Assembly: GCF_034008635.1 (NCBI RefSeq)
Contig: NZ_CP125378.1
Span: 4,774,501-4,838,500 of the forward strand
DNA length: 64,000 nt
Direction: 5' to 3'
Source of the DNA: Pseudomonas sp. P8_229
Lineage (GTDB): Bacteria > Pseudomonadota > Gammaproteobacteria > Pseudomonadales > Pseudomonadaceae
Shown: one piece after another, positions 1 to 64,000 of the stretch
How the letters are laid out: the number at the start of each line of letters is the position of its first letter
How positions within the stretch are numbered: position 1 is the stretch's first letter
Position numbers and translations under genes: made by a program
The notes under the pieces: model-generated
Seen by the model: the letters and a program-made list of their open reading frames with translations, nothing else
What the model was told of the DNA's origin: nothing
The model's database searches: none

Positions 1-188
1 TCGGGGTCTTTCAGGGTGAACAGCGGCGCCATGTCGCCGAGCTTCAAGGCACGGCTTGCCGCGCCGGAGGCGATCAGTTCGGCTGTGGCGCGCTCCATCA
101 CCGGGTGAATGTCGGCGGGTGCGTTGTAAGGAGGGTTGCCGGCTTTGAAGTCGGCTTTGAACGCGTCGAGTCTTGCTTGCAGGGTCAT
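1..188 (-). CDS. Peroxiredoxin-like (AhpC/TSA family) protein, N-terminal part only
   Basis: The gene runs off the left edge of the window, so only its first 62 or so codons are visible. The start ATG is the reverse complement of bases 186-188 and is preceded by an AGAGGA ribosome site. The visible protein has a helical leader (MTLQARLDAFKADFKAG) and then a segment with G-D-M-A-P-L-F-T-L-K-D, the typical entry strand of a thioredoxin-fold peroxiredoxin. The catalytic cysteine would lie beyond the edge and cannot be checked. The family reduces peroxides through a cysteine thiol in the cytoplasm. The family call is good; substrate and partner are unknown. Confidence 0.6.
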   Translation of the reverse strand, partial: MTLQARLDAFKADFKAGNPPYNAPADIHPVMERATAELIASGAASRALKLGDMAPLFTLKDP

Positions 189-353
189 GTTCGAAATTCC
201 TCTGGGAGCGCCGGTAGTGGCTGGGTTCAAGGATGACCGTCAGGCGCGGGCAGCGGAACGCAGGTGCCGGGCATAGCATTCATGCTTCGCGGGAATGGCA
301 GGGTTGATCACATCCTGTAAAACAACCGAACGTCGCTCTGCAGATTTCTGTGC

Positions 354-382
354 TTGAGTAAAGATAACTCTGGAGTTACTTT
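354..382 (+). promoter_or_regulatory. Candidate hicAB promoter with operator-like inverted repeat
   Basis: TTGAGT (354-359) and TACTTT (377-382) are separated by 17 bases and could serve as -35 and -10 boxes. Inside the spacer lies a perfect 6+6 inverted repeat, TAACTC (365-370) and GAGTTA (373-378). HicB antitoxins autorepress through a DNA-binding domain, so this is a reasonable operator candidate. This is inferred from position and symmetry only. Confidence 0.4.
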
Positions 383-409
383 TGTTGGGCCGAAGCAAGG
401 AGGCGGTAG

Positions 410-622
410 GTGCAAAGCAGGCTATTGATCAAGGAGCTGGAGGAGGCGGGCTGGACGCTGGATCGAGTGACCGGCAGCCACCATATCTTCACGCACCGAC
501 ACAACCCGTACACGATTCCCGTTCCCCACCCGAAAAAGGATTTGCCGCTGGGGACGGTCAAAAGCATCAGGAGGCGTGCCGGGCTGTACAACCCGCCACC
601 CAGCTACAAGGGAGATCCATAA
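410..622 (+). CDS. hicA: HicA toxin (mRNA interferase)
   Basis: This 70-residue protein matches the HicA family in length and pattern. It has the dsRNA-binding-like fold with the catalytic His in G-S-H-H-x-F (His24) and the H-P-K-K-D-L-P-x-G-T motif near residues 39-49. HicA toxins cleave mRNA and tmRNA and arrest growth when free of antitoxin. The start is GTG at 410, chosen because a strong AAGGAGG (397-403) lies six bases upstream and because residues 1-20 fit the family start. Its stop codon overlaps the start of hicB by one base (TAATG), as is usual for coupled toxin-antitoxin pairs. Nothing suggests inactivation. Confidence 0.9.
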   Translation: MQSRLLIKELEEAGWTLDRVTGSHHIFTHRHNPYTIPVPHPKKDLPLGTVKSIRRRAGLYNPPPSYKGDP

Positions 623-1026
623 TGCAATATCCGATCTGTATCGAATGGGGTGACGAAGACACCGCCATCGGCATTCAGATACCCGACATTCCCGGCGCCG
701 TCACGGCCGGGGATAGCTTCGAGGACGCCTACAACGCAGCCGTTGAAATCGCCCACATCATGCTGCAGGAGATGGCGGCGGACGGGGAATCGATTCCCAT
801 GCCGACGTCGGCAGCGGCTCATCGCAATAATCCGGAGTTTGCCGACATGGGCTGGGGCATGCTTGAGCTGGATATCTCGCCGTATATGGGCAAGACCGAG
901 AAGGTCAACGTGACGTTGCCAGGCTATGTGATCCAGCGTATCGATCGATATGTGCGTGAGCACAATGTCAAAAGCCGCTCCTCCTTTCTGGCGGATGCGG
1001 CGATGGAAAAACTGGTCCGGTATTGA
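622..1026 (+). CDS. hicB: HicB antitoxin
   Basis: This 134-residue protein has the HicB layout. The N-terminal half is a partial RNase-H-like fold that binds HicA (residues 1-70, with D-I-P-G-A-V-T-A-G-D). The C-terminal segment, about residues 92-134, has the beta strand K-V-N-V-T-L-P and two helices of a ribbon-helix-helix DNA-binding domain. It neutralises HicA and should repress its own promoter; the inverted repeat at 365-378 is a candidate site. The ATG at 622 overlaps the hicA stop. A longer reading frame is open upstream, but it only shadows hicA. Confidence 0.9.
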   Translation: MQYPICIEWGDEDTAIGIQIPDIPGAVTAGDSFEDAYNAAVEIAHIMLQEMAADGESIPMPTSAAAHRNNPEFADMGWGMLELDISPYMGKTEKVNVTLPGYVIQRIDRYVREHNVKSRSSFLADAAMEKLVRY

Positions 1027-1034
1027 ATGGCACC

Positions 1035-1085
1035 GCTCCCACAGGTTCAGTGGAGGACCTGTGGGAGCGAGCTTGCTCGCGAAGC
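1035..1085 (+). repeat. Tandem hairpin REP-like element after hicB
   Basis: Two hairpins lie back to back. GCTCCCACAGG (1035-1045) pairs with CCTGTGGGAGC (1058-1068), and GCGAGC (1067-1072) pairs with GCTCGC (1075-1080). The sequence is of the short extragenic palindrome type common in Pseudomonas and differs from the GTAGGAGTGAGCC class elsewhere in the window. It lies between the converging hicB and MFS genes and may also end transcription. Confidence 0.6.
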
Positions 1086-1095
1086 TTTTGACGCC

Positions 1096-2283
1096 TTACG
1101 CCGTTGCCAATGAACCACGCTGGGAAGCACTCAAAAACCGCAACAACGCCAGCAGCGGGAACGCACTCCCCACAATCACGATCCACAACCAGCCGCCCTG
1201 CTCATACACCGCACTGGCGACCGACGAACCGAAGGCGCCGCCGATGAAGATGCTGGTCATGTACAGCGCATTCAGGCGACCACGGCTTTTGGCATCCAGC
1301 GAATAGACCGCGCGCTGACCGAGGACCATGTTCATCTGTACGCAGAAGTCGAGTACCACGCCGGTCACGGCCAGGCCGATCACGCTGTAGGCCGGGTGGA
1401 TGAACGCTGGCAGGAAGCTCAGGCTCGCGAACAGCATGGCCAGCAGCGAAGCGATGCGGGTGTGGCCGGCGTCAGCCAGGCGTCCACTGATCGGCGCGGC
1501 GATGGCACCGATGGCGCCGACCAGGGCGAAGATCGCGATCTCGCTCTGCGACAGGCCATGGTTGCGCGCCAGTTCCAGCGGCACCGCCGTCCAGAACAGG
1601 CTGAACGTGGCGAACATGCAGCCTTGATAAAACGCCCGCTGACGCAGCACCGGTTGCTGGCGCAGCAGCGTCCACAACGAGCCGATCAGTTGGCCATACG
1701 TGGCGCTGTGATCCGGTTGACGCTTGGGCACGGTCAGCGCCAGCACCACGCTGATCGCTGCCATCAACGCCGCGGCAATCATGAACATCGCGCGCCAGCC
1801 GAAATGGTCAGCGACGACGCTCGACACCGGCCGCGCCAGCAGAATGCCCAGCAGCAGACCGCCCATGATCCCGCCGACCACCCGGCCACGGGATTCCTCC
1901 GGCGCCAGATGCGCGGCGAGGGGAATCAGGATCTGCACCGACACCGAACTGAAACCCACCAGCAATGAGATCAGCAGGAACACGTTGGGCTGACTGGTGA
2001 ACGCCGCACCGAGCAGGCTGGCAATCGCCACCACGGTGGTAATGATCATCAACCGACGGTTTTCCAGCAGGTCGCCCAGCGGCACCAGAAAGAACAGGCC
2101 CAGCGCATAACCGATCTGCGTCAGCGAGACGATGAAGCTGGCCATGGTGTCGGAAAGACCAATGTCCGGGGCGATCAGGCCGATGATCGGCTGCGCGTAG
2201 TAGATGTTGGCGACGATGGCGCCGCAGCAGAAGGCGAACAGCAGCACCATGCCTCGGGTCATTGCGTGAGTTGTGGCGTTCAT
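1096..2283 (-). CDS. MFS transporter, YnfM/drug-efflux-like
   Basis: This 395-residue hydrophobic protein has about 12 predicted membrane segments in two halves. The cytoplasmic loop between segments 2 and 3 carries the MFS motif A pattern (G-D-L-L-E-N-R-R, about residues 70-77). The family exports or imports small molecules across the inner membrane using the proton gradient. Length and segment spacing are normal for single-substrate facilitators. It is transcribed alone, and the upstream 240 bases are shared with the divergent DUF5666 gene. There is no adjacent regulator or catabolic gene to suggest a substrate. Confidence 0.75.
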   Translation of the reverse strand: MNATTHAMTRGMVLLFAFCCGAIVANIYYAQPIIGLIAPDIGLSDTMASFIVSLTQIGYALGLFFLVPLGDLLENRRLMIITTVVAIASLLGAAFTSQPNVFLLISLLVGFSSVSVQILIPLAAHLAPEESRGRVVGGIMGGLLLGILLARPVSSVVADHFGWRAMFMIAAALMAAISVVLALTVPKRQPDHSATYGQLIGSLWTLLRQQPVLRQRAFYQGCMFATFSLFWTAVPLELARNHGLSQSEIAIFALVGAIGAIAAPISGRLADAGHTRIASLLAMLFASLSFLPAFIHPAYSVIGLAVTGVVLDFCVQMNMVLGQRAVYSLDAKSRGRLNALYMTSIFIGGAFGSSVASAVYEQGGWLWIVIVGSAFPLLALLRFLSASQRGSLATA

Positions 2284-2526
2284 AAGGTTTCTCGATCCAG
2301 CGAAAGGGAATGCGGTGAGGCTAAGGGACGCACCGAGGCGGCGGTAGAAGCCTTGTATCGATAGCAGTTATTCCGTTGCGGAATGATTGGCTTCAGGCGT
2401 GGTGGCATCGATCGGCGAACCTTGCGTCCCTCCGGGGAGCGGTGATGATACATTCACTTACATCTTCTTCGATAGCGTGCTTATGTTTACTGCTGCGCTG
2501 TTTCTGTTCATCACCGGAGGATTGCC

Positions 2527-3147
2527 ATGTTGCGTCAACTGCTGCGTCACACCACCACGATTGCCCTGATCGGCGTGCTCGGCGCCAGCGCGGTGCAGGC
2601 GGCCGATGCCCCCGGCACGCGGCTCGGCGTGCGCGGCGAGATCACCGGGGTCAGCGCCGACTCGTTGAAAGTGCACGTCAACAGTGGCGAGAACGTGGTC
2701 ATCCAGTTGACCGCGGATACCAAGGTCCGCGCCGTCACGCTGGCCAATATCGAGGACATCAAACCCGGCAGCTACATCGGCTCGGCCGCCATGCCGCAGG
2801 AGGATGGCACGCTCAAGGCAATGGAAGTGCACGTATTCCCGCCGGAACTGGCCGGCAGCGGCGATGGCCATCGGCCGTTCGATCTGGCCAAGGGCAGCAG
2901 CATGACCAATGGCAGCGTCGGCGATCTGGTGGTCAGCAACGGCCGGGTGTTGACCGTCAACTACAAGAGCGGGCAGCAGAAGATTCTGGTGCCGGAGGAC
3001 GTGCCGATCGTCAATCTGACGCCGGGGGATCGCAGCTTGCTCAAGGTCGGGGTGAAGATCGTTACCTTTGTGACGCAGGGGGCGGACGGCACGTTGACGG
3101 CGCAGTCCATCTCCGCCGGCAAGGATGGCGTCACCCCACCGATGTAA
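2527..3147 (+). CDS. DUF5666-type exported protein
   Basis: This 206-residue protein has an N-terminal signal peptide, with likely cleavage after Ala25 in A-V-Q-A. The rest consists of repeated short beta-strand modules (V-R-G-E-I-T-G-V, I-Q-L-T-A-D-T-K-V, V-K-I-V-T-F-V-T) that fit the OB-like DUF5666 domain. It contains no cysteine pairs or catalytic motif that I can see. The ATG at 2527 follows a GGAGG at 2516-2520. Function is not known; a periplasmic metal- or ligand-binding role is possible but unsupported. Confidence 0.6.
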   Translation: MLRQLLRHTTTIALIGVLGASAVQAADAPGTRLGVRGEITGVSADSLKVHVNSGENVVIQLTADTKVRAVTLANIEDIKPGSYIGSAAMPQEDGTLKAMEVHVFPPELAGSGDGHRPFDLAKGSSMTNGSVGDLVVSNGRVLTVNYKSGQQKILVPEDVPIVNLTPGDRSLLKVGVKIVTFVTQGADGTLTAQSISAGKDGVTPPM

Positions 3148-3164
3148 CTGCCAAACACAACCCC

Positions 3165-3255
3165 CTGTAGGAGTGAGCCTGCTCGCGATAGCGTCTTATC
3201 ATTCAGCACATGTGTGGCTGACAGACCCCTATCGCGAGCAGGCTCACTCCTACAA
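3165..3255. repeat. REP pair (REPIN-like inverted repeat)
   Basis: A forward copy (3165-3191) and a reverse copy (3229-3255) of the GAGTGAGCCTGCTCGCGA element face each other across about 37 variable bases. This is the main REP class of the window, occurring as a pair seven times. It sits between converging genes, downstream of both. Confidence 0.85.
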
Positions 3256-3275
3256 GGGATTTGCGCAGATCAATG

Positions 3276-3305
3276 AAAAAGGCGACCGCTGAGGGTCGCC
3301 TTTTT
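3276..3305. terminator. Bidirectional rho-independent terminator
   Basis: GGCGACC (3281-3287) pairs with GGTCGCC (3294-3300). A5 flanks it on the left and T5 on the right, so it can end sbp on the minus strand and the DUF5666 gene on the plus strand. Confidence 0.85.
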
Positions 3306-3321
3306 CATGGCTGCTTAAGCC

Positions 3322-4320
3322 TTACTGGCCGGTATAAATCTGATCAAAGATCCCGCCATCATTGAAGTGGGTCTTCTGCACCGAGCGCCAGTCACCGAAG
3401 GTCTTCTCGACCGACAGGAAATCGACTTTCGGGAAGCGGTCGGTGTATTTCGCCAGCACCGCCGGGTCCCGTGGGCGCAGGTAGTTGGCGGCGGCAATTT
3501 CCTGGCCTTCCGGCGACCACAGGTACTTCAGGTATTCATCGGCCGCAGCGCGGGTGCCTTTCTTGTCGACCACTTTGTCGACCACCGACACTGGTGGCTC
3601 TGCTTCGGCGGAGACGCTTGGGTAGATCACTTCGAACTGATCACGACCAAACTCGCGAGCGATCATTTCCGCTTCGTTCTCGAAGGTCACCAGCACGTCA
3701 CCGATCTGGTTGGTCATGAACGTGGTGGTCGCGGCGCGGCCACCGGTATCGAGCACCGGCGCCTGTTTGAACAGTTTGCCGACGAACTCTTTGGCCTTGC
3801 TCTCGTCACCGCCGTTCTTCAGCACGTAGCCCCAGGCCGACAGGTAGGTGTAGCGACCGTTACCGGAGGTTTTCGGGTTCGGCACGATCACCTGCACGCC
3901 GTCCTTGAGCAGATCCGGCCAGTCTTTCAGGGCTTTCGGGTTGCCCTTGCGCACGATGAACACGGTGGCCGAAGTGAACGGCGCGCTGTTGTTCGGCAGG
4001 CGGGTGACCCAGTTTTCCGGGACCAGTTTGCCGTTGTCGGCGAGGGCGTTGATGTCGGTCGCCATGTTCATGGTGATGACGTCAGCCGGCAGGCCGTCGA
4101 TCACCGAACGGGCCTGCTTGCTCGATCCACCGAAGGACATCTGCACCGTGATGTTTTCGTTGTGCTCGGCTTGCCAGTGCTTTTGGAACGCAGTGTTGTA
4201 GTCCTTGTAGAAATCGCGCATCACGTCGTAGGAGACGTTGAGCAGGGTCGGTGCGGCTTGAGCCACGCTGCCAAAGGCAAGACCGGCGGCGAGAAGTGAG
4301 GCGCCAAAGAGTTTTTTCAC
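3322..4320 (-). CDS. sbp: Periplasmic sulfate-binding protein
   Basis: This 332-residue protein has a signal peptide cleaved near residue 22 (V-A-Q-A/A-P). The mature part matches the Sbp/CysP family throughout: L-N-V-S-Y-D-V-M-R-D-F-Y at the N-terminus, F-G-G-S-S-K-Q-A-R-S-V for oxyanion binding, and N-P-K-T-S-G-N-G-R-Y-T-Y in the hinge region. It delivers sulfate or thiosulfate to the CysTWA ABC transporter, whose genes are not adjacent. The ATG at 4320 starts the signal peptide. It stands alone, ends at the hairpin at 3276-3305, and is probably controlled by sulfur status, though I cannot point to a CysB site. Confidence 0.93.
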   Translation of the reverse strand: MKKLFGASLLAAGLAFGSVAQAAPTLLNVSYDVMRDFYKDYNTAFQKHWQAEHNENITVQMSFGGSSKQARSVIDGLPADVITMNMATDINALADNGKLVPENWVTRLPNNSAPFTSATVFIVRKGNPKALKDWPDLLKDGVQVIVPNPKTSGNGRYTYLSAWGYVLKNGGDESKAKEFVGKLFKQAPVLDTGGRAATTTFMTNQIGDVLVTFENEAEMIAREFGRDQFEVIYPSVSAEAEPPVSVVDKVVDKKGTRAAADEYLKYLWSPEGQEIAAANYLRPRDPAVLAKYTDRFPKVDFLSVEKTFGDWRSVQKTHFNDGGIFDQIYTGQ

Positions 4321-4425
4321 TGCGCATTCCTTGTTGTGTCGGTGATGGCGGTAGGGGGTGATACCGTTTTGCCAGCGACTATAGCCGGGCGCGCATAGTC
4401 GCTTAAAGATTAAAAAGCTCTGTGC

Positions 4426-5250
4426 TTATTCCATTTTCCTGAACAGGGCGTTGCCGCAACGGGAGCAGAACGACGCTTCGTGTTCATGGCTGTTTTTCGA
4501 ACACACCGGGCACTCATGTTGCAACTGACCGCCACGCATGGCGGTGGCCAGTTCGGCGGTGAAAATCCCGGTCGGTACGGCGATGATCGAGTAACCGGTG
4601 ACCATCACCAGCGACGAAATGATCTGGCCCAGAACAGTCTTGGGCACGATGTCGCCATAGCCCACCGTGGTCAGCGTAACGATAGCCCAATAGATGCCCT
4701 TGGGAATGCTGGTGAAGCCATGTTCCGGCCCTTCGACCACGTACATCAAGGTGCCGAACACCATCACCAGCGTGCAGACGCTGAGCAGGAACACGAGGAT
4801 CTTCTGCTTGCTGCCGCGCAGGGCGTCCAGCAGGTAATGCGCCTGTTTCAGGTACGGCCCGAGCTTGAGTACCCGGAAGATCCGCAGCATGCGGATGATC
4901 CGGATGATCAGCAGGTACTGGGCGTCGCTGTAGTACAGCGCGAGGATGCCGGGCACGATCGCCAGCAGGTCCACCAGCCCGTAGAAACTGAAGGCGTAGC
5001 GCAACGGTTTCGGCGAGCAATACAGGCGCAGGATGTACTCGCCGAGAAAGATCACCGTGAAGCCCCATTCGATGTACGCCAGCACGTTGGCGTAGTTCTG
5101 ATGGACTTCATCGATGCTGTCGAGGATCACCACCACCAGGCTTGCGAGGATGATCAGCAGCAGGGTGCTGTCGAAACGGCGGCCGGCCACCGTGTCGGTC
5201 TGGAAAATGATCACGTACAGGCGATTGCGCCACGTGTCGTTGCTGTTCAT
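4426..5250 (-). CDS. Voltage-gated potassium channel with C-terminal zinc ribbon
   Basis: This 274-residue protein is a six-segment Kv-type channel subunit. An S4 helix carries arginines at every third position (R117, R120, R123, R126), and the pore has the K+ selectivity filter T-V-G-Y-G-D at residues 195-200. The inner-pore helix follows at about 205-235. The cytoplasmic tail is unusual: Cys247-x2-Cys250 and Cys262-x2-Cys265 form a small zinc ribbon. It should form a tetrameric K+ channel in the inner membrane, with the ribbon possibly sensing metal or redox or mediating contacts. It lies 21 bases after the urea transporter on the same strand, so the two may be cotranscribed. Confidence 0.9.
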   Translation of the reverse strand: MNSNDTWRNRLYVIIFQTDTVAGRRFDSTLLLIILASLVVVILDSIDEVHQNYANVLAYIEWGFTVIFLGEYILRLYCSPKPLRYAFSFYGLVDLLAIVPGILALYYSDAQYLLIIRIIRMLRIFRVLKLGPYLKQAHYLLDALRGSKQKILVFLLSVCTLVMVFGTLMYVVEGPEHGFTSIPKGIYWAIVTLTTVGYGDIVPKTVLGQIISSLVMVTGYSIIAVPTGIFTAELATAMRGGQLQHECPVCSKNSHEHEASFCSRCGNALFRKME

Positions 5251-5271
5251 TCAAATCGCCCCGGCCATAAA

Positions 5272-6186
5272 TCAGCGCAGCCTAGGTTGATTCTCCCCCT
5301 GAGCGCAAGGCGTGCCGTCGACGGCGGTTTTGCCGAGCATCTGGATGCCGGCGCGGATCAACCAGCAGGCGAGGATGAACGGCGCAGTCAGTGTCGCCAG
5401 ACCGATGGCGGCGAACAGCGGCGTGACCAGCAGCGCGAGGACGATGCCCGGCAGCGGCAGCCACGGTTGCTGGCGTTGGCTGCTGAAGGCAAGGGCGGCG
5501 AGCACCGCGTTGTAGCTGCCCAGTCCTGAAAGCGCAGCGCTGGTTTCGTGGTGCAGCAGGCTGGAACCCAGGCCGATGGCCGAGGCCAGCAACGCCCAGC
5601 AAAAGGCGCGGCGATCAGCGATCAGCAAACCGATGGCGATCAACGCACCGGCCAGCGGATGACCGAGGAACATCACTTGGCCAAACCCTTTGAGTTCAGC
5701 GGCGAGCAGGTTCAGCGTGTTCATCTCGATGTGCGCCATCGGCGCCGACGGTTCGGCGAACAGCAGCAGGAGCCAGCTGATGACCACGAATGGCGAGGTG
5801 TAGGCCGGTATCGATCGGCTGCGGTACACATGTTTGAGCCACTGCTGGGTGACCATCGCGCTCAGGCCTCCGGCGGCCAGAATCAGCGGCGGCAACATCG
5901 GCGACCAGGGGAAATACAGGCTCAGCAACAAACCGAGCAGCACGCCGTTGTAGCTGAACAATCCGGCCTGGCGATCAGCCTTGGCGTAGTTGCGTCGTTG
6001 TGCGGTGAGCAATCCGGCGACGGCCCCGAGCAGCGCGCCGGCAAACAGCACCGGCGCGGTGAGCAGGATCGCCAGCAGGCACAGCAGGCCGCACAGCGGG
6101 TGGCGCTGGAGGAATATCTGACTGAAACCGTTGAGCAAAGCCTCGGCCCAGTCGGGGCAGTGGGTGTTGAAATGATTGGCAGGCAT
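5272..6186 (-). CDS. Urea transporter (UT family)
   Basis: This roughly 304-residue membrane protein shows the twofold internal repeat of the UT family. Each half has a Y-N-G/A-V-L signature (L-F-S-Y-N-G-V-L and L-G-S-Y-N-A-V-L) and a T-S/A-P-F segment (Y-T-S-P-F-V and L-T-A-P-F-I). UT proteins are channel-like and pass urea down its gradient into the cell. I chose ATG 6186 (M-P-A-N-H-F) because a start 33 bases further upstream would place the beginning of the gene inside the repeat element at 6209-6314. No urease genes are in the window. Confidence 0.85.
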   Translation of the reverse strand: MPANHFNTHCPDWAEALLNGFSQIFLQRHPLCGLLCLLAILLTAPVLFAGALLGAVAGLLTAQRRNYAKADRQAGLFSYNGVLLGLLLSLYFPWSPMLPPLILAAGGLSAMVTQQWLKHVYRSRSIPAYTSPFVVISWLLLLFAEPSAPMAHIEMNTLNLLAAELKGFGQVMFLGHPLAGALIAIGLLIADRRAFCWALLASAIGLGSSLLHHETSAALSGLGSYNAVLAALAFSSQRQQPWLPLPGIVLALLVTPLFAAIGLATLTAPFILACWLIRAGIQMLGKTAVDGTPCAQGENQPRLR

Positions 6187-6208
6187 GTTGAGAAAATCTG
6201 GGCAGTTG

Positions 6209-6314
6209 ATCGTTCCCACGCTCTGCGTGGGAATGCCTCAAAGGACGCTCTGCGTCTGCTCTTGGGACGCAGAGCGTCCCGGGCCGCATTCCTTTGCTGC
6301 GCGTGGGAACGATC
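6209..6314. repeat. CGTTCCCACGC palindromic element, copy A
   Basis: The element starts with CGTTCCCACGCTCTGCGTG and ends with CGTGGGAACGAT. A second palindrome (GGACGC...GCGTCC) lies inside. Related copies occur at 9052-9160 and 11028-11130. It separates pyk from the urea transporter gene. Confidence 0.85.
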
Positions 6315-6325
6315 ATGGTGGGCGG

Positions 6326-7741
6326 TTAAATCAATGTTTCGATACGCAGCGAGTTGGTCGATCCCGGCTGGCCGAACGGCACACCGGCGGTGATCAGCAG
6401 CGTGTCGCCACGCTCGGCCATGCCTTGCGCCTGGGCGATTTCCAGCGCCGTCGAGCACACCTCATCGACCTGACGCAGGCGATCATTGACCACCGAGTGA
6501 ATGCCCCACGCCACGCTCAAACGGCGTGCGGTCTGCAGGTTCGGCGTCAGGTTGAGGATCGGCGCTTTCGGCCGCTCCCGCGCTGCACGCAGGCTCGACG
6601 TTCCCGACTCGCTGTAGTTGACCAACACCGCGACCGGCAGCACGTTGCTGATGCGGCGGATCGCGCAGCTGATCGCATCGGAAACGGTCGCTTCAGCTTT
6701 CGGCCGGCTGACGTCGAGCTGGGTCTGGTAGTCCGGGCCGTTTTCCACCTGACGGATGATCTTGCTCATCATCTGCACCGCTTCGAGCGGGTATTCACCG
6801 GAGGCGGTTTCCGCCGACAACATCACCGCATCGGCGCCTTCGGCCACGGCGTTGGCCACATCGGTGACTTCCGCGCGGGTTGGCGCAGGGGAGAAACGCA
6901 TCGATTCGAGCATCTGCGTCGCGACCACCACCGGTTTACCGAGTTCACGGCAGGTGGTGATGATGTTTTTCTGAATCTGCGGCACGCTTTCGGCCGGGAC
7001 TTCCACGCCAAGGTCGCCGCGAGCCACCATGATCGCGTCGCTCAGTTCGGCGATTTCGCGCAGTTGTTCAACCGCCGACGGCTTCTCGATTTTCGCCATC
7101 AGGAAGGCTTTGTCGCCGATCAGTTCGCGGGCTTCGAGGATGTCTTGCGGACGTTGCACGAACGACAGCGCCACCCAGTCCACCCCCAGTTCCAGGCCGA
7201 AGCTCAGGTCGCGGCGATCCTTGGCCGTCAGCGGGCTCAGGTCGAGCACCGCTTGCGGCACGTTGACGCCTTTGCGGTCGGACAGTTCGCCGCCGGCGAG
7301 CACAGTGGTGTCGATCGCATCGGCGTACTTGGTGACCACACGCAGACGCAGTTTGCCGTCATCCAGCAGCAGATCCATACCCGCTTCCAGCGCAGCAATG
7401 ATCTCTGGATGCGGCAGATTCACCCGGCGCTCGTCGCCCGGCGTGGCGTCCAGATCGAGACGGAAGGCCTGACCGCGATGCAGCTGCACCTTGCCGTCGG
7501 CGAACTTGCCGACGCGCAGTTTCGGCCCCTGCAAGTCCATCAGAATGCCCAGCGGATAGTTGAGCTGGCGCTCGACTTCGCGGATCCACTGATAGCGCTT
7601 GGCGTGGTCGGCATGATCGCCGTGGCTGAAGTTCAGGCGGAAGATGTTCACCCCGGCCTCGACCAGTTCACGGATGTCTTCGATGCCATCGACAGCAGGC
7701 CCGAGGGTGGCGAGGATTTTGACCTTTTTATCAGGCGTCAT
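6326..7741 (-). CDS. pyk: Pyruvate kinase
   Basis: This 471-residue protein converts phosphoenolpyruvate and ADP to pyruvate and ATP. It opens with K-V-K-I-L-A-T-L-G-P and has R-L-N-F-S-H-G-D, the active-site block M-A-K-I-E-K-P, and the substrate/Mg signature V-M-V-A-R-G-D-L-G-V-E. Length and motifs are complete. Its start overlaps the end of ttuD by four bases (ATGA), so it is translationally coupled as the last gene of the glyoxylate operon. In P. putida the paralogue in this operon is called pykF; the genome probably encodes a second isozyme. It completes carbon flow from glycerate (through enolase, encoded elsewhere) to pyruvate. Confidence 0.95.
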   Translation of the reverse strand: MTPDKKVKILATLGPAVDGIEDIRELVEAGVNIFRLNFSHGDHADHAKRYQWIREVERQLNYPLGILMDLQGPKLRVGKFADGKVQLHRGQAFRLDLDATPGDERRVNLPHPEIIAALEAGMDLLLDDGKLRLRVVTKYADAIDTTVLAGGELSDRKGVNVPQAVLDLSPLTAKDRRDLSFGLELGVDWVALSFVQRPQDILEARELIGDKAFLMAKIEKPSAVEQLREIAELSDAIMVARGDLGVEVPAESVPQIQKNIITTCRELGKPVVVATQMLESMRFSPAPTRAEVTDVANAVAEGADAVMLSAETASGEYPLEAVQMMSKIIRQVENGPDYQTQLDVSRPKAEATVSDAISCAIRRISNVLPVAVLVNYSESGTSSLRAARERPKAPILNLTPNLQTARRLSVAWGIHSVVNDRLRQVDEVCSTALEIAQAQGMAERGDTLLITAGVPFGQPGSTNSLRIETLI

Positions 7742-9012
7742 GATTTGGAGCTCTCAAGGATCAGAATGGCGCGGAAGTCGTTGACGTTGGTGCGGGTCGG
7801 CTCGGTGACGATCAGCGCGTCGAGCGCCTCGAAGTAGCCGTAACCGTTGTTGTTATCCAGCTCGTCGCTGGCGCTCAAACCGAGGGCGGCCGCGCGGGCG
7901 TAGCTGTCCGGGGTCATGATCGCGCCGGCGTTGTCTTCCGAGCCGTCGATGCCGTCGGTGTCACCGGCCAGGGCATAAACCCCGGGCTGGCCTTTGAGGC
8001 TGTCGGTGAGGCTCAAGAGGAATTCGGCGTTGCGCCCGCCACGGCCATTGCCGCGCACGGTCACAGTGGTTTCGCCGCCGGAGAGAATCACGCACGGCGC
8101 CGCCAGTGGCTGACCGTGATTGATGATCTGGCGGGCGATGCCGGCGTGGACTTTCGCCACTTCGCGGGACTCGCCTTCGAGGTCGCCAAGGATCAGCGTG
8201 CTGAAACCGGCCTGACGGCATTTCACCGCAGCGGCATCCAGCGACTGCTGAGGGCGGGCGATCAACTGGAAGTGGCTGCGCGCCAGGCTCGGATCACCGG
8301 GTTTGACGGTTTCCGACTCAGGGCTTTGCAGCCAGTTGCGCACCGAGGCCGGGACTTCGATGCCGTAGCGTTTGAGGATCGCCAACGCTTCGGCCGAAGT
8401 GCTCGGGTCGGCGACGGTCGGGCCGGAGGCGATGACCGTGGCGAGGTCGCCCGGTACATCGGAAATGGCGTAGGTGTAGACAGTGGCGGGCCAGCAGGCC
8501 TTGCCGAGGCGGCCGCCCTTGATCGCCGAGAGGTGCTTGCGCACGCAGTTCATCTCGCCGATGGTCGCGCCGGATTTGAGCAGGGCTTTGTTGATCGATT
8601 GCTTGTCGGCGAGGGTGATGCCTTCGGCCGGCAACGCCAGCAGGGCAGAGCCGCCACCGGAGAGCAGGAAAATCACGCGGTCGTCTTCGGTCAGGTTGCT
8701 GACCAGTTCCAGCACGCGTTTGGCCACGGCCAGGCCGGCAGCGTCCGGTACCGGGTGCGCGGCTTCGACCACTTCGATTTTTTCGCACGGGGCGCCGTGA
8801 CCGTAACGGGTCACCACCAGGCCAGACACTTCACCTTGCCAGCTGCGCTCGACCACTTGCGCCATGGCCGCGGCGGCTTTGCCGGCGCCGATGACGATCA
8901 CGCGACCGCTGCGATCGGCCGGCAGATGGGCTTCGAGGACTTGGTTCGGATGGGCCGCGTCGATGGCTGTGGCAAACAGCTCGCGCAGCAGTTGTTGCGG
9001 ATCGACCGACAT
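7738..9012 (-). CDS. ttuD: Glycerate 2-kinase / hydroxypyruvate reductase family (TtuD, MOFRL)
   Basis: This 424-residue protein has a DUF4147 N-terminal domain (V-I-G-A-G-K-A-A-A-A-M near residue 41; L-L-S-G-G-G-S-A-L near 118) followed by a C-terminal MOFRL domain (G-R-G-G-R-N-A-E-F and A-G-D-T-D-G-I-D-G). Proteins named TtuD were first described as hydroxypyruvate reductases, but this domain pair is found in glycerate 2-kinases making 2-phosphoglycerate. The kinase role fits the operon, since pyruvate kinase follows directly with a four-base overlap. The start ATG at 9012 lies after repeat copy B. Confidence 0.88.
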   Translation of the reverse strand: MSVDPQQLLRELFATAIDAAHPNQVLEAHLPADRSGRVIVIGAGKAAAAMAQVVERSWQGEVSGLVVTRYGHGAPCEKIEVVEAAHPVPDAAGLAVAKRVLELVSNLTEDDRVIFLLSGGGSALLALPAEGITLADKQSINKALLKSGATIGEMNCVRKHLSAIKGGRLGKACWPATVYTYAISDVPGDLATVIASGPTVADPSTSAEALAILKRYGIEVPASVRNWLQSPESETVKPGDPSLARSHFQLIARPQQSLDAAAVKCRQAGFSTLILGDLEGESREVAKVHAGIARQIINHGQPLAAPCVILSGGETTVTVRGNGRGGRNAEFLLSLTDSLKGQPGVYALAGDTDGIDGSEDNAGAIMTPDSYARAAALGLSASDELDNNNGYGYFEALDALIVTEPTRTNVNDFRAILILESSKS

Positions 9013-9051
9013 GGCGGGCTCCCAATCTTATTGTTCTTGGTTAATGCTGAT

Positions 9052-9160
9052 GATCGTTCCCACGCGCAGCAAAGGAATGCCTCAATGGACGCTCTGCGTC
9101 CGCTTCGGCAGGGACGCGGAGCGTCCCGGGCTGCATTCCCACGCAGAGCGTGGGAACGAG
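9052..9160. repeat. CGTTCCCACGC palindromic element, copy B
   Basis: Same element as at 6209-6314 and 11028-11130, with terminal CGTTCCCACGC / GCGTGGGAACG and a central GGACGC / GCGTCC palindrome. It fills the glxR-ttuD junction of the operon. Confidence 0.85.
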
Positions 9161-9174
9161 CGACGGAGCAGGGC

Positions 9175-10068
9175 TTATTTTTTGTCGCGAATCGAGAAGT
9201 TGGCCATGTGTTCCAGACCCTTGATCAGCGCCGAGTGGTCCCAGTTGCTGCCACCGATCGCTGCGCAGGTGCTGAACACTTGCTGGGCGTTGGCGGTGTT
9301 CGGCAGGTTGATGTTCAGCTCCTTGGCGCCTTGCAGGGCCAGGTTCAGGTCCTTCTGGTGCAGGCTGATGCGGAAGCCTGGGTCGAAGGTGCCCTTGATC
9401 ATGCGCTCGCCGTGCACTTCGAGGATCTTCGAGGAAGCGAAACCGCCCATCAGTGCTTCACGCACCTTGGCCGGATCAGCACCGTTTTTCGAAGCGAACA
9501 GCAGGGCTTCAGCGACGGCCTGAATGTTCAGGGCGACGATGATCTGATTCGCGACTTTGGCGGTTTGACCGTCGCCATTGCCACCGACCAGGGTGATGTT
9601 CTTGCCCATCGCCTGGAACAGCGGCAGTGCGCGTTCGAAGGCATCGGCGTCGCCACCGACCATGATGCTCAGGGTCGCGGCCTTGGCACCGACTTCACCG
9701 CCGGACACGGGCGCGTCGAGGTACTGCGCGCCTTTTTCGTTGATCTTCCTGGCGAAGGCCTTGGTGGCGGTTGGCGAGATCGAGCTCATGTCGATTACCA
9801 CTTTGCCTTTGCCGATACCGGCGGCAACGCCATCAGCGCGGAACAGCACGTCGTCGACCTGCGGAGTATCCGGGACCATGACGATGATGAATTCAGCTTC
9901 CTGCGCGACTTCGCGCGGGTTGGCCAGCGCGACGGCGCCAGCGGCGATCAGGTCGGCCGGAGCGGCGTCGTGATGCGCCGACAGGAACAGGCTGTGACCG
10001 GCTTTCTGCAGGTTCGAAGCCATTGGGTGGCCCATGATGCCGGTGCCGATAAATCCGATTTTAGCCAT
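9175..10068 (-). CDS. glxR: Tartronate semialdehyde reductase (2-hydroxy-3-oxopropionate reductase)
   Basis: This 297-residue protein belongs to the beta-hydroxyacid dehydrogenase family. It has the Rossmann motif G-F-I-G-T-G-I-M-G (residues 5-13), the substrate loop D-A-P-V-S-G-G (118-124) and the catalytic lysine in G-x-x-A-K-V-A-N-Q (Lys171). It reduces tartronate semialdehyde, the Gcl product, to D-glycerate with NAD(P)H. It lies downstream of hyi across a REP pair, and the start ATG at 10068 is preceded by GAGGA. Its position between hyi and ttuD makes this assignment firmer than sequence alone, because sister enzymes act on 3-hydroxyisobutyrate. Confidence 0.93.
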   Translation of the reverse strand: MAKIGFIGTGIMGHPMASNLQKAGHSLFLSAHHDAAPADLIAAGAVALANPREVAQEAEFIIVMVPDTPQVDDVLFRADGVAAGIGKGKVVIDMSSISPTATKAFARKINEKGAQYLDAPVSGGEVGAKAATLSIMVGGDADAFERALPLFQAMGKNITLVGGNGDGQTAKVANQIIVALNIQAVAEALLFASKNGADPAKVREALMGGFASSKILEVHGERMIKGTFDPGFRISLHQKDLNLALQGAKELNINLPNTANAQQVFSTCAAIGGSNWDHSALIKGLEHMANFSIRDKK

Positions 10069-10120
10069 GAGAAAATCCTCTTGTTTTTGTCTTGCTCAAG
10101 CGAAATAGGGGTGTTGTTCT

Positions 10121-10214
10121 GTGTAGGAGTGAGCCTGCTCGCGATAGCGGTGTGCCAGACAACATTGATGTTGAATGTGCTGGCCTCATCGCGAGCAGGC
10201 TCACTCCTACAGGG
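10121..10214. repeat. REP pair inside the gcl operon
   Basis: A forward GTAGGAGTGAGCCTGCTCGC unit begins at 10122. It faces a reverse unit (CATCGCGAGCAGGCTCACTC, from 10187). The pair lies between hyi and glxR, where the fold could slow mRNA decay or reduce read-through. Confidence 0.85.
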
Positions 10215-10222
10215 GATTTGTG

Positions 10223-11005
10223 TCAGATTGCGTTGTGGGTCTTCAGCCAGCCGAGGCCTGCTTCAGTGGTAGTCAGCGGCTTGTATTCGCAACCCACCCA
10301 GCCCTGATAACCGATGCGGTCGAGGTGTTCGAACAGGAAGCGGTAGTTGATTTCACCGGTGCCTGGTTCGTTGCGCCCCGGGTTGTCCGCGAGCTGCACG
10401 TGGTTGATCTCGCCCAGGTGCGATTGCAGGGTGCGGGCCAGATCGCCTTCCATGATTTGCATGTGATAGATGTCGTATTGCAGGAACAGGTTGGCGCTGC
10501 CGACCTGTTCGCGAATCGACAGGGCTTGCGCCGTGTTGTTCAGGTAGAAGCCCGGGATGTCACGGGTGTTGATCGCTTCCATCACCAGTTTGATGCCCGC
10601 CGCCTGCAGCTTGTCGGCGGCGTATTTGAGGTTGGCGACGAAGGTCTTTTCCACGGTGGCATCGTCCACGCCTTGCGGACGGATACCGGCCAGGCAGTTG
10701 ACCTGGGTGTTGCCCAGCACTTGCGCGTAGGCAATCGCCAGATCGACCCCGGCGCGGAACTCTTCAACGCGGTCCGGCAGGCACGCGATACCGCGCTCGC
10801 CCTTGGCCCAGTCACCGGCCGGCAGGTTGAACAGCACTTGGGTCAGACCGTTGGCGTCGAGCTTGGCCTTGATTTCAGCGGAGCTGAAGTCGTACGGGAA
10901 CAGGTATTCGACACCGCTGAAACCAGCCTTGGCGGCGGCGTCGAAACGGGCAAGGAAATCCTGTTCGGTGAACAGCATGGACAGGTTGGCTGCGAAACGC
11001 GGCAT
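10223..11005 (-). CDS. hyi: Hydroxypyruvate isomerase
   Basis: This 260-residue protein is a xylose-isomerase-like TIM barrel of the Hyi family. Recognisable segments are M-P-R-F-A-A-N-L-S-M-L-F at the start, G-F-S-G-V-E-Y-L-F-P-Y, V-M-E-A-I-N-T-R-D-I-P-G with a metal-binding Glu, and H-V-Q-L-A-D-N-P-G-R-N-E-P-G-T-G-E. It interconverts hydroxypyruvate and tartronate semialdehyde. I place the start at 11005, after GGGAGA, and not 54 bases upstream, because that extension would read repeat copy C as protein. It sits between gcl and glxR as in P. putida. Confidence 0.93.
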   Translation of the reverse strand: MPRFAANLSMLFTEQDFLARFDAAAKAGFSGVEYLFPYDFSSAEIKAKLDANGLTQVLFNLPAGDWAKGERGIACLPDRVEEFRAGVDLAIAYAQVLGNTQVNCLAGIRPQGVDDATVEKTFVANLKYAADKLQAAGIKLVMEAINTRDIPGFYLNNTAQALSIREQVGSANLFLQYDIYHMQIMEGDLARTLQSHLGEINHVQLADNPGRNEPGTGEINYRFLFEHLDRIGYQGWVGCEYKPLTTTEAGLGWLKTHNAI

Positions 11006-11027
11006 GGTGGTCTCCCGTTCTAGATTC

Positions 11028-11130
11028 TCGTTCCCACGCTCTGCGTGGGAATGCCTCAATGGACGCAGAGCGTCCGCTTTGGGACGCAGAGCGTCCCGGG
11101 CTGCATTCCCACGCAGAGCGTGGGAACGAT
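11028..11130. repeat. CGTTCCCACGC palindromic element, copy C
   Basis: Third copy of the element, here filling the gcl-hyi junction. It reads CGTTCCCACGCTCTGCGTG at the left and GAGCGTGGGAACGAT at the right, with internal GGACGC / GCGTCC palindromes. Confidence 0.85.
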
Positions 11131-11143
11131 CAGCGGTCAGCAG

Positions 11144-12919
11144 TTAGTCGAGCAGCGAAATCGCCGTTGGCGCGTCGTTGCCGACCAGCGCCAGGTCTTC
11201 GAATTCGTTGACGGCGTTGATCTCGGTACCCATGGAGATGTTGGTCACACGCTCCAGAATGATCTCGACGATCACCGGCACTTTGAATTCTTCGATCATC
11301 TGTTCGGCCTTGCGCAGGGCAGGGGCGATTTCCGAGGGTTCGAACACACGCAGTGCTTTACAGCCGAGGCCTTCGGCGACTGCGACGTGGTCAACACCGT
11401 AACCGTTGAGTTCCGGCGCGTTCAGGTTATCGAAGGACAGCTGCACGCAGTAGTCCATTTCGAACCCGCGCTGGGCCTGACGGATCAAGCCCAGGTACGA
11501 GTTGTTCACCACGACGTGGATGTACGGCAGTTTGAACTGAGCGCCGACCGCCAGTTCCTCGATCATGAACTGGAAGTCATAGTCCCCCGACAGGGCCACG
11601 ACTTTCCGGCTCGGATCGGCCTTGACCACGCCCAGCGCGGCCGGAATGGTCCAGCCCAACGGGCCGGCCTGACCGCAGTTGATCCAGTGACGCGGCTTGT
11701 AAACGTGCAGGAACTGCGCGCCGGCAATCTGCGACAGACCGATGGTGCTGACGTAGCAGGTGTCTTTGCCGAACACCTGGTTCATTTCTTCGTAAACGCG
11801 CTGCGGCTTGACCGGCACGTTGTCGAAGTGGGTCTTGCGATGCAGGCTGGCTTTGCGCTGCTGGCAATCCTGCAGCCAGGCACTGCGGTTTTTCAGCTTG
11901 CCGGCGGCTTGCCATTCACGAGCCACTTCGATGAATACGGTCAGCGCGGCAGCGGCGTCGGAAACGATGCCCAGATCCGGCGTGAACACGCGGCCGATCT
12001 GCGTGCCTTCGATGTCGACGTGAATGAACTTGCGACCTTCGGTGTAGACGTCGACCGAACCGGTGTGACGGTTGGCCCAACGGTTACCGATACCCAATAC
12101 CACGTCGGATTTCAGCATCGTGGCGTTGCCGTAACGGTGCGACGTCTGCAGACCGACCATGCCAACCATCAGCGGGTGATCGTCCGGGATGGTGCCCCAG
12201 CCCATCAGGGTCGGGATAACCGGAATACCGGTCAGCTCGGCGAACTCCACCAGCAGATCGCTGGCATCGGCGTTGATGATGCCGCCACCGGCTACCAGCA
12301 ATGGACGCTCAGCCTGATCCAGCAAAGCCAGAGCCTTCTCGACCTGCACGCGGGTCGCGGTCGGCTTGGCCAATGGCAGCGGCTGATAAGCGTCGATGTC
12401 GAATTCGATTTCGGCCATCTGCACATCGAACGGCAGGTCGATCAGCACTGGGCCTGGACGGCCGGAGCGCATTTCAAAGAACGCTTTCTGGAACGCATAA
12501 GGCACCTGGCCCGGCTCCAGAACAGTGGTCGCCCACTTGGTAACTGGCTTGACGATGCTGGTGATGTCGACCGCCTGGAAGTCTTCCTTGTGCATACGGG
12601 CGCGGGGTGCCTGGCCGGTAATGCAGAGGATTGGAATCGAGTCGGCCGAGGCGCTGTAGAGTCCGGTGACCATGTCGGTACCGGCCGGGCCGGACGTACC
12701 GATGCACACGCCGATGTTGCCGGCCTTGGTACGGGTGTAACCCTCGGCCATGTGCGAGGCGCCTTCGACGTGGCGAGCGAGGACGTGATCGATGCCACCG
12801 ACTTTCTGCAAGGCGGAGTACAGCGGGTTGATCGCGGCGCCCGGGATGCCAAAAGCGGTATCAACCCCTTCACGGCGCATCACCAGAACGGCGGCTTCGA
12901 TTGCTCTCATTTTGCTCAT
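11144..12919 (-). CDS. gcl: Glyoxylate carboligase (tartronate-semialdehyde synthase)
   Basis: This 591-residue protein is a ThDP-dependent enzyme of the acetolactate synthase superfamily. It joins two glyoxylates into tartronate semialdehyde with loss of CO2. The N-terminal Pyr domain has [15 protein letters not shown] and the C-terminal PP domain has the ThDP signature [12 protein letters not shown] followed by N-N-S-Y-L-G. At the position where relatives carry the catalytic Glu there is Val (G-I-P-G-A at about residues 25-29), which is characteristic of Gcl. The start at 12919 (M-S-K-M-R-A-I-E) is the family start. It is the first gene of the operon, and a TTGTATACAA palindrome lies 28 bases upstream. 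Confidence 0.95.
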
Positions 12920-12946
12920 GGTTTTGTGCCTCTTTACGTTTTGTAA

Positions 12947-12956
12947 TTGTATACAA
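12947..12956. promoter_or_regulatory. Candidate regulator operator 1 upstream of gcl
   Basis: TTGTATACAA is a perfect ten-base palindrome that recurs 139 bases away at 13086-13095. A weak promoter (TTGACC, 17 bases, ATACAC) can be read on the minus strand at 12972-13000, placing this site just after it, where a repressor would block gcl transcription. The motif resembles sites of FCD-type GntR regulators. The regulator itself is not in the window. Confidence 0.55.
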
Positions 12957-13085
12957 GTGGCTTTGCGCAGAGTGTATTCACGGCGGATGGCGCAGGTCAA
13001 TCCATTTTCTCAAGCGCCTGTTTCATTCGTCGGAAGCCAGGTTCTGCTGTGGCTTTTCGTCGCATAGGGCGCTTTTCGAGAATTA

Positions 13086-13095
13086 TTGTATACAA
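13086..13095. promoter_or_regulatory. Candidate regulator operator 2 upstream of glcG-like gene
   Basis: Second identical TTGTATACAA palindrome, 94 bases before the GlcG-like start codon. The two copies bracket the gcl/glcG divergent region, suggesting one regulator controls both directions or bridges the sites. Confidence 0.5.
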
Positions 13096-13188
13096 AAAAA
13101 TAGTTCATTGTGTTCTATTTGTGGTATCGAGCTGCGGCACAAACGCGCAGCTCCACGACTTTCCCAATAACAAAATGAGGACGGCACC

Positions 13189-13629
13189 ATGAGCGCTTTA
13201 ACCTTGAAAGTCGCAGTCAACCTGGTCAACGAAGCCATCAGTGCGGGGCGCGGCATCAACGCCGCGCCGCTGACCATCGCGGTACTCGATACCGGCGGCC
13301 ACCTGATCACCCTGCAACGCGAAGACGGCGCCAGCCTGCTGCGCCCGAGCATCGCCATCGGCAAGGCCTGGGGCGCTATCGCCCTGGGCAAGGGCTCACG
13401 CCTGCTGGCGCTGGACGCGCAACAACGCCCGGCCTTCATCGCCGCGCTCAACAGCATGGGCCAGGGCAGCGTCGTCCCGGCCCCGGGCGGGGTGTTGATC
13501 CGCGATCAGGCGGGCAACGTGCTGGGGGCTATCGGCATCAGCGGCGATCTGTCGGATATTGATGAGCAGGTGGCGATCAAAGCGGTGGAGGCGCTGGAGC
13601 TGCGCGCGGATGCGGGGGTGGCGGCCTGA
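13189..13629 (+). CDS. GlcG/HbpS-like (DUF336) protein
   Basis: This 146-residue protein covers the whole GlcG/HbpS-like domain. It has L-T-I-A-V-L-D-T-G-G-H-L in the first half, A-P-G-G-V-L-I-R-D-Q-A-G-N-V-L-G-A-I-G-I-S-G in the second, and a C-terminal helix. Members bind heme or cofactors or act as small accessory proteins of glycolate and propanediol metabolism; the exact function is unsettled. The ATG at 13189 follows AGGACGG. It is divergent from gcl, an arrangement also seen in P. putida, so a link to glyoxylate metabolism is likely but the biochemical role is not known. Confidence 0.8.
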   Translation: MSALTLKVAVNLVNEAISAGRGINAAPLTIAVLDTGGHLITLQREDGASLLRPSIAIGKAWGAIALGKGSRLLALDAQQRPAFIAALNSMGQGSVVPAPGGVLIRDQAGNVLGAIGISGDLSDIDEQVAIKAVEALELRADAGVAA

Positions 13630-13670
13630 CAGAAAACAGGCCAGTACGACTGATGGCTTGATGATGACGA

Positions 13671-13703
13671 AGAGGGGCGGGGTCTATAGACTGCCGCCCC
13701 TCT
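13671..13703 (+). terminator. Hairpin terminator after the glcG-like gene
   Basis: AGAGGGGCGG (13671-13680) pairs perfectly with CCGCCCCTCT (13694-13703) over a 13-base loop. The T tract that follows is weak (CGTTTAT). Confidence 0.65.
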
Positions 13704-13728
13704 CGTTTATGTATCAAGGAAGATCTGC

Positions 13729-14799
13729 GTGAAGACGCTATTCGCCATCACCCTGGCCTCGGCCATGACCCTCTGCACCCCCCTCCTGCATGCGACGGAA
13801 ACACCCGACGCCGAAGAAATCGCGTTCCAGGCCTTGAGCCCGGTGGTCTCAGCCTTAATCAACGCGGACGATGTACAGGAACTGATGGATCGCGGCGAGA
13901 AGCTCGAATCGAGCGATACGTTGCAGGCCATTGCGGTGTATCTGGCCGCCACTCGAGAAGACCCGACACAATTGCAGGCGCCTTATCAGGTGGCGGCGCT
14001 GTTCGCTCGCCGTGGCGATGACAAACTGGCCGAGCGCTTTCTGCGCGAGGCCGATGATCGCGGTTTGTGGTTCGGCCCATTGCTCGCGGGCGACGAAGAT
14101 TTTGCTGATCTGCACGATTCCGGCACTTTCAAAACCGTGTTGGCCAATGCTCAGGAACGCTACAAGAAGATTGCCCCGGGCAAGGTCGGCGCGATTTCGG
14201 TGCTCAACCCATCGGCGAACATTCCGGCACCCAAAGCCTGTCGTCCGGTGGTGGTCTGGCTGCACGGTTATGGCATCAACGGCGAGCTGGATGAGAGCTA
14301 CCAGCCGCTGGCCGACACCGGGGCAATCATCCTGGGGATCAACGGCACCGAAATGCTCAACTCGGTCCACAGTTTCCGCTGGATCGGCCCCGGCTTCGAA
14401 GGCACTCATCAAACGGTGCAGAAGGGCCTCAATGCCTTGGAAGCCCGGCAATGCATCGATCGCAAGCGTGTGTTCCTGATGGGCTTCTCGCAAGGTTCGC
14501 AACATGCCGGCGCCTTGTTGGCGCAACACCCGGACGATTACGCCGGTGCGTTGCTGCTGTCACCCGGTGGCATGCAACCGACGCCCACCGAAAGCAAGGC
14601 GCGCGGCAAGCGAGTGTTTGTCATCAATGGCGAGAAAGAAGGACCGGGCAATCAGCAGATGAGCGCCGACTTCCGCAAATTGTTCAGCGACGGCAACGAG
14701 GTCAAATCGCGTACTCACGAGGGCGGGCACTTTTTCCCTGATGACTGGAGTACTTCGTTCCCGCAGGCATTGCGCTGGTTGATGGGGGATGGGGTTTGA
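13729..14799 (+). CDS. Exported alpha/beta hydrolase (phospholipase/carboxylesterase-like)
   Basis: This 356-residue protein has an N-terminal signal peptide of about 22 residues. A helical repeat-like region (about 60-145, with D-K-L-A-E-R-F-L-R-E-A and the loop D-E-D-F-A-D-L) resembles the tetratricopeptide-type N-terminal domains of some periplasmic esterases. The hydrolase domain follows: W-L-H-G-Y-G at 177-182 (oxyanion loop), G-F-S-Q-G at 252-256 with nucleophile Ser254, and a candidate catalytic His in H-E-G-G-H-F-F-P. The start is GTG 13729 after AAGGAAG. It is a monocistronic gene between a hairpin terminator and a REP pair. The substrate is unknown. Confidence 0.75.
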   Translation: MKTLFAITLASAMTLCTPLLHATETPDAEEIAFQALSPVVSALINADDVQELMDRGEKLESSDTLQAIAVYLAATREDPTQLQAPYQVAALFARRGDDKLAERFLREADDRGLWFGPLLAGDEDFADLHDSGTFKTVLANAQERYKKIAPGKVGAISVLNPSANIPAPKACRPVVVWLHGYGINGELDESYQPLADTGAIILGINGTEMLNSVHSFRWIGPGFEGTHQTVQKGLNALEARQCIDRKRVFLMGFSQGSQHAGALLAQHPDDYAGALLLSPGGMQPTPTESKARGKRVFVINGEKEGPGNQQMSADFRKLFSDGNEVKSRTHEGGHFFPDDWSTSFPQALRWLMGDGV

Positions 14800-14873
14800 A
14801 GGCTAAAGGTTCTGGCTTTGCCTGTGTCCTCGTCAGCGGGGGTCAATTGAATTTGCGCTGACGGATTAACCGT

Positions 14874-14968
14874 CATCGCGAGCAGGCTCACTCCTACAAA
14901 GGGAGTGGCTGGACACAAAGTGTCTGGACATCACAGATCCCTGTAGGAGTGAGCCTGCTCGCGATAGC
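14874..14968. repeat. REP pair flanking the RAYT gene on the left
   Basis: A reverse unit (CATCGCGAGCAGGCTCACTC, from 14874) is followed by a forward unit ending at 14968. The arrangement is outward, opposite in order to the pair at 3165-3255, and lies immediately upstream of the REP-associated transposase. Confidence 0.85.
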
Positions 14969-15045
14969 CATCTACCAGACACATCCTGCCAACAGTTTGT
15001 CGCGCCCTCCTGAGTCGACAGCACTAGCCTTCTCCTGAACTGATC

Positions 15046-15519
15046 ATGAGAGGCAAAGGAATGCCGAGTCTACCGGGAGCTTACCGATTGCGAGCCGGGC
15101 GCTATGCCGAAGCCAACCGAATCTATCTACTGACAACCAACACACTTGATCGTGAACCGATCTTTGCCGATTTCGCCTTGGGTCGATTGGTTGTTCAACA
15201 ATTTCGACAGGCACAGGATCTCGGCGTGGCGAACTCATTGGCGTGGGTGGTCATGCCGGATCATTTTCACTGGCTAATTGAGTTGCAGAGAGGGTCGTTG
15301 AGCGAGTTGATGCAAAAGACCAAGTCGCTGAGTACCAAAGCGGTGAATCAGGCTACCGGTAGAGGTCCAGGCCTCTGGCAGAGAGGATTTCACGATAGGG
15401 CACTGCGACGGGAGGAGGATCTGGTGAAGGTGGCTCGGTACGTCGTCGCCAACCCCTTGCGGGCTGGTCTTGTTGAAAAACTGGGCGATTATCCGCTGTG
15501 GGATGCGATTTGGGTTTGA
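15046..15519 (+). CDS. REP-associated tyrosine transposase (RAYT)
   Basis: This 157-residue protein has the RAYT pattern. The metal-binding HUH motif is in V-M-P-D-H-F-H-W-L (His73, His75), and the catalytic tyrosine is in V-A-R-Y-V-V-A-N-P-L-R-A-G-L-V (Tyr132). R-I-Y-L-L-T-T near the N-terminus is typical of the Y1 transposase fold. These single-copy domesticated relatives of IS200/IS605 transposases nick single-stranded REP sequences and are thought to spread or maintain them. REP pairs flank it at 14874-14968 and 15538-15606, which is the expected context. The start could be ATG 15046 or ATG 15061, and neither has a well-spaced ribosome site. The gene looks intact. Confidence 0.88.
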   Translation: MRGKGMPSLPGAYRLRAGRYAEANRIYLLTTNTLDREPIFADFALGRLVVQQFRQAQDLGVANSLAWVVMPDHFHWLIELQRGSLSELMQKTKSLSTKAVNQATGRGPGLWQRGFHDRALRREEDLVKVARYVVANPLRAGLVEKLGDYPLWDAIWV

Positions 15520-15537
15520 GCTGAAACCGTGTCGCCT

Positions 15538-15606
15538 CGATCGCGAGCAGGCTCACTCCTACAGGGGAATGCATTCCAAATGTAGGAGTGAGCCTGCTCG
15601 CGATGG
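15538..15606. repeat. REP pair flanking the RAYT gene on the right
   Basis: A reverse unit starting at 15538 (CGATCGCGAGCAGGCTCACT) is followed by a forward unit ending at 15606, separated by only about 20 bases. With the pair at 14874-14968 it brackets the transposase gene. Confidence 0.85.
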
Positions 15607-15621
15607 CGTCACACCGGTCTA

Positions 15622-16227
15622 TCAGTCCGGCTCACACCCTTTGAGCACCAACCGGATGATCGTCTGCGCCGCCGCCTCGTAATCCGCCTCGTCGAGCTTG
15701 TCCTTGCCGGTCACCGCAGAAATCTGCCAGTCGAAGTCGGCGTAGGTCTGGGTCGCGGCCCAGATGCTGAACATCAGGTGGTTGGGGTCGATCGGGGCGA
15801 TCTGGCCGCGGTCGATCCAGCTCTGGATGCAGTCGATGTTGTGCTTGGCCTGGCTGTTGAGCTGCTCCACCAGGTCGGCACTCAGGTGCGGGGCGCCGTG
15901 CATGATTTCGCTGGCGAACACCTTGGAGGCGAAGGGCAGGTCGCGGGAGATGCGGATCTTCGAGCGGATGTAGCCGCTGAGCACTTCGCTCGGCACGCCG
16001 TCCGGGTTGAACGGGGTCGAGGCCTGCAGGATCGGCACGATGATACTTTCCAGGACCTCGCGGTAGAGGTTTTCCTTGGACTTGAAGTAGTAGTAGACGT
16101 TGGGCTTGGGCAATCCTGCCTTGGCGGCGATGTCGCTGGTTTTGGTCGCAGCGAAGCCCTTGTCGGCAAACTCCTCACTGGCGGCACGCAGGATCAGTTC
16201 TTTGTTGCGCTCGCGGATTGTGCTCAT
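15622..16227 (-). CDS. TetR-family transcriptional regulator (RutR-like)
   Basis: This 201-residue protein has an N-terminal TetR helix-turn-helix (F-A-D-K-G-F-A-A-T-K-T-S-D-I-A-A-K-A-G-L followed by Y-Y-Y-F-K-S-K-E-N-L) and a C-terminal ligand domain with W-A-A-T-Q-T-Y-A-D-F-D-W-Q, a segment typical of RutR-like regulators. It probably represses target genes until a small ligand binds. I use the start at 16227 (M-S-T-I-R-E-R-N); the open frame extends 60 bases further but the extra residues are not TetR-like. It converges on the RAYT/REP region and is divergent from the DUF808 gene. Its targets are not evident. Confidence 0.85.
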   Translation of the reverse strand: MSTIRERNKELILRAASEEFADKGFAATKTSDIAAKAGLPKPNVYYYFKSKENLYREVLESIIVPILQASTPFNPDGVPSEVLSGYIRSKIRISRDLPFASKVFASEIMHGAPHLSADLVEQLNSQAKHNIDCIQSWIDRGQIAPIDPNHLMFSIWAATQTYADFDWQISAVTGKDKLDEADYEAAAQTIIRLVLKGCEPD

Positions 16228-16361
16228 AAACCCGGTGGTTCCTTGCCTGTTCTGGCGGTTGCGCATGGTAGCACCGGCCTCGCGCATGGCTCAAGAATGC
16301 CCCGTGTGGCCCGCAGTCGCGGTATGCTGCGCGGCATTATTTACATAAGGAAACAAGATTC

Positions 16362-17276
16362 ATGGCAGGAAGCAGTTTGCTGGTGCTGATCGACGATATC
16401 GCCACCGTTCTGGATGATGTGGCGTTGATGAGCAAAATGGCCGCGAAGAAGACCGCCGGCGTGCTCGGCGATGATCTGGCGCTCAATGCCCAGCAAGTCT
16501 CCGGCGTGCGCGCCGAGCGTGAAATCCCCGTGGTCTGGGCGGTGGCCAAGGGCTCGTTTCTCAACAAGCTGATTCTGGTGCCGTCGGCGCTGGCGATCAG
16601 CGCGTTCGTGCCGTGGCTGGTGACGCCGCTGCTGATGGTTGGCGGCGCCTATCTGTGTTTTGAAGGTTTCGAGAAGCTCGCGCACAAGTTCCTGCACAGC
16701 AAGACCGAAGATGACGCCGACCACGCGCAGTTGAGCGCGGCGGTGGCCGAGCCGACCACCGATCTGGTGGCCTACGAGAAGGACAAGATCAAAGGCGCAA
16801 TCCGCACCGACTTCATCCTCTCGGCGGAAATCATCGCCATCACCCTCGGCACCGTGGCCGGCGCTTCGCTGACCCAGCAAGTGATCGTGATGTCCGGTAT
16901 CGCGATTGTCATGACCGTCGGCGTTTATGGCCTGGTGGCCGGCATCGTCAAACTCGACGATCTGGGCCTGTGGCTGACGCAGAAATCCGCTTCGGCGGCG
17001 AAAAGCATCGGCAACGCGATCCTGCGCGCCGCGCCGTACATGATGAAAGGCCTGTCGGCGATCGGCACGGCGGCGATGTTTCTGGTCGGCGGCGGCATCC
17101 TCACCCACGGCATTCCTGTGCTGCATCACTGGATTGAAAGCGTGGGTGCGGCCGCTGGCAGCGCCGGGTTTGTGGTGCCGGTGCTGCTCAATGGAGTGGC
17201 CGGGATTATTGCCGGGGCCGTGGTGTTGCTCGCGGTGAGCCTGGTTGGCAAATTGTGCAAGGCCGTGCGGGCGTAA
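16362..17276 (+). CDS. yedI: DUF808 inner-membrane protein (YedI-like)
   Basis: This 304-residue protein matches the YedI/DUF808 family end to end. The N-terminal half has [13 protein letters not shown] and [12 protein letters not shown], and several hydrophobic segments lie between about 65 and 300. The family is widespread in proteobacteria but has no established biochemical function. The ATG at 16362 is the family start. The gene is divergent from the TetR regulator across 134 bases, which makes it a possible target of that regulator, though this is only inferred from position. Confidence 0.82.
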
Positions 17277-17292
17277 GGCCGCCCGCAGGTGT

Positions 17293-18117
17293 TCATGCCG
17301 GGAGATCAGCGCTCTTGAGCAGGTGCTTCGACAGGTAGTGCGCGACGGCTTCATCGGTGTATCGGCCGATGATCTCCGCCTCGGGCAGTGCCTGTCTCAA
17401 CTCGGCATGTGCGTTGCCCATGAGCACGCCTTTGCCGACACCGGCCAACATGTCGACGTCATTCATTGCGTCACCAAAAGCGATGCAGGCCTGAATGGGC
17501 ACGTTGAGGAATTCGGCCAGCTGCTTCAGGGCATTGCCCTTGGAAACGTCTCTGGCCATGACCTCCAGGCACCATGGAAACGTGAACACAGTGCCGATCT
17601 GATCGCCCAGCCGTTGTTCCAGCCGCGCCTGCAGCCTGAGCAGGGCGTCATGATCCTTGCTGCGCTGAAAGAAAAACACTTTCTGCACAGCATGCAGCGG
17701 CAGATTCTCGGCAGCGCAGAGTGTTGGCTGGAAGTCCGGGTTCTGGCTGAAGTCCTTCAGGTTTTCGTCTTCTCGACTCATCAGCCAGCCGGATCGGCAG
17801 TAAAGGTTGATCGTCAGATCGGTGTCTGCTCGGGTTTCCTCAAGCAATGTCTGGACAACGGCAGTCGATAATTCTGCGCTCAGAGCAAGCCCGCCACAGG
17901 CGCTGGAAATGCGCGCCCCATTGGCGGTGATCAGGTGAACCGGCGGGGACTGGCTGTCGAGCAGCGACTCGACGTCAGCCTGATGGCGACCCGTCGCCAG
18001 CACGATGTGATGACCTGCGCGGTTAAGGCGGTGAATCACGCTTTTGGTAAAGGCACCGAAAGTATCGCCTGGCAGCAGCAGCGTGCCATCCAGGTCAGAG
18101 GCAATAAGCAAGTACAT
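17293..18117 (-). CDS. HAD-superfamily phosphatase (Cof type)
   Basis: This 274-residue protein is a type IIB HAD hydrolase. Motif I is D8-L-D10-G-T-L, motif II lies in V-L-A-T-G-R, and motif IV is F-G-D-A-M-N-D-V-D-M. The nucleophile Asp8 and acid/base Asp10 are present, so it should be an active Mg-dependent phosphatase on a small phosphorylated or nucleotide-linked substrate. I chose ATG 18117 over 18120 because AAGGAG is then well spaced. It lies 72 bases after the formyltransferase on the same strand and appears to be the last gene of the island. The inferred role is hydrolysis of a phosphate or CMP-linked intermediate of that pathway. Confidence 0.82.
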   Translation of the reverse strand: MYLLIASDLDGTLLLPGDTFGAFTKSVIHRLNRAGHHIVLATGRHQADVESLLDSQSPPVHLITANGARISSACGGLALSAELSTAVVQTLLEETRADTDLTINLYCRSGWLMSREDENLKDFSQNPDFQPTLCAAENLPLHAVQKVFFFQRSKDHDALLRLQARLEQRLGDQIGTVFTFPWCLEVMARDVSKGNALKQLAEFLNVPIQACIAFGDAMNDVDMLAGVGKGVLMGNAHAELRQALPEAEIIGRYTDEAVAHYLSKHLLKSADLPA

Positions 18118-18189
18118 CATGACTCCTTGGAAGGGATCGCCTGCCCACCCGATTGCCGCCTGTGCGGGCAATCGAGTGGCGTCGCAAGG

Positions 18190-18864
18190 CTACAGGCGTT
18201 CGAGCAATTTCAGAGATTGAGCTTTGGTGAAGGTCATTCGCTCTTCCAGCCGGTGATTGTCCTTTTCGTAGTAGATGCTCATGTCGGCATGCTCCTGCGG
18301 GACCGGAACGATGCGGTCGATCATCGGCAAGGTATCCATCAGCAACTGACGGGCGTATCCCATCGCGCGGGTATAGGTGTCGATCACTTCTTCGAACTCA
18401 GGGTAGATGCAGAAGGCCACCTGATTGAGGATCGGCCCCTCGTCTATGCCTTCGCTGATCTCGTGCAGCGTTGCGCCATGCATCCGCTCGCCATTCTTCA
18501 AAGCCCAGTTGACCGGGCGTACGCCGCGGTATTTGGGCAGGTAGGAAAGGTGCAGGTTGATAATTTTCGCGCAGCAGTCGATGAAGCGCTTGGGCAATAT
18601 CCGCTTGTGGAAAATGACCAGGCAGAGGTCGCAGGCGAAGGTGCCGTCTGCATAACCTGGCAGGTCTTCGATCCGACCGCTTTCGATCACCTCGATGCCG
18701 TGCTCCCGGCAATACTCGATGAGCGTTCGCTCAGTGCTGACCGGCTCGAAAGGATCGGCCACCACGTACGACACCGTGTGATCGGGGGACGCGTTGAAGT
18801 ATTCGCAGGCGAAGATGGCCAGTTCGCCCTTGCCGCAAATCACTACTTGCTCAGGCGAGTTCAA
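18190..18864 (-). CDS. Formyltransferase of the Fmt/PurN fold
   Basis: This 224-residue protein carries the formyl-transferase signature I-I-N-L-H-L-S-Y-L-P-K-Y-R-G. It retains Asn103 and His105, and Asp141 in I-D-E-G-P-I-L, which matches the N-H-D catalytic triad of 10-formyltetrahydrofolate-dependent enzymes. It is much shorter than Met-tRNA formyltransferase and lacks its C-terminal tRNA domain, so the acceptor is probably a small amine or hydroxylamine. The start appears to be TTG at 18864, seven bases after GAAGGAG, overlapping the upstream fused gene by 14 bases and implying coupled translation. With an N-hydroxylase in the same operon, I infer formation of an N-formyl hydroxamate. An amino-sugar formyltransferase is the main alternative. 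Confidence 0.82.
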   Translation of the reverse strand: MNSPEQVVICGKGELAIFACEYFNASPDHTVSYVVADPFEPVSTERTLIEYCREHGIEVIESGRIEDLPGYADGTFACDLCLVIFHKRILPKRFIDCCAKIINLHLSYLPKYRGVRPVNWALKNGERMHGATLHEISEGIDEGPILNQVAFCIYPEFEEVIDTYTRAMGYARQLLMDTLPMIDRIVPVPQEHADMSIYYEKDNHRLEERMTFTKAQSLKLLERL

Positions 18865-20710
18865 CGGCGTTCTCCTTCGCTGGGCTGCTGATGTTTTTCT
18901 GCGCTGCCAGGTCCTGCATCACGTCGCTCAGGGCCTGGATCAACCGGGCGTTTTCGTCAGGCGTGCGGCAGGACACGCGGAAGTACTTGTCGGAGTCGGT
19001 ATTGCGTTTGCCCGAGCACTCCTTGATGTACATATGGTGCTTGTCCAGCAACAACCTGGAAATGGTCTGGGCGTCAGAGTAATGAGCCTTGCAGTAAATG
19101 AAGTTTGCTTCGGTCTTGAAGCCGCTGATGCCCTCGATGGCGTCAAGCGCCTGTTGAAAGGCGCGAGTGTGACTGATGACTTGTTGGCAGCTGGCCAGGT
19201 ATTCCTGCTGGTATTGCGGCAGATGCAACAGGAACTCCTCGGCAAAACCGTTGATGTTCCAGATCGGCAGCAGCGAGTTGATCAGCGCCAGCAAGGTCTG
19301 GTTGGCACTGGCCAGGTAGCCGATGCGAATACCGCCGATACCGAAGGTTTTGCTCATGCTGCGAATCACCACCAGGTTGGGGTGTTCGTCGAGCACGTTG
19401 AGCAAGGTGCTGTCGGCGTGGTTGGAGAAATCGAGGAACGATTCGTCGACGATCAGTGAGATATCCAGTTCCAGCAACTGCTCGGCAAGCGCCGACAGGG
19501 CCGAGGCGGGTGTCAGGGCGCCGGTCGGGTTGTTCGGTGATTCGATGATCACCACCTCAGGGCGCTGTTGCCGGCAGGTAGCGAGCAGCGCATCGATATC
19601 GATAGCGAAGTCGTCCTCCTCCCGCGTGTAGTGGCAGAGCGTGCGTTGTTCACCGAAGACGTTGGCGTATTCGTTGAAGGACGGCACGGTCACGAGCGCG
19701 CTGCCGGGATACACGGACGGTAGCAGCTTGATGATTTCAGCCGCGCCATTGGCTATGCACAGGTGTCTCGGGGAGACGCCGAGGAATTCGCAGAGTGACT
19801 CCTCGATGAGTCGTCTGGCGCCGGGGTAGTTGAGGAAGATGTGATCGAAGTTGTCCTTGATCTTGTCTTTCATCTGCTGTGGCGGGAAATGGAAGTTGTA
19901 GATCAAGGCGAAATCCAGCATCGGATAGCGCCAGTAACCACCGTGGCGGTTCTGGACGAAACCGAGGCGGTCACGACTGGAAATGTAGTTGCAGATCGTC
20001 AGGTCGTAATAGTTGTCGACCTCATACCATTCGGTTGCAGGGACAATGACCGTCTGAATATCCCACTTGCCCTCAAGCGAAGCTTTTTTGAAGACGTCTT
20101 CGTAGTAGGCGTTGAGGTTGTTTTTTCTGACGTTGCTGGCGAGTTGTTTTTTGATGTGCTCGGCGAACGTGGCTGACCCGACCTGGTACAGGTTGACGGT
20201 CTTGTATTGTCCGTCACGGGGCTCATGGCCGATGTCCTTGGTCGAGCCGAAGCCTTGCAGCTGAGTCTCTTCGAGGATGGCGTAGGTGCCTTCCATGTTC
20301 TTGCCCAGCGGCGACACCAGGGCGACCAGATCCCCCGGTTGCTGCAGCAACTGTTGCAGGCTGGAGGCCGAGAAGTAAATGTCACCCTCGATGATCAGGG
20401 TGTTCTGCGTAATGTGTTCGCGGGCCAGGTACAGCGAGTAGATGTTGTTGGTCGTGGCCCAGTCCGGGTTGCTCACGAATTCGAAGGTGATGGCGGTGTC
20501 CATCGCCCGAAGATGAGCGGTAATGGTCTCCGACTGATAGCCGATCACGACGACCACGTGTTTGATACCCAGCGTTTCGAGGTTGTTCAGGGCGTTGTCG
20601 ATGAACGCGATATTGTTGGTCTTGACCAAGGGCTTGGGCGTGTGGCGCGTGCGCTTGCCCAGGCGGCTTCCGCGCCCGGCGCAAAGAATGATGGCTGTCT
20701 GATTATTCAT
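18851..20710 (-). CDS. Fused nucleotidyltransferase / PLP-dependent aminotransferase-decarboxylase (FrbH-like)
   Basis: This 619-residue protein has two domains. Residues 1-245 form a LicC/MobA-like nucleotidyltransferase with L-C-A-G-R-G-S-R-L-G (9-18), P-K-P-L-V-K (25-30), T-N-N-I-Y-S-L-Y-L (87-95) and the metal Asp in E-G-D (Asp110). Residues about 265-605 form a fold-type I PLP enzyme closest to CobD/HisC, with N-N-P-T-G (393-397), Asp422, S-M-S-K-T-F-G with Schiff-base Lys454, and a carboxylate-binding Arg578 in F-R-V-S. This domain order is that of FrbH from FR-900098 biosynthesis, which makes CMP-3-aminopropylphosphonate by cytidylyl transfer and decarboxylation. I infer similar CMP-tethering plus decarboxylation or transamination here. 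ATG 20710 follows AAGGAA. Confidence 0.8.
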   Translation of the reverse strand: MNNQTAIILCAGRGSRLGKRTRHTPKPLVKTNNIAFIDNALNNLETLGIKHVVVVIGYQSETITAHLRAMDTAITFEFVSNPDWATTNNIYSLYLAREHITQNTLIIEGDIYFSASSLQQLLQQPGDLVALVSPLGKNMEGTYAILEETQLQGFGSTKDIGHEPRDGQYKTVNLYQVGSATFAEHIKKQLASNVRKNNLNAYYEDVFKKASLEGKWDIQTVIVPATEWYEVDNYYDLTICNYISSRDRLGFVQNRHGGYWRYPMLDFALIYNFHFPPQQMKDKIKDNFDHIFLNYPGARRLIEESLCEFLGVSPRHLCIANGAAEIIKLLPSVYPGSALVTVPSFNEYANVFGEQRTLCHYTREEDDFAIDIDALLATCRQQRPEVVIIESPNNPTGALTPASALSALAEQLLELDISLIVDESFLDFSNHADSTLLNVLDEHPNLVVIRSMSKTFGIGGIRIGYLASANQTLLALINSLLPIWNINGFAEEFLLHLPQYQQEYLASCQQVISHTRAFQQALDAIEGISGFKTEANFIYCKAHYSDAQTISRLLLDKHHMYIKECSGKRNTDSDKYFRVSCRTPDENARLIQALSDVMQDLAAQKNISSPAKENAVELA

Positions 20711-20720
20711 TGTAATTTCC

Positions 20721-21923
20721 TTATTTAACGAAAATGAGTCCGGGCACCACGTGCTGGTACATCCACACGCCGTCGATCCTGCCGTGAAAGCTCTCCTCGC
20801 CGCCGCTGTCTCCACCGGTCTTGATCCCGGCCCCGAGGCCGAATGCATGGAAGTTTTCCAGCACTCGACCTTCGCGGGTGACCGGGTTGAGTTGCTGGTT
20901 GGTGAGCAATCCGAAATCGTCCTGTTGCAGTTCCAGCGCCGTGCCATCGACATCCAGTATCGGCACCAACCCGGCCTTGTATCCGGTGCTGTGGATCAGC
21001 AGGTCCGATTGCGCGATCAGGTTCAGGACCTGATCGGCAGAGGCCTGAGCGATGTCGACGATGTTCAGGTTGCGGATCAGGCCTTGTTTGATCTTGCGAG
21101 CGAATTCGAACGAGTCATATCGCAGGCCCGAATAACGATTGACCCTTTGGCTGGCCTGGCAAATATCGGCATCGACAAACGGATAGTGCTGTTCGCGCGC
21201 GGATGCAGGAGAGTCGAAGAACAGCTTGAAATCGCGCTTGGTCAGCAAGGTGATGGTGCCAGGGAAGTCCAGTTGCTCCACCAGGCGGATCAGGCAGGAA
21301 ACGGCGCTGTGCGAAGAGCCGACAATGGCCAGGTTGTTGTATTGGCCACTTTGCAGCGCCTGGTCGTGTTCGCCCTTGAGCAGCGCGTCCGAATTGATGT
21401 TGTGTTGGGGGTGCTGCACGGTGGCTTGATTCAGCCGGCCACCGATGTTGAAGATGATTTTCTTGCACAACGCCTGTACGCGCTGGCCGTCGAGCAGATA
21501 GCTGACGCAGTAGTGACCCTGCGCGGTCAGATGGATGTCGCAGACGGTCGATTGCGTGGATATTTCGAAGCGTTTGTAGAGCGCCTTGTGCCGGGCCACA
21601 TAGGTACCGATGTGTTCGAGGAAGCGCCCGACGTAGCGCAGCTCTACCGCCTCGCTCCGCCGCTCGGTGAAATACGCCCATTCTGGCGTCCCCTGCAGGA
21701 ACCGACTCAGGTCGTCCGTGCGGTCCTGGAATTTTTCCAGAAAGACCCCGCCAAGCGAGTTGGCAGTAATCCGGTATTGACCGATCTCGCCGCTGCCCAA
21801 TGTGCTGGATTTCTCAAGTATCAGGCAGCGCTGTATCTGTTCATTCTGAATAAGATCAGGCAACAGCGAGATGTTGGCGGGGCCGGCGCCACATAGGATG
21901 AGGTCATAAATCGGCGTATTCAT
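20721..21923 (-). CDS. FAD/NAD(P)-dependent N-hydroxylase-like monooxygenase
   Basis: This 400-residue protein resembles lysine/ornithine N-hydroxylases (IucD, PvdA). It has an FAD-binding G-A-G-P-A-N-I-S-L near the N-terminus (12-20), a second nucleotide site V-G-S-S-H-S-A (201-207) for NAD(P)H, and the conserved C-terminal type motif H-S-T-G-Y. It probably hydroxylates a primary amine on an island intermediate. The gene ends ten bases before the fused gene, whose ribosome site overlaps this stop region, so the two are coexpressed. In FR-900098 biosynthesis FrbG does this job on a CMP-bound amine. The protein is somewhat short for the family, and a different flavin oxidation cannot be excluded. 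Confidence 0.75.
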   Translation of the reverse strand: MNTPIYDLILCGAGPANISLLPDLIQNEQIQRCLILEKSSTLGSGEIGQYRITANSLGGVFLEKFQDRTDDLSRFLQGTPEWAYFTERRSEAVELRYVGRFLEHIGTYVARHKALYKRFEISTQSTVCDIHLTAQGHYCVSYLLDGQRVQALCKKIIFNIGGRLNQATVQHPQHNINSDALLKGEHDQALQSGQYNNLAIVGSSHSAVSCLIRLVEQLDFPGTITLLTKRDFKLFFDSPASAREQHYPFVDADICQASQRVNRYSGLRYDSFEFARKIKQGLIRNLNIVDIAQASADQVLNLIAQSDLLIHSTGYKAGLVPILDVDGTALELQQDDFGLLTNQQLNPVTREGRVLENFHAFGLGAGIKTGGDSGGEESFHGRIDGVWMYQHVVPGLIFVK

Positions 21924-22038
21924 GATGTTTTCCTGAAAGTTGAGAAGTTCGAGAAAATGGTTTTATTCAGGCAAAGAAACTCCGCGCCAACTTGATTGGC
22001 GTGCAGCGATGGAGCTTTGCAAGTTCTACGTCGAGTGA

Positions 22039-23304
22039 TTAGCCCGTGGTGGGCGAAGTCTCGATGTTTGCTACTGGGCGAGCTGTTTCGTCCGTGGACT
22101 TCCTCAATCGGAAAATCCCCATGAAGATGAGCGTCATCAGCAGGCTGGACACTGTCAGGAATATATAAAGTGCGGTTCCGCTGAGGTTCTGTATGAACAG
22201 CCCGCCGACAATCGGCGAGAGAGAAAAGCCGATGCTGTATAACGATGCGGCACCAAAGTAGGCGCCTCGCAGATTAGGTGGCGCCAAGCTGTCGACAAAC
22301 ATGTTGATACACGGAAAGAGCAGGGTCTGGCTGATACTCATGAGCAATACAGCGCCATACCACAAGGGTTTGATGTCGACGTTGTGCGCAGCCAATGCAA
22401 AGCCGGCCTCGCCGAGGATCAACAGGGCCGAGCCAAGATAGATCTTGGTGTTCAGCGATACCGACGACAGCGCACTGGCAAGCGGCAACTGCAGTATCAC
22501 GATCGTCGAGGCATGCAAGACAATCAACGAGGCGATAAAGGGCAGGTAGCCTTCGAAGGCCAGGGCGGCCATCAGCTGCGGCAAGCTGGAGTCAAAACTG
22601 CCAAAGATGAACATCATGATGATGTTGTTGATCACCAGCGCCAGGAACAGATGGTCTTTGGCGAGCACGCCCATGGTGCTTTTGAAACTGGTGGTATTGA
22701 CCGCCTTGAGGGTTACGCCTTTACCGAAGATCACCACGCCGACCAGCAGCAGTACATAGGACAGGGTCACCAGGACGAAGGACAGTGAGTCGGCGGAGAT
22801 TCCCAGCTTGAGCCCGAAGTAGGGGCCTGTCGCCGCACCGGCGTTGAGGAAAAAGTAGCGCAGATGCATGGCGCGCTCGACCAGAGGCCGAGATTCGATG
22901 ACATCGCCGATGATGGTTTTGATCGGGTTGTTGACCAGTGCCCACGACAGGTTTGCCAGTAGAGTCCCGGCAATGTAGCCATAAGCGCTGCTGCTGATGC
23001 CCAGTAGCAGATAAGAACTCGCAGCCACGACGCAGCCCAGCACGATGATTTTCAAACGGCCGATTTTGTCCGACAGGTAACCGCTGTAAAAACTCGCTAC
23101 CGACGACAGGGCGATGGACAGGGTCAGGATCAGGCCGATAAACGTCGCACTGAAACCAAACCGGGCGTACAGCACGATCGAGATAAACGGCCAGACCATC
23201 ATTGAAGTTGCACGGGTGACAAAGGTGCCGATAAACAATATCCAGATGAACAGTGGCATCTCGGAGATATATTGGGTGATACCGCTTTTTAATGAAGTAT
23301 GCAT
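22039..23304 (-). CDS. MFS transporter, probable exporter of the island product
   Basis: This 421-residue protein has about 12 membrane segments in two groups of six. MFS motif A is in G-Y-L-S-D-K-I-G-R-L. The family exchanges small molecules against protons across the inner membrane. It is the first gene of the island and lies 115 bases upstream of the N-hydroxylase gene on the same strand. Fosmidomycin resistance proteins are also MFS exporters, so export or self-protection fits, but I cannot assign a subfamily. Its base composition looks lower in GC than the surrounding genes, and no clear ribosome site precedes ATG 23304. Confidence 0.75.
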   Translation of the reverse strand: MHTSLKSGITQYISEMPLFIWILFIGTFVTRATSMMVWPFISIVLYARFGFSATFIGLILTLSIALSSVASFYSGYLSDKIGRLKIIVLGCVVAASSYLLLGISSSAYGYIAGTLLANLSWALVNNPIKTIIGDVIESRPLVERAMHLRYFFLNAGAATGPYFGLKLGISADSLSFVLVTLSYVLLLVGVVIFGKGVTLKAVNTTSFKSTMGVLAKDHLFLALVINNIIMMFIFGSFDSSLPQLMAALAFEGYLPFIASLIVLHASTIVILQLPLASALSSVSLNTKIYLGSALLILGEAGFALAAHNVDIKPLWYGAVLLMSISQTLLFPCINMFVDSLAPPNLRGAYFGAASLYSIGFSLSPIVGGLFIQNLSGTALYIFLTVSSLLMTLIFMGIFRLRKSTDETARPVANIETSPTTG

Positions 23305-23897
23305 GTGGATGACGGCCGTTTTTCAAACCCGCGACAAGTGCAGATTGAAGTGGTTGGATCAATGCATTGCCGACGCTGATCGCTGTAGTAATTCATCCGC
23401 AGCTAATTGAAAGTGCACGACACACACTGCCATCCGGGCGGCATAATGAAATGTATCGATGGATGTATTACTGATAAGCCGAGCGACAGGCTATGCGCAA
23501 GTTCCGCTGAGTCTTGAATAATAAAGTCCGCTGCGACCTACGGGTTGCAGATGTCGGGTAGACCAGCGTCGAAAGGGAGGATAAGGGAGAGCCGATATCA
23601 TTCCTTGAATATCGTTGAACACGTCATTGCATCCTTTGCAGTGTTGAACCGAGTCTACATAAGCTGTCACAGAATGTTAATAAAAAATTCACATTTAAAT
23701 TTTTATGTTCGATTTCGAATCTGCTTGTGGCTTTGACTCACGAGTTCGTTAAGCGCGCGGGGCCTGTCTGAAAGACGAAATGACGGCGTCAGTCTTTAGC
23801 CGGGCGGGCGCAGAAGGGCGGGCATGAGAAAAATGTCGGACGTGAAGACGCGCTGGCAAGCTCGACGGGTCGACGCTTGCCAGCGGTTGGAAGGGTT
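23305..23897. other. Gene-free, AT-rich upstream region of the island
   Basis: About 590 bases separate the island from mlaA. The middle part (about 23640-23730) is strikingly AT-rich compared with the genome, for example CACATTTAAATTTTTATG around 23690-23707. Only short unconvincing reading frames are present. It probably holds the island promoter and may mark a transfer boundary. A hairpin at 23851-23885 belongs to mlaA. Confidence 0.6.
23851..23885 (-). terminator. Hairpin downstream of mlaA
   Basis: CGCTGGCAAGC (23851-23861) pairs perfectly with GCTTGCCAGCG (23875-23885) 13 bases after the mlaA stop codon. No direct T run follows on the minus strand, so it may work poorly or only protect the mRNA 3' end. 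Confidence 0.55.
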
Positions 23898-24686
23898 TTA
23901 CTCGGCAATCTGCAATTTGCGCGATTCGGTGTACACGTAACGCACTTTCTCGTACTCGAACGGGGAGTTCATCTGGCCGTAGCGGAAGTTGGTCTGGTAG
24001 CGCTTGTCGACGGCGCGCAGGGCCCAGATCTCAGGATGGTTGGAGCTGACTTCCGATACGTTCAGGTAGTTGATCGCCGATTCGGCGGTGTAGTCCACAG
24101 CCAGGCCGGCGGTATCACGAATGTTCGACGGGCCGAGGATCGGCAGCACGAAGTAGGCACCGCCCGGTACGCCGTAGAAGCCCAGGGTCTGGCCGAAGTC
24201 TTCGCTCTGACGTGGCAGGCCCATGGCGGTTGCAGGGTCCCACAGACCGGCGATGCCGATGGTGGTGTTGAGCAACAGGCGCGCGGTGGTTTCCATCGAA
24301 CGCTTGCCCTTGAACTGCAGCAGGCTGTTGACCAGGTTCGGCACGTCGCCGAGGTTGTTGAAGAAGTTGCTCACCCCGGTGCGCAGGAAGCTTGGCGTCA
24401 CGTAGCGATAACCATCGACCACCGGCAGGAACACCCATTGGTCGAAGCGGTAGTTGAAGTGGTAGACGCGGCGGTTCCACGACTCCAGCGGGTCATAGAC
24501 GTTGAGTGCGTTGAGTGTCGAGCGCTCGAACTCACGCTGATCCAGCCCCGGGTTGAACTTGAGTTTGGACAGCGGCTCCTTGAAGCCGTCGCTGTCGACC
24601 ACTACCGGCGCGTTGGCTTTGCTGTTGTCGGCCTGGGCCACGCCTGCACTGAGGAGCGCTGCAATCAGCAGGAGATATTTAGCCAC
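23898..24686 (-). CDS. mlaA: MlaA/VacJ family outer-membrane lipid asymmetry protein
   Basis: This 262-residue protein matches MlaA. It has N-x-Y-D-P-L-E-S-W-N-R-R-V-Y-H-F-N, then R-T-G-V-S-N-F-F-N-N-L-G-D-V-P-N-L-V-N, and later G-L-P-R-Q-S-E-D-F-G-Q-T-L-G-F-Y-G. MlaA extracts misplaced phospholipids from the outer leaflet of the outer membrane and passes them to the Mla pathway. The signal peptide is A-G-V-A-Q-A/D with no lipobox cysteine, so unlike E. coli MlaA it is predicted to be soluble or anchored by its own helices. Its start overlaps the upstream hydrolase gene by eight bases, implying coupled translation. No mlaBCDEF genes are in the window. Confidence 0.9.
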   Translation of the reverse strand: MAKYLLLIAALLSAGVAQADNSKANAPVVVDSDGFKEPLSKLKFNPGLDQREFERSTLNALNVYDPLESWNRRVYHFNYRFDQWVFLPVVDGYRYVTPSFLRTGVSNFFNNLGDVPNLVNSLLQFKGKRSMETTARLLLNTTIGIAGLWDPATAMGLPRQSEDFGQTLGFYGVPGGAYFVLPILGPSNIRDTAGLAVDYTAESAINYLNVSEVSSNHPEIWALRAVDKRYQTNFRYGQMNSPFEYEKVRYVYTESRKLQIAE

Positions 24687-25977
24687 GGAAGAACTCCAGC
24701 ATGGCGTCGCTGTTGACGCGGTAGTTAAGGTTGCCGCAATGGCCGCCGTACGGATAAACGGTCAGGCGATCGCCGAAGGTCTTGCGCAGGAAGCCCAGGT
24801 CGCCGGGGCCGAGGATCACGTCGTCGGCGTTGTGCATGACGGCGATTTTCGGGCTGTCATGCAGGTAGTCCTTGAGGGCGTAAAGGCTGACTTGGTCGAT
24901 CAGCTGCAGCAGGCTGCCGCCATCGGTACGGGCGCGCCACATCGGGATCACTTGATCGGTCAGGTAGCAGTCGAAATCGCATTGCAGCGCACGCTTGAGA
25001 AACGGCGTGAGGCTGGTGCCTTCGGTGATCGGAAATTTCGGCGGGGTGATCAGGCCGCGACGGTTGATCAGGTCCGAAGTAAAGGCAATGTCGGCCGCCG
25101 AGAAGCGGAACGAGGTGCCGATCAGCATCGCCATCTGCTCGTTGGTCAGGTGCTGCTTGGACTGCTGGAAGTCATAGAGCAGGGCGTCGTTGAGGTCAAT
25201 GTAGCCCTTCTGCTGGAAGTAGCGGGTCAGCTTGCCCAGTACCAACTCATAGAACGTGGTGCTGTTGTTGATGCCTTTCACCTCGGTTTGTACCAGCTTG
25301 TCGAGGTTGGTGACCGAGGTGTAGAGGTTGACCGGCGGGTTGAGCAGCAGGACTTTCTTGAAGTTGAAGCTGCGCCGGGTTTCGTCCAGGTGTGCGACGA
25401 ACGCGGCATCCAGGGCGCCGAGGCTGTAGCCGCTGAGGTAGTACTCGGTGACCGGCAGTTTCGGATGCTGCGCGCGCACGGCCTGCATCACCCGGTACAT
25501 GTCTTCGGCGTCTTCCTTGGTGATACCGGGTGTGGCGAAGCGTGAGGCGGCGCTGATGAAGTCGAAACTGGTCGGCGACGACAGTTGCACGACGTGGTAG
25601 CCGGCCTTGTAGTAGAGCTTCTTCAGGTATTCGTTGAGCGTGCTGTCAAAGCGGGCGCCGGTGCCGGCGATCAGGAAGATCAGCGGGGCCGGCTTGTCCT
25701 GCTCGGCGATGCGGTAGGTAAGTTTCTTCACTGCCCAGAAATTGTCCGGGAGGATGAAGGCCCGCTCCGGGCGCAGGGTGATGCTGTGGTCGGATTGGTT
25801 GATGTCGTCGTTGGACGGCAGTTCCGGGCGCAGATCAGGCGGCGTCGTGGCGATGGTCGCCTCGAACGGGTTGGTCAGGGGATAGCCATAGCTGGCGGCA
25901 TCGATATCCACCGCCAGTGCGGACGCACTTAGAATAAGGCCGCTGAACAGCGCGGCGAAGCGCAAGGAACGGAGCAT
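24679..25977 (-). CDS. Exported alpha/beta hydrolase-fold protein, cotranscribed with mlaA
   Basis: This 432-residue protein has an N-terminal signal peptide (S-A-L-A/V-D near residue 22). The hydrolase features are L-I-F-L-I-A-G-T-G-A in the oxyanion region, the nucleophile elbow G-Y-S-L-G (Ser in Y-L-S-G-Y-S-L-G-A-L), and candidate acid/base residues in N-A-D-D-V-I and G-G-H-C-G-N. Such proteins are often mis-annotated as kinases; I see no kinase motif. The overlap with mlaA suggests a role near the outer membrane, perhaps on lipids, but the substrate is not known. ATG 25977 fits the signal peptide. Confidence 0.75.
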   Translation of the reverse strand: MLRSLRFAALFSGLILSASALAVDIDAASYGYPLTNPFEATIATTPPDLRPELPSNDDINQSDHSITLRPERAFILPDNFWAVKKLTYRIAEQDKPAPLIFLIAGTGARFDSTLNEYLKKLYYKAGYHVVQLSSPTSFDFISAASRFATPGITKEDAEDMYRVMQAVRAQHPKLPVTEYYLSGYSLGALDAAFVAHLDETRRSFNFKKVLLLNPPVNLYTSVTNLDKLVQTEVKGINNSTTFYELVLGKLTRYFQQKGYIDLNDALLYDFQQSKQHLTNEQMAMLIGTSFRFSAADIAFTSDLINRRGLITPPKFPITEGTSLTPFLKRALQCDFDCYLTDQVIPMWRARTDGGSLLQLIDQVSLYALKDYLHDSPKIAVMHNADDVILGPGDLGFLRKTFGDRLTVYPYGGHCGNLNYRVNSDAMLEFFRG

Positions 25978-26201
25978 GACTAGATCCCTTAGAGGAAAGT
26001 GCCGAATGAGGTTCGCAGGCTATGACCACCGGGTTTGCGCCAAAGTGCCATGCGGCGGCACCAAACAGGCAGAATTCGGAGTAATAGTAGCTGGACGATA
26101 CACTTTGCACGTCGCGGATGACCAGTTAACAGTTGTTAGTGCTTGCCAACGGTGCAAGTCCGATTAAGCTGGCCGCCGATTTCCGTAGATTGGAGTGATT
26201 C

Positions 26202-26570
26202 ATGTCCCGCCGCTTGCCCGTGATCCTGTTGCTCGTTCTGCTGCCGTTATGGCTGGCGGCCAGTTATGGCGCGCGTTATGGCTTCATGGAGGACGGACAG
26301 TGGGTCGGCATCTGCGTCGATGAAGCGAGCCGTTGGGAATGCTCGGTGCGCTCGAACCTGGGGCTGATGATTCACTTCAAGGTGTTGGGCTGGACCGCAC
26401 TGGGTGCGGCGCTGCTCGGTTTTGTCCTGCCTGGGCGGGCAGGGTGGTGGTTGGCGGTATTGGCCCTGGTGTTCGGCCTGCCGGCGCTGGCGTTGTACAA
26501 CACCACGTTGGCGGTGTTTGCGCTGGTGATTGGCGGGTTGCGACTGGTCCGCGAGTCCCGTAGCGCCTGA
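26202..26570 (+). CDS. Small predicted inner-membrane protein
   Basis: This 122-residue protein has about three hydrophobic helices: residues 6-24, a middle pair around 58-95, and a terminal one near 98-113. Between helices 1 and 2 there is a soluble segment with two cysteines (G-I-C-V-D-E and W-E-C-S-V) that could form a disulfide. I do not recognise the family. It stands alone on the plus strand between two minus-strand genes, with a ribosome site GGAGTG before ATG 26202. Confidence 0.55.
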   Translation: MSRRLPVILLLVLLPLWLAASYGARYGFMEDGQWVGICVDEASRWECSVRSNLGLMIHFKVLGWTALGAALLGFVLPGRAGWWLAVLALVFGLPALALYNTTLAVFALVIGGLRLVRESRSA

Positions 26571-26576
26571 TCCTCA

Positions 26577-26594
26577 GCTATCGCGAGCAGGCTC
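26577..26594. repeat. Solitary truncated REP unit
   Basis: GCTATCGCGAGCAGGCTCA is the core of the REP element without its partner or the terminal CTCCTAC. It is a decayed or half copy between converging genes. Confidence 0.6.
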
Positions 26595-26610
26595 ATACGG
26601 CCAATGAAGA

Positions 26611-28164
26611 TCAGTTGTTGCGAACCCGCAGGCAGCGCCACAACGCCGCCACCATCAACCCACTGACCAGCGCCCAGCCCCACGCCTGCTGATTCAACAA
26701 TCCTTCTTCATACAGCTGCGGCGCGATGCCGGCGCCGATGATGAAGGTCAGCAGGGCGATTTCCCGGCGCGGCACGCTAACCGGGCGGCACACGTACACC
26801 AGCGCCGGCAGGATGAACGCCATGCTGGCGAAGCTGCGATAACGGGCGTCGAACACCATCTCCAGCATCATCACCGCTGCGGCAAAACCGGCCACGGCGA
26901 CCAGCCATCCGGCGCGGCGCTCCAGCAGGTTGAACGCGCGTTCACGCCAACCCTGGCGGGCGCTCAAGGTCAGCGCAGCATGCGCCAGCACCAGCAGGTT
27001 CAACACGGTCAGCAAGCCAACCCACAGCCATTCGCTGGCAAACCGCGTGGTCACTCGCGCCAGATCGCCCCAGGCGCCGATCGAGCAGGCAGCCACTGCA
27101 CCGAGCAGCGGCAGGATCAATGCCGATTGTGTACTGCGCACCCGACCGCCGAGCAGCAGCGTACCGAGGAAAATCAGCCCACCGACGCCCAGCCATTCCT
27201 TCCAGTACGGCACGTTGGTCACCGGCCCGGCGAGTACGCCCTTGTCCTGGCGATCGGCATCGAACAGGCCCCAGTAACCACCGACCGCGCCTTCGCTGCC
27301 GCGCTTCCATGGCTGGTCGAACGCCTCGATCAGGTTGTAGTGCCAGCCTTCCTTTTCGGCCATCGCGACAAAACCACGAATGAACTTGGCTTCATTGACC
27401 CGGCTCGGCAGGGCGGTCTCGCGCTGGCGGCCTTCGCTAGGCCAGCCGGTCTCGCCGATCATCACGTCCTTGGGCGCGAACTTGTTGCCGAACACCTGAC
27501 GTACATCCGCCACGTGTTGCAGGGCGGCGTCGATGTTCGACGGATCGTCTTCCCAGTACGGCAACAGGTGAATGGTCAGGAAATCCACCGCCGGCGCAAC
27601 TTCCGGATGCTTGAGCCAGAACTCCCAGACATCGGCATACGTGACCGGTTGCCTGACCTGGCTTTTGACCTTGTTGATCAGCCTGGCCAGTTGCGCGCCG
27701 GTGACTTCCTTGCGCAGCAAGGCTTCGTTGCCGACGATCACTGCGCTGACCACGTCCGGATTGGCGTTGGCCGAGGCGATCAGCAGGTCGACTTCCTTTT
27801 CAGTGTCCACCGGGTTGCTGTTGACCCAGGCACCGATCATCAATTTCAAACCGTGCTTGCGCGCCAGCTCAGGCAGGGCGTCGAGGCCGGTCATCGAGTA
27901 GGTGCGGATGCATTCGAAGCGCGTCGCCAGCAGGGCGAGGTCGGCGTCCATGCGCTCCGGACGCAGCTTGAACGGCACGTCGAACGGCGACTGATCCTTG
28001 TCGAACGGCGTGTAGGAGGCACATTGCAACTTGTGCGTCGGGGTCGCGGCGTCCGGCAGGATCACCGGTTTGCCGAGGCCGTACCAGAAACCGCCAAGGG
28101 CAAACAGGCCGAGCAGGCAAGCGAAGAGATAGGGAACAAACGGGAAGCGGGAAGTCGCGGACAT
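26611..28164 (-). CDS. GH17 beta-glucan enzyme (beta-1,3-glucosyltransferase type) with membrane anchor
   Basis: This 517-residue protein has one N-terminal membrane helix (about 11-30), a family 17 glycoside hydrolase domain (about 45-320) and a C-terminal block of about seven hydrophobic helices. The catalytic glutamates are visible in V-G-N-E-A-L (acid/base, Glu147) and I-G-E-T-G-W-P-S (nucleophile, Glu238). Characterised Pseudomonas and Azotobacter relatives are membrane-anchored transglycosylases that elongate or branch beta-1,3-glucans, and periplasmic cyclic glucan synthesis (NdvB-associated) is the usual setting. No ndvB-like gene is adjacent. The start ATG at 28164 leads directly into the anchor. 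Confidence 0.85.
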   Translation of the reverse strand: MSATSRFPFVPYLFACLLGLFALGGFWYGLGKPVILPDAATPTHKLQCASYTPFDKDQSPFDVPFKLRPERMDADLALLATRFECIRTYSMTGLDALPELARKHGLKLMIGAWVNSNPVDTEKEVDLLIASANANPDVVSAVIVGNEALLRKEVTGAQLARLINKVKSQVRQPVTYADVWEFWLKHPEVAPAVDFLTIHLLPYWEDDPSNIDAALQHVADVRQVFGNKFAPKDVMIGETGWPSEGRQRETALPSRVNEAKFIRGFVAMAEKEGWHYNLIEAFDQPWKRGSEGAVGGYWGLFDADRQDKGVLAGPVTNVPYWKEWLGVGGLIFLGTLLLGGRVRSTQSALILPLLGAVAACSIGAWGDLARVTTRFASEWLWVGLLTVLNLLVLAHAALTLSARQGWRERAFNLLERRAGWLVAVAGFAAAVMMLEMVFDARYRSFASMAFILPALVYVCRPVSVPRREIALLTFIIGAGIAPQLYEEGLLNQQAWGWALVSGLMVAALWRCLRVRNN

Positions 28165-28506
28165 GGTCAGGCCGAGTGGCTACAAAGCGACGCATGTTAC
28201 CTGCATTTATCCACGGGTTGGTGGCCTGCATCATTTGCCCATGCAAAGTTCGGGCGGATTATCTGGCGTCATTTATTCAGCTGCGATTAATGGCTTTCTG
28301 ATGTCGTTTCTCGTTGTCTTGAGGTCGTTGCCAGAGCAGGTCGCGTTTGGCGTCAGGCCGATGATCGAAAGCGTCAGTACCCTTATAGAAACGACGGCTG
28401 ATGTTCTAACGAGTTTGCGGTCAGGCGTGATGGGGGCGCTGTGCACCATAACAATACGTTGACGATGTCCGGCATCCGTCGGGCGCAGCATTTCGGGGAA
28501 GTAACG
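28165..28506. other. Divergent intergenic region before the betaine-binding protein gene
   Basis: About 340 bases between the GH17 gene and the binding-protein gene. I see no convincing gene, repeat or terminator. It should hold the promoters of both flanking genes. Confidence 0.5.
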
Positions 28507-29358
28507 ATGAAGATGCGACGACTTTTAGGCGCAGGTGCCGCTCTGGTGCTTGCGATGAGTTCCACTTTCGCCAGCGCTGAAAAACAGACCCTGAACATCG
28601 GTTACGTTGACGGCTGGTCCGACAGCGTCGCGACCACCCACGTGGCGGCCGAAGTGATCAAGCAGAAACTCGGCTACGACGTGAAACTGCAAGCCGTCGC
28701 CACCGGGATCATGTGGCAGGGCGTGGCCACCGGCAAACTCGATGCGATGCTTTCGGCGTGGCTGCCGGTCACCCACGGCGAATACTGGACGAAGAACAAG
28801 GATCTGGTCGTCGATTACGGCCCGAACTTCAAGGATGCGAAAATCGGCCTGATCGTGCCCGAGTACGTCAAAGCGAAATCGATCGAAGACCTGAAAACCG
28901 ACGACAGCTTCAAAAACCGTATTGTCGGCATCGACGCCGGGTCAGGCGTGATGCTCAAGACCGATCAGGCAATCAAGGATTACGGCCTCGATAAGTACAC
29001 CCTCAAGGCCAGTTCCGGCGCCGGCATGATTGCCGAGCTGACCCGTGCCGAGAAGAAGAACGAATCGATTGCCGTCACCGGCTGGGTGCCGCACTGGATG
29101 TTCGCCAAATGGAAACTGCGCTTCCTCGATGACCCGAAAGGCGTGTACGGCGCGGCTGAAACCGTGAACAGCATCGGCAGCAAGGAACTCGCCACCAAGG
29201 CCCCGGAAGTGGCCAAGTTCCTGAAAAACTTCCAGTGGGCGTCGAAAGACGAGATCGGCGAAGTCATGCTGGCGATTCAGGACGGCGCCAAACCTGAAGC
29301 CGCGGCCAAGGATTGGGTCGCCAAACACCCGGATCGCGTAGCCGACTGGACCAAATAA
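28507..29358 (+). CDS. Glycine betaine/choline-type ABC transporter substrate-binding protein
   Basis: This 283-residue protein has a signal peptide (residues about 1-21, A-S-A/E) and then an OpuAC-type domain: I-G-Y-V-D-G-W-S-D-S-V-A-T-T, A-W-L-P-V-T-H-G-E-Y-W, and G-W-V-P-H-W-M-F-A-K. The tryptophans in these motifs form the aromatic box that binds quaternary amines. It should bind betaine, choline or carnitine in the periplasm for an ABC importer. No permease or ATPase gene is next to it, so it is an orphan binding protein of the kind Pseudomonas uses with shared CbcWV-type cores. The start is ATG 28507 after a GGGGAAG site. Confidence 0.88.
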   Translation: MKMRRLLGAGAALVLAMSSTFASAEKQTLNIGYVDGWSDSVATTHVAAEVIKQKLGYDVKLQAVATGIMWQGVATGKLDAMLSAWLPVTHGEYWTKNKDLVVDYGPNFKDAKIGLIVPEYVKAKSIEDLKTDDSFKNRIVGIDAGSGVMLKTDQAIKDYGLDKYTLKASSGAGMIAELTRAEKKNESIAVTGWVPHWMFAKWKLRFLDDPKGVYGAAETVNSIGSKELATKAPEVAKFLKNFQWASKDEIGEVMLAIQDGAKPEAAAKDWVAKHPDRVADWTK

Positions 29359-29378
29359 CCCCAACACCGCAATACCCC

Positions 29379-29469
29379 CTGTAGGAGTGAGCCTGCTCGC
29401 GATAGCGTCCTGTCAGTTGATACAAACGTCGACTGATACAACGCCATCGCGAGCAGGCTCACTCCTACA
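29379..29469. repeat. REP pair
   Basis: A forward GTAGGAGTGAGCCTGCTCGC unit starting at 29381 faces a reverse unit ending at 29469. It lies directly after the binding-protein gene and before the actP promoter. Confidence 0.85.
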
Positions 29470-29555
29470 TTTGTTTCTGGCCAACCCTCACCTGCAGGGT
29501 TTGCGGCTGTTTCAGCGCCGCTTTCCAATTATTTCGTCTATTTACAGTCCAAAAA

Positions 29556-29584
29556 TTGGCGAAAGTGTCATGTCGTTCTAATAC
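29556..29584 (+). promoter_or_regulatory. Candidate sigma70 promoter for the DUF485-actP operon
   Basis: TTGGCG (29556-29561) and TAATAC (29579-29584) are 17 bases apart, about 80 bases before the first start codon. The match to consensus is good, but no regulatory site was recognised. Confidence 0.45.
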
Positions 29585-29664
29585 TAAGGTCGTCTGTTAC
29601 CTCTCCCACAGCCGCATACATTAGCTATGTTCCAACAATAATTTGTGCTGCGAGGATAAAAACA

Positions 29665-29976
29665 ATGAACGACAGCATTTACCTCTCGATTCAAAACAGC
29701 CCGCGCTTCAAGGAGCTGGTGAAGAAAAGGGAACGATTCGCCTGGATACTTTCGGCGATCATGCTAGGGCTTTACTCCGCCTTCATCCTGCTGATCGCTT
29801 ACGGGCCGCAAGTGCTCGGTGCCAAGATCAGTCCTGAATCATCCATCACCTGGGGCATTCCGATCGGCGTCGGCCTGATTGTCTCGGCCTTCGTCCTGAC
29901 CGCTATCTACGTACGACGCGCCAATGGCGAGTTTGACGACCTGAACAATGCGATTCTCAAGGAGGCTCAGCAATGA
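29665..29976 (+). CDS. yjcH: DUF485 membrane protein (YjcH-like)
   Basis: This 103-residue protein has two transmembrane helices (about 27-50 and 63-86) and the family start [17 protein letters not shown]485 proteins are nearly always encoded just before acetate permease ActP and are thought to assist it. Here the reading frames overlap by four bases (ATGA at 29973-29976). A clear GAGGA precedes ATG 29665. Confidence 0.9.
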
Positions 29977-31631
29977 TCCGGCGTCTACTGGCTCTTTTGA
30001 GCATCGCAGCGTTCGCTCCGGCAGTCTGGGCCGCTGACGCCTTGTCCGGCGAAGTCCACAAACAACCACTCAACGTCGCCGCGATCGCCATGTTCGTGGT
30101 GTTCGTCGGGGCGACCCTGTGCATCACCTACTGGGCGTCCAAGCGCAACAAATCGGCCGCCGACTACTATGCGGCGGGCGGCAAGATCACCGGGTTCCAG
30201 AACGGTCTGGCGATCGCCGGTGACTACATGTCGGCGGCGTCCTTCCTGGGGATTTCCGCGCTGGTGTTCACCTCCGGCTACGATGGCCTGATCTACTCGA
30301 TCGGCTTCCTGGTGGGCTGGCCGATCATTCTGTTCCTGATCGCCGAGCGCCTGCGTAACCTGGGTAAATACACCTTTGCCGACGTGGCGTCCTATCGCCT
30401 CGGGCAAACCCAGATCCGCACCCTGTCTGCCTGCGGTTCGCTGGTGGTGGTGGCGTTCTACCTGATCGCGCAAATGGTCGGTGCCGGCAAGCTGATCCAG
30501 CTGCTGTTCGGTCTCGACTACTACGTCGCGGTGATTCTGGTCGGCATCCTGATGTGCATGTACGTGCTGTTCGGCGGCATGCTGGCGACCACCTGGGTGC
30601 AGATCATCAAGGCGGTGCTGTTGCTGTCCGGTGCCTCGTTCATGGCGCTGATGGTGATGAAGCACGTCAACTTCGACTTCAACATGCTGTTCTCCGAGGC
30701 GATCAAGGTTCACCCTAAAGGTGAGGCGATCATGAGCCCGGGCGGCCTGGTGAAAGATCCGGTTTCGGCGTTCTCCCTCGGTCTGGCGCTGATGTTCGGC
30801 ACCGCTGGCCTGCCGCACATCCTGATGCGCTTCTTCACTGTGAGTGACGCAAAAGAAGCGCGCAAGAGCGTGCTGTACGCTACCGGCTTCATTGGCTACT
30901 TCTACATCCTGACCTTCATCATCGGCTTCGGCGCGATCCTGCTGGTCAGCACCAACCCTGCCTTCAAGGATGCAGCGGGCGCTCTGCTCGGCGGCAACAA
31001 CATGGCGGCGGTGCATCTGGCTGACGCGGTGGGCGGCAGTATTTTCCTTGGCTTCATCTCGGCGGTGGCGTTCGCGACCATTCTGGCGGTTGTGGCAGGA
31101 CTGACCCTGGCCGGTGCTTCGGCGGTGTCGCACGATCTGTATGCCAGTGTGATCAAGAAGGGCAAAGCCAACGACAAGGATGAGATTCGCGTTTCGAAGA
31201 TCACCACCATCGCACTGGGCGTGCTGGCTATCGGCCTGGGCATCCTGTTCGAAAGCCAGAACATTGCGTTCATGGTTGGCCTGGCGTTCTCGATTGCGGC
31301 GAGCTGTAACTTCCCTGTGCTGCTGCTTTCGATGTACTGGAAGAAGCTGACCACCCGCGGTGCGATGGTGGGTGGCTGGCTGGGTCTGGTGAGTGCGGTG
31401 GGTCTGATGATCCTCGGCCCGACCATCTGGGTGCAGATCCTGCATCACGAGAAGGCGATCTTTCCGTACGAGTATCCGGCGTTGTTCTCGATGGTTATCG
31501 CATTCATCGGCATCTGGTTCTTCTCGATCACCGACAAGTCGGCGGCGGCCGAGAACGAGCGGGCGCTGTTCTTCCCGCAGTTTGTGCGTTCGCAGACGGG
31601 GTTGGGGGCGAGTGGGGCTGTGTCTCACTGA
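29973..31631 (+). CDS. actP: Cation/acetate symporter ActP
   Basis: This 552-residue protein belongs to the sodium:solute symporter family. It has an N-terminal signal-like segment (about 1-20), about 13 membrane helices, and the family blocks [33 protein letters not shown] and [15 protein letters not shown]. ActP imports acetate and other short-chain monocarboxylates, including glycolate in E. coli, with a cation. Coupled translation with yjcH is clear from the four-base overlap. A strong terminator follows at 31663-31694. No acs gene is adjacent. Confidence 0.93.
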
Positions 31632-31662
31632 TTGCTTAATGCTTGTGTGAACGTTGTACTGA

Positions 31663-31694
31663 ATGCCCCGGTTGAGAGATCGGGGCATTTTTTT
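31663..31694 (+). terminator. Rho-independent terminator of actP
   Basis: ATGCCCCG (31663-31670) pairs with CGGGGCAT (31681-31688), followed by an uninterrupted T run to 31694. Confidence 0.92.
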
Positions 31695-31741
31695 GTGGGC
31701 GGTTATCGGGCGGGGGCTTCGTGTTTGGTGCTTATTGAGTA

Positions 31742-32456
31742 CATATCCGTTGCTGCGGTAACGGCTTCTTAGGGTTCCGCCCTTACGGCGGGTCACCTTT
31801 TCCAAACGCCGAAAAGGTAACCCAAAAGGCTTGCTCCTACGTGCGGCCCGCTCGCTGGGGCTCGGGGTTCCTTCGCTCCGGGATTGATCCGGGCGCAGCG
31901 CCTACGGTTTGCTTCGCTGCACCTCCTCTCGCTGTGTTTGGCTTCGCCAAACGGTCGCTGCGCTCCCACGCCCGGATCAATCCCTCCACTCAGCCTTCCG
32001 ACGTCGCCTTACAGATCAAGAGCCGCAGCCGAGCTAACGCTCATCCTGTTGAGTGGTGAGGAGCAACAGCGTGCTCGGCTTTGGATTGGTGGTGGATTCG
32101 CCCCTCACCCCAGCCACTCCCGGAGGGAGAGGGCTGGGGTGAGGGGCTTTTGATCTGGTTTGTGATCTTGCTTCGGCTTTTGATTTTTTGCCCCATCGGC
32201 AGGCCGAGCGAAGGTGTTCATCCGGGGGTTAGGCGCGCAGCGCCGTGCGGCGTAGCCGCATACATCGAGAGGAGGTGCAGCGAAGCAAACCGTAGGCGAT
32301 GCCCCCGGATGGACACCGTAGCGAGGGAACACTGAGCCTCAGCGAAGTGCCGTACGCCGGGGCCAAGCCTTTTGGGTTACCTTTTCGGCGTTTGGAAAAG
32401 GTGACTCGCTGTAAGAGCGAAACCGCCAGCGGCAGCACCCGCAGCAACGGATATGC
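31742..32456. repeat. Long imperfect inverted repeat with central hairpin, noncoding
   Basis: The left arm (about 31742-31995) and right arm (about 32205-32456) are inverted copies over roughly 250 bases. Shared blocks include CACCTTTTCCAAACGCCGAA, GGTAACCCAAAAGGCTTG and CCTACGGTTTGCTTCGCTGC. The arms differ by many substitutions. Short open frames exist in both arms, but their translations follow the repeat and have no ribosome sites, so I regard the 880 bases between actP and gltA as noncoding. Confidence 0.75.
32101..32146. repeat. CCCCTCACCCCAGCC hairpin
   Basis: CCCCTCACCCCAGCC (32101-32115) pairs over 15 bases with GGCTGGGGTGAGGGG (32132-32146). It sits between the arms of the long inverted repeat. 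Related CCCTCACCC sequences recur at 52958-52990 and 53140-53152. Confidence 0.8.
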
Positions 32457-32458
32457 CC

Positions 32459-32506
32459 CCAATCCCCAATCCCCAATCCCCAATCCCCAATCCCCAAATC
32501 CCAGAC
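32459..32506. repeat. Seven-base tandem repeat (AATCCCC)n
   Basis: About six to seven head-to-tail AATCCCC units stand between the inverted repeat and the gltA terminator. The short unit makes it a candidate for length variation by slippage. No gene is read through it. Confidence 0.85.
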
Positions 32507-32513
32507 AAACAAA

Positions 32514-32541
32514 AACGGCCCCTATATAAATAGAGGCCGTT
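32514..32541 (-). terminator. Rho-independent terminator of gltA
   Basis: On the minus strand AACGGCCTCT (32541-32532) pairs with AGGGGCCGTT (32523-32514), one mismatch, followed by a T-rich tract. Confidence 0.85.
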
Positions 32542-32578
32542 CCCGGTACAACTTCAAGACGTTATCGCAAGACAGGTC

Positions 32579-33868
32579 TTATTTGCGGTCTTCCAGCTTG
32601 GTGATATCACGCGACTCATAGCCGGTGTACAACTGGCGCGGACGGCCAATCTTGTACGGGCTGGAGAGCATTTCTTTCCAGTGGGAGATCCAGCCGACAG
32701 TACGTGCCAGAGCAAAGATCACAGTGAACATGCTGGTCGGAATGCCGATCGCCTTGAGGATGATCCCCGAGTAGAAGTCGACGTTCGGGTACAGCGAGCG
32801 TTCGATGAAGTACGGGTCGGTCAGCGCGATCTCTTCCAGGCGCATGGCCAGTTCGAGTTGCGGATCGTTGTTGATGCCCAGTTCCTTCAGTACTTCGTCG
32901 CAGGTCTGCTTCATTACAGTCGCGCGAGGGTCGCGGTTCTTGTAAACGCGGTGACCGAAGCCCATCAGTTTGAACGGATCGTTCTTGTCCTTGGCCTTGG
33001 CGATGAACTTGTCGATGTTGGACACATCGCCAATTTCGTCGAGCATGGTCAATACGGCTTCGTTCGCACCACCGTGGGCAGGGCCCCATAGTGCGGCGAT
33101 GCCGGCGGCGATACAGGCGAACGGGTTAGCGCCCGAGGAACCTGCCAGACGCACGGTGGAAGTCGATGCGTTCTGCTCGTGGTCGGCGTGGAGGATGAAG
33201 ATCCGGTCCATGGCCTTGGCGAGTACCGGGCTGATCGGTTTGATCTCGCACGGGGTGTTGAACATCATGTGCAGGAAGTTTTCCGCGTACGTCAGGTCGT
33301 TGCGCGGGTACATCATGGGTTGGCCCATGGAGTACTTGTAAACCATCGCTGCCAGGGTTGGCATCTTGGCAACCAGACGGATCGCGGAGATTTCGCGATG
33401 CTGCGGGTTATTGATGTCCAGGGAGTCGTGGTAGAAGGCCGAAAGGGCGCCGACTACGCCGCACATGACGGCCATCGGGTGGGCGTCGCGACGGAAGCCG
33501 TTGAAGAAGGTTTTCAGCTGCTCGTGAACCATGGTGTGGTTTTTCACGGTGCTGACGAACTGGGCCTTCTGCTCTGCGGTCGGCAGTTCGCCGTTGAGCA
33601 GCAGGTAGCAGGTTTCCAGGTAGTCCGACTTTTCAGCCAGCTGTTCGATCGGGTAGCCGCGGTGCAACAGAATGCCGTTGTCGCCGTCGATATAGGTGAT
33701 CTTCGATTCGCACGAGGCGGTCGACATGAAACCAGGGTCGAAAGTGAAGCGGCCCGTGGCCGTCAGGCCCCGAACATCGATTACATCGGGACCAACGGTG
33801 CCGGTTAAAATGGGCAGCTCGACGGGGGCTGCGCCCTCGATGATCAACTGCGCTTTTTTGTCAGCCAT
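32579..33868 (-). CDS. gltA: Citrate synthase
   Basis: This 429-residue protein is a type II (hexameric, NADH-sensitive type) citrate synthase that condenses acetyl-CoA and oxaloacetate. It has the family signature around [14 protein letters not shown], the catalytic His and Asp blocks in [14 protein letters not shown] and V-D-F-Y-S-G-I, and an N-terminal beta domain with [19 protein letters not shown]. Length is normal. It is divergent from the sdh operon and has its own promoter at 33926-33953. An AGGAGG ribosome site precedes ATG 33868. Confidence 0.98.
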
Positions 33869-33925
33869 GTGGCCTCCTATTTATGCTTGAACCATCAGAC
33901 AGACCCCCCACGCAGGGCCCGCACC

Positions 33926-33953
33926 ACTATAGTGAGATAAATTCGAATGTCAA
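33926..33953 (-). promoter_or_regulatory. Sigma70 promoter of gltA
   Basis: On the minus strand TTGACA (33953-33948) and TATAGT (33931-33926) are separated by 16 bases. This is a near-consensus promoter with a leader of about 50 bases before gltA. Confidence 0.75.
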
Positions 33954-34067
33954 TTTGCCTAAAGTCTTGCTCCAGAAGGCTTTAAGCGCACTTTTTCCTC
34001 GAAATTGACTGCCATTTACGCCTTTTATACGACTTGTGCAATCAGCTATTTGGGGTAGGTGATTGCG

Positions 34068-34096
34068 TTGTCATTAGTAGCCTAACTGTCTATACT
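34068..34096 (+). promoter_or_regulatory. Sigma70 promoter of the sdh operon
   Basis: TTGTCA (34068-34073) and TATACT (34091-34096) are 17 bases apart, about 130 bases before sdhC. The leader between is not obviously structured. No operator for a known regulator was recognised. Confidence 0.65.
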
Positions 34097-34230
34097 CGGC
34101 CACCGACCGCCAAGGGCTTTTGGGCCTGCTTTATTGGGGGTCGCATCCCTGGGTGGTGGTTACCTGACCAGTGCACTCCCCAACAACTTTGCCCTGATTG
34201 TTAGGGGCTCTTCAGTGTGAAAAAAAAGCC

Positions 34231-34605
34231 GTGAAAAGCCAACGACCTGTAAACCTAGACCTAAGGACCATCAAACTCCCCATCACCGGCGTTACGTCGT
34301 TTCTTCACCGTGTTTCCGGCATCATCCTCTTCCTGGGTATTGGCTTCATGCTTTATGCATTGGGCAAGTCTCTGGGTTCCGAGGAAGGTTTTGCCGAAGT
34401 GAAGGCATGCTTGACCAGTCCGCTGGCCAAGTTCGTAGCATGGGGCCTCCTGTCCGCTCTGCTGTATCACCTGGTAGCCGGTGTGCGCCACTTGATCATG
34501 GACATGGGCATCGGTGAGACGCTGGAAGGCGGCCGCCTGGGCTCGAAAATTATCATCGCCGTTTCCGTGGTGTTGATCGTTCTGGCAGGAGTTTGGATAT
34601 GGTAA
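34231..34605 (+). CDS. sdhC: Succinate dehydrogenase cytochrome b556 subunit
   Basis: This 124-residue membrane anchor has three helices (about 25-48, 63-86 and 102-123). It carries S-F-L-H-R-V-S-G near residue 24 and the heme-ligand region Y-H-L-V-A-G-V-R-H-L. With SdhD it binds heme b and ubiquinone and fixes SdhAB to the inner membrane. I use the GTG start at 34231 (V-K-S-Q-R-P-V-N), the usual Pseudomonas start; the open frame extends upstream but lacks family similarity there. The stop overlaps sdhD. Confidence 0.93.
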   Translation: MKSQRPVNLDLRTIKLPITGVTSFLHRVSGIILFLGIGFMLYALGKSLGSEEGFAEVKACLTSPLAKFVAWGLLSALLYHLVAGVRHLIMDMGIGETLEGGRLGSKIIIAVSVVLIVLAGVWIW

Positions 34606-34967
34606 CCAGCGTTACGAACCTTTCGCGTTCGGGCCTCTATGACTGGATGGCGCAACGTGTGTCTGCGGTTGTTCTCGCGGCTTATTTCATCTTTCTGATC
34701 GGATACCTTGCAGTGAATCCGGGCATTGGCTACGACCAGTGGCACGGCCTGTTCGCTCACAACGGGATGCGTATCTTCAGTCTGCTGGCCCTCGTTGCCC
34801 TTGGCGCTCACGCCTGGGTCGGCATGTGGACCATCGCGACCGACTACCTGACGCCAATGGCGCTGGGCAAGTCCGCGACCGCAGTACGTTTCCTTTTCCA
34901 GGCAGTATGCGGCGTTGCGATGTTCGCTTACTTCGTCTGGGGTGTGCAGATTCTCTGGGGTATCTGA
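34599..34967 (+). CDS. sdhD: Succinate dehydrogenase membrane anchor subunit
   Basis: This 122-residue protein has three membrane helices. R-S-G-L-Y-D-W-M-A-Q-R-V-S-A-V is the N-terminal quinone-site region, and H-A-W-V-G-M-W-T-I-A-T-D-Y is the family signature containing the heme ligand area. It partners SdhC in the membrane part of complex II. ATG 34599 overlaps the end of sdhC by seven bases; AGGAG lies just upstream. sdhA follows after three bases. Confidence 0.93.
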   Translation: MVTSVTNLSRSGLYDWMAQRVSAVVLAAYFIFLIGYLAVNPGIGYDQWHGLFAHNGMRIFSLLALVALGAHAWVGMWTIATDYLTPMALGKSATAVRFLFQAVCGVAMFAYFVWGVQILWGI

Positions 34968-34970
34968 GTC

Positions 34971-36743
34971 ATGGCTAACATTCCAACGATTTCTTTCGAC
35001 GCCATCATTATTGGTGGTGGCGGTGCCGGCATGCGCGCTGCGTTGCAGCTGGCACAGGGCGGTCACAAGACTGCCGTGATCACCAAGGTTTTCCCGACCC
35101 GTTCGCACACTGTATCCGCCCAGGGCGGCATCACCTGCGCAATCGCGTCCGCTGACCCGAACGATGACTGGCGCTGGCACATGTACGATACCGTCAAGGG
35201 TTCCGACTACATCGGTGACCAGGACGCTATCGAATACATGTGTCAGGAAGGCCCGGCTGCCGTTTATGAGCTGGACCACATGGGCATGCCGTTCTCGCGT
35301 ACCGAACAGGGCCGCATCTACCAGCGTCCGTTCGGCGGCCAGTCCAAGGACTACGGCAAAGGCGGGCAGGCTGCCCGTACGTGCGCCGCTTCCGACCGTA
35401 CCGGTCACGCGCTGCTGCACACCCTTTATCAGGGCAACCTGAAAGCCGGTACCACGTTCCTGAACGAGTACTACGCTGTCGATCTGGTGAAAAACCAGGA
35501 AGGCGACTTCGTCGGTGTGATCGCGATCTGCATCGAAACCGGCGAAACCACCTACATTCGCGCCAAAGCCACCGTATTGGCTACCGGCGGTGCAGGTCGT
35601 ATCTACGCGTCCACCACCAACGCCCTGATCAACACCGGTGACGGCGTCGGCATGGCTCTGCGTGCTGGCGTGCCGGTACAAGACATCGAAATGTGGCAGT
35701 TCCACCCGACCGGCATCGCCGGCGCCGGTGTACTGGTGACCGAAGGTTGCCGTGGTGAAGGTGGTTACCTGATCAACAAGCACGGCGAGCGTTTCATGGA
35801 GCGTTACGCTCCGAACGCCAAAGACCTTGCCGGTCGTGACGTGGTTGCTCGCTCGATGGTTAAGGAAATCATCGCTGGCAACGGTTGCGGTCCGAATGGC
35901 GACCACGTATTGCTCAAACTCGACCACCTGGGCGAGGAAGTGCTGCACAGCCGTCTGCCAGGCATCTGCGAACTGTCGAAGACTTTCGCTCACGTTGACC
36001 CGGTTGTTGCCCCGGTTCCGGTTGTTCCGACTTGCCACTATATGATGGGCGGCGTTGCCACCAACATTCACGGCCAGGCGATCACCCAGGACGCTGAAGG
36101 CGTCGACAAGATCATCCCAGGTCTGTTCGCAGTAGGCGAAGTGGCTTGCGTATCGGTTCACGGTGCCAACCGTCTGGGCGGCAACTCGCTGCTCGACCTG
36201 GTGGTGTTCGGCCGCGCTGCCGGCCTGCACCTGGAAAAGGCGCTGACCGACGGCATCGAATACGACGACGCTACCGAAGCCGACATCGACGCTGCCCTGT
36301 CGCGTCTGAACGCACTGAACAGCCGTACTGATGGCGAAGACGTGGCAACCCTGCGTCGCGAGCTGCAGAACTGCATGCAGAACTACTTCGGTGTGTTCCG
36401 TACCGGCGAATACATGCAGAAAGGTATCGCTCAGCTTGCTGACCTGCGTACCCGCATCGCCAACGTGAAGATCAACGATAAGTCGCAGGCGTTCAACACT
36501 GCCCGTATCGAAGCGCTGGAACTGCAAAACCTGCTGGAAGTGGCTGAAGCTACCGCCATCGCCGCTGAAGTCCGCAAAGAGTCGCGCGGTGCTCACGCCC
36601 GTGAAGACTTCGAAGACCGTGACGACGAAAACTGGCTGTGCCACACCCTGTACTTCCCGGGTGACAAGCGCGTCACCAAGCGTGCCGTGAACTTCTCGCC
36701 GAAGACTGTTCCGACTTTTGAACCTAAGATTCGGACTTATTAA
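34971..36743 (+). CDS. sdhA: Succinate dehydrogenase flavoprotein subunit
   Basis: This 590-residue subunit oxidises succinate to fumarate. It has the dinucleotide fold I-I-G-G-G-G-A-G and the covalent FAD site [10 protein letters not shown] (flavinylated His46). The active-site blocks are [16 protein letters not shown] and [14 protein letters not shown]. The sequence is full length. It hands electrons to SdhB, which starts 11 bases later. High expression is suggested by the restricted codon choice across the sdh-suc block. Confidence 0.98.
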
Positions 36744-36754
36744 GGGTGGCCGCC

Positions 36755-37459
36755 ATGTTGCAAGTCAGCGTTTATCGTTACAACCCTGATCAGGACGCCG
36801 CGCCGTTCATGCAGGAATTCCAGATCGATACCGGTGGTAAAGATCTGATGGTGCTGGACGTACTGGCCCTGATCAAAGAGCAGGACGAAGGTTTCTCCTA
36901 TCGTCGCTCTTGCCGTGAAGGTGTCTGCGGTTCCGACGGCATGAATATCAACGGCAAGAACGGTCTGGCGTGCATCACGCCGCTGTCCGCCGTCGTAAAA
37001 GGCAACAAGTTGATCGTTCGTCCGCTGCCAGGTTTGCCGGTTATCCGTGACCTGGTCGTCGATATGAGCATCTTCTACAAGCAATACGAGAAGGTGAAGC
37101 CATACCTGCAGAACGACACGCCGGCTCCGGCCATCGAGCGTCTGCAGTCCCCTGAAGAGCGTGAAAAGCTCGACGGTCTGTACGAGTGCATTCTGTGCGC
37201 CTGCTGCTCGACCTCGTGCCCGTCCTTCTGGTGGAACCCGGACAAGTTCCTGGGTCCAGCTGCACTGCTGCAAGCGTACCGCTTCCTGGCAGACAGCCGC
37301 GACACCAAGACGTCCGAGCGTCTGGCTTCGCTCGATGACCCGTTCAGCGTCTTCCGCTGCCGGGGCATCATGAACTGCGTCAACGTATGTCCGAAAGGCC
37401 TGAACCCGACTAAGGCCATCGGTCACATCCGTAACATGCTGCTTTCGAGCGGCGTGTGA
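36755..37459 (+). CDS. sdhB: Succinate dehydrogenase iron-sulfur subunit
   Basis: This 234-residue subunit carries three iron-sulfur clusters. The [2Fe-2S] ligands are Cys53, Cys58, Asp61 and Cys73 in C-R-E-G-V-C-G-S-D-G...C, with the Asp ligand also known from E. coli. The [4Fe-4S] and [3Fe-4S] ligands come from E-C-I-L-C-A-C-C-S-T-S-C-P and C-R-G-I-M-N-C-V-N-V-C-P-K. Electrons pass from SdhA through these to quinone. ATG 36755 is the family start; an in-frame GTG nine bases upstream is less likely. About 260 bases follow before sucA. Confidence 0.97.
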   Translation: MLQVSVYRYNPDQDAAPFMQEFQIDTGGKDLMVLDVLALIKEQDEGFSYRRSCREGVCGSDGMNINGKNGLACITPLSAVVKGNKLIVRPLPGLPVIRDLVVDMSIFYKQYEKVKPYLQNDTPAPAIERLQSPEEREKLDGLYECILCACCSTSCPSFWWNPDKFLGPAALLQAYRFLADSRDTKTSERLASLDDPFSVFRCRGIMNCVNVCPKGLNPTKAIGHIRNMLLSSGV

Positions 37460-37718
37460 TTCAGCTGCTGTAACCGTAGGACCGCTGTACCGAAGAGGCT
37501 GTGGCGCGGGCTTCAACCCGCGTCATGGCTATAACCAGAGCAGCAGCCACAAGCTGCAGCTCTTATTTTGAAGAAATGAGACAAGCAGGGGCATCCGGGC
37601 TGGTACCCGGACTATCAGCGTGATCCTAAGTGGCTTGTTTTGGTCGCTGCATTCGGACTTCTGCAAGTTTGCTCGGTATTGACGCCGATGGTGTTCCCCT
37701 AACCGAGGGTGACCAAGC

Positions 37719-40550
37719 ATGCAAGAAAGCGTGATGCAGCGCATGTGGAACAGCGCCTACCTTTCAGGTGGAAACGCTGCCTATGTGGAAGAGCTTTATG
37801 AGCTCTACCTGCACGACCCTAACGCTGTGCCAGAAGAGTGGCGCACCTACTTTCAGAAGTTGCCTGCCGACGGCAACTCTGCCACTGATGTTTCGCACTC
37901 CACAATTCGCGATCATTTCGTGCTGCTGGCAAAGAACCAGCGCCGCGCCCAACCGGTTTCCGCCGGAAGCGTGAGCAGTGAGCACGAGAAGAAGCAAGTT
38001 GAAGTGCTGCGATTGATCCAGGCCTACCGTATGCGTGGCCACCAGGCAGCCCAGCTTGACCCGCTGGGGCTGTGGCAGCGTCCTGCACCTGCAGACCTGT
38101 CGATCAATCATTACGGCTTGACCAATGCCGATCTTGATACGACCTTCCGTGCCGGCGACCTGTTCATCGGCAAAGAGGAAGCGAGCCTACGCGAAATTCA
38201 CGAAGCGTTGCAGCAGACATATTGCCGCACCATCGGCGCTGAATTTACGCACATCACCGATTCCGAGCAGCGCCAGTGGTTTCAGCAGCGTCTGGAAAGC
38301 GTGCGTGGTCGTCCGACGTACTCGGCCGACATCAAGAGCCACCTGCTCGAGCGCGTCACTGCCGGTGAAGGCCTGGAAAAATACCTGGGCACCAAATATC
38401 CGGGCACCAAGCGTTTCGGTCTGGAAGGCGGCGAAAGCCTGATTCCGATGCTCGACGAACTGATCCAGCGTTCCGGTTCCTACGGCACCAAGGAAGTCGT
38501 CATCGGCATGGCCCACCGTGGCCGTCTGAACGTGCTGGTCAACACCTTCGGCAAGAACCCGCGCGAGCTGTTCGACGAGTTCGAAGGCAAGAAGAAGGTC
38601 GAGCTGGGTTCCGGTGACGTTAAATACCACCAGGGCTTCTCGTCCAACGTGATGACCGCAGGCGGTGAAGTTCACCTGGCCATGGCGTTCAACCCGTCCC
38701 ACCTGGAAATCGTTTCCCCGGTGGTCGAAGGTTCGGTTCGCGCCCGTCAGGATCGTCGTAACGACCCGACCGGTGAGAAGGTTCTGCCGATCTCCATCCA
38801 CGGTGACGCTGCGTTCGCAGGTCAGGGCGTGGTCATGGAAACCTTCCAGATGTCGCAGACCCGCGGTTTCAAAACCGGCGGTACCGTGCACATCGTGATC
38901 AACAACCAGGTTGGTTTCACCATCAGCAACCCGCTGGACTCGCGTTCCACCGAGTACGCCACCGACGTTGCGAAGATGATCCAGGCGCCGATCCTCCATG
39001 TGAATGGTGATGATCCGGAAGCCGTGCTGTTCGTGACCCAGTTGGCCATCGACTACCGCATGCAGTTCAAGCGTGACGTGGTGATCGACCTGGTCTGCTA
39101 CCGCCGTCGCGGCCACAACGAAGCCGACGAGCCAAGCGGCACCCAGCCTCTGATGTACCAGCAGATCACCAAGCAGCGCACCACCCGTGAGCTGTACGCT
39201 GATCGTCTGACCCAGGGCGGTGTGCTCGACGCAGAGCGTGTTCAGGCGAAAGTCGACGAATACCGCAACGCGCTGGACAACGGTCTGCACGTAGTGAAGT
39301 CGCTGGTCAAAGAGCCGAACAAAGAGCTGTTCGTGGACTGGCGTCCGTATCTGGGCCACGCCTGGACTGCGCGTCACGACACCCGCTTTGATCTGAAGAC
39401 CCTACAAGAACTGTCCGCCAAGCTGCTGGAAATTCCGGAAGGCTTCGTGGTTCAGCGTCAGGTCGCGAAGATCTACGAAGACCGTCAGAAGATGCAAGCC
39501 GGCGGCCTGCCGATCAACTGGGGTTACGCCGAAACCATGGCGTACGCGACCCTGGCGTTCGAAGGTCACCCGATCCGCATGACCGGTCAGGACATCGGCC
39601 GCGGTACGTTCTCGCACCGTCACGCTGTGTTGCACAACCAGAAAGACGCGGGCACCTACATTCCGCTGCAGCACCTGTACGACGGTCAGCCACGCTTTGA
39701 CCTGTACGACTCGTTCCTGTCGGAAGAAGCGGTACTGGCATTCGAATACGGTTACTCGACCACTACGCCGGATGCGCTGGTGATCTGGGAAGCCCAGTTC
39801 GGTGACTTCGCCAACGGTGCACAGGTTGTAATCGACCAGTTCATCACCAGCGGCGAGCACAAGTGGGGCCGTCTCTGCGGTCTGACCATGTTGCTGCCAC
39901 ACGGTTACGAAGGTCAGGGCCCTGAGCACAGCTCGGCGCGTCTTGAGCGTTACCTGCAACTGTGCGCCGAGCACAATATTCAGGTTGCCGTACCGACCAC
40001 GCCAGCACAGATCTACCATTTGCTGCGTCGTCAGGTGATTCGCCCGCTGCGCAAGCCGTTGATCGTTCTGACTCCAAAGTCGCTGCTGCGCCACAAGCTG
40101 GCCATCTCGACCCTGGAAGATCTGGCCGAAGGTTCGTTCCAGACCGTGATCCCGGAAATCGATACTCTGGACCCGAAAAAGGTCGAGCGTGTTGTTCTGT
40201 GTAGCGGCAAGGTCTACTACGACCTGCTGGAAAAACGCCGTGCCGAAGGCCGTGAAGATATTGCCATCGTGCGTATCGAGCAGCTGTACCCATTCCCTGA
40301 GGACGACTTGAAAGAAGTCCTGGCTCCGTACACCAACGTCAAAAATGCCGTTTGGTGTCAGGAAGAGCCGATGAACCAGGGCGCCTGGTACTGCAGCCAG
40401 CACCACTTGCGTCGCAGCATCGGGAACCTCGACAAGTCTCTCGTACTTGAGTACGCGGGCCGTGAGGCTTCTGCTGCCCCAGCTTGTGGTTACGCATCGA
40501 TGCACGCCGAGCAGCAGGAAAAACTCCTGCAAGACGCGTTTACCATTTAA
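37719..40550 (+). CDS. sucA: 2-oxoglutarate dehydrogenase E1 component
   Basis: This 943-residue ThDP-dependent enzyme decarboxylates 2-oxoglutarate and transfers succinyl to the lipoyl group of SucB. Visible blocks are M-A-H-R-G-R-L-N-V-L, the ThDP/Mg motif I-S-I-H-G-D-A-A-F-A-G-Q-G-V-V...N-N-Q-V-G-F-T, and G-Q-D-I-G-R-G-T-F-S-H-R-H in the C-terminal half. The short N-terminal arm with L-S-G-G-N-A-A-Y-V-E-E-L-Y binds the E2 core. A GAGGGTGACC precedes ATG 37719. It is probably cotranscribed with sdh, with a possible internal start in the 37460-37718 gap, where a CGCGGG/CCCGCG hairpin lies near 37510. Confidence 0.97.
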   Translation: MQESVMQRMWNSAYLSGGNAAYVEELYELYLHDPNAVPEEWRTYFQKLPADGNSATDVSHSTIRDHFVLLAKNQRRAQPVSAGSVSSEHEKKQVEVLRLIQAYRMRGHQAAQLDPLGLWQRPAPADLSINHYGLTNADLDTTFRAGDLFIGKEEASLREIHEALQQTYCRTIGAEFTHITDSEQRQWFQQRLESVRGRPTYSADIKSHLLERVTAGEGLEKYLGTKYPGTKRFGLEGGESLIPMLDELIQRSGSYGTKEVVIGMAHRGRLNVLVNTFGKNPRELFDEFEGKKKVELGSGDVKYHQGFSSNVMTAGGEVHLAMAFNPSHLEIVSPVVEGSVRARQDRRNDPTGEKVLPISIHGDAAFAGQGVVMETFQMSQTRGFKTGGTVHIVINNQVGFTISNPLDSRSTEYATDVAKMIQAPILHVNGDDPEAVLFVTQLAIDYRMQFKRDVVIDLVCYRRRGHNEADEPSGTQPLMYQQITKQRTTRELYADRLTQGGVLDAERVQAKVDEYRNALDNGLHVVKSLVKEPNKELFVDWRPYLGHAWTARHDTRFDLKTLQELSAKLLEIPEGFVVQRQVAKIYEDRQKMQAGGLPINWGYAETMAYATLAFEGHPIRMTGQDIGRGTFSHRHAVLHNQKDAGTYIPLQHLYDGQPRFDLYDSFLSEEAVLAFEYGYSTTTPDALVIWEAQFGDFANGAQVVIDQFITSGEHKWGRLCGLTMLLPHGYEGQGPEHSSARLERYLQLCAEHNIQVAVPTTPAQIYHLLRRQVIRPLRKPLIVLTPKSLLRHKLAISTLEDLAEGSFQTVIPEIDTLDPKKVERVVLCSGKVYYDLLEKRRAEGREDIAIVRIEQLYPFPEDDLKEVLAPYTNVKNAVWCQEEPMNQGAWYCSQHHLRRSIGNLDKSLVLEYAGREASAAPACGYASMHAEQQEKLLQDAFTI

Positions 40551-40592
40551 CGCCTTCGCGCACCTGAAACCGAATTTAAGGAACCACAGATA

Positions 40593-41813
40593 ATGGCTAT
40601 CGAGATCAAAGCCCCCACTTTCCCGGAATCGGTTGCCGATGGCACCGTTGCCACCTGGCACAAGCAACCGGGCGACGCCGTCAAGCGCGACGAACTGATC
40701 GTTGACATCGAAACTGACAAAGTCGTACTGGAAGTTCTGGCTACCGCCGACGGCGTGCTGGGCGCAATCGTCAAGGGCGAGGGCGAAACCGTCCTGTCCG
40801 ACGAAGTCCTGGGCTCCATCGTTGAAGGCGGCGCGGCTGCTGCTCCAGCCGCCGCTGCTGCTCCGGCCGCTGCTGCCGCTGCACCAGCTGCTGGCGAAGG
40901 CGAAGACGATCCTGTTGCTGCTCCGGCTGCGCGCAAGCTGGCTGAAGAAAACGGCATCAACATCGCTTCCGTTGCCGGCACCGGCAAAGGCGGTCGTGTG
41001 ACCAAGGAAGACGTGGTGGCTGCTGTTGCCGCGAAGAAAGCCGCTCCGGCTGCCGCACCTGCCAAGGCTGCTGCTCCGGCTGCCGCTGCTCCTGTGTTCG
41101 CCGCTGGCGACCGCATCGAGAAGCGCGTGCCGATGACCCGCGTTCGTGCCACCGTCGCCAAGCGTCTGGTTGAAGCTCAGTCGAACATGGCGATGCTGAC
41201 CACTTTCAACGAAGTCGACATGACCGAAGTCATGGCGCTGCGTTCGAAGTACAAGGATCTGTTCGAGAAGTCCCACAACGGCGTACGCCTGGGCTTCATG
41301 TCGTTCTTCGTGAAAGCAGCTACCGAAGCGCTGAAGCGTTTCCCTGCTGTCAACGCGTCGATCGACGGCGGCGACATCGTTTACCACGGCTACGCTGACA
41401 TCGGCGTTGCCGTTTCCAGCGACCGTGGCCTGGTTGTACCGGTCCTGCGTAACGCCGAGCTGATGAGCCTGGCTGAAATCGAAGGCGGCATCGCCACTTT
41501 CGGCAAGAAAGCCCGTGACGGCAAACTGTCGATGGACGAGATGACCGGTGGTACCTTCACCATCACCAACGGTGGTACCTTCGGTTCGATGATGTCGACC
41601 CCGATCGTCAACCCGCCGCAGGCAGCGATTCTGGGCATGCACAACATCATCCAGCGTCCAATGGCCATCAACGGTCAGGTCGTGATTCGTCCGATGATGT
41701 ACCTGGCACTGTCCTACGATCACCGTCTGATCGATGGCAAAGAAGCTGTGACCTTCCTGGTGACCATCAAGAACCTGCTGGAAGATCCGGCTCGTCTGTT
41801 GCTGGATATCTGA
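40593..41813 (+). CDS. sucB: 2-oxoglutarate dehydrogenase E2 (dihydrolipoyllysine succinyltransferase)
   Basis: This 406-residue core protein has a lipoyl domain (1-75, with lipoylated Lys43 in E-T-D-K-V-V-L-E). An Ala/Pro-rich flexible linker, a peripheral subunit-binding domain ([10 protein letters not shown]...[13 protein letters not shown]) and a catalytic domain follow, the last ending with the acyltransferase signature [10 protein letters not shown] second Ala/Pro linker lies at about 148-168. It transfers succinyl to CoA. It starts 42 bases after sucA behind AAGGAACC. Confidence 0.97.
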
Positions 41814-41910
41814 TAGAAGCAGCTGCGAGCTTCAAGTTTCAAGCTGCAGGAAAAGGCAGCTTGGCTTGGAGCGCGCGGCTTGAAGCTTTTCGCTAAAGAG
41901 GAATTTTTGA

Positions 41911-43347
<1,437 letters not shown>

Positions 43348-43430
43348 GACATAATAAGAAACCACGGCGGTAACGGCCCGTCGTGAGCCTTGCGAGCAAG
43401 TCTCACCGCGGAATGTCCGCTGGACGCAGT

Positions 43431-43453
43431 CTTGCGTAGCTCAGCTACGCAAG
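43431..43453 (+). promoter_or_regulatory. Intercistronic hairpin between lpd and sucC
   Basis: CTTGCGTAGC (43431-43440) pairs perfectly with GCTACGCAAG (43444-43453) over a three-base loop. No T tract follows, so read-through into sucC is likely. It could mark an mRNA processing point or partial attenuator. Confidence 0.6.
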
Positions 43454-43529
43454 CAGCAGTCACAGGTGGCGCGGCACTCAAACGAGCGCAGCGCCGAATG
43501 CGCAGTACCTAACGAAGACGGTAAAAAGC

Positions 43530-44696
43530 ATGAATCTTCACGAGTATCAGGGTAAGCAGCTGTTCGCTGAATACGGCCTGCCAGTTTCCACTGGTTACGC
43601 AGTAGACACCCCGGAAGCAGCAGCAGAAGCTTGCGACAAAATCGGCGGCAGTGAGTGGGTTGTCAAAGCCCAGGTCCACGCTGGTGGTCGCGGTAAAGCG
43701 GGCGGCGTCAAGCTGGTTCGCAGCAAAGAAGACGCCAAAGCCTTCGCACAGCAGTGGCTGGGCAAGCGTCTGGTGACTTACCAGACTGACGCCAATGGCC
43801 AGCCAGTCACCAAGATCCTGGTTGAATCGTGCACTGATATCGCTAAAGAGCTGTACCTGGGCGCTGTCGTTGACCGTTCGAGCCGTCGCATCGTGTTCAT
43901 GGCTTCCACCGAAGGTGGCGTGGACATCGAGAAAATCGCTCACGACACTCCAGAAAAAATTCTGAAAGCCACTATCGATCCACTGGTTGGCGCTCAGCCA
44001 TTCCAGGGTCGCGAGCTGGCATTCCAGCTAGGTCTGGAAGGCAAGCAGGTTGCTCAGTTCGCCAAGATCTTCGTAGGTCTGGCCAAGCTGTTCAAGGATC
44101 ACGACCTGGCTCTGCTGGAAGTGAACCCGCTGGTGATCAAGGCTGACGGCGATCTGCACTGCCTGGACGCCAAGATCAACATCGACGCCAACGCAATGTA
44201 CCGTCAGCCTAAGCTGAAGACTTTCCACGATCCGTCGCAAGACGATCCGCGCGAAGCGCACGCTGCCAAGTTCGAACTGAACTACGTGGCACTGGAAGGC
44301 AACATCGGCTGCATGGTCAACGGTGCTGGCCTGGCCATGGGTACCATGGACATCGTCAACCTGCATGGCGGCAAGCCAGCCAACTTCCTCGACGTAGGTG
44401 GTGGCGCTACCAAAGAACGCGTAACTGAAGCGTTCAAGATCATTCTGTCCGACACCAACGTCGCTGCAGTACTGGTCAACATCTTCGGCGGCATCGTTCG
44501 TTGCGACATGATTGCCGAAGGCATCATCGGCGCTGTGAAAGAAGTCGGCGTGAAAATCCCGGTTGTTGTTCGCCTTGAAGGCAACAACGCTGAGCTGGGC
44601 GCTAAAGTACTGGCAGAAAGCGGTTTGAACATCATCGCTGCTACCAGCCTGACCGACGCTGCTCAACAAGTTGTCAAAGCTGCGGAGGGCAAATAA
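43530..44696 (+). CDS. sucC: Succinyl-CoA synthetase beta subunit
   Basis: This 388-residue subunit has an ATP-grasp domain (1-240, with [14 protein letters not shown] and E-V-N-P-L-V-I) and a CoA-ligase-like domain with [11 protein letters not shown] and [10 protein letters not shown]. It forms ADP-specific or GDP-specific substrate-level phosphorylation with SucD; the specificity is not readable here. The stop codon overlaps the sucD start by one base. Confidence 0.97.
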
Positions 44697-45577
44697 TGAG
44701 CGTCCTGATCAATAAAGACACCAAAGTTATCTGCCAGGGTATTACCGGTTCGCAAGGTAGTTTCCACACCCAGCAAGCCATCGAATACGGCACCAAGATG
44801 GTTGGTGGCGTTACTCCTGGCAAAGGCGGTACCGAGCACCTGGGTCTGCCAGTGTTCAACACCGTCAAAGACGCAGTAGCCGCCACTGGCGCTACCGCCA
44901 GCGTGATCTACGTTCCGGCTCCTTTCTGCAAGGACTCGATCCTGGAAGCAGCATTCGGCGGCATCAAGCTGATCGTCTGCATCACCGAAGGCATTCCTAC
45001 CCTGGACATGCTGGACGCCAAAGTTAAGTGCGACGAGCTGGGCGTAGTCCTGATCGGCCCTAACTGCCCAGGCGTGATCACCCCAGGCGAATGCAAGATC
45101 GGCATCATGCCAGGTCACATTCACTTGCCAGGCAAGGTCGGTATCGTTTCGCGTTCCGGCACCCTGACCTACGAAGCTGTGAAGCAGACTACTGACGCCG
45201 GTTTCGGTCAGTCGACTTGCGTCGGCATCGGTGGTGACCCGATCCCGGGTTCGAACTTCATCGACATCCTGAAGCTGTTCCAGGAAGACCCGAAGACCGA
45301 AGCGATCGTGATGATCGGTGAGATCGGCGGTTCGGCTGAAGAAGAAGCGGCTGCCTACATCAAGGCACACGTGACCAAGCCGGTTGTTTCCTACATCGCT
45401 GGTGTGACTGCTCCTCCGGGCAAGCGCATGGGCCATGCTGGCGCAATCATCTCTGGCGGCAAAGGCACTGCAGACGAGAAATTCGCTGCACTGCAAGACG
45501 CAGGCGTGAAAACCGTGCGTTCGCTGGCAGACATCGGCAAGGCCCTGGCCGAGCTGACCGGTTGGGCTGTCAAGTAA
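44696..45577 (+). CDS. sucD: Succinyl-CoA synthetase alpha subunit
   Basis: This 293-residue subunit binds CoA in its N-terminal Rossmann domain ([11 protein letters not shown]) and carries the phosphohistidine His247 in [17 protein letters not shown] lies between. Its ATG overlaps the sucC stop (TAATG), so the two are translated together. It closes the TCA block and is followed by a strong terminator. Confidence 0.97.
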
Positions 45578-45607
45578 GCCTCGCGCTTAGCTGACGCTAT
45601 ACCAAAC

Positions 45608-45631
45608 AAAGGCCACCTTCGGGTGGCCTTT
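45608..45631 (+). terminator. Rho-independent terminator of the sdh-suc block
   Basis: AAAGGCCACC (45608-45617) pairs perfectly with GGTGGCCTTT (45622-45631) over a TTCG tetraloop; the tail is TTTGTCGTTTC. Confidence 0.9.
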
Positions 45632-45661
45632 GTCGTTTCTGGTGTTCGGTTGGCTTTTGTG

Positions 45662-45787
45662 GTGAGGGGATTTATCCCCGATGGGCTGCGAAGCGACCCC
45701 AAAGCCATTCAATGGGGCATGTCTGAACAATTGCGTTGACTGATAGGGGCCGCTCCGCGCCCCATCGGGGATAAATCCCCTCATCAC
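45662..45787. repeat. MITE-like element with GAGGGGATTTATCCCCGATG inverted ends
   Basis: GTGAGGGGATTTATCCCCGA (from 45662) and its inverted copy (TCGGGGATAAATCCCCTCAT, ending near 45785) flank about 80 bases without a coding frame. Each end is itself a small palindrome (GGGGATTTATCCCC). It lies between the suc terminator and brnQ. Confidence 0.75.
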
Positions 45788-46031
45788 AGGGTTCTCTGTA
45801 GGAAAAATTGATGCGTAAACGCGACACAGACACGTCGCGTATCGGATAGTTCGCCCTCAAACAGTGCGTTTGTCAGACAAATTCGTTAGGCTAGCAGCCA
45901 TTTTTGCGTCTGCCGCCCACAAGGTATGCGACGCGCTAAACGGGTCAGTCTCATACGGACTGACAGCATTTCCCTAACCCCACAGGGAAATCCCCCTCTA
46001 AATTCCGATTCAGTAGTGTGGTATTTCCTTA

Positions 46032-47345
46032 ATGAAAGTTTTGAAAGGTCAGGACATCCTGGCACTTGGTTTTATGACATTTGCCCTGTTCGTCGGGGCC
46101 GGTAACATTATCTTCCCGCCTATCGTCGGTTTGCAGGCCGGACCTCATGTCTGGATGGCGGCGCTGGGTTTTCTGATCACGGCGGTTGGTCTGCCGGTGA
46201 TCACCGTCGTTGCCCTGGCCAAGGTCGGCGGCGCGATGGATACGCTGAGCAGCCCGATCGGCAAGATCGCCGGCGGTGTGCTCGCCGCGGCGTGCTATCT
46301 GGCGGTCGGCCCATTGTTCGCCACTCCACGTACCGCGACCGTATCGTTCGAAGTGGGTCTGGCACCGCTGACTGGCGAAAGCCCGCTGGCGCTGTTCCTC
46401 TACAGCTCGGTGTACTTCCTGCTGGTGTTCTTCATCTCGCTGTATCCGGGGCGGCTGCTGGACACCGTGGGGCGTTTCCTCGCGCCGTTGAAGATCATCG
46501 CACTGGCGGTGCTCGGTATCGCTGCATTCGCCTTGCCGGCGGGTGACATTGGTCAGGGCACGCCGGAGTACGTGGCGGCACCGTTCTCCCAGGGTTTCAT
46601 CAACGGTTACCTGACCATGGATACCCTCGGCGCTCTGGTGTTCGGCATCGTCATCGTCAACGCAATCCGTTCCCGTGGCGTCGATTCGCCTGCGCTGATC
46701 ACCCGTTACGCGATCATTGCCGGCCTTATCGCCGGTGTCGGTCTGGCGCTGGTCTACATCAGCCTGTTCCGCCTCGGTTCCGGCAGCCATGAAGTGGCGG
46801 TCGGTGCCACCAACGGCGCGGCGGTGCTGCACGCTTACGTGCAACACACCTTCGGTTCGCTGGGCAGCGGTTTCCTCGCGGTGCTGATCTCGTTGGCATG
46901 CCTGGTGACGGCGGTCGGTCTGACCTGCGCTTGCGCTGAATACTTCAGCCGCGTGCTGCCACTGTCCTACAAGACGCTGGTGATCATTCTGGCGGCGTTC
47001 TCGCTGCTGGTGTCGAACCTGGGCCTGACCAAGCTGATTGCCTTCTCGATTCCGGTACTGACCGCGATCTACCCGCCGTGCATCGTGCTGGTCGGTCTGA
47101 GCTTCTGCAAAGACTTCTGGCATGAACACGGCCGCATCCTCGGCCCGGTGATGCTGGTGTCCTTCGTGTTCGGCAGCATCGACGCCCTCAAGGGCGCCGG
47201 TCTGGCCGACTGGATGCCGTCGCAGCTGTCCCACCTGCCGCTGAGCGAGCAGGGCCTGGCGTGGCTGGTGCCGTGCGTCATGACCCTGGTGGTCGCAGTG
47301 GTCTGCGATCGCCTGCTGGGCAAGCGCAGCGAAGCAGTTGCCTGA
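46032..47345 (+). CDS. brnQ: Branched-chain amino acid carrier BrnQ
   Basis: This 437-residue membrane protein has about 12 helices. The family start is visible ([27 protein letters not shown]), together with [20 protein letters not shown]-family carriers import leucine, isoleucine and valine with Na+ or H+. No good ribosome site is visible before ATG 46032. It has its own terminator at 47391-47424. The leader between 45790 and 46031 is gene-free. Confidence 0.92.
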
Positions 47346-47390
47346 CGTTGTCTGACCCGCCAAAAGCGGGTCTTCAACGCTTAAACAGAA

Positions 47391-47424
47391 ATGCCCCGTA
47401 TCAATCGATACGGGGCATTTTTTA
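47391..47424 (+). terminator. Rho-independent terminator of brnQ
   Basis: ATGCCCCGTATC (47391-47402) pairs perfectly with GATACGGGGCAT (47407-47418), with a following T run. Confidence 0.92.
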
Positions 47425-47483
47425 TGCGCGTCAGGCAGTGTCTTTTTCCTTACGCTAACGTCGAAGGGGTGCGTCGCTTTTAA

Positions 47484-47576
47484 GTAGGAGTGAGCCTGCT
47501 CGCGATAGCAATTTGTCAGCCGACTTCTCAATGGCCACTGACACTACGCTATCGCGAGCAGGCTCACTCCTGCAGG
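47484..47576. repeat. REP pair
   Basis: A forward GTAGGAGTGAGCCTGCTCGC unit at 47484 faces a reverse unit ending with CTCACTCCTGCAGG (one change, TGCAG for TACAG). It lies between brnQ and the DUF599 gene. Confidence 0.85.
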
Positions 47577-47605
47577 TACTGTGCTCACTGCTCACAAGGA
47601 ACCGC

Positions 47606-48343
47606 ATGTCGTTCATCCAAGCCAACCTGATCCACCTGCTGGCCGCGCTCTGGTTTGTCATCTGCTGGGGCGGCTATACCCGTTATGCGTCCTGGAAGGC
47701 CCGCGACACCGCGTGCCTGGCCAGTGTGCTGCACCTGTACCGCGAAGACTGGATGCGCCGCATGCTGCTGCGCGACAACCGCATCGCCGATGCCAGCGTG
47801 ATCGGCAATCTGGAGCGTAACGCCTCGTTCTTCGCCTCCAGCACCCTGATCATTCTCGCCGGCATTCTGACCGTGCTGGGCGCGTCCGAGCGCGCCGTGT
47901 CGTTGCTGGCGGACATTCCGATGGTCCAGCAGGCGTCGCAGGGCATGTCGGAGATCAAGTTGCTGTGCCTGGCGCTGGTGTTCGTCTATGCCTTCTTCAC
48001 ATTCAGCTGGTGCATGCGCCAGTACAACTTTGCCGCAGTACTGGTCGGTTCGGCGCCGATGATCGGCGAGCGCCAGGTTTCCGAGCAAGAGCGCAAGGCG
48101 TTCGCGCTACGGGCGGCGCGGGTGATTTCGATGGCGGCCAACCAGTTCAACTTCGGCTTGCGCTCCTACTACTTCGGCATGACCATGCTGGCGTGGTTCG
48201 TCAGCCCGTGGCTGTTCATGTTGATGAGCGCTGGCGTGGTGCTGGTGTTGTATCGCCGCGAGTTTCATTCCGACGTGCTCGATGTGATGGTCTATACCCC
48301 TACCGAGGCGACGTTGCCCGAAACCAATAAAGAGGCCGCTTGA
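47606..48343 (+). CDS. DUF599 membrane protein
   Basis: This 245-residue protein has about four hydrophobic helices: an N-terminal one, one at about 75-92, one around 112-132 and one at about 200-220. Helices 1 and 2 are separated by a conserved charged region (W-M-R-R-M-L-L-R-D-N-R-I-A-D-A). This matches DUF599, a family without known function. ATG 47606 follows AAGGA; the frame extends upstream into the REP pair and is not used. The stop overlaps the next gene start (TGATG). Confidence 0.75.
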   Translation: MSFIQANLIHLLAALWFVICWGGYTRYASWKARDTACLASVLHLYREDWMRRMLLRDNRIADASVIGNLERNASFFASSTLIILAGILTVLGASERAVSLLADIPMVQQASQGMSEIKLLCLALVFVYAFFTFSWCMRQYNFAAVLVGSAPMIGERQVSEQERKAFALRAARVISMAANQFNFGLRSYYFGMTMLAWFVSPWLFMLMSAGVVLVLYRREFHSDVLDVMVYTPTEATLPETNKEAA

Positions 48344-48744
48344 TGAGTATTCCGTTCTGGTGTGTGTTTATCAGTGCATTGTTGATTTACATCGCGCGTA
48401 TGCCGGTGGGTAAAGCCATGAAAGAGCAGGGCGGTTACAACAACCACCTGCCGCGCCAACAACAGGCGCAACTCACCGGTTATGGCGCGCGGGCACTGGC
48501 GGCGCACCAGAACAGCATTGAAGCGTTCATCCTGTTTGCGGTGGGCGTGCTGATGGCGCACACCACGCAAACACAAGGCTGGTTGATCGATGCATTGGCG
48601 ATCATCTTCGTGATCGCGCGGATTCTCTACTTGTGGTTGTACCTGGCTGATAAACCATCCCTGCGCAGCCTGGTGTGGCTGGTCGGCCTGATCTGTAGTT
48701 TGCTGCTGATGATTAGTCCGACTTTTAGAACCCTTCTGCTCTAG
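48343..48744 (+). CDS. MAPEG-family membrane protein
   Basis: This 133-residue protein has four hydrophobic helices and the MAPEG pattern, with R-A-L-A-A-H-Q-N-S-I-E-A-F after helix 1 and I-A-R-I-L-Y-L-W-L-Y-L in helix 3. MAPEG proteins include glutathione-dependent enzymes of lipid and detoxification metabolism; bacterial members of this type are largely uncharacterised. It is coupled to the DUF599 gene by a one-base overlap and ends before a strong terminator. The two membrane proteins probably act together. Confidence 0.78.
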   Translation: MSIPFWCVFISALLIYIARMPVGKAMKEQGGYNNHLPRQQQAQLTGYGARALAAHQNSIEAFILFAVGVLMAHTTQTQGWLIDALAIIFVIARILYLWLYLADKPSLRSLVWLVGLICSLLLMISPTFRTLLL

Positions 48745-48788
48745 AAACAGCCTCTAAGCCGACATTGCCAAAAAATCCCAGGCAAAAG

Positions 48789-48817
48789 AAAACCCGCACT
48801 TGGCGGGTTTTCTTTTT
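48789..48817. terminator. Bidirectional terminator
   Basis: AAAACCCGC (48789-48797) pairs with GCGGGTTTT (48803-48811), followed by CTTTTTT on the plus strand and preceded by an A-rich tract, so it can serve both the MAPEG gene and the converging lipoprotein gene. Confidence 0.88.
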
Positions 48818-48834
48818 TCTGCATCAAGTCGCAA

Positions 48835-49071
48835 TTATTGCTTCTTGGCAGCTTCGTCTTGAGCAGCCTGATTCGATTCAGCCTGATCTTTGGCGGCTTC
48901 AGCGTTTTCTTTCGCTGCGTCGTTCACTTTATCCTGAGCTTCATTCATTTTCTGCTGAGCTTGTTCAGCATGTTGGTTGGCATCTTGAGCTTTGTCCTCG
49001 GATTTTTTATCGCAGGCAGCGAGACCGAGGGAAGCGGTCAACATCAAGGCAATAGCTAAAGTCTTACGCAT
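48835..49071 (-). CDS. Small helical lipoprotein
   Basis: This 78-residue protein has a lipoprotein signal peptide ending in L-G-L-A-A-C with lipidation at Cys20. The mature part is almost pure charged Ala/Gln/Lys/Glu helix with heptad-like spacing (A-E-Q-A-Q-Q-K-M-N-E-A-Q-D-K-V-N-D-A-A). It resembles small outer-membrane lipoproteins of coiled-coil type, but it lacks a clear OprI match. ATG 49071 follows AAGGAG. The call of secreted lipidated coil is solid; the function is unknown. Confidence 0.8.
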   Translation of the reverse strand: MRKTLAIALMLTASLGLAACDKKSEDKAQDANQHAEQAQQKMNEAQDKVNDAAKENAEAAKDQAESNQAAQDEAAKKQ

Positions 49072-49229
49072 GGGGTGTTTCTCCTTATGGAAAATAACTA
49101 CTGGCCTTAAGAACGCTGGCCTCAAGGTTAAGTTCCTCATTTCGTTCAGATATATAAGTTTGTTTTTAAATGGAACTTTTGCCGTTCCGTCTGCTACCGA
49201 AAACAGACACTAACAAGAGTAATTATCAA

Positions 49230-49706
49230 ATGGTCGAAAACCCCGTTTTTGAGCGTGCGACGCGATTTCTTACGGCGTTGCGCCACTGTCAGGTGCTCGG
49301 TTTGACGGTGCACAGCGCCAGCACTGAAGGGCTGACGGTAAAGTTGCCGTACAGCGCGAAAATAGTCGGCAATCCGCAGACTGGCGTGATCCATGGCGGG
49401 GCAATTACTTCGTTGATGGACACCGCATGCGGCATGTCGACACTGTGCGTGCTGCCGGAATTCGAAGTCTGCCCGACGCTGGATCTGCGCATCGACTACA
49501 TGCACGCTGCTGAACCGAACAAGGACGTCTACGGCTTCGCCCAGTGTTATCGGGTCACCACCGACGTGATCTTCGCGCGCGGCTTTGCCTATCAGGACGA
49601 CCCGCAGCAGCCGATCGCCCATGTCGTTGGCACATTCATGCGCATGGGCAAGGGCCTGAAGGGCACTCAGGGATTTGGCGGCAAGATCAAAGGAGAGCGT
49701 CCATGA
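49230..49706 (+). CDS. PaaI-like hotdog thioesterase 1
   Basis: This 158-residue protein has the hotdog-fold thioesterase signature T-G-V-I-H-G-G-A-I-T-S-L-M-D-T-A-C-G, with the catalytic region around H-G-G and Asp. It should hydrolyse acyl-CoA thioesters such as aryl- or medium-chain acyl-CoA. The start is ATG 49230 (M-V-E-N-P-V-F-E). It overlaps the second thioesterase by four bases (ATGA), so the pair is coordinately translated and may form a heteromer. Confidence 0.85.
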   Translation: MVENPVFERATRFLTALRHCQVLGLTVHSASTEGLTVKLPYSAKIVGNPQTGVIHGGAITSLMDTACGMSTLCVLPEFEVCPTLDLRIDYMHAAEPNKDVYGFAQCYRVTTDVIFARGFAYQDDPQQPIAHVVGTFMRMGKGLKGTQGFGGKIKGERP

Positions 49707-50155
49707 GTGATGACTGGAAGCAACAGTTGCAGCAGGCTCACGCTCAGGGCGATTACGCGCCGCTGCTGCAGATAATTCCCTACGCCGGGCTGATCGGCAT
49801 CGAATGCTCGCGAGTCGGCGATGAATTGCTGTTCAAGCTGCCGGCGAACAAGGACAACATTGGTAACCCTTTATTGCCGGCCATCCATGGCGGGGTGATT
49901 GCCGGGTTCATGGAGCTGGCGGCCGCGTTGCATTTATTGATCTTCACCGGGGCGCCCGGGGTGCCGAAGATCATCGACTTCTCCCTTGATTACCTGCGTG
50001 CCGGGCAGTTTCGCGACACTTGGGCCAAGTGTCAGGTCTGTCGTCAGGGCCGCCGCGTCGCCAACGTTGCGATCACTGCCTGGCAAAGCACCGAGAGCGA
50101 GCCGATTGCCACCGCCCGTGCACACTTCAAAATCGATGAGCCCTTGAAATCCTGA
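49703..50155 (+). CDS. PaaI-like hotdog thioesterase 2
   Basis: This 150-residue protein has the same fold with L-P-A-I-H-G-G-V-I-A-G-F-M-E-L-A-A; the residue after the H-G-G loop helix is Glu where its partner has Asp, a known active variant of the family. I-D-F-S-L-D-Y-L-R and A-N-V-A-I-T-A-W-Q follow. It is co-translated with the first thioesterase. GGAGAG lies before ATG 49703. The substrate of the pair is unknown. Confidence 0.85.
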   Translation: MSDDWKQQLQQAHAQGDYAPLLQIIPYAGLIGIECSRVGDELLFKLPANKDNIGNPLLPAIHGGVIAGFMELAAALHLLIFTGAPGVPKIIDFSLDYLRAGQFRDTWAKCQVCRQGRRVANVAITAWQSTESEPIATARAHFKIDEPLKS

Positions 50156-50236
50156 ACGCTGCCCCCAACTCAGTGAACAACCCGCCGCAGACCATCTGGG
50201 TCGCGGCCAATGCCATCTGATTGGAGTTTGATGACC

Positions 50237-52141
50237 ATGAGTGTGGAAACTCAAAAGGAAACCCTGGGCTTCCAGACCGAGGTAAAGCAGCTGCTGCACC
50301 TCATGATCCATTCGCTGTATTCCAACAAGGAAATTTTCCTTCGCGAATTGATCTCGAACGCCTCTGACGCTGTCGACAAGCTGCGCTTCGAAGCCCTGGC
50401 CAAGCCTGAGTTGCTCGAAGGTGGCGCTGAGCTGAAAATCCGTGTGAGCTTCGACAAGGACGCCAAAACCGTCACCCTCGAAGACAACGGTATCGGCATG
50501 AACCGTGACGATGTGATCACCCACCTGGGGACCATCGCCAAATCGGGCACCGCCGATTTCATGAAGAATCTCTCGGGCGATCAGAAGAAAGATTCGCACC
50601 TGATCGGCCAGTTCGGTGTGGGCTTCTACTCTGCCTTCATCGTTGCCGACCAGGTTGACGTGTACAGCCGTCGCGCCGGCACTCCAGCCAGCGAAGGCGT
50701 GCACTGGTCGTCGAAAGGCGAGGGCGAGTTTGAAGTCGCCACCATCGACAAGCCAGAGCGCGGTACCCGCATCGTCCTGCACCTGAAAGCGGCTGAAGAC
50801 GAGTTCGCCGATGGCTGGCGTCTGCGCAACATCATCAAGAAGTACTCCGACCACATCGCTTTGCCGATCGAGCTGCCGAAAGAAGCGGCTGCTGCCGAAG
50901 GCGAAGAGGCCCCTGCCGTTGAATGGGAAACCGTCAACCGCGCCAGCGCCCTGTGGACCCGTCCGCGCACTGAAGTGAAGGACGAGGAGTACCAGGAGTT
51001 CTACAAACACATTGCTCACGACTTTGAAAACCCGCTGGCCTGGAGCCACAACAAGGTCGAAGGCAAGCTCGAGTACAGCTCACTGCTGTACGTGCCGGCC
51101 CGTGCACCGTTCGACCTGTACCAGCGTGAAGCGCCGAAAGGCCTGAAGCTGTACGTGCAGCGTGTGTTCGTGATGGACCAGGCAGAGTCGTTCCTGCCGC
51201 TGTACCTGCGCTTCATTAAAGGCGTGGTCGATTCCAACGACCTGTCGCTGAACGTGTCGCGGGAAATCCTGCAGAAAGACCCGATCATCGACTCGATGAA
51301 GTCGGCGCTGACCAAGCGTGTGCTGGACATGCTGGAAAAACTGGCGAAGAACGAGCCTGAGCAATACAAGGGCTTCTGGAAAAACTTCGGTCAGGTCATG
51401 AAAGAAGGCCCGGCAGAAGATTTCGCCAACAAAGAAAAAATTGCCGGTCTGCTGCGCTTCGCATCGACCCTGGGCGATGACGGCGAGCAGATCGTCGGTC
51501 TGGCTGACTACCTGGCCCGCGCCAAGGAAGGTCAGGACAAGATCTACTACCTCACCGGCGAAACCTACGCGCAGGTCAAGAACAGCCCGCACCTGGAAGT
51601 CTTCCGCAAGAAAGGCATCGAAGTGCTGCTGCTGACCGATCGCATCGATGAGTGGCTGATGAGCTACCTCAGCGAATTCGACGGCAAGACCTTTGTCGAC
51701 GTGGCACGCGGTGACCTCGATCTGGGCAACCTGGACTCGGAAGAGGACAAGAAGGCTGCGCAAGAAGTCGCCAAGTCCAAAGAAGGTCTGGTTGAGCGTC
51801 TGAAAACCGCACTGGGCGATTCGGTTGCCGAGGTTCGCGTATCCCATCGCCTGACCGACTCGCCAGCCATTCTGGCCATCGGAGAACAGGATCTGGGTCT
51901 GCAAATGCGCCAGATCCTCGAAGCCAGCGGCCAGAAAGTGCCGGATTCGAAGCCGATCTTCGAATTCAATCCAAGCCACCCGCTGATCGAGAAACTCGAC
52001 GGCGAGCAGAGCGAAGAGCGTTTTGGCGACCTGTCGCACATTCTCTTCGATCAGGCAGCCCTGGCTGCCGGCGACAGCTTGAAGGATCCGGCCGCGTACG
52101 TGCGCCGTCTGAACAAGCTGCTGGTTGAACTGTCGGTTTAA
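50237..52141 (+). CDS. htpG: Chaperone HtpG (Hsp90)
   Basis: This 634-residue protein is bacterial Hsp90. The GHKL ATP-binding domain shows [15 protein letters not shown], and [11 protein letters not shown]. The middle domain with V-F-V-M-D...[14 protein letters not shown] and the C-terminal dimerisation domain are present. The annotated length of 634 in relatives supports ATG 50237 (M-S-V-E-T-Q-K-E); an in-frame ATG six bases earlier is an alternative. GGAG is visible upstream. Heat-shock control is expected but I saw no clear sigma32 box. Confidence 0.97.
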
Positions 52142-52152
52142 TCACGTTGTAT

Positions 52153-52176
52153 AAAAACCCGCTTCGGCGGGTTTTT
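52153..52176 (+). terminator. Rho-independent terminator of htpG
   Basis: AAAAACCCGC (52153-52162) pairs with GCGGGTTTTT (52167-52176) over a TTCG tetraloop. Confidence 0.92.
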
Positions 52177-52208
52177 TCATTCTGGTGTTTACCCTTCAGG
52201 AGTCAGAA

Positions 52209-52937
52209 ATGAGCCAAGTCACTGTACGTTCCGTGGTCTATCAGCTTGATGGCCAGCCTTATGAAGGTCGTCTGGCGTTCGACGCCGAGCACAAGGGCGC
52301 ACGCCCGGGCCTGTTGATGGCGCCGAACTGGATGGGCGTCAGCGCCGGTGCCGAGGAGATCGCCAAGTCGGTCGCGGCCAAGGGCTACGTGGTGTTGATC
52401 GCTGACGTTTACGGCCAGGCTGTGCGCCCGCAGAACGCGGACCAGGCCGGCGCGGCGATGATGCCACTGAAGAACGACCGTGCATTGCTGCGCAAGCGCA
52501 TGCAGGCAGCGTTCGAGCAGTTGCAGAAGCAGGGCGAAGCGGCGGTCGATACGTCGAAACTGGCAGTGTTCGGTTTCTGCTTCGGCGGTTGCTGTGCACT
52601 GGATCTGGCCCGTACTGGCGCGCCGGTGAAGGCTGCCGTGTCGTTCCACGGCACGCTGGATTCGCCGAACCCGGCGGACGCGAAGAACATCAAGGGCTCG
52701 GTGCTGGTGCTGCATGGCGCTGCCGATCCATTGGTGCCGAAAGAGCAGTTGCCGGCATTTGAAGACGAGATGAATGCGGCGAATGTGGATTGGCAGTTGC
52801 TGAGCTACGGTGGTGCGGTGCATTCGTTCACCGATCCGCATGCCAATGTACCGGGCAAGATGATGTACGACGCCAAGACCGCGAAGCGCGCGTTCAAGTC
52901 GATGCATGATTTGCTGGATGAAGTGTTCAAGGGCTAA
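52209..52937 (+). CDS. Dienelactone hydrolase family protein
   Basis: This 242-residue alpha/beta hydrolase has the DLH nucleophile elbow G-F-C-F-G-G with Cys124 in place of serine, D-P-L-V-P-K holding the probable acid Asp, and the catalytic His in G-G-A-V-H-S-F-T-D-P. Classical dienelactone hydrolases open lactone rings in chloroaromatic degradation, but most genomic members have unknown substrates. ATG 52209 follows AGGAG. It sits alone between htpG and a block of repeats, with no aromatic-degradation genes near. Confidence 0.85.
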   Translation: MSQVTVRSVVYQLDGQPYEGRLAFDAEHKGARPGLLMAPNWMGVSAGAEEIAKSVAAKGYVVLIADVYGQAVRPQNADQAGAAMMPLKNDRALLRKRMQAAFEQLQKQGEAAVDTSKLAVFGFCFGGCCALDLARTGAPVKAAVSFHGTLDSPNPADAKNIKGSVLVLHGAADPLVPKEQLPAFEDEMNAANVDWQLLSYGGAVHSFTDPHANVPGKMMYDAKTAKRAFKSMHDLLDEVFKG

Positions 52938-52957
52938 AGCCTGAAAAGCAAAAGCCC

Positions 52958-53152
52958 CTCACCCTAACCCTCTCCCAGAGGGAGAGGGGACTGATTGGGG
53001 GATGCTTGAGGGTTACGCCGACCTGAAAGTGTCTTGGTGAATCCATAATCGCCAAGATTTTTCAGGTCGATGTATGACGCAAGACACCTCGGTCGGCGCC
53101 CTCTCCCTCCGGGCGGTCCGACGTTTCGGGAGGGCTGGGGTGAGGGTGCTTT
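52958..53152. repeat. Composite intergenic repeat block
   Basis: Three elements are nested here. First, CCCCTCACCCT with GAGGGAGAGGGG (about 52958-52990). Second, a long palindrome in which CGACCTGAAA (53019-53028) pairs with TTTCAGGTCG (53060-53069), containing an inner TCTTGG (53032-53037) / CCAAGA (53052-53057) stem. Third, CCCTCCCTCCGGG...GGGTGAGGGTG (about 53100-53152). No gene is read through. Confidence 0.7.
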
Positions 53153-54019
53153 TCAGCGCGGCAACTCGATCCGTTCAACTTCCCCCGGCACCGTCGGCCA
53201 ATCCCCGGCCGCCCATTTGCGTCGCGCTTCATCGATCACCGCCGGATCGCTCGCGACAAAATTCCAGTTGATCCGCCGTGGCCCGTCCAGCGGCGCGCCG
53301 CCGAACACCACTGCATGCACATCACTCTCGGCAAACAGGCTCATCTCTTCCCCGGCCGGCAACACCATCAGCGCATGCGGCTCGATCGTTTCGCCGTTCA
53401 ACTGTGCATCACCACTGAGCACATAAATCGCCCGTTCCTCGTGCTCGGTCGGGATCAGCAGTGTCGTTGCTGTCTGCATCTTCACTTCGGCGTACAGCGT
53501 TGGAGAAAGCACTGGCACCGGCGATTCCAGGCAAAAGCCTGAACCGGCAATCATGCGAATCTGCACGCCGAGGTTATCGCTGACCGGTAGCGTTGCCGCG
53601 GGGTGATGGCTGTAATGACCCGGGCCTTGCTCGTGGTCCTTGGGCGAAGCCAGCCAGATCTGCAAGCCGTGCATCGTGAAGCTCTGCTCCCACAACGGCT
53701 CGGGCGTGCGCTCGACGTGGGCGATGGCGCTGCCCGCAGTCATCCAGCTGACATCACCGGCGCTGACCACTTGATCGGAGCCGAGGCTGTCCTTGTGCTG
53801 GATCTGTCCTTGGAACAGGTAGGTGAGGGTCGACAGACCAATGTGCGGATGCTGTCGGATGTTCATGCCTTTGCCCGTCGGATAAACCGTCTCGAGCATG
53901 TGGTCGAAAAACACGAAAGGCCCGACGCTGCGGCATTTGGCTGACGGCAGCGGGCGCAGGATCGGCTGGCCTTCGACGTCTTCGGCGCGCGGGCGGATGA
54001 TCAGAGGTTGCGTGTCCAT
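53153..54019 (-). CDS. Pirin family protein
   Basis: This 288-residue protein is a bicupin of the pirin family. The N-terminal cupin has F-V-F-F-D-H-M and the metal-binding H-P-H-I-G-L-S-T-L-T-Y-L-F with two histidines, followed by H-x-D-S-L-G-S and W-M-T-A-G-S-A-I-A-H-V-E. The C-terminal cupin includes S-G-D-A-Q-L-N-G. Some relatives act as quercetin 2,3-dioxygenases (YhhW type) and others have regulatory roles; these are not separable from sequence. The start ATG 54019 is clear. Confidence 0.87.
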   Translation of the reverse strand: MDTQPLIIRPRAEDVEGQPILRPLPSAKCRSVGPFVFFDHMLETVYPTGKGMNIRQHPHIGLSTLTYLFQGQIQHKDSLGSDQVVSAGDVSWMTAGSAIAHVERTPEPLWEQSFTMHGLQIWLASPKDHEQGPGHYSHHPAATLPVSDNLGVQIRMIAGSGFCLESPVPVLSPTLYAEVKMQTATTLLIPTEHEERAIYVLSGDAQLNGETIEPHALMVLPAGEEMSLFAESDVHAVVFGGAPLDGPRRINWNFVASDPAVIDEARRKWAAGDWPTVPGEVERIELPR

Positions 54020-54080
54020 GGTGCATTCCAGACTGAGCGGGTGATGCCAGAAGCATAACCCGCCGCTGGCGCGAGGGGGA

Positions 54081-54497
54081 TTACTGGCTATCGAAGCCTT
54101 GCGGGGCGTGGGTTTCGATGCTGACGTCGGTCGTGGTCATCAGTTTGTGGATCGGGCAGCGGTCGGCCACTCGTAGCAACTCTTCGCGTTGCGCGTCAGT
54201 CAGCACGCCCTTGAGCGTGAGGGTGACGTGTAGCACGTATTTGCCTTTCTGTTCCTCGCTACTGTCACGTTTGACCTCGACACCGACGCCGGTCAGCGGG
54301 ATGTCTTTCTTCTTCGCGTACATCTTCAAGGTCAGGGCCTTGCAAGCGCCAAGGGCTGCGTCGAAGTAGTCGTGCGGCTCAGGCGCGGTGCCTTCGCCAC
54401 CGGCCGACTTCGGTACGTCGGCAAACAATTCGTGCTCGTCGATCTTTACGGTGTGACGAAAACCTTCGGCGGAGACGGTGTTGACGGTAACAGTCAT
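54081..54497 (-). CDS. OsmC family protein
   Basis: This 138-residue protein matches the OsmC/YhfA fold. The redox cysteines lie in A-L-G-A-C-K-A-L-T-L-K-M-Y and R-C-P-I-H-K. Members reduce organic peroxides with one Cys pair. ATG 54497 fits the family start; the reading frame is open further upstream only because it runs through the decayed gene described at 54571-54876 on the other strand. It is transcribed alone. Confidence 0.85.
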   Translation of the reverse strand: MTVTVNTVSAEGFRHTVKIDEHELFADVPKSAGGEGTAPEPHDYFDAALGACKALTLKMYAKKKDIPLTGVGVEVKRDSSEEQKGKYVLHVTLTLKGVLTDAQREELLRVADRCPIHKLMTTTDVSIETHAPQGFDSQ

Positions 54498-54570
54498 GGC
54501 AACCTCACTGGCAGTAGGAAAAGTCGTGTGATCAAAAAAGACCTTGCAGTTATAGAGCATTCCCACAAGC

Positions 54571-54876
54571 ACGCGTTCCACTTTCTCACGCCCTAATCTG
54601 TTGGACGAGTTGGGCAAGCCGCGCCAGGAATGACTGGCATAGGTGGAGAAATACCCGGAGCGCTTCATGATCGGCTCGGATGTTGTAGGCCGATTCAACA
54701 AACTTGGTCAGGAAATGCACAGCTTCACGCCGTTTCTCGATGCCTTGCCCGAAGACGTCGCGCGTAAAGTCGCCCGGGACAACTTCCTGGCGATATTGCC
54801 GCGAACAGCGCCCAAGTGCTGGAAAAGCCCCGCTGAATCGTTAATGCCAAGGGTTAGAAGTATCAAGGCCTTTTGA
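54571..54876 (+). pseudogene. Remnant of an amidohydrolase gene (C-terminal fragment)
   Basis: The plus-strand frame starting at 54571 reads R-P-N-L-L-D-E-L-G-K-P-R-Q-E, then a stop (TGA), L-A, another stop (TAG), and V-E-K-Y-P-E-R-F-M-I-G-S-D-V-V-G-R-F. After that comes F-T-P-F-L-D-A-L-P-E-D-V-A-R-K-V-A-R-D-N-F-L-A-I-L-P, ending about 54804. That is the last third of a metal-dependent amidohydrolase, with the metal-ligand Asp in G-S-D. Both stops can be explained by single changes of Trp codons (TGG to TGA and TAG). The 5' two thirds are missing; the OsmC gene occupies that side on the other strand. The open frame beginning with GTG 54643 is not expected to be a working gene. Confidence 0.75.
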
Positions 54877-54974
54877 TATCACCTTTTCGTCTTACGCAAA
54901 TTTACGCTGGGCCGATACCTTCTAAGGCAACCAGCTGCAGGGTTGATGCAGCGCTTTTGGAAGGAACCAGAGTA

Positions 54975-56600
54975 ATGAGTATCCGTAGTCTCAATATCGC
55001 GCCGCGTGCCGGCCTGGGTTTTGGTTTGCTGGCGCTGATGGTGTTTGCCCTGGGGGCGTTCGCCCTGCTGCAGATGTCGAACATGCGCGCGCAGTCTGAT
55101 GAGGTCGATAACAACTGGCTGCCGAGCGTGATGGCGGTTGGCGAGATGAGTCAGGACATGCTGCGCCTGCGGGCGCTGACCATGCGCCTGCTGCTCAATC
55201 GCGATCCGCAGGCTCTGGAGCAGAATGTCACCAAGCTCAACGAGCTGCGCAGTGTGTTGAGTGAGGCCCAGCAACGCTATGACGTGTTGATTGTGTTGCC
55301 CGAGGAGCGAAGTCTGTTTGATCGCTTCAAGGTCGCCGAGCACAAGTATCTGGAGCTGCAGGCGCAGGTCATGACGTTGTCGGCGCAGAACCGGGTGGAG
55401 GAGGCGGCGGCAATTCTCAACGGCCAGATGAGTCCGTTGGCGGACGACATCGCTGTGACCTTGCGCGACCTGGTCGAGCTGAACAAGCACAACGCTAATC
55501 TCGCGACCGAAGCAGCGCGGTTGGTGTTTATCAATTCGCGGGTGTGGGTCGGTGTGATGATCGGCATCACCGCGCTGATCACCATCGGTCTGGCGCTGCT
55601 GCTGACCCGCAGCATTGTCCTGCCGCTGGCGCAATCGCTGGGTGTGGCGCAAGTGGTGGCCGGTGGCGATCTGACGGGCGATATCAGTATTTCCGGCAAG
55701 GACGAACCGGCGCGGCTGCTGCAGGCGCTGAAAAGCATGCAACACAATTTGCGCGACACTATCCGGCAGATTTCCGAGTCGTCCAGCCAACTGGCGTCGG
55801 CCTCGGAGGAACTCAGTTGCGTCACCGAAGACGCCACGCGCGGGCTGCATCAGCAGAGCCTGGAGATCGAGCAGGCCGCGACAGCGGTCAATCAGATGAC
55901 CGCTGCAGTGGAAGAGGTGGCGAGCAATGCGGTGGCGACTTCCGAGGCATCGCGCGAGTCTGACCGCATTGCCCAGCATGGGCGCGAGCAGGTCAAGCAG
56001 ACCGTGACGTCAATCGAATCCCTGGCCGAGGATGTCACGTCCAACGCCACGCAGGTGGAAGACCTGGCGCAGAAGGTTCATGGCATCAGCAAGGTGCTGG
56101 ACGTGATCCGTTCGATTGCCGAACAGACCAATCTGCTGGCGCTGAACGCCGCGATTGAAGCGGCGCGCGCCGGGGATGCGGGGCGTGGTTTTGCGGTGGT
56201 GGCCGATGAGGTGCGGGCGCTGGCGCATCGTACCCAGCAGTCGACCCAGGAAATCGAGCAGATGATCGGCGGCATTCGGCAGGGTACTGATTCGGCGGTG
56301 AGCTCGATGCAGCAGAGCAACATTCGTGCGCATTCGACCCTGGAGTTGGCGAAGGCAGCGGGTATGGCGCTGGAGGAGATCGCCTCGGCGTTCACCTTGA
56401 TCAACGAGCGCAACCTGGTGATCGCCAGCGCCTCGGAGGAGCAGGCGGCGGTGGCGCGGGAGGTGGACCGCAATCTGATGAACATCCGCGATCTGGCGAT
56501 GCAGACGTCGGCGGGGGCCAATCAGACCAGCGCGGCGAGTCAGGAACTGTCGCGGCTGGCGGTGGATTTGAACAATATGGTGGCGAAGTTTTCGGTCTGA
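54975..56600 (+). CDS. Methyl-accepting chemotaxis protein, four-helix-bundle sensor
   Basis: This 541-residue chemoreceptor has a first membrane helix at about residues 11-33 and a periplasmic domain of about 155 residues, predominantly helical, fitting the 4HB_MCP ligand-binding type. A second membrane helix (about 190-210), a HAMP domain, and a signalling domain with the conserved hairpin tip [20 protein letters not shown] follow. It senses an unknown ligand and feeds CheA/CheW. ATG 54975 after AAGGA is preferred over an upstream in-frame start. Confidence 0.92.
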
Positions 56601-56613
56601 GCGGTGCTATACC

Positions 56614-56705
56614 CTGTAGGAGTGAGCCTGCTCGCGATTGCTGTCTGACATTCACTGCATGTGTTGTCTGACAGTCCGCTATCGCGAGCAGGCTCACTCC
56701 TACAG
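56614..56705. repeat. REP pair
   Basis: A forward CTGTAGGAGTGAGCCTGCTC unit at 56614 faces a reverse unit ending at 56705. It lies downstream of the chemoreceptor gene and before the DUF3108 terminator. Confidence 0.85.
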
Positions 56706-56741
56706 GTCTTGCATCCATTTCCGGTTGGATTGCAGGCACAA

Positions 56742-56767
56742 AAAAGCCCCGCATTGGCGGGGCTTTT
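56742..56767. terminator. Bidirectional terminator
   Basis: AAAAGCCCCGC (56742-56752) pairs perfectly with GCGGGGCTTTT (56757-56767). The A tract on the left provides T runs for the minus-strand purMN-DUF3108 transcript. Confidence 0.9.
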
Positions 56768-56782
56768 CGTTGTTGCGTCGGA

Positions 56783-57496
56783 TCAGCTGCCTTTAACGGT
56801 TTTGCCGTTGACCGTGCCGTCCTGGAGCATGATGTTGTACTCCTTGCCGTCGGTTTCAACTTGTTGCAGGCGAACCAGCAGGTAATCCCAGTCCTTGGCG
56901 AACCACAGGACGGTGATGCGCTTGCTTTGTGTCGGATCGCGCACGCGCTCGACTTTGATCGCGTCGATCTTGCCGGCTTTCGTTTCGACTTTTTCGGTAC
57001 CCAGTACGCGGAAGTCGTAGGTATCGACATCGCCGCCGTCGACCACTTGATAGCTCATGGTCTTCTTGCCGGACGCCAGGTCGTGTTGCAGTGCCAGTTG
57101 ATACGTGGACTTGTCGACCATGCCGCGGTTGAGTGGAACCTTGACCGCGTCACCACGATCGATACCGGTGACCATCTTGGCGTTCCAGTCGAAATCCAGG
57201 TCAGACTTCTTGGCCTTGCCCAAACCACCCCGTTCGAAGTGGTAGGACTGTGGCAGCAACGTGTCCTTGTCGACGGTCAGGGTGCTTTCTTCGGTCAGGT
57301 TGGCGATCATCATCGACGCCTTGAAGCTGAGTTTCCAGACGCCGTTGGCTTCCTTGGTCAGGCTGCGTTCGGCGGTGCCGCTCATGGGTAACTGCTTCCA
57401 GTCGGCGGTGTAGCTGGCGGAGAACGGTTGAAGGTCTGCCGCCTGCGCGAAGGGCAGGGCGAGCAAGGCGCAAGCGAAAAGCAGGGCGCGACGCAT
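56783..57496 (-). CDS. DUF3108 exported protein
   Basis: This 237-residue protein has a signal peptide of about 19 residues (A-Q-A/A-D). The body is beta-rich and matches DUF3108 (F-S-A-S-Y-T-A-D-W-K, T-Y-Q-L-A-L-Q-H-D-L, Y-D-F-R-V-L-G-T-E-K-V-E-T-K-A-G-K-I). Members are periplasmic and of unknown function. It follows purN after eight bases and is part of its transcript; the neighbourhood is typical for Pseudomonas and does not imply a purine role. Confidence 0.85.
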   Translation of the reverse strand: MRRALLFACALLALPFAQAADLQPFSASYTADWKQLPMSGTAERSLTKEANGVWKLSFKASMMIANLTEESTLTVDKDTLLPQSYHFERGGLGKAKKSDLDFDWNAKMVTGIDRGDAVKVPLNRGMVDKSTYQLALQHDLASGKKTMSYQVVDGGDVDTYDFRVLGTEKVETKAGKIDAIKVERVRDPTQSKRITVLWFAKDWDYLLVRLQQVETDGKEYNIMLQDGTVNGKTVKGS

Positions 57497-57504
57497 AAAA
57501 TCTC

Positions 57505-58155
57505 CTAGTGTCGAATCAAGTGGCCGCTGGCCGCGAGTAACTGGCCATCCAGTAAAGCACCTTGCTCACCGAGTGCCAGTCGCCCTTCGGCAAACCAGCG
57601 TACAGCCATCGGGTAGATCAGGTGTTCCTGAACATGGACTCGCTGCGCCAGACTCTGCGGCGTGTCGTGCAACTCTACCGGTAATACTGCCTGTACGACC
57701 AGTGGTCCGCCATCGAGTTCCTCGGTGACGAAGTGCACTGAGCAGCCGTGCTCGGCGTCGCCGGCCTCCAGCGCGCGCTGATGAGTGTGTAACCCTTTGT
57801 ATTTGGGCAGCAGCGACGGGTGGATATTGAGCAGGCGACCCTGGTAGTGGCGAACGAAATCAGCGCTGAGAATGCGCATGAAGCCGGCCAGTACCACGAG
57901 TTTCGGTTTGAATTCGTCGATCAGTTCGATCAGGGCAGCATCGAAGGCCTCGCGACCTTCGAATGCCTTGTGATCCAGCGAGCGGGTGGCGATACCCGCG
58001 TCACTGGCGCGTTGCAGGCCGTAGGCGTCGACGCGGTTGGAAATCACCGCAGCGATGCGGACCGGGCTGTCGCCGGTCCGCGTGCTGTCGATCAGAGCCT
58101 GCAAGTTACTGCCGGTGCCGGACAACAGCACCACGACATCACAGGTTGCGGACAT
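57505..58155 (-). CDS. purN: Phosphoribosylglycinamide formyltransferase
   Basis: This 216-residue enzyme transfers formyl from 10-formyltetrahydrofolate to GAR in purine synthesis. It shows V-V-L-L-S-G-T-G-S-N-L-Q-A-L and the catalytic Asn, His and Asp in L-N-I-H-P-S-L-L-P-K-Y-K-G...E-L-D-G-G. It overlaps the end of purM by one base (TAATG). The N-terminal part and length are complete. It is useful as an internal reference for the unrelated short formyltransferase at 18190-18864. Confidence 0.97.
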   Translation of the reverse strand: MSATCDVVVLLSGTGSNLQALIDSTRTGDSPVRIAAVISNRVDAYGLQRASDAGIATRSLDHKAFEGREAFDAALIELIDEFKPKLVVLAGFMRILSADFVRHYQGRLLNIHPSLLPKYKGLHTHQRALEAGDAEHGCSVHFVTEELDGGPLVVQAVLPVELHDTPQSLAQRVHVQEHLIYPMAVRWFAEGRLALGEQGALLDGQLLAASGHLIRH

Positions 58156-59213
58156 TAATGAGCCTTAAGGTTCTGCAGATCAACCTGAGCTGCACCTTCG
58201 GCGGCAGCGGCGATCTGGCCGATGACCCAAGGCTGTTCGCCAGCGTCGCGCAGGGTCTTCAGAGCAACGTCTACGTGCTCCTGAGCCACGCAGATCACCA
58301 TGCCGACGCCGCAGTTCAGCACGCGGTGCATTTCGGTTTCGTCGACGTTGCCTTGCTCTTGCAGCCAGTCGAAGACGGCCGGGCGAGTCCAGCTGGCCAC
58401 GTCAACCACGGCCTGAGCACCTTTTGGCAGAACGCGCGGGATGTTGTCCAGCAGGCCGCCACCGGTGATGTGGGCCATGGCTTTGACCGCGCCGGTGTCT
58501 TTGATCAGCTTGAGCAGCGGCTTCACGTAGATGCGGGTCGGGGCCATCAGCAGGTCGGTCAGTGGTTTGCCGTCGAGCTGGATGTTTTCGATGTCGGCGC
58601 CGGACACTTCGATGATCTTGCGGATCAGCGAGTAGCCGTTGGAGTGCGGGCCGGACGATGGCAGGGCGATCAGCGCGTCACCGGTGGCGACTTTCGAGCC
58701 GTCGATGATTTCAGCCTTTTCCACCACGCCGACGCAGAAACCGGCCAGGTCGTAGTCTTCGCCTTCGTACATGCCAGGCATTTCAGCGGTTTCACCGCCG
58801 ACCAGCGAGCAACCGGACAGTTCGCAGCCGGCGCCGATGCCGGTTACAACCTGGGCTGCGGTGTCGACATTCAGTTTGCCGGTGGCGTAGTAATCGAGGA
58901 AGAACAGTGGCTCTGCGCCGCAAACGACGAGGTCGTTGACGCACATGGCAACCAGGTCGATGCCGATGCTGTCGTGCTTGTTCAGGTTCAGCGCCAGGCG
59001 CAGCTTGGTGCCGACGCCGTCGGTACCGGAAACCAGCACAGGCTGCTTGTAGCCGGCCGGGATTTCGCAGAGGGCGCCGAAACCGCCCAGGCCGCCCATG
59101 ACTTCCGGGCGCGCAGTGCGCTTGGCGACGCTCTTGATGCGTTCGACCAATGCTTCACCGGCGTCGATGTCTACACCGGCGTCCTTGTAGCTCAGGGAGG
59201 GTTGCTTGCTCAT
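58155..59213 (-). CDS. purM: Phosphoribosylformylglycinamidine cyclo-ligase (AIR synthetase)
   Basis: This 352-residue enzyme closes the imidazole ring in purine synthesis. Visible blocks are [25 protein letters not shown], and [16 protein letters not shown] 59213 (M-S-K-Q-P-S-L-S-Y) is the family start; a longer open frame exists upstream. It is first in the purM-purN-DUF3108 operon. No PurR-like site was recognised in the 370-base upstream region. Confidence 0.97.
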
Positions 59214-59587
59214 GATCCAGGCCTTTAGGGGAGGGGATTCAGGGGTAACGACCGAGTTCAGCGGGAACGCCAAAACCGGTGGGGCGATAGCCTCACGCGA
59301 ATTTCGGGGTGCCCGGCTGTTGCCGGTCTGCGAAGGCGCGCGATTTTATCAGGCTTGAGGGGCAGCGGCCATCCTTGCGCCGACGGGCAGAGACATAATC
59401 GACCGAATTTTTTTGCAATTGTGCTGACTGGGTGCCTGTATAAGGTGTGCCGATTAACCGTCTATCGTTATCACTGTGCAAAAACTTACCGCTACCGTGT
59501 GAATGTTTTGCGATGGCAGATTGTCACAGCCTTGCTTAACCGGTTCACGCGGCCTGTTCCAGCCGCTCCTGTCGACGGGAATTTTCC
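59214..59587. other. Divergent purM / DUF2066 control region
   Basis: About 370 bases without a convincing gene. A TATAAG at about 59439 could be a -10 box for the plus strand, but its -35 partner is not well spaced. I see no repeat or RNA structure. Confidence 0.4.
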
Positions 59588-60646
59588 ATGCGTTTTTGTA
59601 AATTGTTGGTTGTGGGTTGTTTGTCTGTGGTCAGCCTGGCGAGTCACGCCGAAAACCTCAAAGGTCTCTATCAAGTACGCCAGCCGGTCAGCAGCCAGGC
59701 ACCCGAAGAGCGTGATCGCGCCACACAGGCTGCGCTGGATACGCTGGTGTTGCGTCTGACCGGCGACCCGAAGGCGCCGCAGAGCCCGGGTCTGGCGGCG
59801 ATTCGCAAGGATCCGCAACAGATCATCAGCCAGTTCGGTTTCGATGCCGGGCCGCCGGAAGTGCTGAAAGTCGATTTCGATCCGGCCACCACCGAGCAGG
59901 CGCTGCGTCGCGCGGGGCTGTCGTTGTGGGGCGCGAGTCGACCGTCGATCCTGAGCTGGTGGCTGAACGATTCGACTGAAGGTTCGAGCCTGGTCGGTGA
60001 CGGTCAGGCCGCTGCTGCGCCGTTGCGTGCGGCGGCCCAGCATCGTGGTCTGCCGTTGCGCTTGCCTCTGGCGGATCTGAGTGAACAACTGGTGGCCACC
60101 GCGCCGGTGCTGGACGGCACCGATCCTGCGCCGTTGCACGGGGCTTCGGAGCGTTACGGCGCGGATGCCTTGCTGGCGGTGCATGCGCACGAAGAAGGTG
60201 GGCAGTGGCAGGCCAAATGGCATCTGTGGCTGGGCGATCAAAAAGAGGCCGGCAGCGTGCAGGGCGCTGATCAGGCTGCAGTGGCCGATGCGGTGATGCT
60301 GGCGGTGGCCGAGCGTCTGGCGCCGAGGTTTGTTGCCAAGCCTGGGGTGTCGGGTCAACAGACCCTGGAAGTGCAGGGCATGAATCTTGAGCATTATGCC
60401 GCGCTGCTGCGGTTACTCGAACCATTCGGTGTGCGTCTGCAAAGTGTCGAGGGTGATCGCATCGTGTATCGGGTCAGCGGCAGCGCCGATCAGTTGCGCG
60501 CGCAATTGTCGCTGGCGAAGTTGCAGGAGTTGCCGGCTGAAGCGCCGGCACCGGTGGCGCCACCACAACCGGCCGTTGCCGGTTCTGCGCCGGTTGTCGC
60601 TGCGGCCCCGGCACCTGTGGCGCCATCGTTGCGGTTTCGCTGGTAA
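59588..60646 (+). CDS. DUF2066 exported protein
   Basis: This 352-residue protein has a signal peptide (about 1-21, S-H-A/E). Its N-terminal two thirds match DUF2066 (L-Y-Q-V-R-Q-P-V-S-S-Q, A-L-D-T-L-V-L-R-L-T-G, S-L-W-G-A-S-R-P-S-I-L-S-W-W). The C-terminal tail from about residue 315 is a low-complexity Ala/Pro/Val stretch. DUF2066 proteins are commonly encoded beside PurM and PerM in gammaproteobacteria; the role is unknown. ATG 59588 opens the signal peptide. Confidence 0.82.
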   Translation: MRFCKLLVVGCLSVVSLASHAENLKGLYQVRQPVSSQAPEERDRATQAALDTLVLRLTGDPKAPQSPGLAAIRKDPQQIISQFGFDAGPPEVLKVDFDPATTEQALRRAGLSLWGASRPSILSWWLNDSTEGSSLVGDGQAAAAPLRAAAQHRGLPLRLPLADLSEQLVATAPVLDGTDPAPLHGASERYGADALLAVHAHEEGGQWQAKWHLWLGDQKEAGSVQGADQAAVADAVMLAVAERLAPRFVAKPGVSGQQTLEVQGMNLEHYAALLRLLEPFGVRLQSVEGDRIVYRVSGSADQLRAQLSLAKLQELPAEAPAPVAPPQPAVAGSAPVVAAAPAPVAPSLRFRW

Positions 60647-60680
60647 GTCTTTCTTTATATATAAGCAACAGGAGTGGTAC

Positions 60681-61754
60681 ATGGCCGATTCGCGGCGTTG
60701 GTTCTGGCTCGGTGGGGTAGTCCTGCTTTGCGCGTTTGTCTGGTTGCTGCACCCGATCCTCACGCCGTTTCTGGTGGCGTTGCTGCTGGCGTATCTGTTC
60801 GATCCGCTGGTGGATCGCCTTGAGCGACTCGGCCTGTCGCGCACTTGGGGCGTGATCGCGGTGTTTGCCTTGTTCACGTTGATCGTCACGACCCTGTTGC
60901 TGGTGTTGGTGCCGATGCTCGCCAAGCAGTTGCTGCGTTTGTATGAACTGGCGCCGCAGATGCTCGACTGGCTGCAGCACACCGCATTGCCGTGGGCGCA
61001 GTCGAAACTGGGCTTGTCGGACGGTTTCTGGAAGTTCGACAAGGTCAAGTCAGCGATCAGCGAGCACATGGGCCAGACCACCGACATCGTCAGTGTGGTG
61101 TTGAGTCAGGCGACAGCTTCAAGCCTGGCGCTGATTGGCTGGCTGGCGAACCTGGTGCTGATTCCTGTGGTGAGCTTTTACCTGCTGCGCGACTGGGACG
61201 TGATGATGGCCAAGATTCGCAGCCTGTTGCCGCGCGATCGCGAAGAAACCATCGTCTCATTGGCTGGCGAATGTCACGAGGTGCTAGGTGCGTTCGTGCG
61301 CGGGCAATTGCTGGTCATGCTGGCGCTGGGTGTGATCTACGCCGCAGGCCTGATGATCGTCGGTCTGGAGTTGGGGCTGTTGATCGGCCTGATCGCGGGA
61401 CTGGCAGCGATCGTGCCGTACATGGGCTTCGTGATCGGGATTGGCGCGGCACTGATTGCCGGGTTGTTCCAGTTCGGTGGCGATCTGTATCCGATGATCG
61501 GGATTGTCGCGGTGTTCATGGTGGGGCAGGCCCTGGAAGGCATGGTGCTGACGCCACTGCTGGTGGGCGACCGGATCGGTCTGCATCCGGTGGCGGTGAT
61601 CTTCGCGATTCTGGCCGGTGGCGAGCTGTTCGGTTTCACCGGTGTCTTGCTGGCATTGCCGGTGGCGGCGGTAATCATGGTGCTGGTGCGTCACGTGCAC
61701 GATTTGTACAAGGACTCTGATATCTACAGCGGGGTCGACGACCCCGAGTTGTAG
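60681..61754 (+). CDS. perM: AI-2E/PerM family transporter
   Basis: This 357-residue protein has about seven to eight membrane helices and matches PerM: L-H-P-I-L-T-P-F-L-V-A-L-L-L-A-Y-L-F-D-P-L-V-D-R-L-E, and the family's later blocks P-Y-M-G-F-V-I-G-I-G-A and L-V-G-D-R-I-G-L-H-P-V-A-V-I-F-A-I. Relatives export autoinducer-2 or exchange ions. The ATG at 60681 follows CAGGAG. It follows DUF2066 on the same strand after 34 bases. Confidence 0.87.
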   Translation: MADSRRWFWLGGVVLLCAFVWLLHPILTPFLVALLLAYLFDPLVDRLERLGLSRTWGVIAVFALFTLIVTTLLLVLVPMLAKQLLRLYELAPQMLDWLQHTALPWAQSKLGLSDGFWKFDKVKSAISEHMGQTTDIVSVVLSQATASSLALIGWLANLVLIPVVSFYLLRDWDVMMAKIRSLLPRDREETIVSLAGECHEVLGAFVRGQLLVMLALGVIYAAGLMIVGLELGLLIGLIAGLAAIVPYMGFVIGIGAALIAGLFQFGGDLYPMIGIVAVFMVGQALEGMVLTPLLVGDRIGLHPVAVIFAILAGGELFGFTGVLLALPVAAVIMVLVRHVHDLYKDSDIYSGVDDPEL

Positions 61755-61973
61755 CCTCATCGCGGGCGGCCCGGTATTGCACCGGGTTGGCCCGTGTTTT
61801 GCGGTGAGTTTGTTCGGCGCCGCGTCAGAGAAACTGTCATAAAACCAGCGCGTTAACGCAAACCTTTGATTTTGCTTGGGGTCTGTCGCATTGTGCGCTC
61901 AGCTTCACGGGTATAAACTTCGCAAACTTTACACAGAGGCCACTAACGGTTCCTTGAGAACTGTTCAGTCAGC

Positions 61974-62678
61974 ATGAAACCGATTCAGCTGCCCCTAGGT
62001 GTGCGTCTGCGTGACGACGCCACCTTCATCAACTACTACCCAGGCGCCAATGCCGCTGCACTCGGCTATGTCGAGCGCCTATGCGAAGCCGACGCTGGCT
62101 GGACCGAAAGCCTGATCTATCTGTGGGGCAAGCATGGCGTAGGACGTACGCATCTGTTGCAGGCTGCGTGTCTGCGTTTCGAGCAGATGGGTGAGCCGGC
62201 AGTGTATCTGCCGTTGGCCGAGTTGATGGATCGCGGCATCGAAATTCTCGACAACCTTGAACAGTACGAGCTGGTCTGCCTGGATGACTTGCAGGTGATT
62301 GCCGGCAAGCCGGACTGGGAAGAGGCGATGTTTCATCTGTTTAACCGTCTGCGTGACAGCGGTCGGCGCCTGCTGATCGCCGCGTCCACCTCGCCGCGCG
62401 AGCTGCCGGTCAAACTGGCCGACCTCAAATCACGCCTGACCCTGGCGCTGATCTTCCAGATGCGACCGCTTTCCGATGAAGACAAATTGCGCGCGCTGCA
62501 GTTGCGCGCTTCGCGTCGCGGTCTGCACCTGACCGATGAGGTCGGTCATTTTATTTTGACCCGCGGTACCCGCAGCATGAGTGCATTGTTCGACTTGCTC
62601 GAACAACTGGATCAGGCCTCGTTGCAGGCGCAGCGCAAGCTCACAATTCCGTTCCTCAAAGAAACTCTCGGTTGGTAG
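61974..62678 (+). CDS. hda: DnaA inactivator Hda
   Basis: This 234-residue protein is a DnaA-like AAA+ protein. It has the Walker A-type G-K-H-G-V-G-R-T-H, the Walker B block L-V-C-L-D-D-L-Q, and the sensor 1 region L-L-I-A-A-S-T-S-P-R-E-L. The N-terminal Q-L-P-L-G-V-R-L is the beta-clamp-binding motif. Hda with the clamp makes DnaA hydrolyse ATP after initiation and limits re-replication. The DnaA DNA-binding domain is absent, as in the family. The gene is independent of perM. Confidence 0.95.
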   Translation: MKPIQLPLGVRLRDDATFINYYPGANAAALGYVERLCEADAGWTESLIYLWGKHGVGRTHLLQAACLRFEQMGEPAVYLPLAELMDRGIEILDNLEQYELVCLDDLQVIAGKPDWEEAMFHLFNRLRDSGRRLLIAASTSPRELPVKLADLKSRLTLALIFQMRPLSDEDKLRALQLRASRRGLHLTDEVGHFILTRGTRSMSALFDLLEQLDQASLQAQRKLTIPFLKETLGW

Positions 62679-62904
62679 TCCAGCCCTTGAAATACGCGGC
62701 TTGCAGCCGGTTTCGACATATTTCAGGCGCCAGAAAATCCGCTTTTCCGCACCGTGTGCAGACCGCGTATCGATTCAAATGGGCTTAAGCGCTTAGATGT
62801 AAACGAGAAACCGGGAAGTCACAAAAAGATCGATTGAATTTGCAAATGAGGCTGATAGCGGGCATAGTCTCGGCTTCTTTACAACTTCAGCCACGGTCGT
62901 GCCC

Positions 62905-63522
62905 ATGCTAAATCGCTTCGCACCCCTCGTGCCTCTCGCACTCGTCACCCTGTTGTTCGGTTGCGCTGCTCATTCTCCAGTTCAAGAGCAGCCTCAACAG
63001 GTTAAAAATTCTGCTACTGCCCAGTCTTCCGTTATTTATCAGGAAGAGCTGGCTACTGAAAAAGAACTCGCCGATTTCAACGGCAAGAAGCCTTACGAGC
63101 TTCCGGTTCTGGCCGACAGCATCCTCGAACGCGGCATGTCCCTGATCGGTACCCGTTACCGTTTCGGCGGTACCTCTGAAGCCGGTTTCGACTGCAGCGG
63201 TTTCATCGGTTACCTGTTCCGCGAAGAAGCCGGCATGAATCTGCCGCGCTCCACCCGCGAAATGATCAATGTGGATGCCCCGCTGGTCTCGCGCAGCAAT
63301 CTGGAGCCGGGTGATCTGCTGTTCTTCGCCACCAATGGTCGTCGCGGTCGTGTAAGTCACGCCGGGATCTACCTGGGCGACAACCAGTTCATTCACTCCA
63401 GCAGTCGTCGCAGCGGCGGTGTTCGCATCGACAGCCTGGGTGACAGCTACTGGAGCAAGACCTTCATCGAAGCCAAGCGCGCCCTCGCGATGGCGCCGAC
63501 CGTGGTCACCGCTCGCAAGTGA
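62905..63522 (+). CDS. NlpC/P60 lipoprotein, C40 peptidase
   Basis: This 205-residue protein has a lipobox ending in L-F-G-C (Cys20), a linker of about 50 residues, and an NlpC/P60 domain with nucleophile Cys97 in F-D-C-S-G-F, His152 in R-V-S-H-A-G-I-Y, and His164 in Q-F-I-H-S-S. It should cut stem peptides or cross-links of peptidoglycan at the outer membrane (Spr/MepS type). A second similar gene follows within 225 bases. ATG 62905 follows a GTG that may also be used (62899). Confidence 0.9.
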   Translation: MLNRFAPLVPLALVTLLFGCAAHSPVQEQPQQVKNSATAQSSVIYQEELATEKELADFNGKKPYELPVLADSILERGMSLIGTRYRFGGTSEAGFDCSGFIGYLFREEAGMNLPRSTREMINVDAPLVSRSNLEPGDLLFFATNGRRGRVSHAGIYLGDNQFIHSSSRRSGGVRIDSLGDSYWSKTFIEAKRALAMAPTVVTARK

Positions 63523-63661
63523 TTCCCCCGTTGTCGCCACGTCCGTGGCGACCAAAACGGCCCTCGGCAACGGAGTAGACCTAGACTTTACAAGGTGAAG
63601 TTAAAGTCTTACTTGAAGTTTGTCGTATAGCCGCTAGAATCCTGTATCTATATTGATGGCA

Positions 63662-63688
63662 AACCGCCTGCGTGCTCCGCAGGCGGTT
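63662..63688 (+). terminator. Hairpin terminator between the two NlpC/P60 genes
   Basis: AACCGCCTGCG (63662-63672) pairs perfectly with CGCAGGCGGTT (63678-63688), followed by TTGTTTTC. The two genes are therefore probably separate transcripts. Confidence 0.88.
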
Positions 63689-63743
63689 TTGTTTTCTGTC
63701 CATTCGGCAGAGAAAGCCGCAGCCAGATCAGGATGTTCTGCTT

Positions 63744-64000
63744 ATGACGATGTCGGCCCGCCTTGCTTTGATCTTCTTCGCAGCGCTGCTCAGCGCCTGC
63801 GCCAGTCGCACACCGCCGCCTGCGCCCGTCGTACGCGCCCCGGTGGTGTTCGGACCTTCCCAATCATTCTCCCCCGCTGCTGAAGACGTGCTGTTTCGCG
63901 CGCTCGGCCTGGTTGGTACACCTTACCGCTGGGGTGGCAACACGCCTGATTCGGGGTTCGACTGCAGTGGTCTGATCGGTTTTGTTTACCGCGACGCGGC
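63744..64000 (+). CDS. NlpC/P60 lipoprotein, second copy, cut by window end
   Basis: About 85 residues are visible. They comprise a lipobox L-L-S-A-C, an Ala/Pro/Val-rich linker, and the start of a C40 domain with T-P-Y-R-W-G-G-N-T-P-D-S-G-F-D-C-S-G-L-I-G-F-V-Y, which includes the catalytic Cys. It resembles the preceding protein and likely arose from duplication or ancient paralogy. The start is ATG 63744 or 63750; AGGA stands about 11 bases upstream of the first. Confidence 0.88.
   Translation, partial: MTMSARLALIFFAALLSACASRTPPPAPVVRAPVVFGPSQSFSPAAEDVLFRALGLVGTPYRWGGNTPDSGFDCSGLIGFVYRDA

Follow-up and report, generated by a model that had tools for sequence, protein, structure and literature searches.

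We report a five-gene cassette in Pseudomonas sp. P8_229 whose probable product is a CDP-linked N-formyl-N-hydroxy-ethanolamine, either fosfocytocin itself or a very close congener; fosfoxacin, formed by its hydrolysis, may be a second product. The cassette was found in a 64,000-nucleotide stretch of the genome, termed the window here, and its genes and surroundings are as follows.

16362..17276, plus strand: DUF808 protein (PF05661), outside the cassette, which it borders in 6 of 6 Pseudomonas carriers.
17277..23897: probable inserted segment of 6.6 kb between the DUF808 and MlaA genes, GC 0.560 versus 0.595 in the rest of the window.
17293..18120, minus strand: Cof-type HAD hydrolase of 275 aa from ATG 18120 (or from a start at 18171), PF08282 3.6e-51.
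18190..18864, minus strand: predicted short N-formyltransferase of 224 aa with a TTG start, PF00551 (E 2.1e-21) and formyltransferase structures as matches, N103-H105-D141.
18851..20710, minus strand: predicted fused CTP:phospho-amine cytidylyltransferase (residues ~1-240) and CobD-like PLP decarboxylase (~241-619), 619 aa, PF12804/PF00483 plus PF00155.
20721..21923, minus strand: predicted FAD/NADPH amine N-hydroxylase of 400 aa, with GAGPAN at 12, GSSHSA at 202, and STGY at 312.
22039..23304, minus strand: MFS protein of 421 aa, a probable product exporter, PF07690 (E 3.5e-31), at the head of the cassette in all 15 loci.
23898..24686, minus strand: MlaA lipoprotein (PF04333), outside the cassette, which it likewise borders in 6 of 6 Pseudomonas carriers.

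An earlier reading of this DNA (the sequence-only reading) had described a minus-strand island, tightly packed in its middle, running from the MFS gene through those for the FAD enzyme, the fused protein, and the formyltransferase to the HAD gene. The open reading frames of the window bear this out, with spacings, in that order, of 115 nt, 10 nt, a 14-nt overlap between the fused and formyltransferase genes, and 69 nt. For the fused gene, ATG 20710 is the most likely start, since the alternative 700-aa frame, which extends to 20953, enters the FAD gene. Between 16300 and 25000 there were no Rfam matches at gathering score, and neither promoter-like sites (2, shuffle mean 3.2) nor terminator-like sites (9, shuffle mean 6.3) clearly exceeded shuffled sequences.

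The same gene order is kept in 15 distinct loci, the window included, from Pseudomonas (6), Photorhabdus (8), and Photobacterium (1), with identities of 46-67% for the copies outside Pseudomonas. Retention of this order over three genera is more than chance would give, and the five genes are taken as genuine members of one conserved cassette. The HAD gene is found in 14 of the loci, being missing from Photobacterium galatheae (L010), and an extra small gene lies between the MFS and FAD genes in the nine Photorhabdus and Photobacterium loci and in none of the six Pseudomonas copies. In 7 of the 20 other searched Pseudomonas genomes that have both DUF808 and MlaA genes, these lie 73-198 nt apart. 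The flanks of the two loci scanned in Photorhabdus and Photobacterium carry SeqA, phosphoglucomutase, Kdp, GNAT, and ABC genes.

The N-terminal domain of the fused protein best matches LicC (5.6e-13) and PntC (2e-8), ahead of the best sugar nucleotidyltransferase (1.4e-6); a grouping with sugar nucleotidyltransferases and homologues in lipopolysaccharide or capsule loci, which would have spoken against the sequence-only reading, did not emerge from this comparison or from the flanks of the two loci scanned. The cytidylyltransferase consensus GxGxRL..T...PK is matched at G12 (its first G), G14, R16, and K26, and excerpts of PMC6697681 assign a catalytic role to the consensus lysine. In 60 sequences K26, D110, K170, E230, D232, N394, D422, K454, and R578 are invariant, and G14 and R16 nearly so. 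The C-terminal domain is, as predicted from sequence and models, a CobD-like PLP decarboxylase: it superposes on CobD and SMUL_1544 at 2.2-2.9 Å over about 340-350 columns, the PLP residues are retained, and the fold-type I residues (Schiff-base K454, D422, and N394) are arranged as in CobD. The match to SMUL_1544 (6oux, 1.2e-39), which we take to be a phosphoserine decarboxylase, is better than that to CobD (1.5e-31), and the domain is predicted likely to act on CDP-linked or free phosphoserine. Both halves of the protein agree with the proposed fusion of a nucleotidyltransferase, here of CTP type, and a PLP enzyme, here CobD-like. LicC and PntC, which its N-terminal domain matches best in sequence and whose consensus lysine it retains, are found either singly or paired with a class V transaminase, whereas the window enzyme is fused to a CobD-like decarboxylase; likewise, unlike CobD and SMUL_1544, the PLP domain is joined to a cytidylyltransferase and lies among genes for N-hydroxylation and formylation.

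The FAD enzyme had been called N-hydroxylase-like, and its structure model is in keeping with this: Foldseek finds the fold of siderophore amine N-hydroxylases, and the FAD and NADPH dinucleotide motifs and NMO fold of class B flavin N-hydroxylating monooxygenases are present, while other flavin monooxygenases and disulfide reductases match almost equally by Z. FrbG is not among the matches listed for the FAD-family profile against the PDB, nor in Foldseek/VIA, an absence that carries no weight. The siderophore-enzyme fold, together with the iron-binding capacity of N-formyl-N-hydroxy groups, would also suit a product that is no antibiotic but a small metallophore, a hydroxamate derived from phosphoethanolamine. 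We consider this very unlikely, given the single hydroxamate per predicted molecule and the lack of any receptor or iron gene noticed in the flanks examined.

10-Formyl-tetrahydrofolate N-formyltransferases are marked by an Asn-His-Asp triad and an LPxxxG loop. The cassette protein has the intact catalytic triad (N103, H105, and D141) and the loop SYLPKYRG, both motifs occur in 15 of 15 loci, and these features, with PF00551 and the formyltransferase structures, sustain the claim that a formyltransferase occupies the acyl-transfer position. For the HAD protein, the top-scoring models are YigL and HMP-PP phosphatase, both below their own cut-offs, and its putative role in detoxification or in release, of CMP in the sequence-only reading, is uncertain. 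A Cof-type HAD is no obvious nucleotide pyrophosphatase, which counts against the fosfocytocin reading.

Free serine kinases (SerK/SbnI) have a ParB/Srx-type fold, a catalytic Glu, and a DGHHR motif. The extra gene of Photorhabdus and Photobacterium encodes a 131-aa protein whose sequence appears faintly to resemble these enzymes: it has no Pfam match, and a PDB search to E 1 gave just three weak matches, at E 0.2-0.5, of which two carry the name free serine kinase and the third is a conserved hypothetical protein, but it keeps DGHHR and a Glu aligned with SerK position 30. E15 and D50-GHHR are invariant in 7 sequences of the protein, and one 5x0j sequence has Gln at the aligned Glu. The protein search with this gene retrieved one relative, a relative bears the name ParB N-terminal domain-containing protein, and the remoter Photobacterium copy (63%) was reached through the loci only.

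By class and fold, and with predicted substrates, the enzymes of the cassette suffice for CDP-(N-formyl-N-hydroxy)ethanolamine, and we infer the following route. O-Phospho-L-serine would come from central metabolism or, in Photorhabdus and Photobacterium, from a dedicated serine kinase. The LicC-like domain would join it to CMP and the CobD-like domain would decarboxylate it, in either order, to give CDP-ethanolamine. The FAD enzyme would then hydroxylate the amine of the CDP-held ethanolamine, the formyltransferase would add a formyl group from 10-formyl-tetrahydrofolate, and the MFS protein would export the product. The free phosphate, which the HAD protein may release or inactivate, would be the α-oxa isostere of fosmidomycin and an inhibitor of DXR.

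Fosfocytocin and fosfoxacin are reportedly Pseudomonas fluorescens antibiotics described in 1990, and the producer strain is PK-52. Adding O and CO to CDP-ethanolamine gives, by calculation, C12H20N4O13P2, identical to the formula printed for fosfocytocin in a secondary table (PMC12748000). Excerpts of PMC9782300 and PMC9919496 describe fosfoxacin from P. fluorescens as an α-oxa analogue of fosmidomycin that inhibits DXR. The predicted product thus has the exact printed formula, the genus agrees, and there is a gene to explain each of the formyl, N-hydroxy, cytidine, and diphosphate parts. The match is one of product, not of genes; our search of the open-licence literature found no biosynthetic locus for fosfocytocin, which may be made by unrelated genes.

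The same logic could start from threonine phosphate or homoserine phosphate in place of phosphoserine and lead to a CDP-linked N-formyl-N-hydroxy aminopropanol, as the closeness of the PLP domain to CobD, a threonine-phosphate decarboxylase, would allow. This variant is unlikely: SMUL_1544 outscores CobD, the formula matched is that of a two-carbon compound, the partner gene is (weakly) serine-kinase-like, and the CDP-alcohol phosphatidyltransferases next to remoter relatives suit ethanolamine, without proving it.

The sequence-only reading had likened the island to a CMP-tethered phosphono-hydroxamate pathway. The logic of a CMP-tethered hydroxamate stands, on domains and folds, but its phosphono part does not: the complete genome has no PEP mutase above the NCBIfam cut-off (five TIGR02320 matches, the best at 123.1 of 319.55 bits), and a phosphate ester derived from phosphoserine accounts for the biosynthetic genes. 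The annotated PEP mutase of Bradyrhizobium, used as positive control, passes (332.9 versus 319.55 bits), and none of 14 control genomes exceeds the cut-off; the motif EDKx5NS was discarded as a test since the same Bradyrhizobium protein lacks a match to it. A phosphonate pathway as in FR-900098, with a fosmidomycin-type C-P product and the C-P bond supplied from elsewhere, might draw on the PEP-mutase-superfamily proteins (PF13714) matched at six places in the genome, and excerpts of PMC6697681 and PMC7347517 give FrbH and FrbG the same enzyme classes as found here. We nevertheless regard it as highly improbable, considering the score of the best PEP mutase match beside that of the control, the absence of PEP mutase relatives from the window and the 15 cassette sequences, the transfer of formyl in place of AAC(3)-type acetyl, and the fact that no gene needs a phosphonate for its explanation.

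FR-900098-type pathways carry an extra DXR copy for self-resistance; the Pseudomonas genome has one DXR copy and no additional one. By domain architecture and predicted chemistry the cassette parallels the FR-900098 pathway of Streptomyces rubellomurinus (FrbH, FrbG, and FrbF) in its cytidylyltransferase-PLP fusion, in a flavin N-hydroxylase that would work on an amine bound to CMP, in an acyl transfer step, and in the same predicted target class. The window fusion is likened to FrbH by architecture (PF12804 cytidylyltransferase plus PLP domain), not by sequence, and the cassette differs in having no PEP mutase above cut-off, a phosphate ester instead of a phosphonate, a formyltransferase instead of an AAC(3)-type enzyme, and a single DXR. 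FrbF belongs to the AAC(3)-type Antibiotic_NAT family (PMC8956665), and the window holds the PF00551 formyltransferase and no relative of the AAC(3)-type acetyltransferase found in Priestia (see below). The N-formyl hydroxamate end group is shared with fosmidomycin of Streptomyces lavendulae, a phosphonate. Judging by the title of Parkinson 2019, the fosmidomycin pathway is said to diverge from related pathways.

In the neighbourhood survey that the sequence-only reading had proposed, the fused enzyme's remoter relatives turned up next to lipid or LicD genes. A gene of the CDP-alcohol phosphatidyltransferase family (one representative scanned against Pfam) begins no more than 300 nt beyond the PLP part in 62 of 69 such loci, and some relatives adjoin LicD genes. 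Such neighbours would fit a cell-surface or lipid modification locus, in which a CDP-amine would supply the group that is attached to a glycan or lipid and formylation would be a decoration. We give this little credence for the cassette itself: no relative of the LicD or CDP-alcohol phosphatidyltransferase queries occurs in the window or the 15 cassette sequences, the flanks of the two scanned loci lack surface-polysaccharide genes except for phosphoglucomutase beside SeqA in Photorhabdus, and the cassette includes, besides an MFS exporter, an N-hydroxylase of its own.

A Priestia relative (42.7%), the sole DXR-linked one, is grouped with a FAD homologue (35%), a DXR gene, and a gene for an acetyltransferase of AAC(3) type. 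This locus is remote and contains two ATP-grasp genes as well as a frame resembling phosphatidyltransferases, with an isoprenoid enzyme annotated a few kb away, so its DXR may not serve self-resistance. Stretches of AAC(3) type are present in the relatives from Priestia, Erwinia, and Rahnella, and FrbF is not among the four PDB matches listed for the Priestia acetyltransferase.

Taken in favor of fosfocytocin were the domain and fold assignments, the ranking of SMUL_1544 over CobD, the formula identity, the published description of fosfoxacin, the lack of a PEP mutase above cut-off, the tree (below), the serine-kinase-like gene, the phosphatidyltransferase-adjoining relatives, and the Priestia DXR locus; counted against it were the weakness of the serine-kinase likeness, which Pfam does not support, the absence of that gene from 6 of 6 Pseudomonas copies, the near-equal matches of the FAD model to other flavin enzymes and disulfide reductases, the Cof type of the HAD, and the remoteness and other genes of the Priestia locus. 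We put at about even the chances of a wider proposal, that the cassette is the missing fosfocytocin/fosfoxacin locus and the first of a class of DXR inhibitors made without PEP mutase, with its origin in a CDP-ethanolamine lipid pathway. The nucleotide would be both a handle and part of an exported, masked antibiotic, and formyl lineages (Pseudomonas, Photorhabdus, and Photobacterium) and acetyl lineages (Priestia, Erwinia, and Rahnella) would lead to different congeners. If so, an orphan antibiotic would gain its genes, four activities on three proteins would suffice to lead, by a short route, from a central metabolite to a fosmidomycin isostere without C-P bond formation, and it would be clear why genome mining for PEP mutase would overlook this class. 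Insect-associated Photorhabdus and Erwinia, Rahnella, and Priestia plasmids would be possible sources of related DXR inhibitors.

For the formyl-N-O group, 4-formylaminooxyvinylglycine (gvg operon), considered by its published description, was set aside, as the cytidylyltransferase-PLP fusion indicated CDP chemistry. In assigning fusion status, 6 of 94 loci were too incomplete for judgement. The tree was built from 47 of 89 rows, with the separate-gene group thinned to about every third row and L011, L095, L108, and L038 removed as partial, interrupted, or duplicate; in it the cassette forms a clade (100/100), and the lipid-linked group is separate (98/97).

The sequence-only reading had described a five-gene island on the minus strand, running from an MFS exporter to a HAD phosphatase, and the coordinates and gene order confirmed it. 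The cassette is flanked by a DUF808 gene on one side and an MlaA gene on the other:

22039-23304, minus strand, MFS exporter, first gene of the cassette
20721-21923, minus strand, FAD enzyme, second gene
18851-20710, minus strand, fused protein, third gene
18190-18864, minus strand, formyltransferase, fourth gene
17293-18120, minus strand, Cof-type HAD, fifth gene

Only 10 nt separate the FAD stop from the fused-gene start at 20710, and the formyltransferase starts inside the end of the fused gene (14-nt overlap).

The N-terminal 240 residues of the fused protein matched best LicC, the CTP:phosphocholine cytidylyltransferase (5.6e-13), followed by the phosphonate cytidylyltransferase PntC (2e-8). 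Sugar nucleotidyltransferases, a grouping that the sequence-only reading would have taken as refuting it if homologues also sat consistently in lipopolysaccharide or capsule loci, rank below both among the matches listed (best 1.4e-6). The C-terminal part matched 6oux (SMUL_1544; 1.2e-39) and CobD (1.5e-31). Of the solved structures, SMUL_1544 is closest to the PLP domain; the PDB names it a threonine phosphate decarboxylase-like enzyme, and it is presumably a phosphoserine decarboxylase. Top folds for the model of the fused protein (pLDDT 94.2) include CobD, which superposes at 2.2 A across some 340 columns, the PntC-transaminase fusion, and SMUL_1544. Residues K26, D110, K170, E230, and D232, as well as N394, D422, K454, and R578 of the PLP domain, are invariant in 60 relatives; FrbH is described as requiring the Lys equivalent to K26 (K38A; PMC6697681). 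Of 94 loci, 59 encode the two domains separately and 29 as a fusion; the arrangement in the other 6 is undecidable.

The sequence-only reading had also proposed a CMP-tethered phosphono-hydroxamate of the FR-900098/fosmidomycin type, and here it was half right. A phosphonate pathway is very unlikely, because no PEP mutase scored over the TIGR02320 cut-off in the complete genome, whereas an annotated Bradyrhizobium PEP mutase, used as positive control, passed it. The defining features of an FR-900098-type pathway are thus only partly present, but the cassette would operate like such a pathway after the first steps.

CDP-ethanolamine (C11H20N4O11P2) plus O and CO gives, by computation, exactly the formula printed for fosfocytocin, C12H20N4O13P2 (Table 2 of PMC12748000). 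The added O would correspond to N-hydroxylation and the added CO to N-formylation. Replacing a CH2 of fosmidomycin by O gives C3H8NO6P, the two-carbon fosfoxacin (computed). The source of the cytidine form is P. fluorescens strain PK-52. Activity of fosfoxacin on E. coli DXR is given as modest, about 8 times weaker than that of fosmidomycin (PMC9919496). Biosynthetic genes for fosfoxacin, fosfocytocin, or fosfadecin were not found in the open-licence literature searched, outside which subscription journals mostly fall. This evidence makes the claim more specific and more testable than the sequence-only one.

Four observations suggest ethanolamine made from phosphoserine as the substrate: a 131-aa gene, the likeness to SMUL_1544, CDP-alcohol phosphatidyltransferase neighbours, and the fit of the predicted product to the fosfocytocin formula. 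The 131-aa gene lies between the MFS and FAD genes in 9 of 15 cassette loci, namely all those of Photorhabdus and Photobacterium and none of the 6 from Pseudomonas. Its product has no Pfam match, and a PDB search up to E 1 gave just three weak hits (E 0.2-0.5), of which two carry the name free serine kinase and the third is a conserved hypothetical protein. E15 aligned with SerK residue 30 and the DGHHR motif is intact; the 5x0j sequence, presumably that of a mutant, carries Gln at residue 30. Kinase activity of SbnI is stated to require Glu20 and Asp58 (PMC9641203); SerK and SbnI are classed together as kinases in PMC12704722, which also mentions CTP binding for a SerK-like protein.

In 62 of 69 remoter loci, one gene family follows the PLP part as the next gene within 300 nt (63 of 69 anywhere in the locus). 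The one member scanned with Pfam is a CDP-alcohol phosphatidyltransferase; this arrangement would be expected if the domain pair originally made a CDP-amino-alcohol for lipids. Such sets of LicC-like cytidylyltransferase, CobD-like PLP enzyme, and phosphatidyltransferase-family gene (L012-L080, e.g. L012:436-3056) are widespread in Bacteroidota, sulfate-reducer relatives, Chloroflexota, and Methanococcoides/Methanosarcina, and look like a Kennedy-type route from phosphoserine to phosphoethanolamine lipids; 13 of these loci have a methyltransferase-family neighbour. No relatives of the CDP-alcohol phosphatidyltransferase, LicD, acetyltransferase, or PEP mutase used as queries were found at E 1e-3 in the window or the 15 cassette sequences.

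Scanning genome contigs with the fused protein yielded 191 relatives, of which the 80 best-scoring loci were retained. MFS, FAD, and formyltransferase genes occur in the same order in 11 of these 80 (2 Pseudomonas, 8 Photorhabdus, and 1 Photobacterium galatheae), 10 of which have the HAD gene. Of 398 Pseudomonas genomes, 8 have a match to the fused protein with an E of 1e-60 or lower; the FAD and formyltransferase genes accompany it in 5 of these 8, P8_229 counted. The cassette loci total 15 (6 Pseudomonas including the window, 8 Photorhabdus, 1 Photobacterium), with L002, L095, and L118, apparently one 26,748-base contig, counted once; identity outside Pseudomonas is 46-67%. The Photorhabdus thracensis cassette is probably inactive, because ~1.1 kb interrupts its fused gene (L011, 9338-10441).

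All 6 Pseudomonas carriers have the cassette between MlaA and DUF808. From coordinates, the MlaA-DUF808 gap is 6,627 nt in P8_229; among 20 other searched Pseudomonas genomes with both genes, it is 73-198 nt in 7 and 0.7-1.3 kb in 2, the genes being non-adjacent or on separate contigs in the other 11. GC is 0.560 in the cassette segment vs 0.595 in the rest of the window. A frame at 15046-15519 of the window is a putative REP-associated tyrosine transposase. Flanking genes are GNAT, SeqA, phosphoglucomutase, and Kdp in Photorhabdus (L003 scanned) and GNAT, ABC, and PLP decarboxylase in Photobacterium (L010 scanned).

The genome of P8_229 has one DXR copy, and no DXR relative was found at E 1e-3 in the window or the 15 cassette sequences, which fits a product that would stay masked as a CDP compound until export. 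On Priestia megaterium plasmid pBM700 (L102:3543-11647), a fused protein (42.7% identity) is encoded together with an FAD homologue (35%) and an acetyltransferase of the AAC(3) type; the cluster also holds genes for two ATP-grasp proteins and an unannotated frame resembling a CDP-alcohol phosphatidyltransferase. A DXR gene, next in line on the same strand, may hint at DXR as the target; an isoprenoid enzyme annotated nearby counts against this. FrbF is assigned to the Antibiotic_NAT family (PMC8956665), like the Priestia acetyltransferase. A lantibiotic region is a few kb away from the Priestia cluster. FAD, fused, and phosphatidyltransferase genes with an AAC(3)-like stretch also occur on plasmids of Erwinia rhapontici and Rahnella sikkimica.

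The tree comprised 47 rows. Its 14 formyltransferase-type rows fall into a single clade (100/100), which joins Priestia, Erwinia, Rahnella, and three Pseudomonas LicD-type rows in a group of 20 that is not strongly supported (88/65); a separate group of 25, mostly lipid-linked, has 98/97. Exact placement of the Priestia and LicD rows is unsure because of their flagged long branches.

The HAD protein matched the YigL and HMP-PP phosphatase models best, both below cut-off; possible roles are fosfoxacin release, removal of leaked product, or recycling. No HAD gene turned up in the P. galatheae locus; it may lie elsewhere in that genome, and an Orn/DAP/Arg-type PLP decarboxylase follows at its place (L010:10809-12041).

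A second Pseudomonas set (L014:5728-11037; also L099 and L100) surrounds a 44-45% identical fused protein. At L014 it comprises LicD, an FMN reductase, an O-methyltransferase, and a RibD-like deaminase-reductase, with LicD also in L099 and L100; no FAD homologue was found in this type of set. Plasmid FAD homologues of 24-25% identity in Granulicella tundricola (H24) and Sphingomonas parapaucimobilis (H25) fall under genes annotated as DegT-type aminotransferases, which suggests an N-hydroxylase-like domain fused with an aminotransferase.
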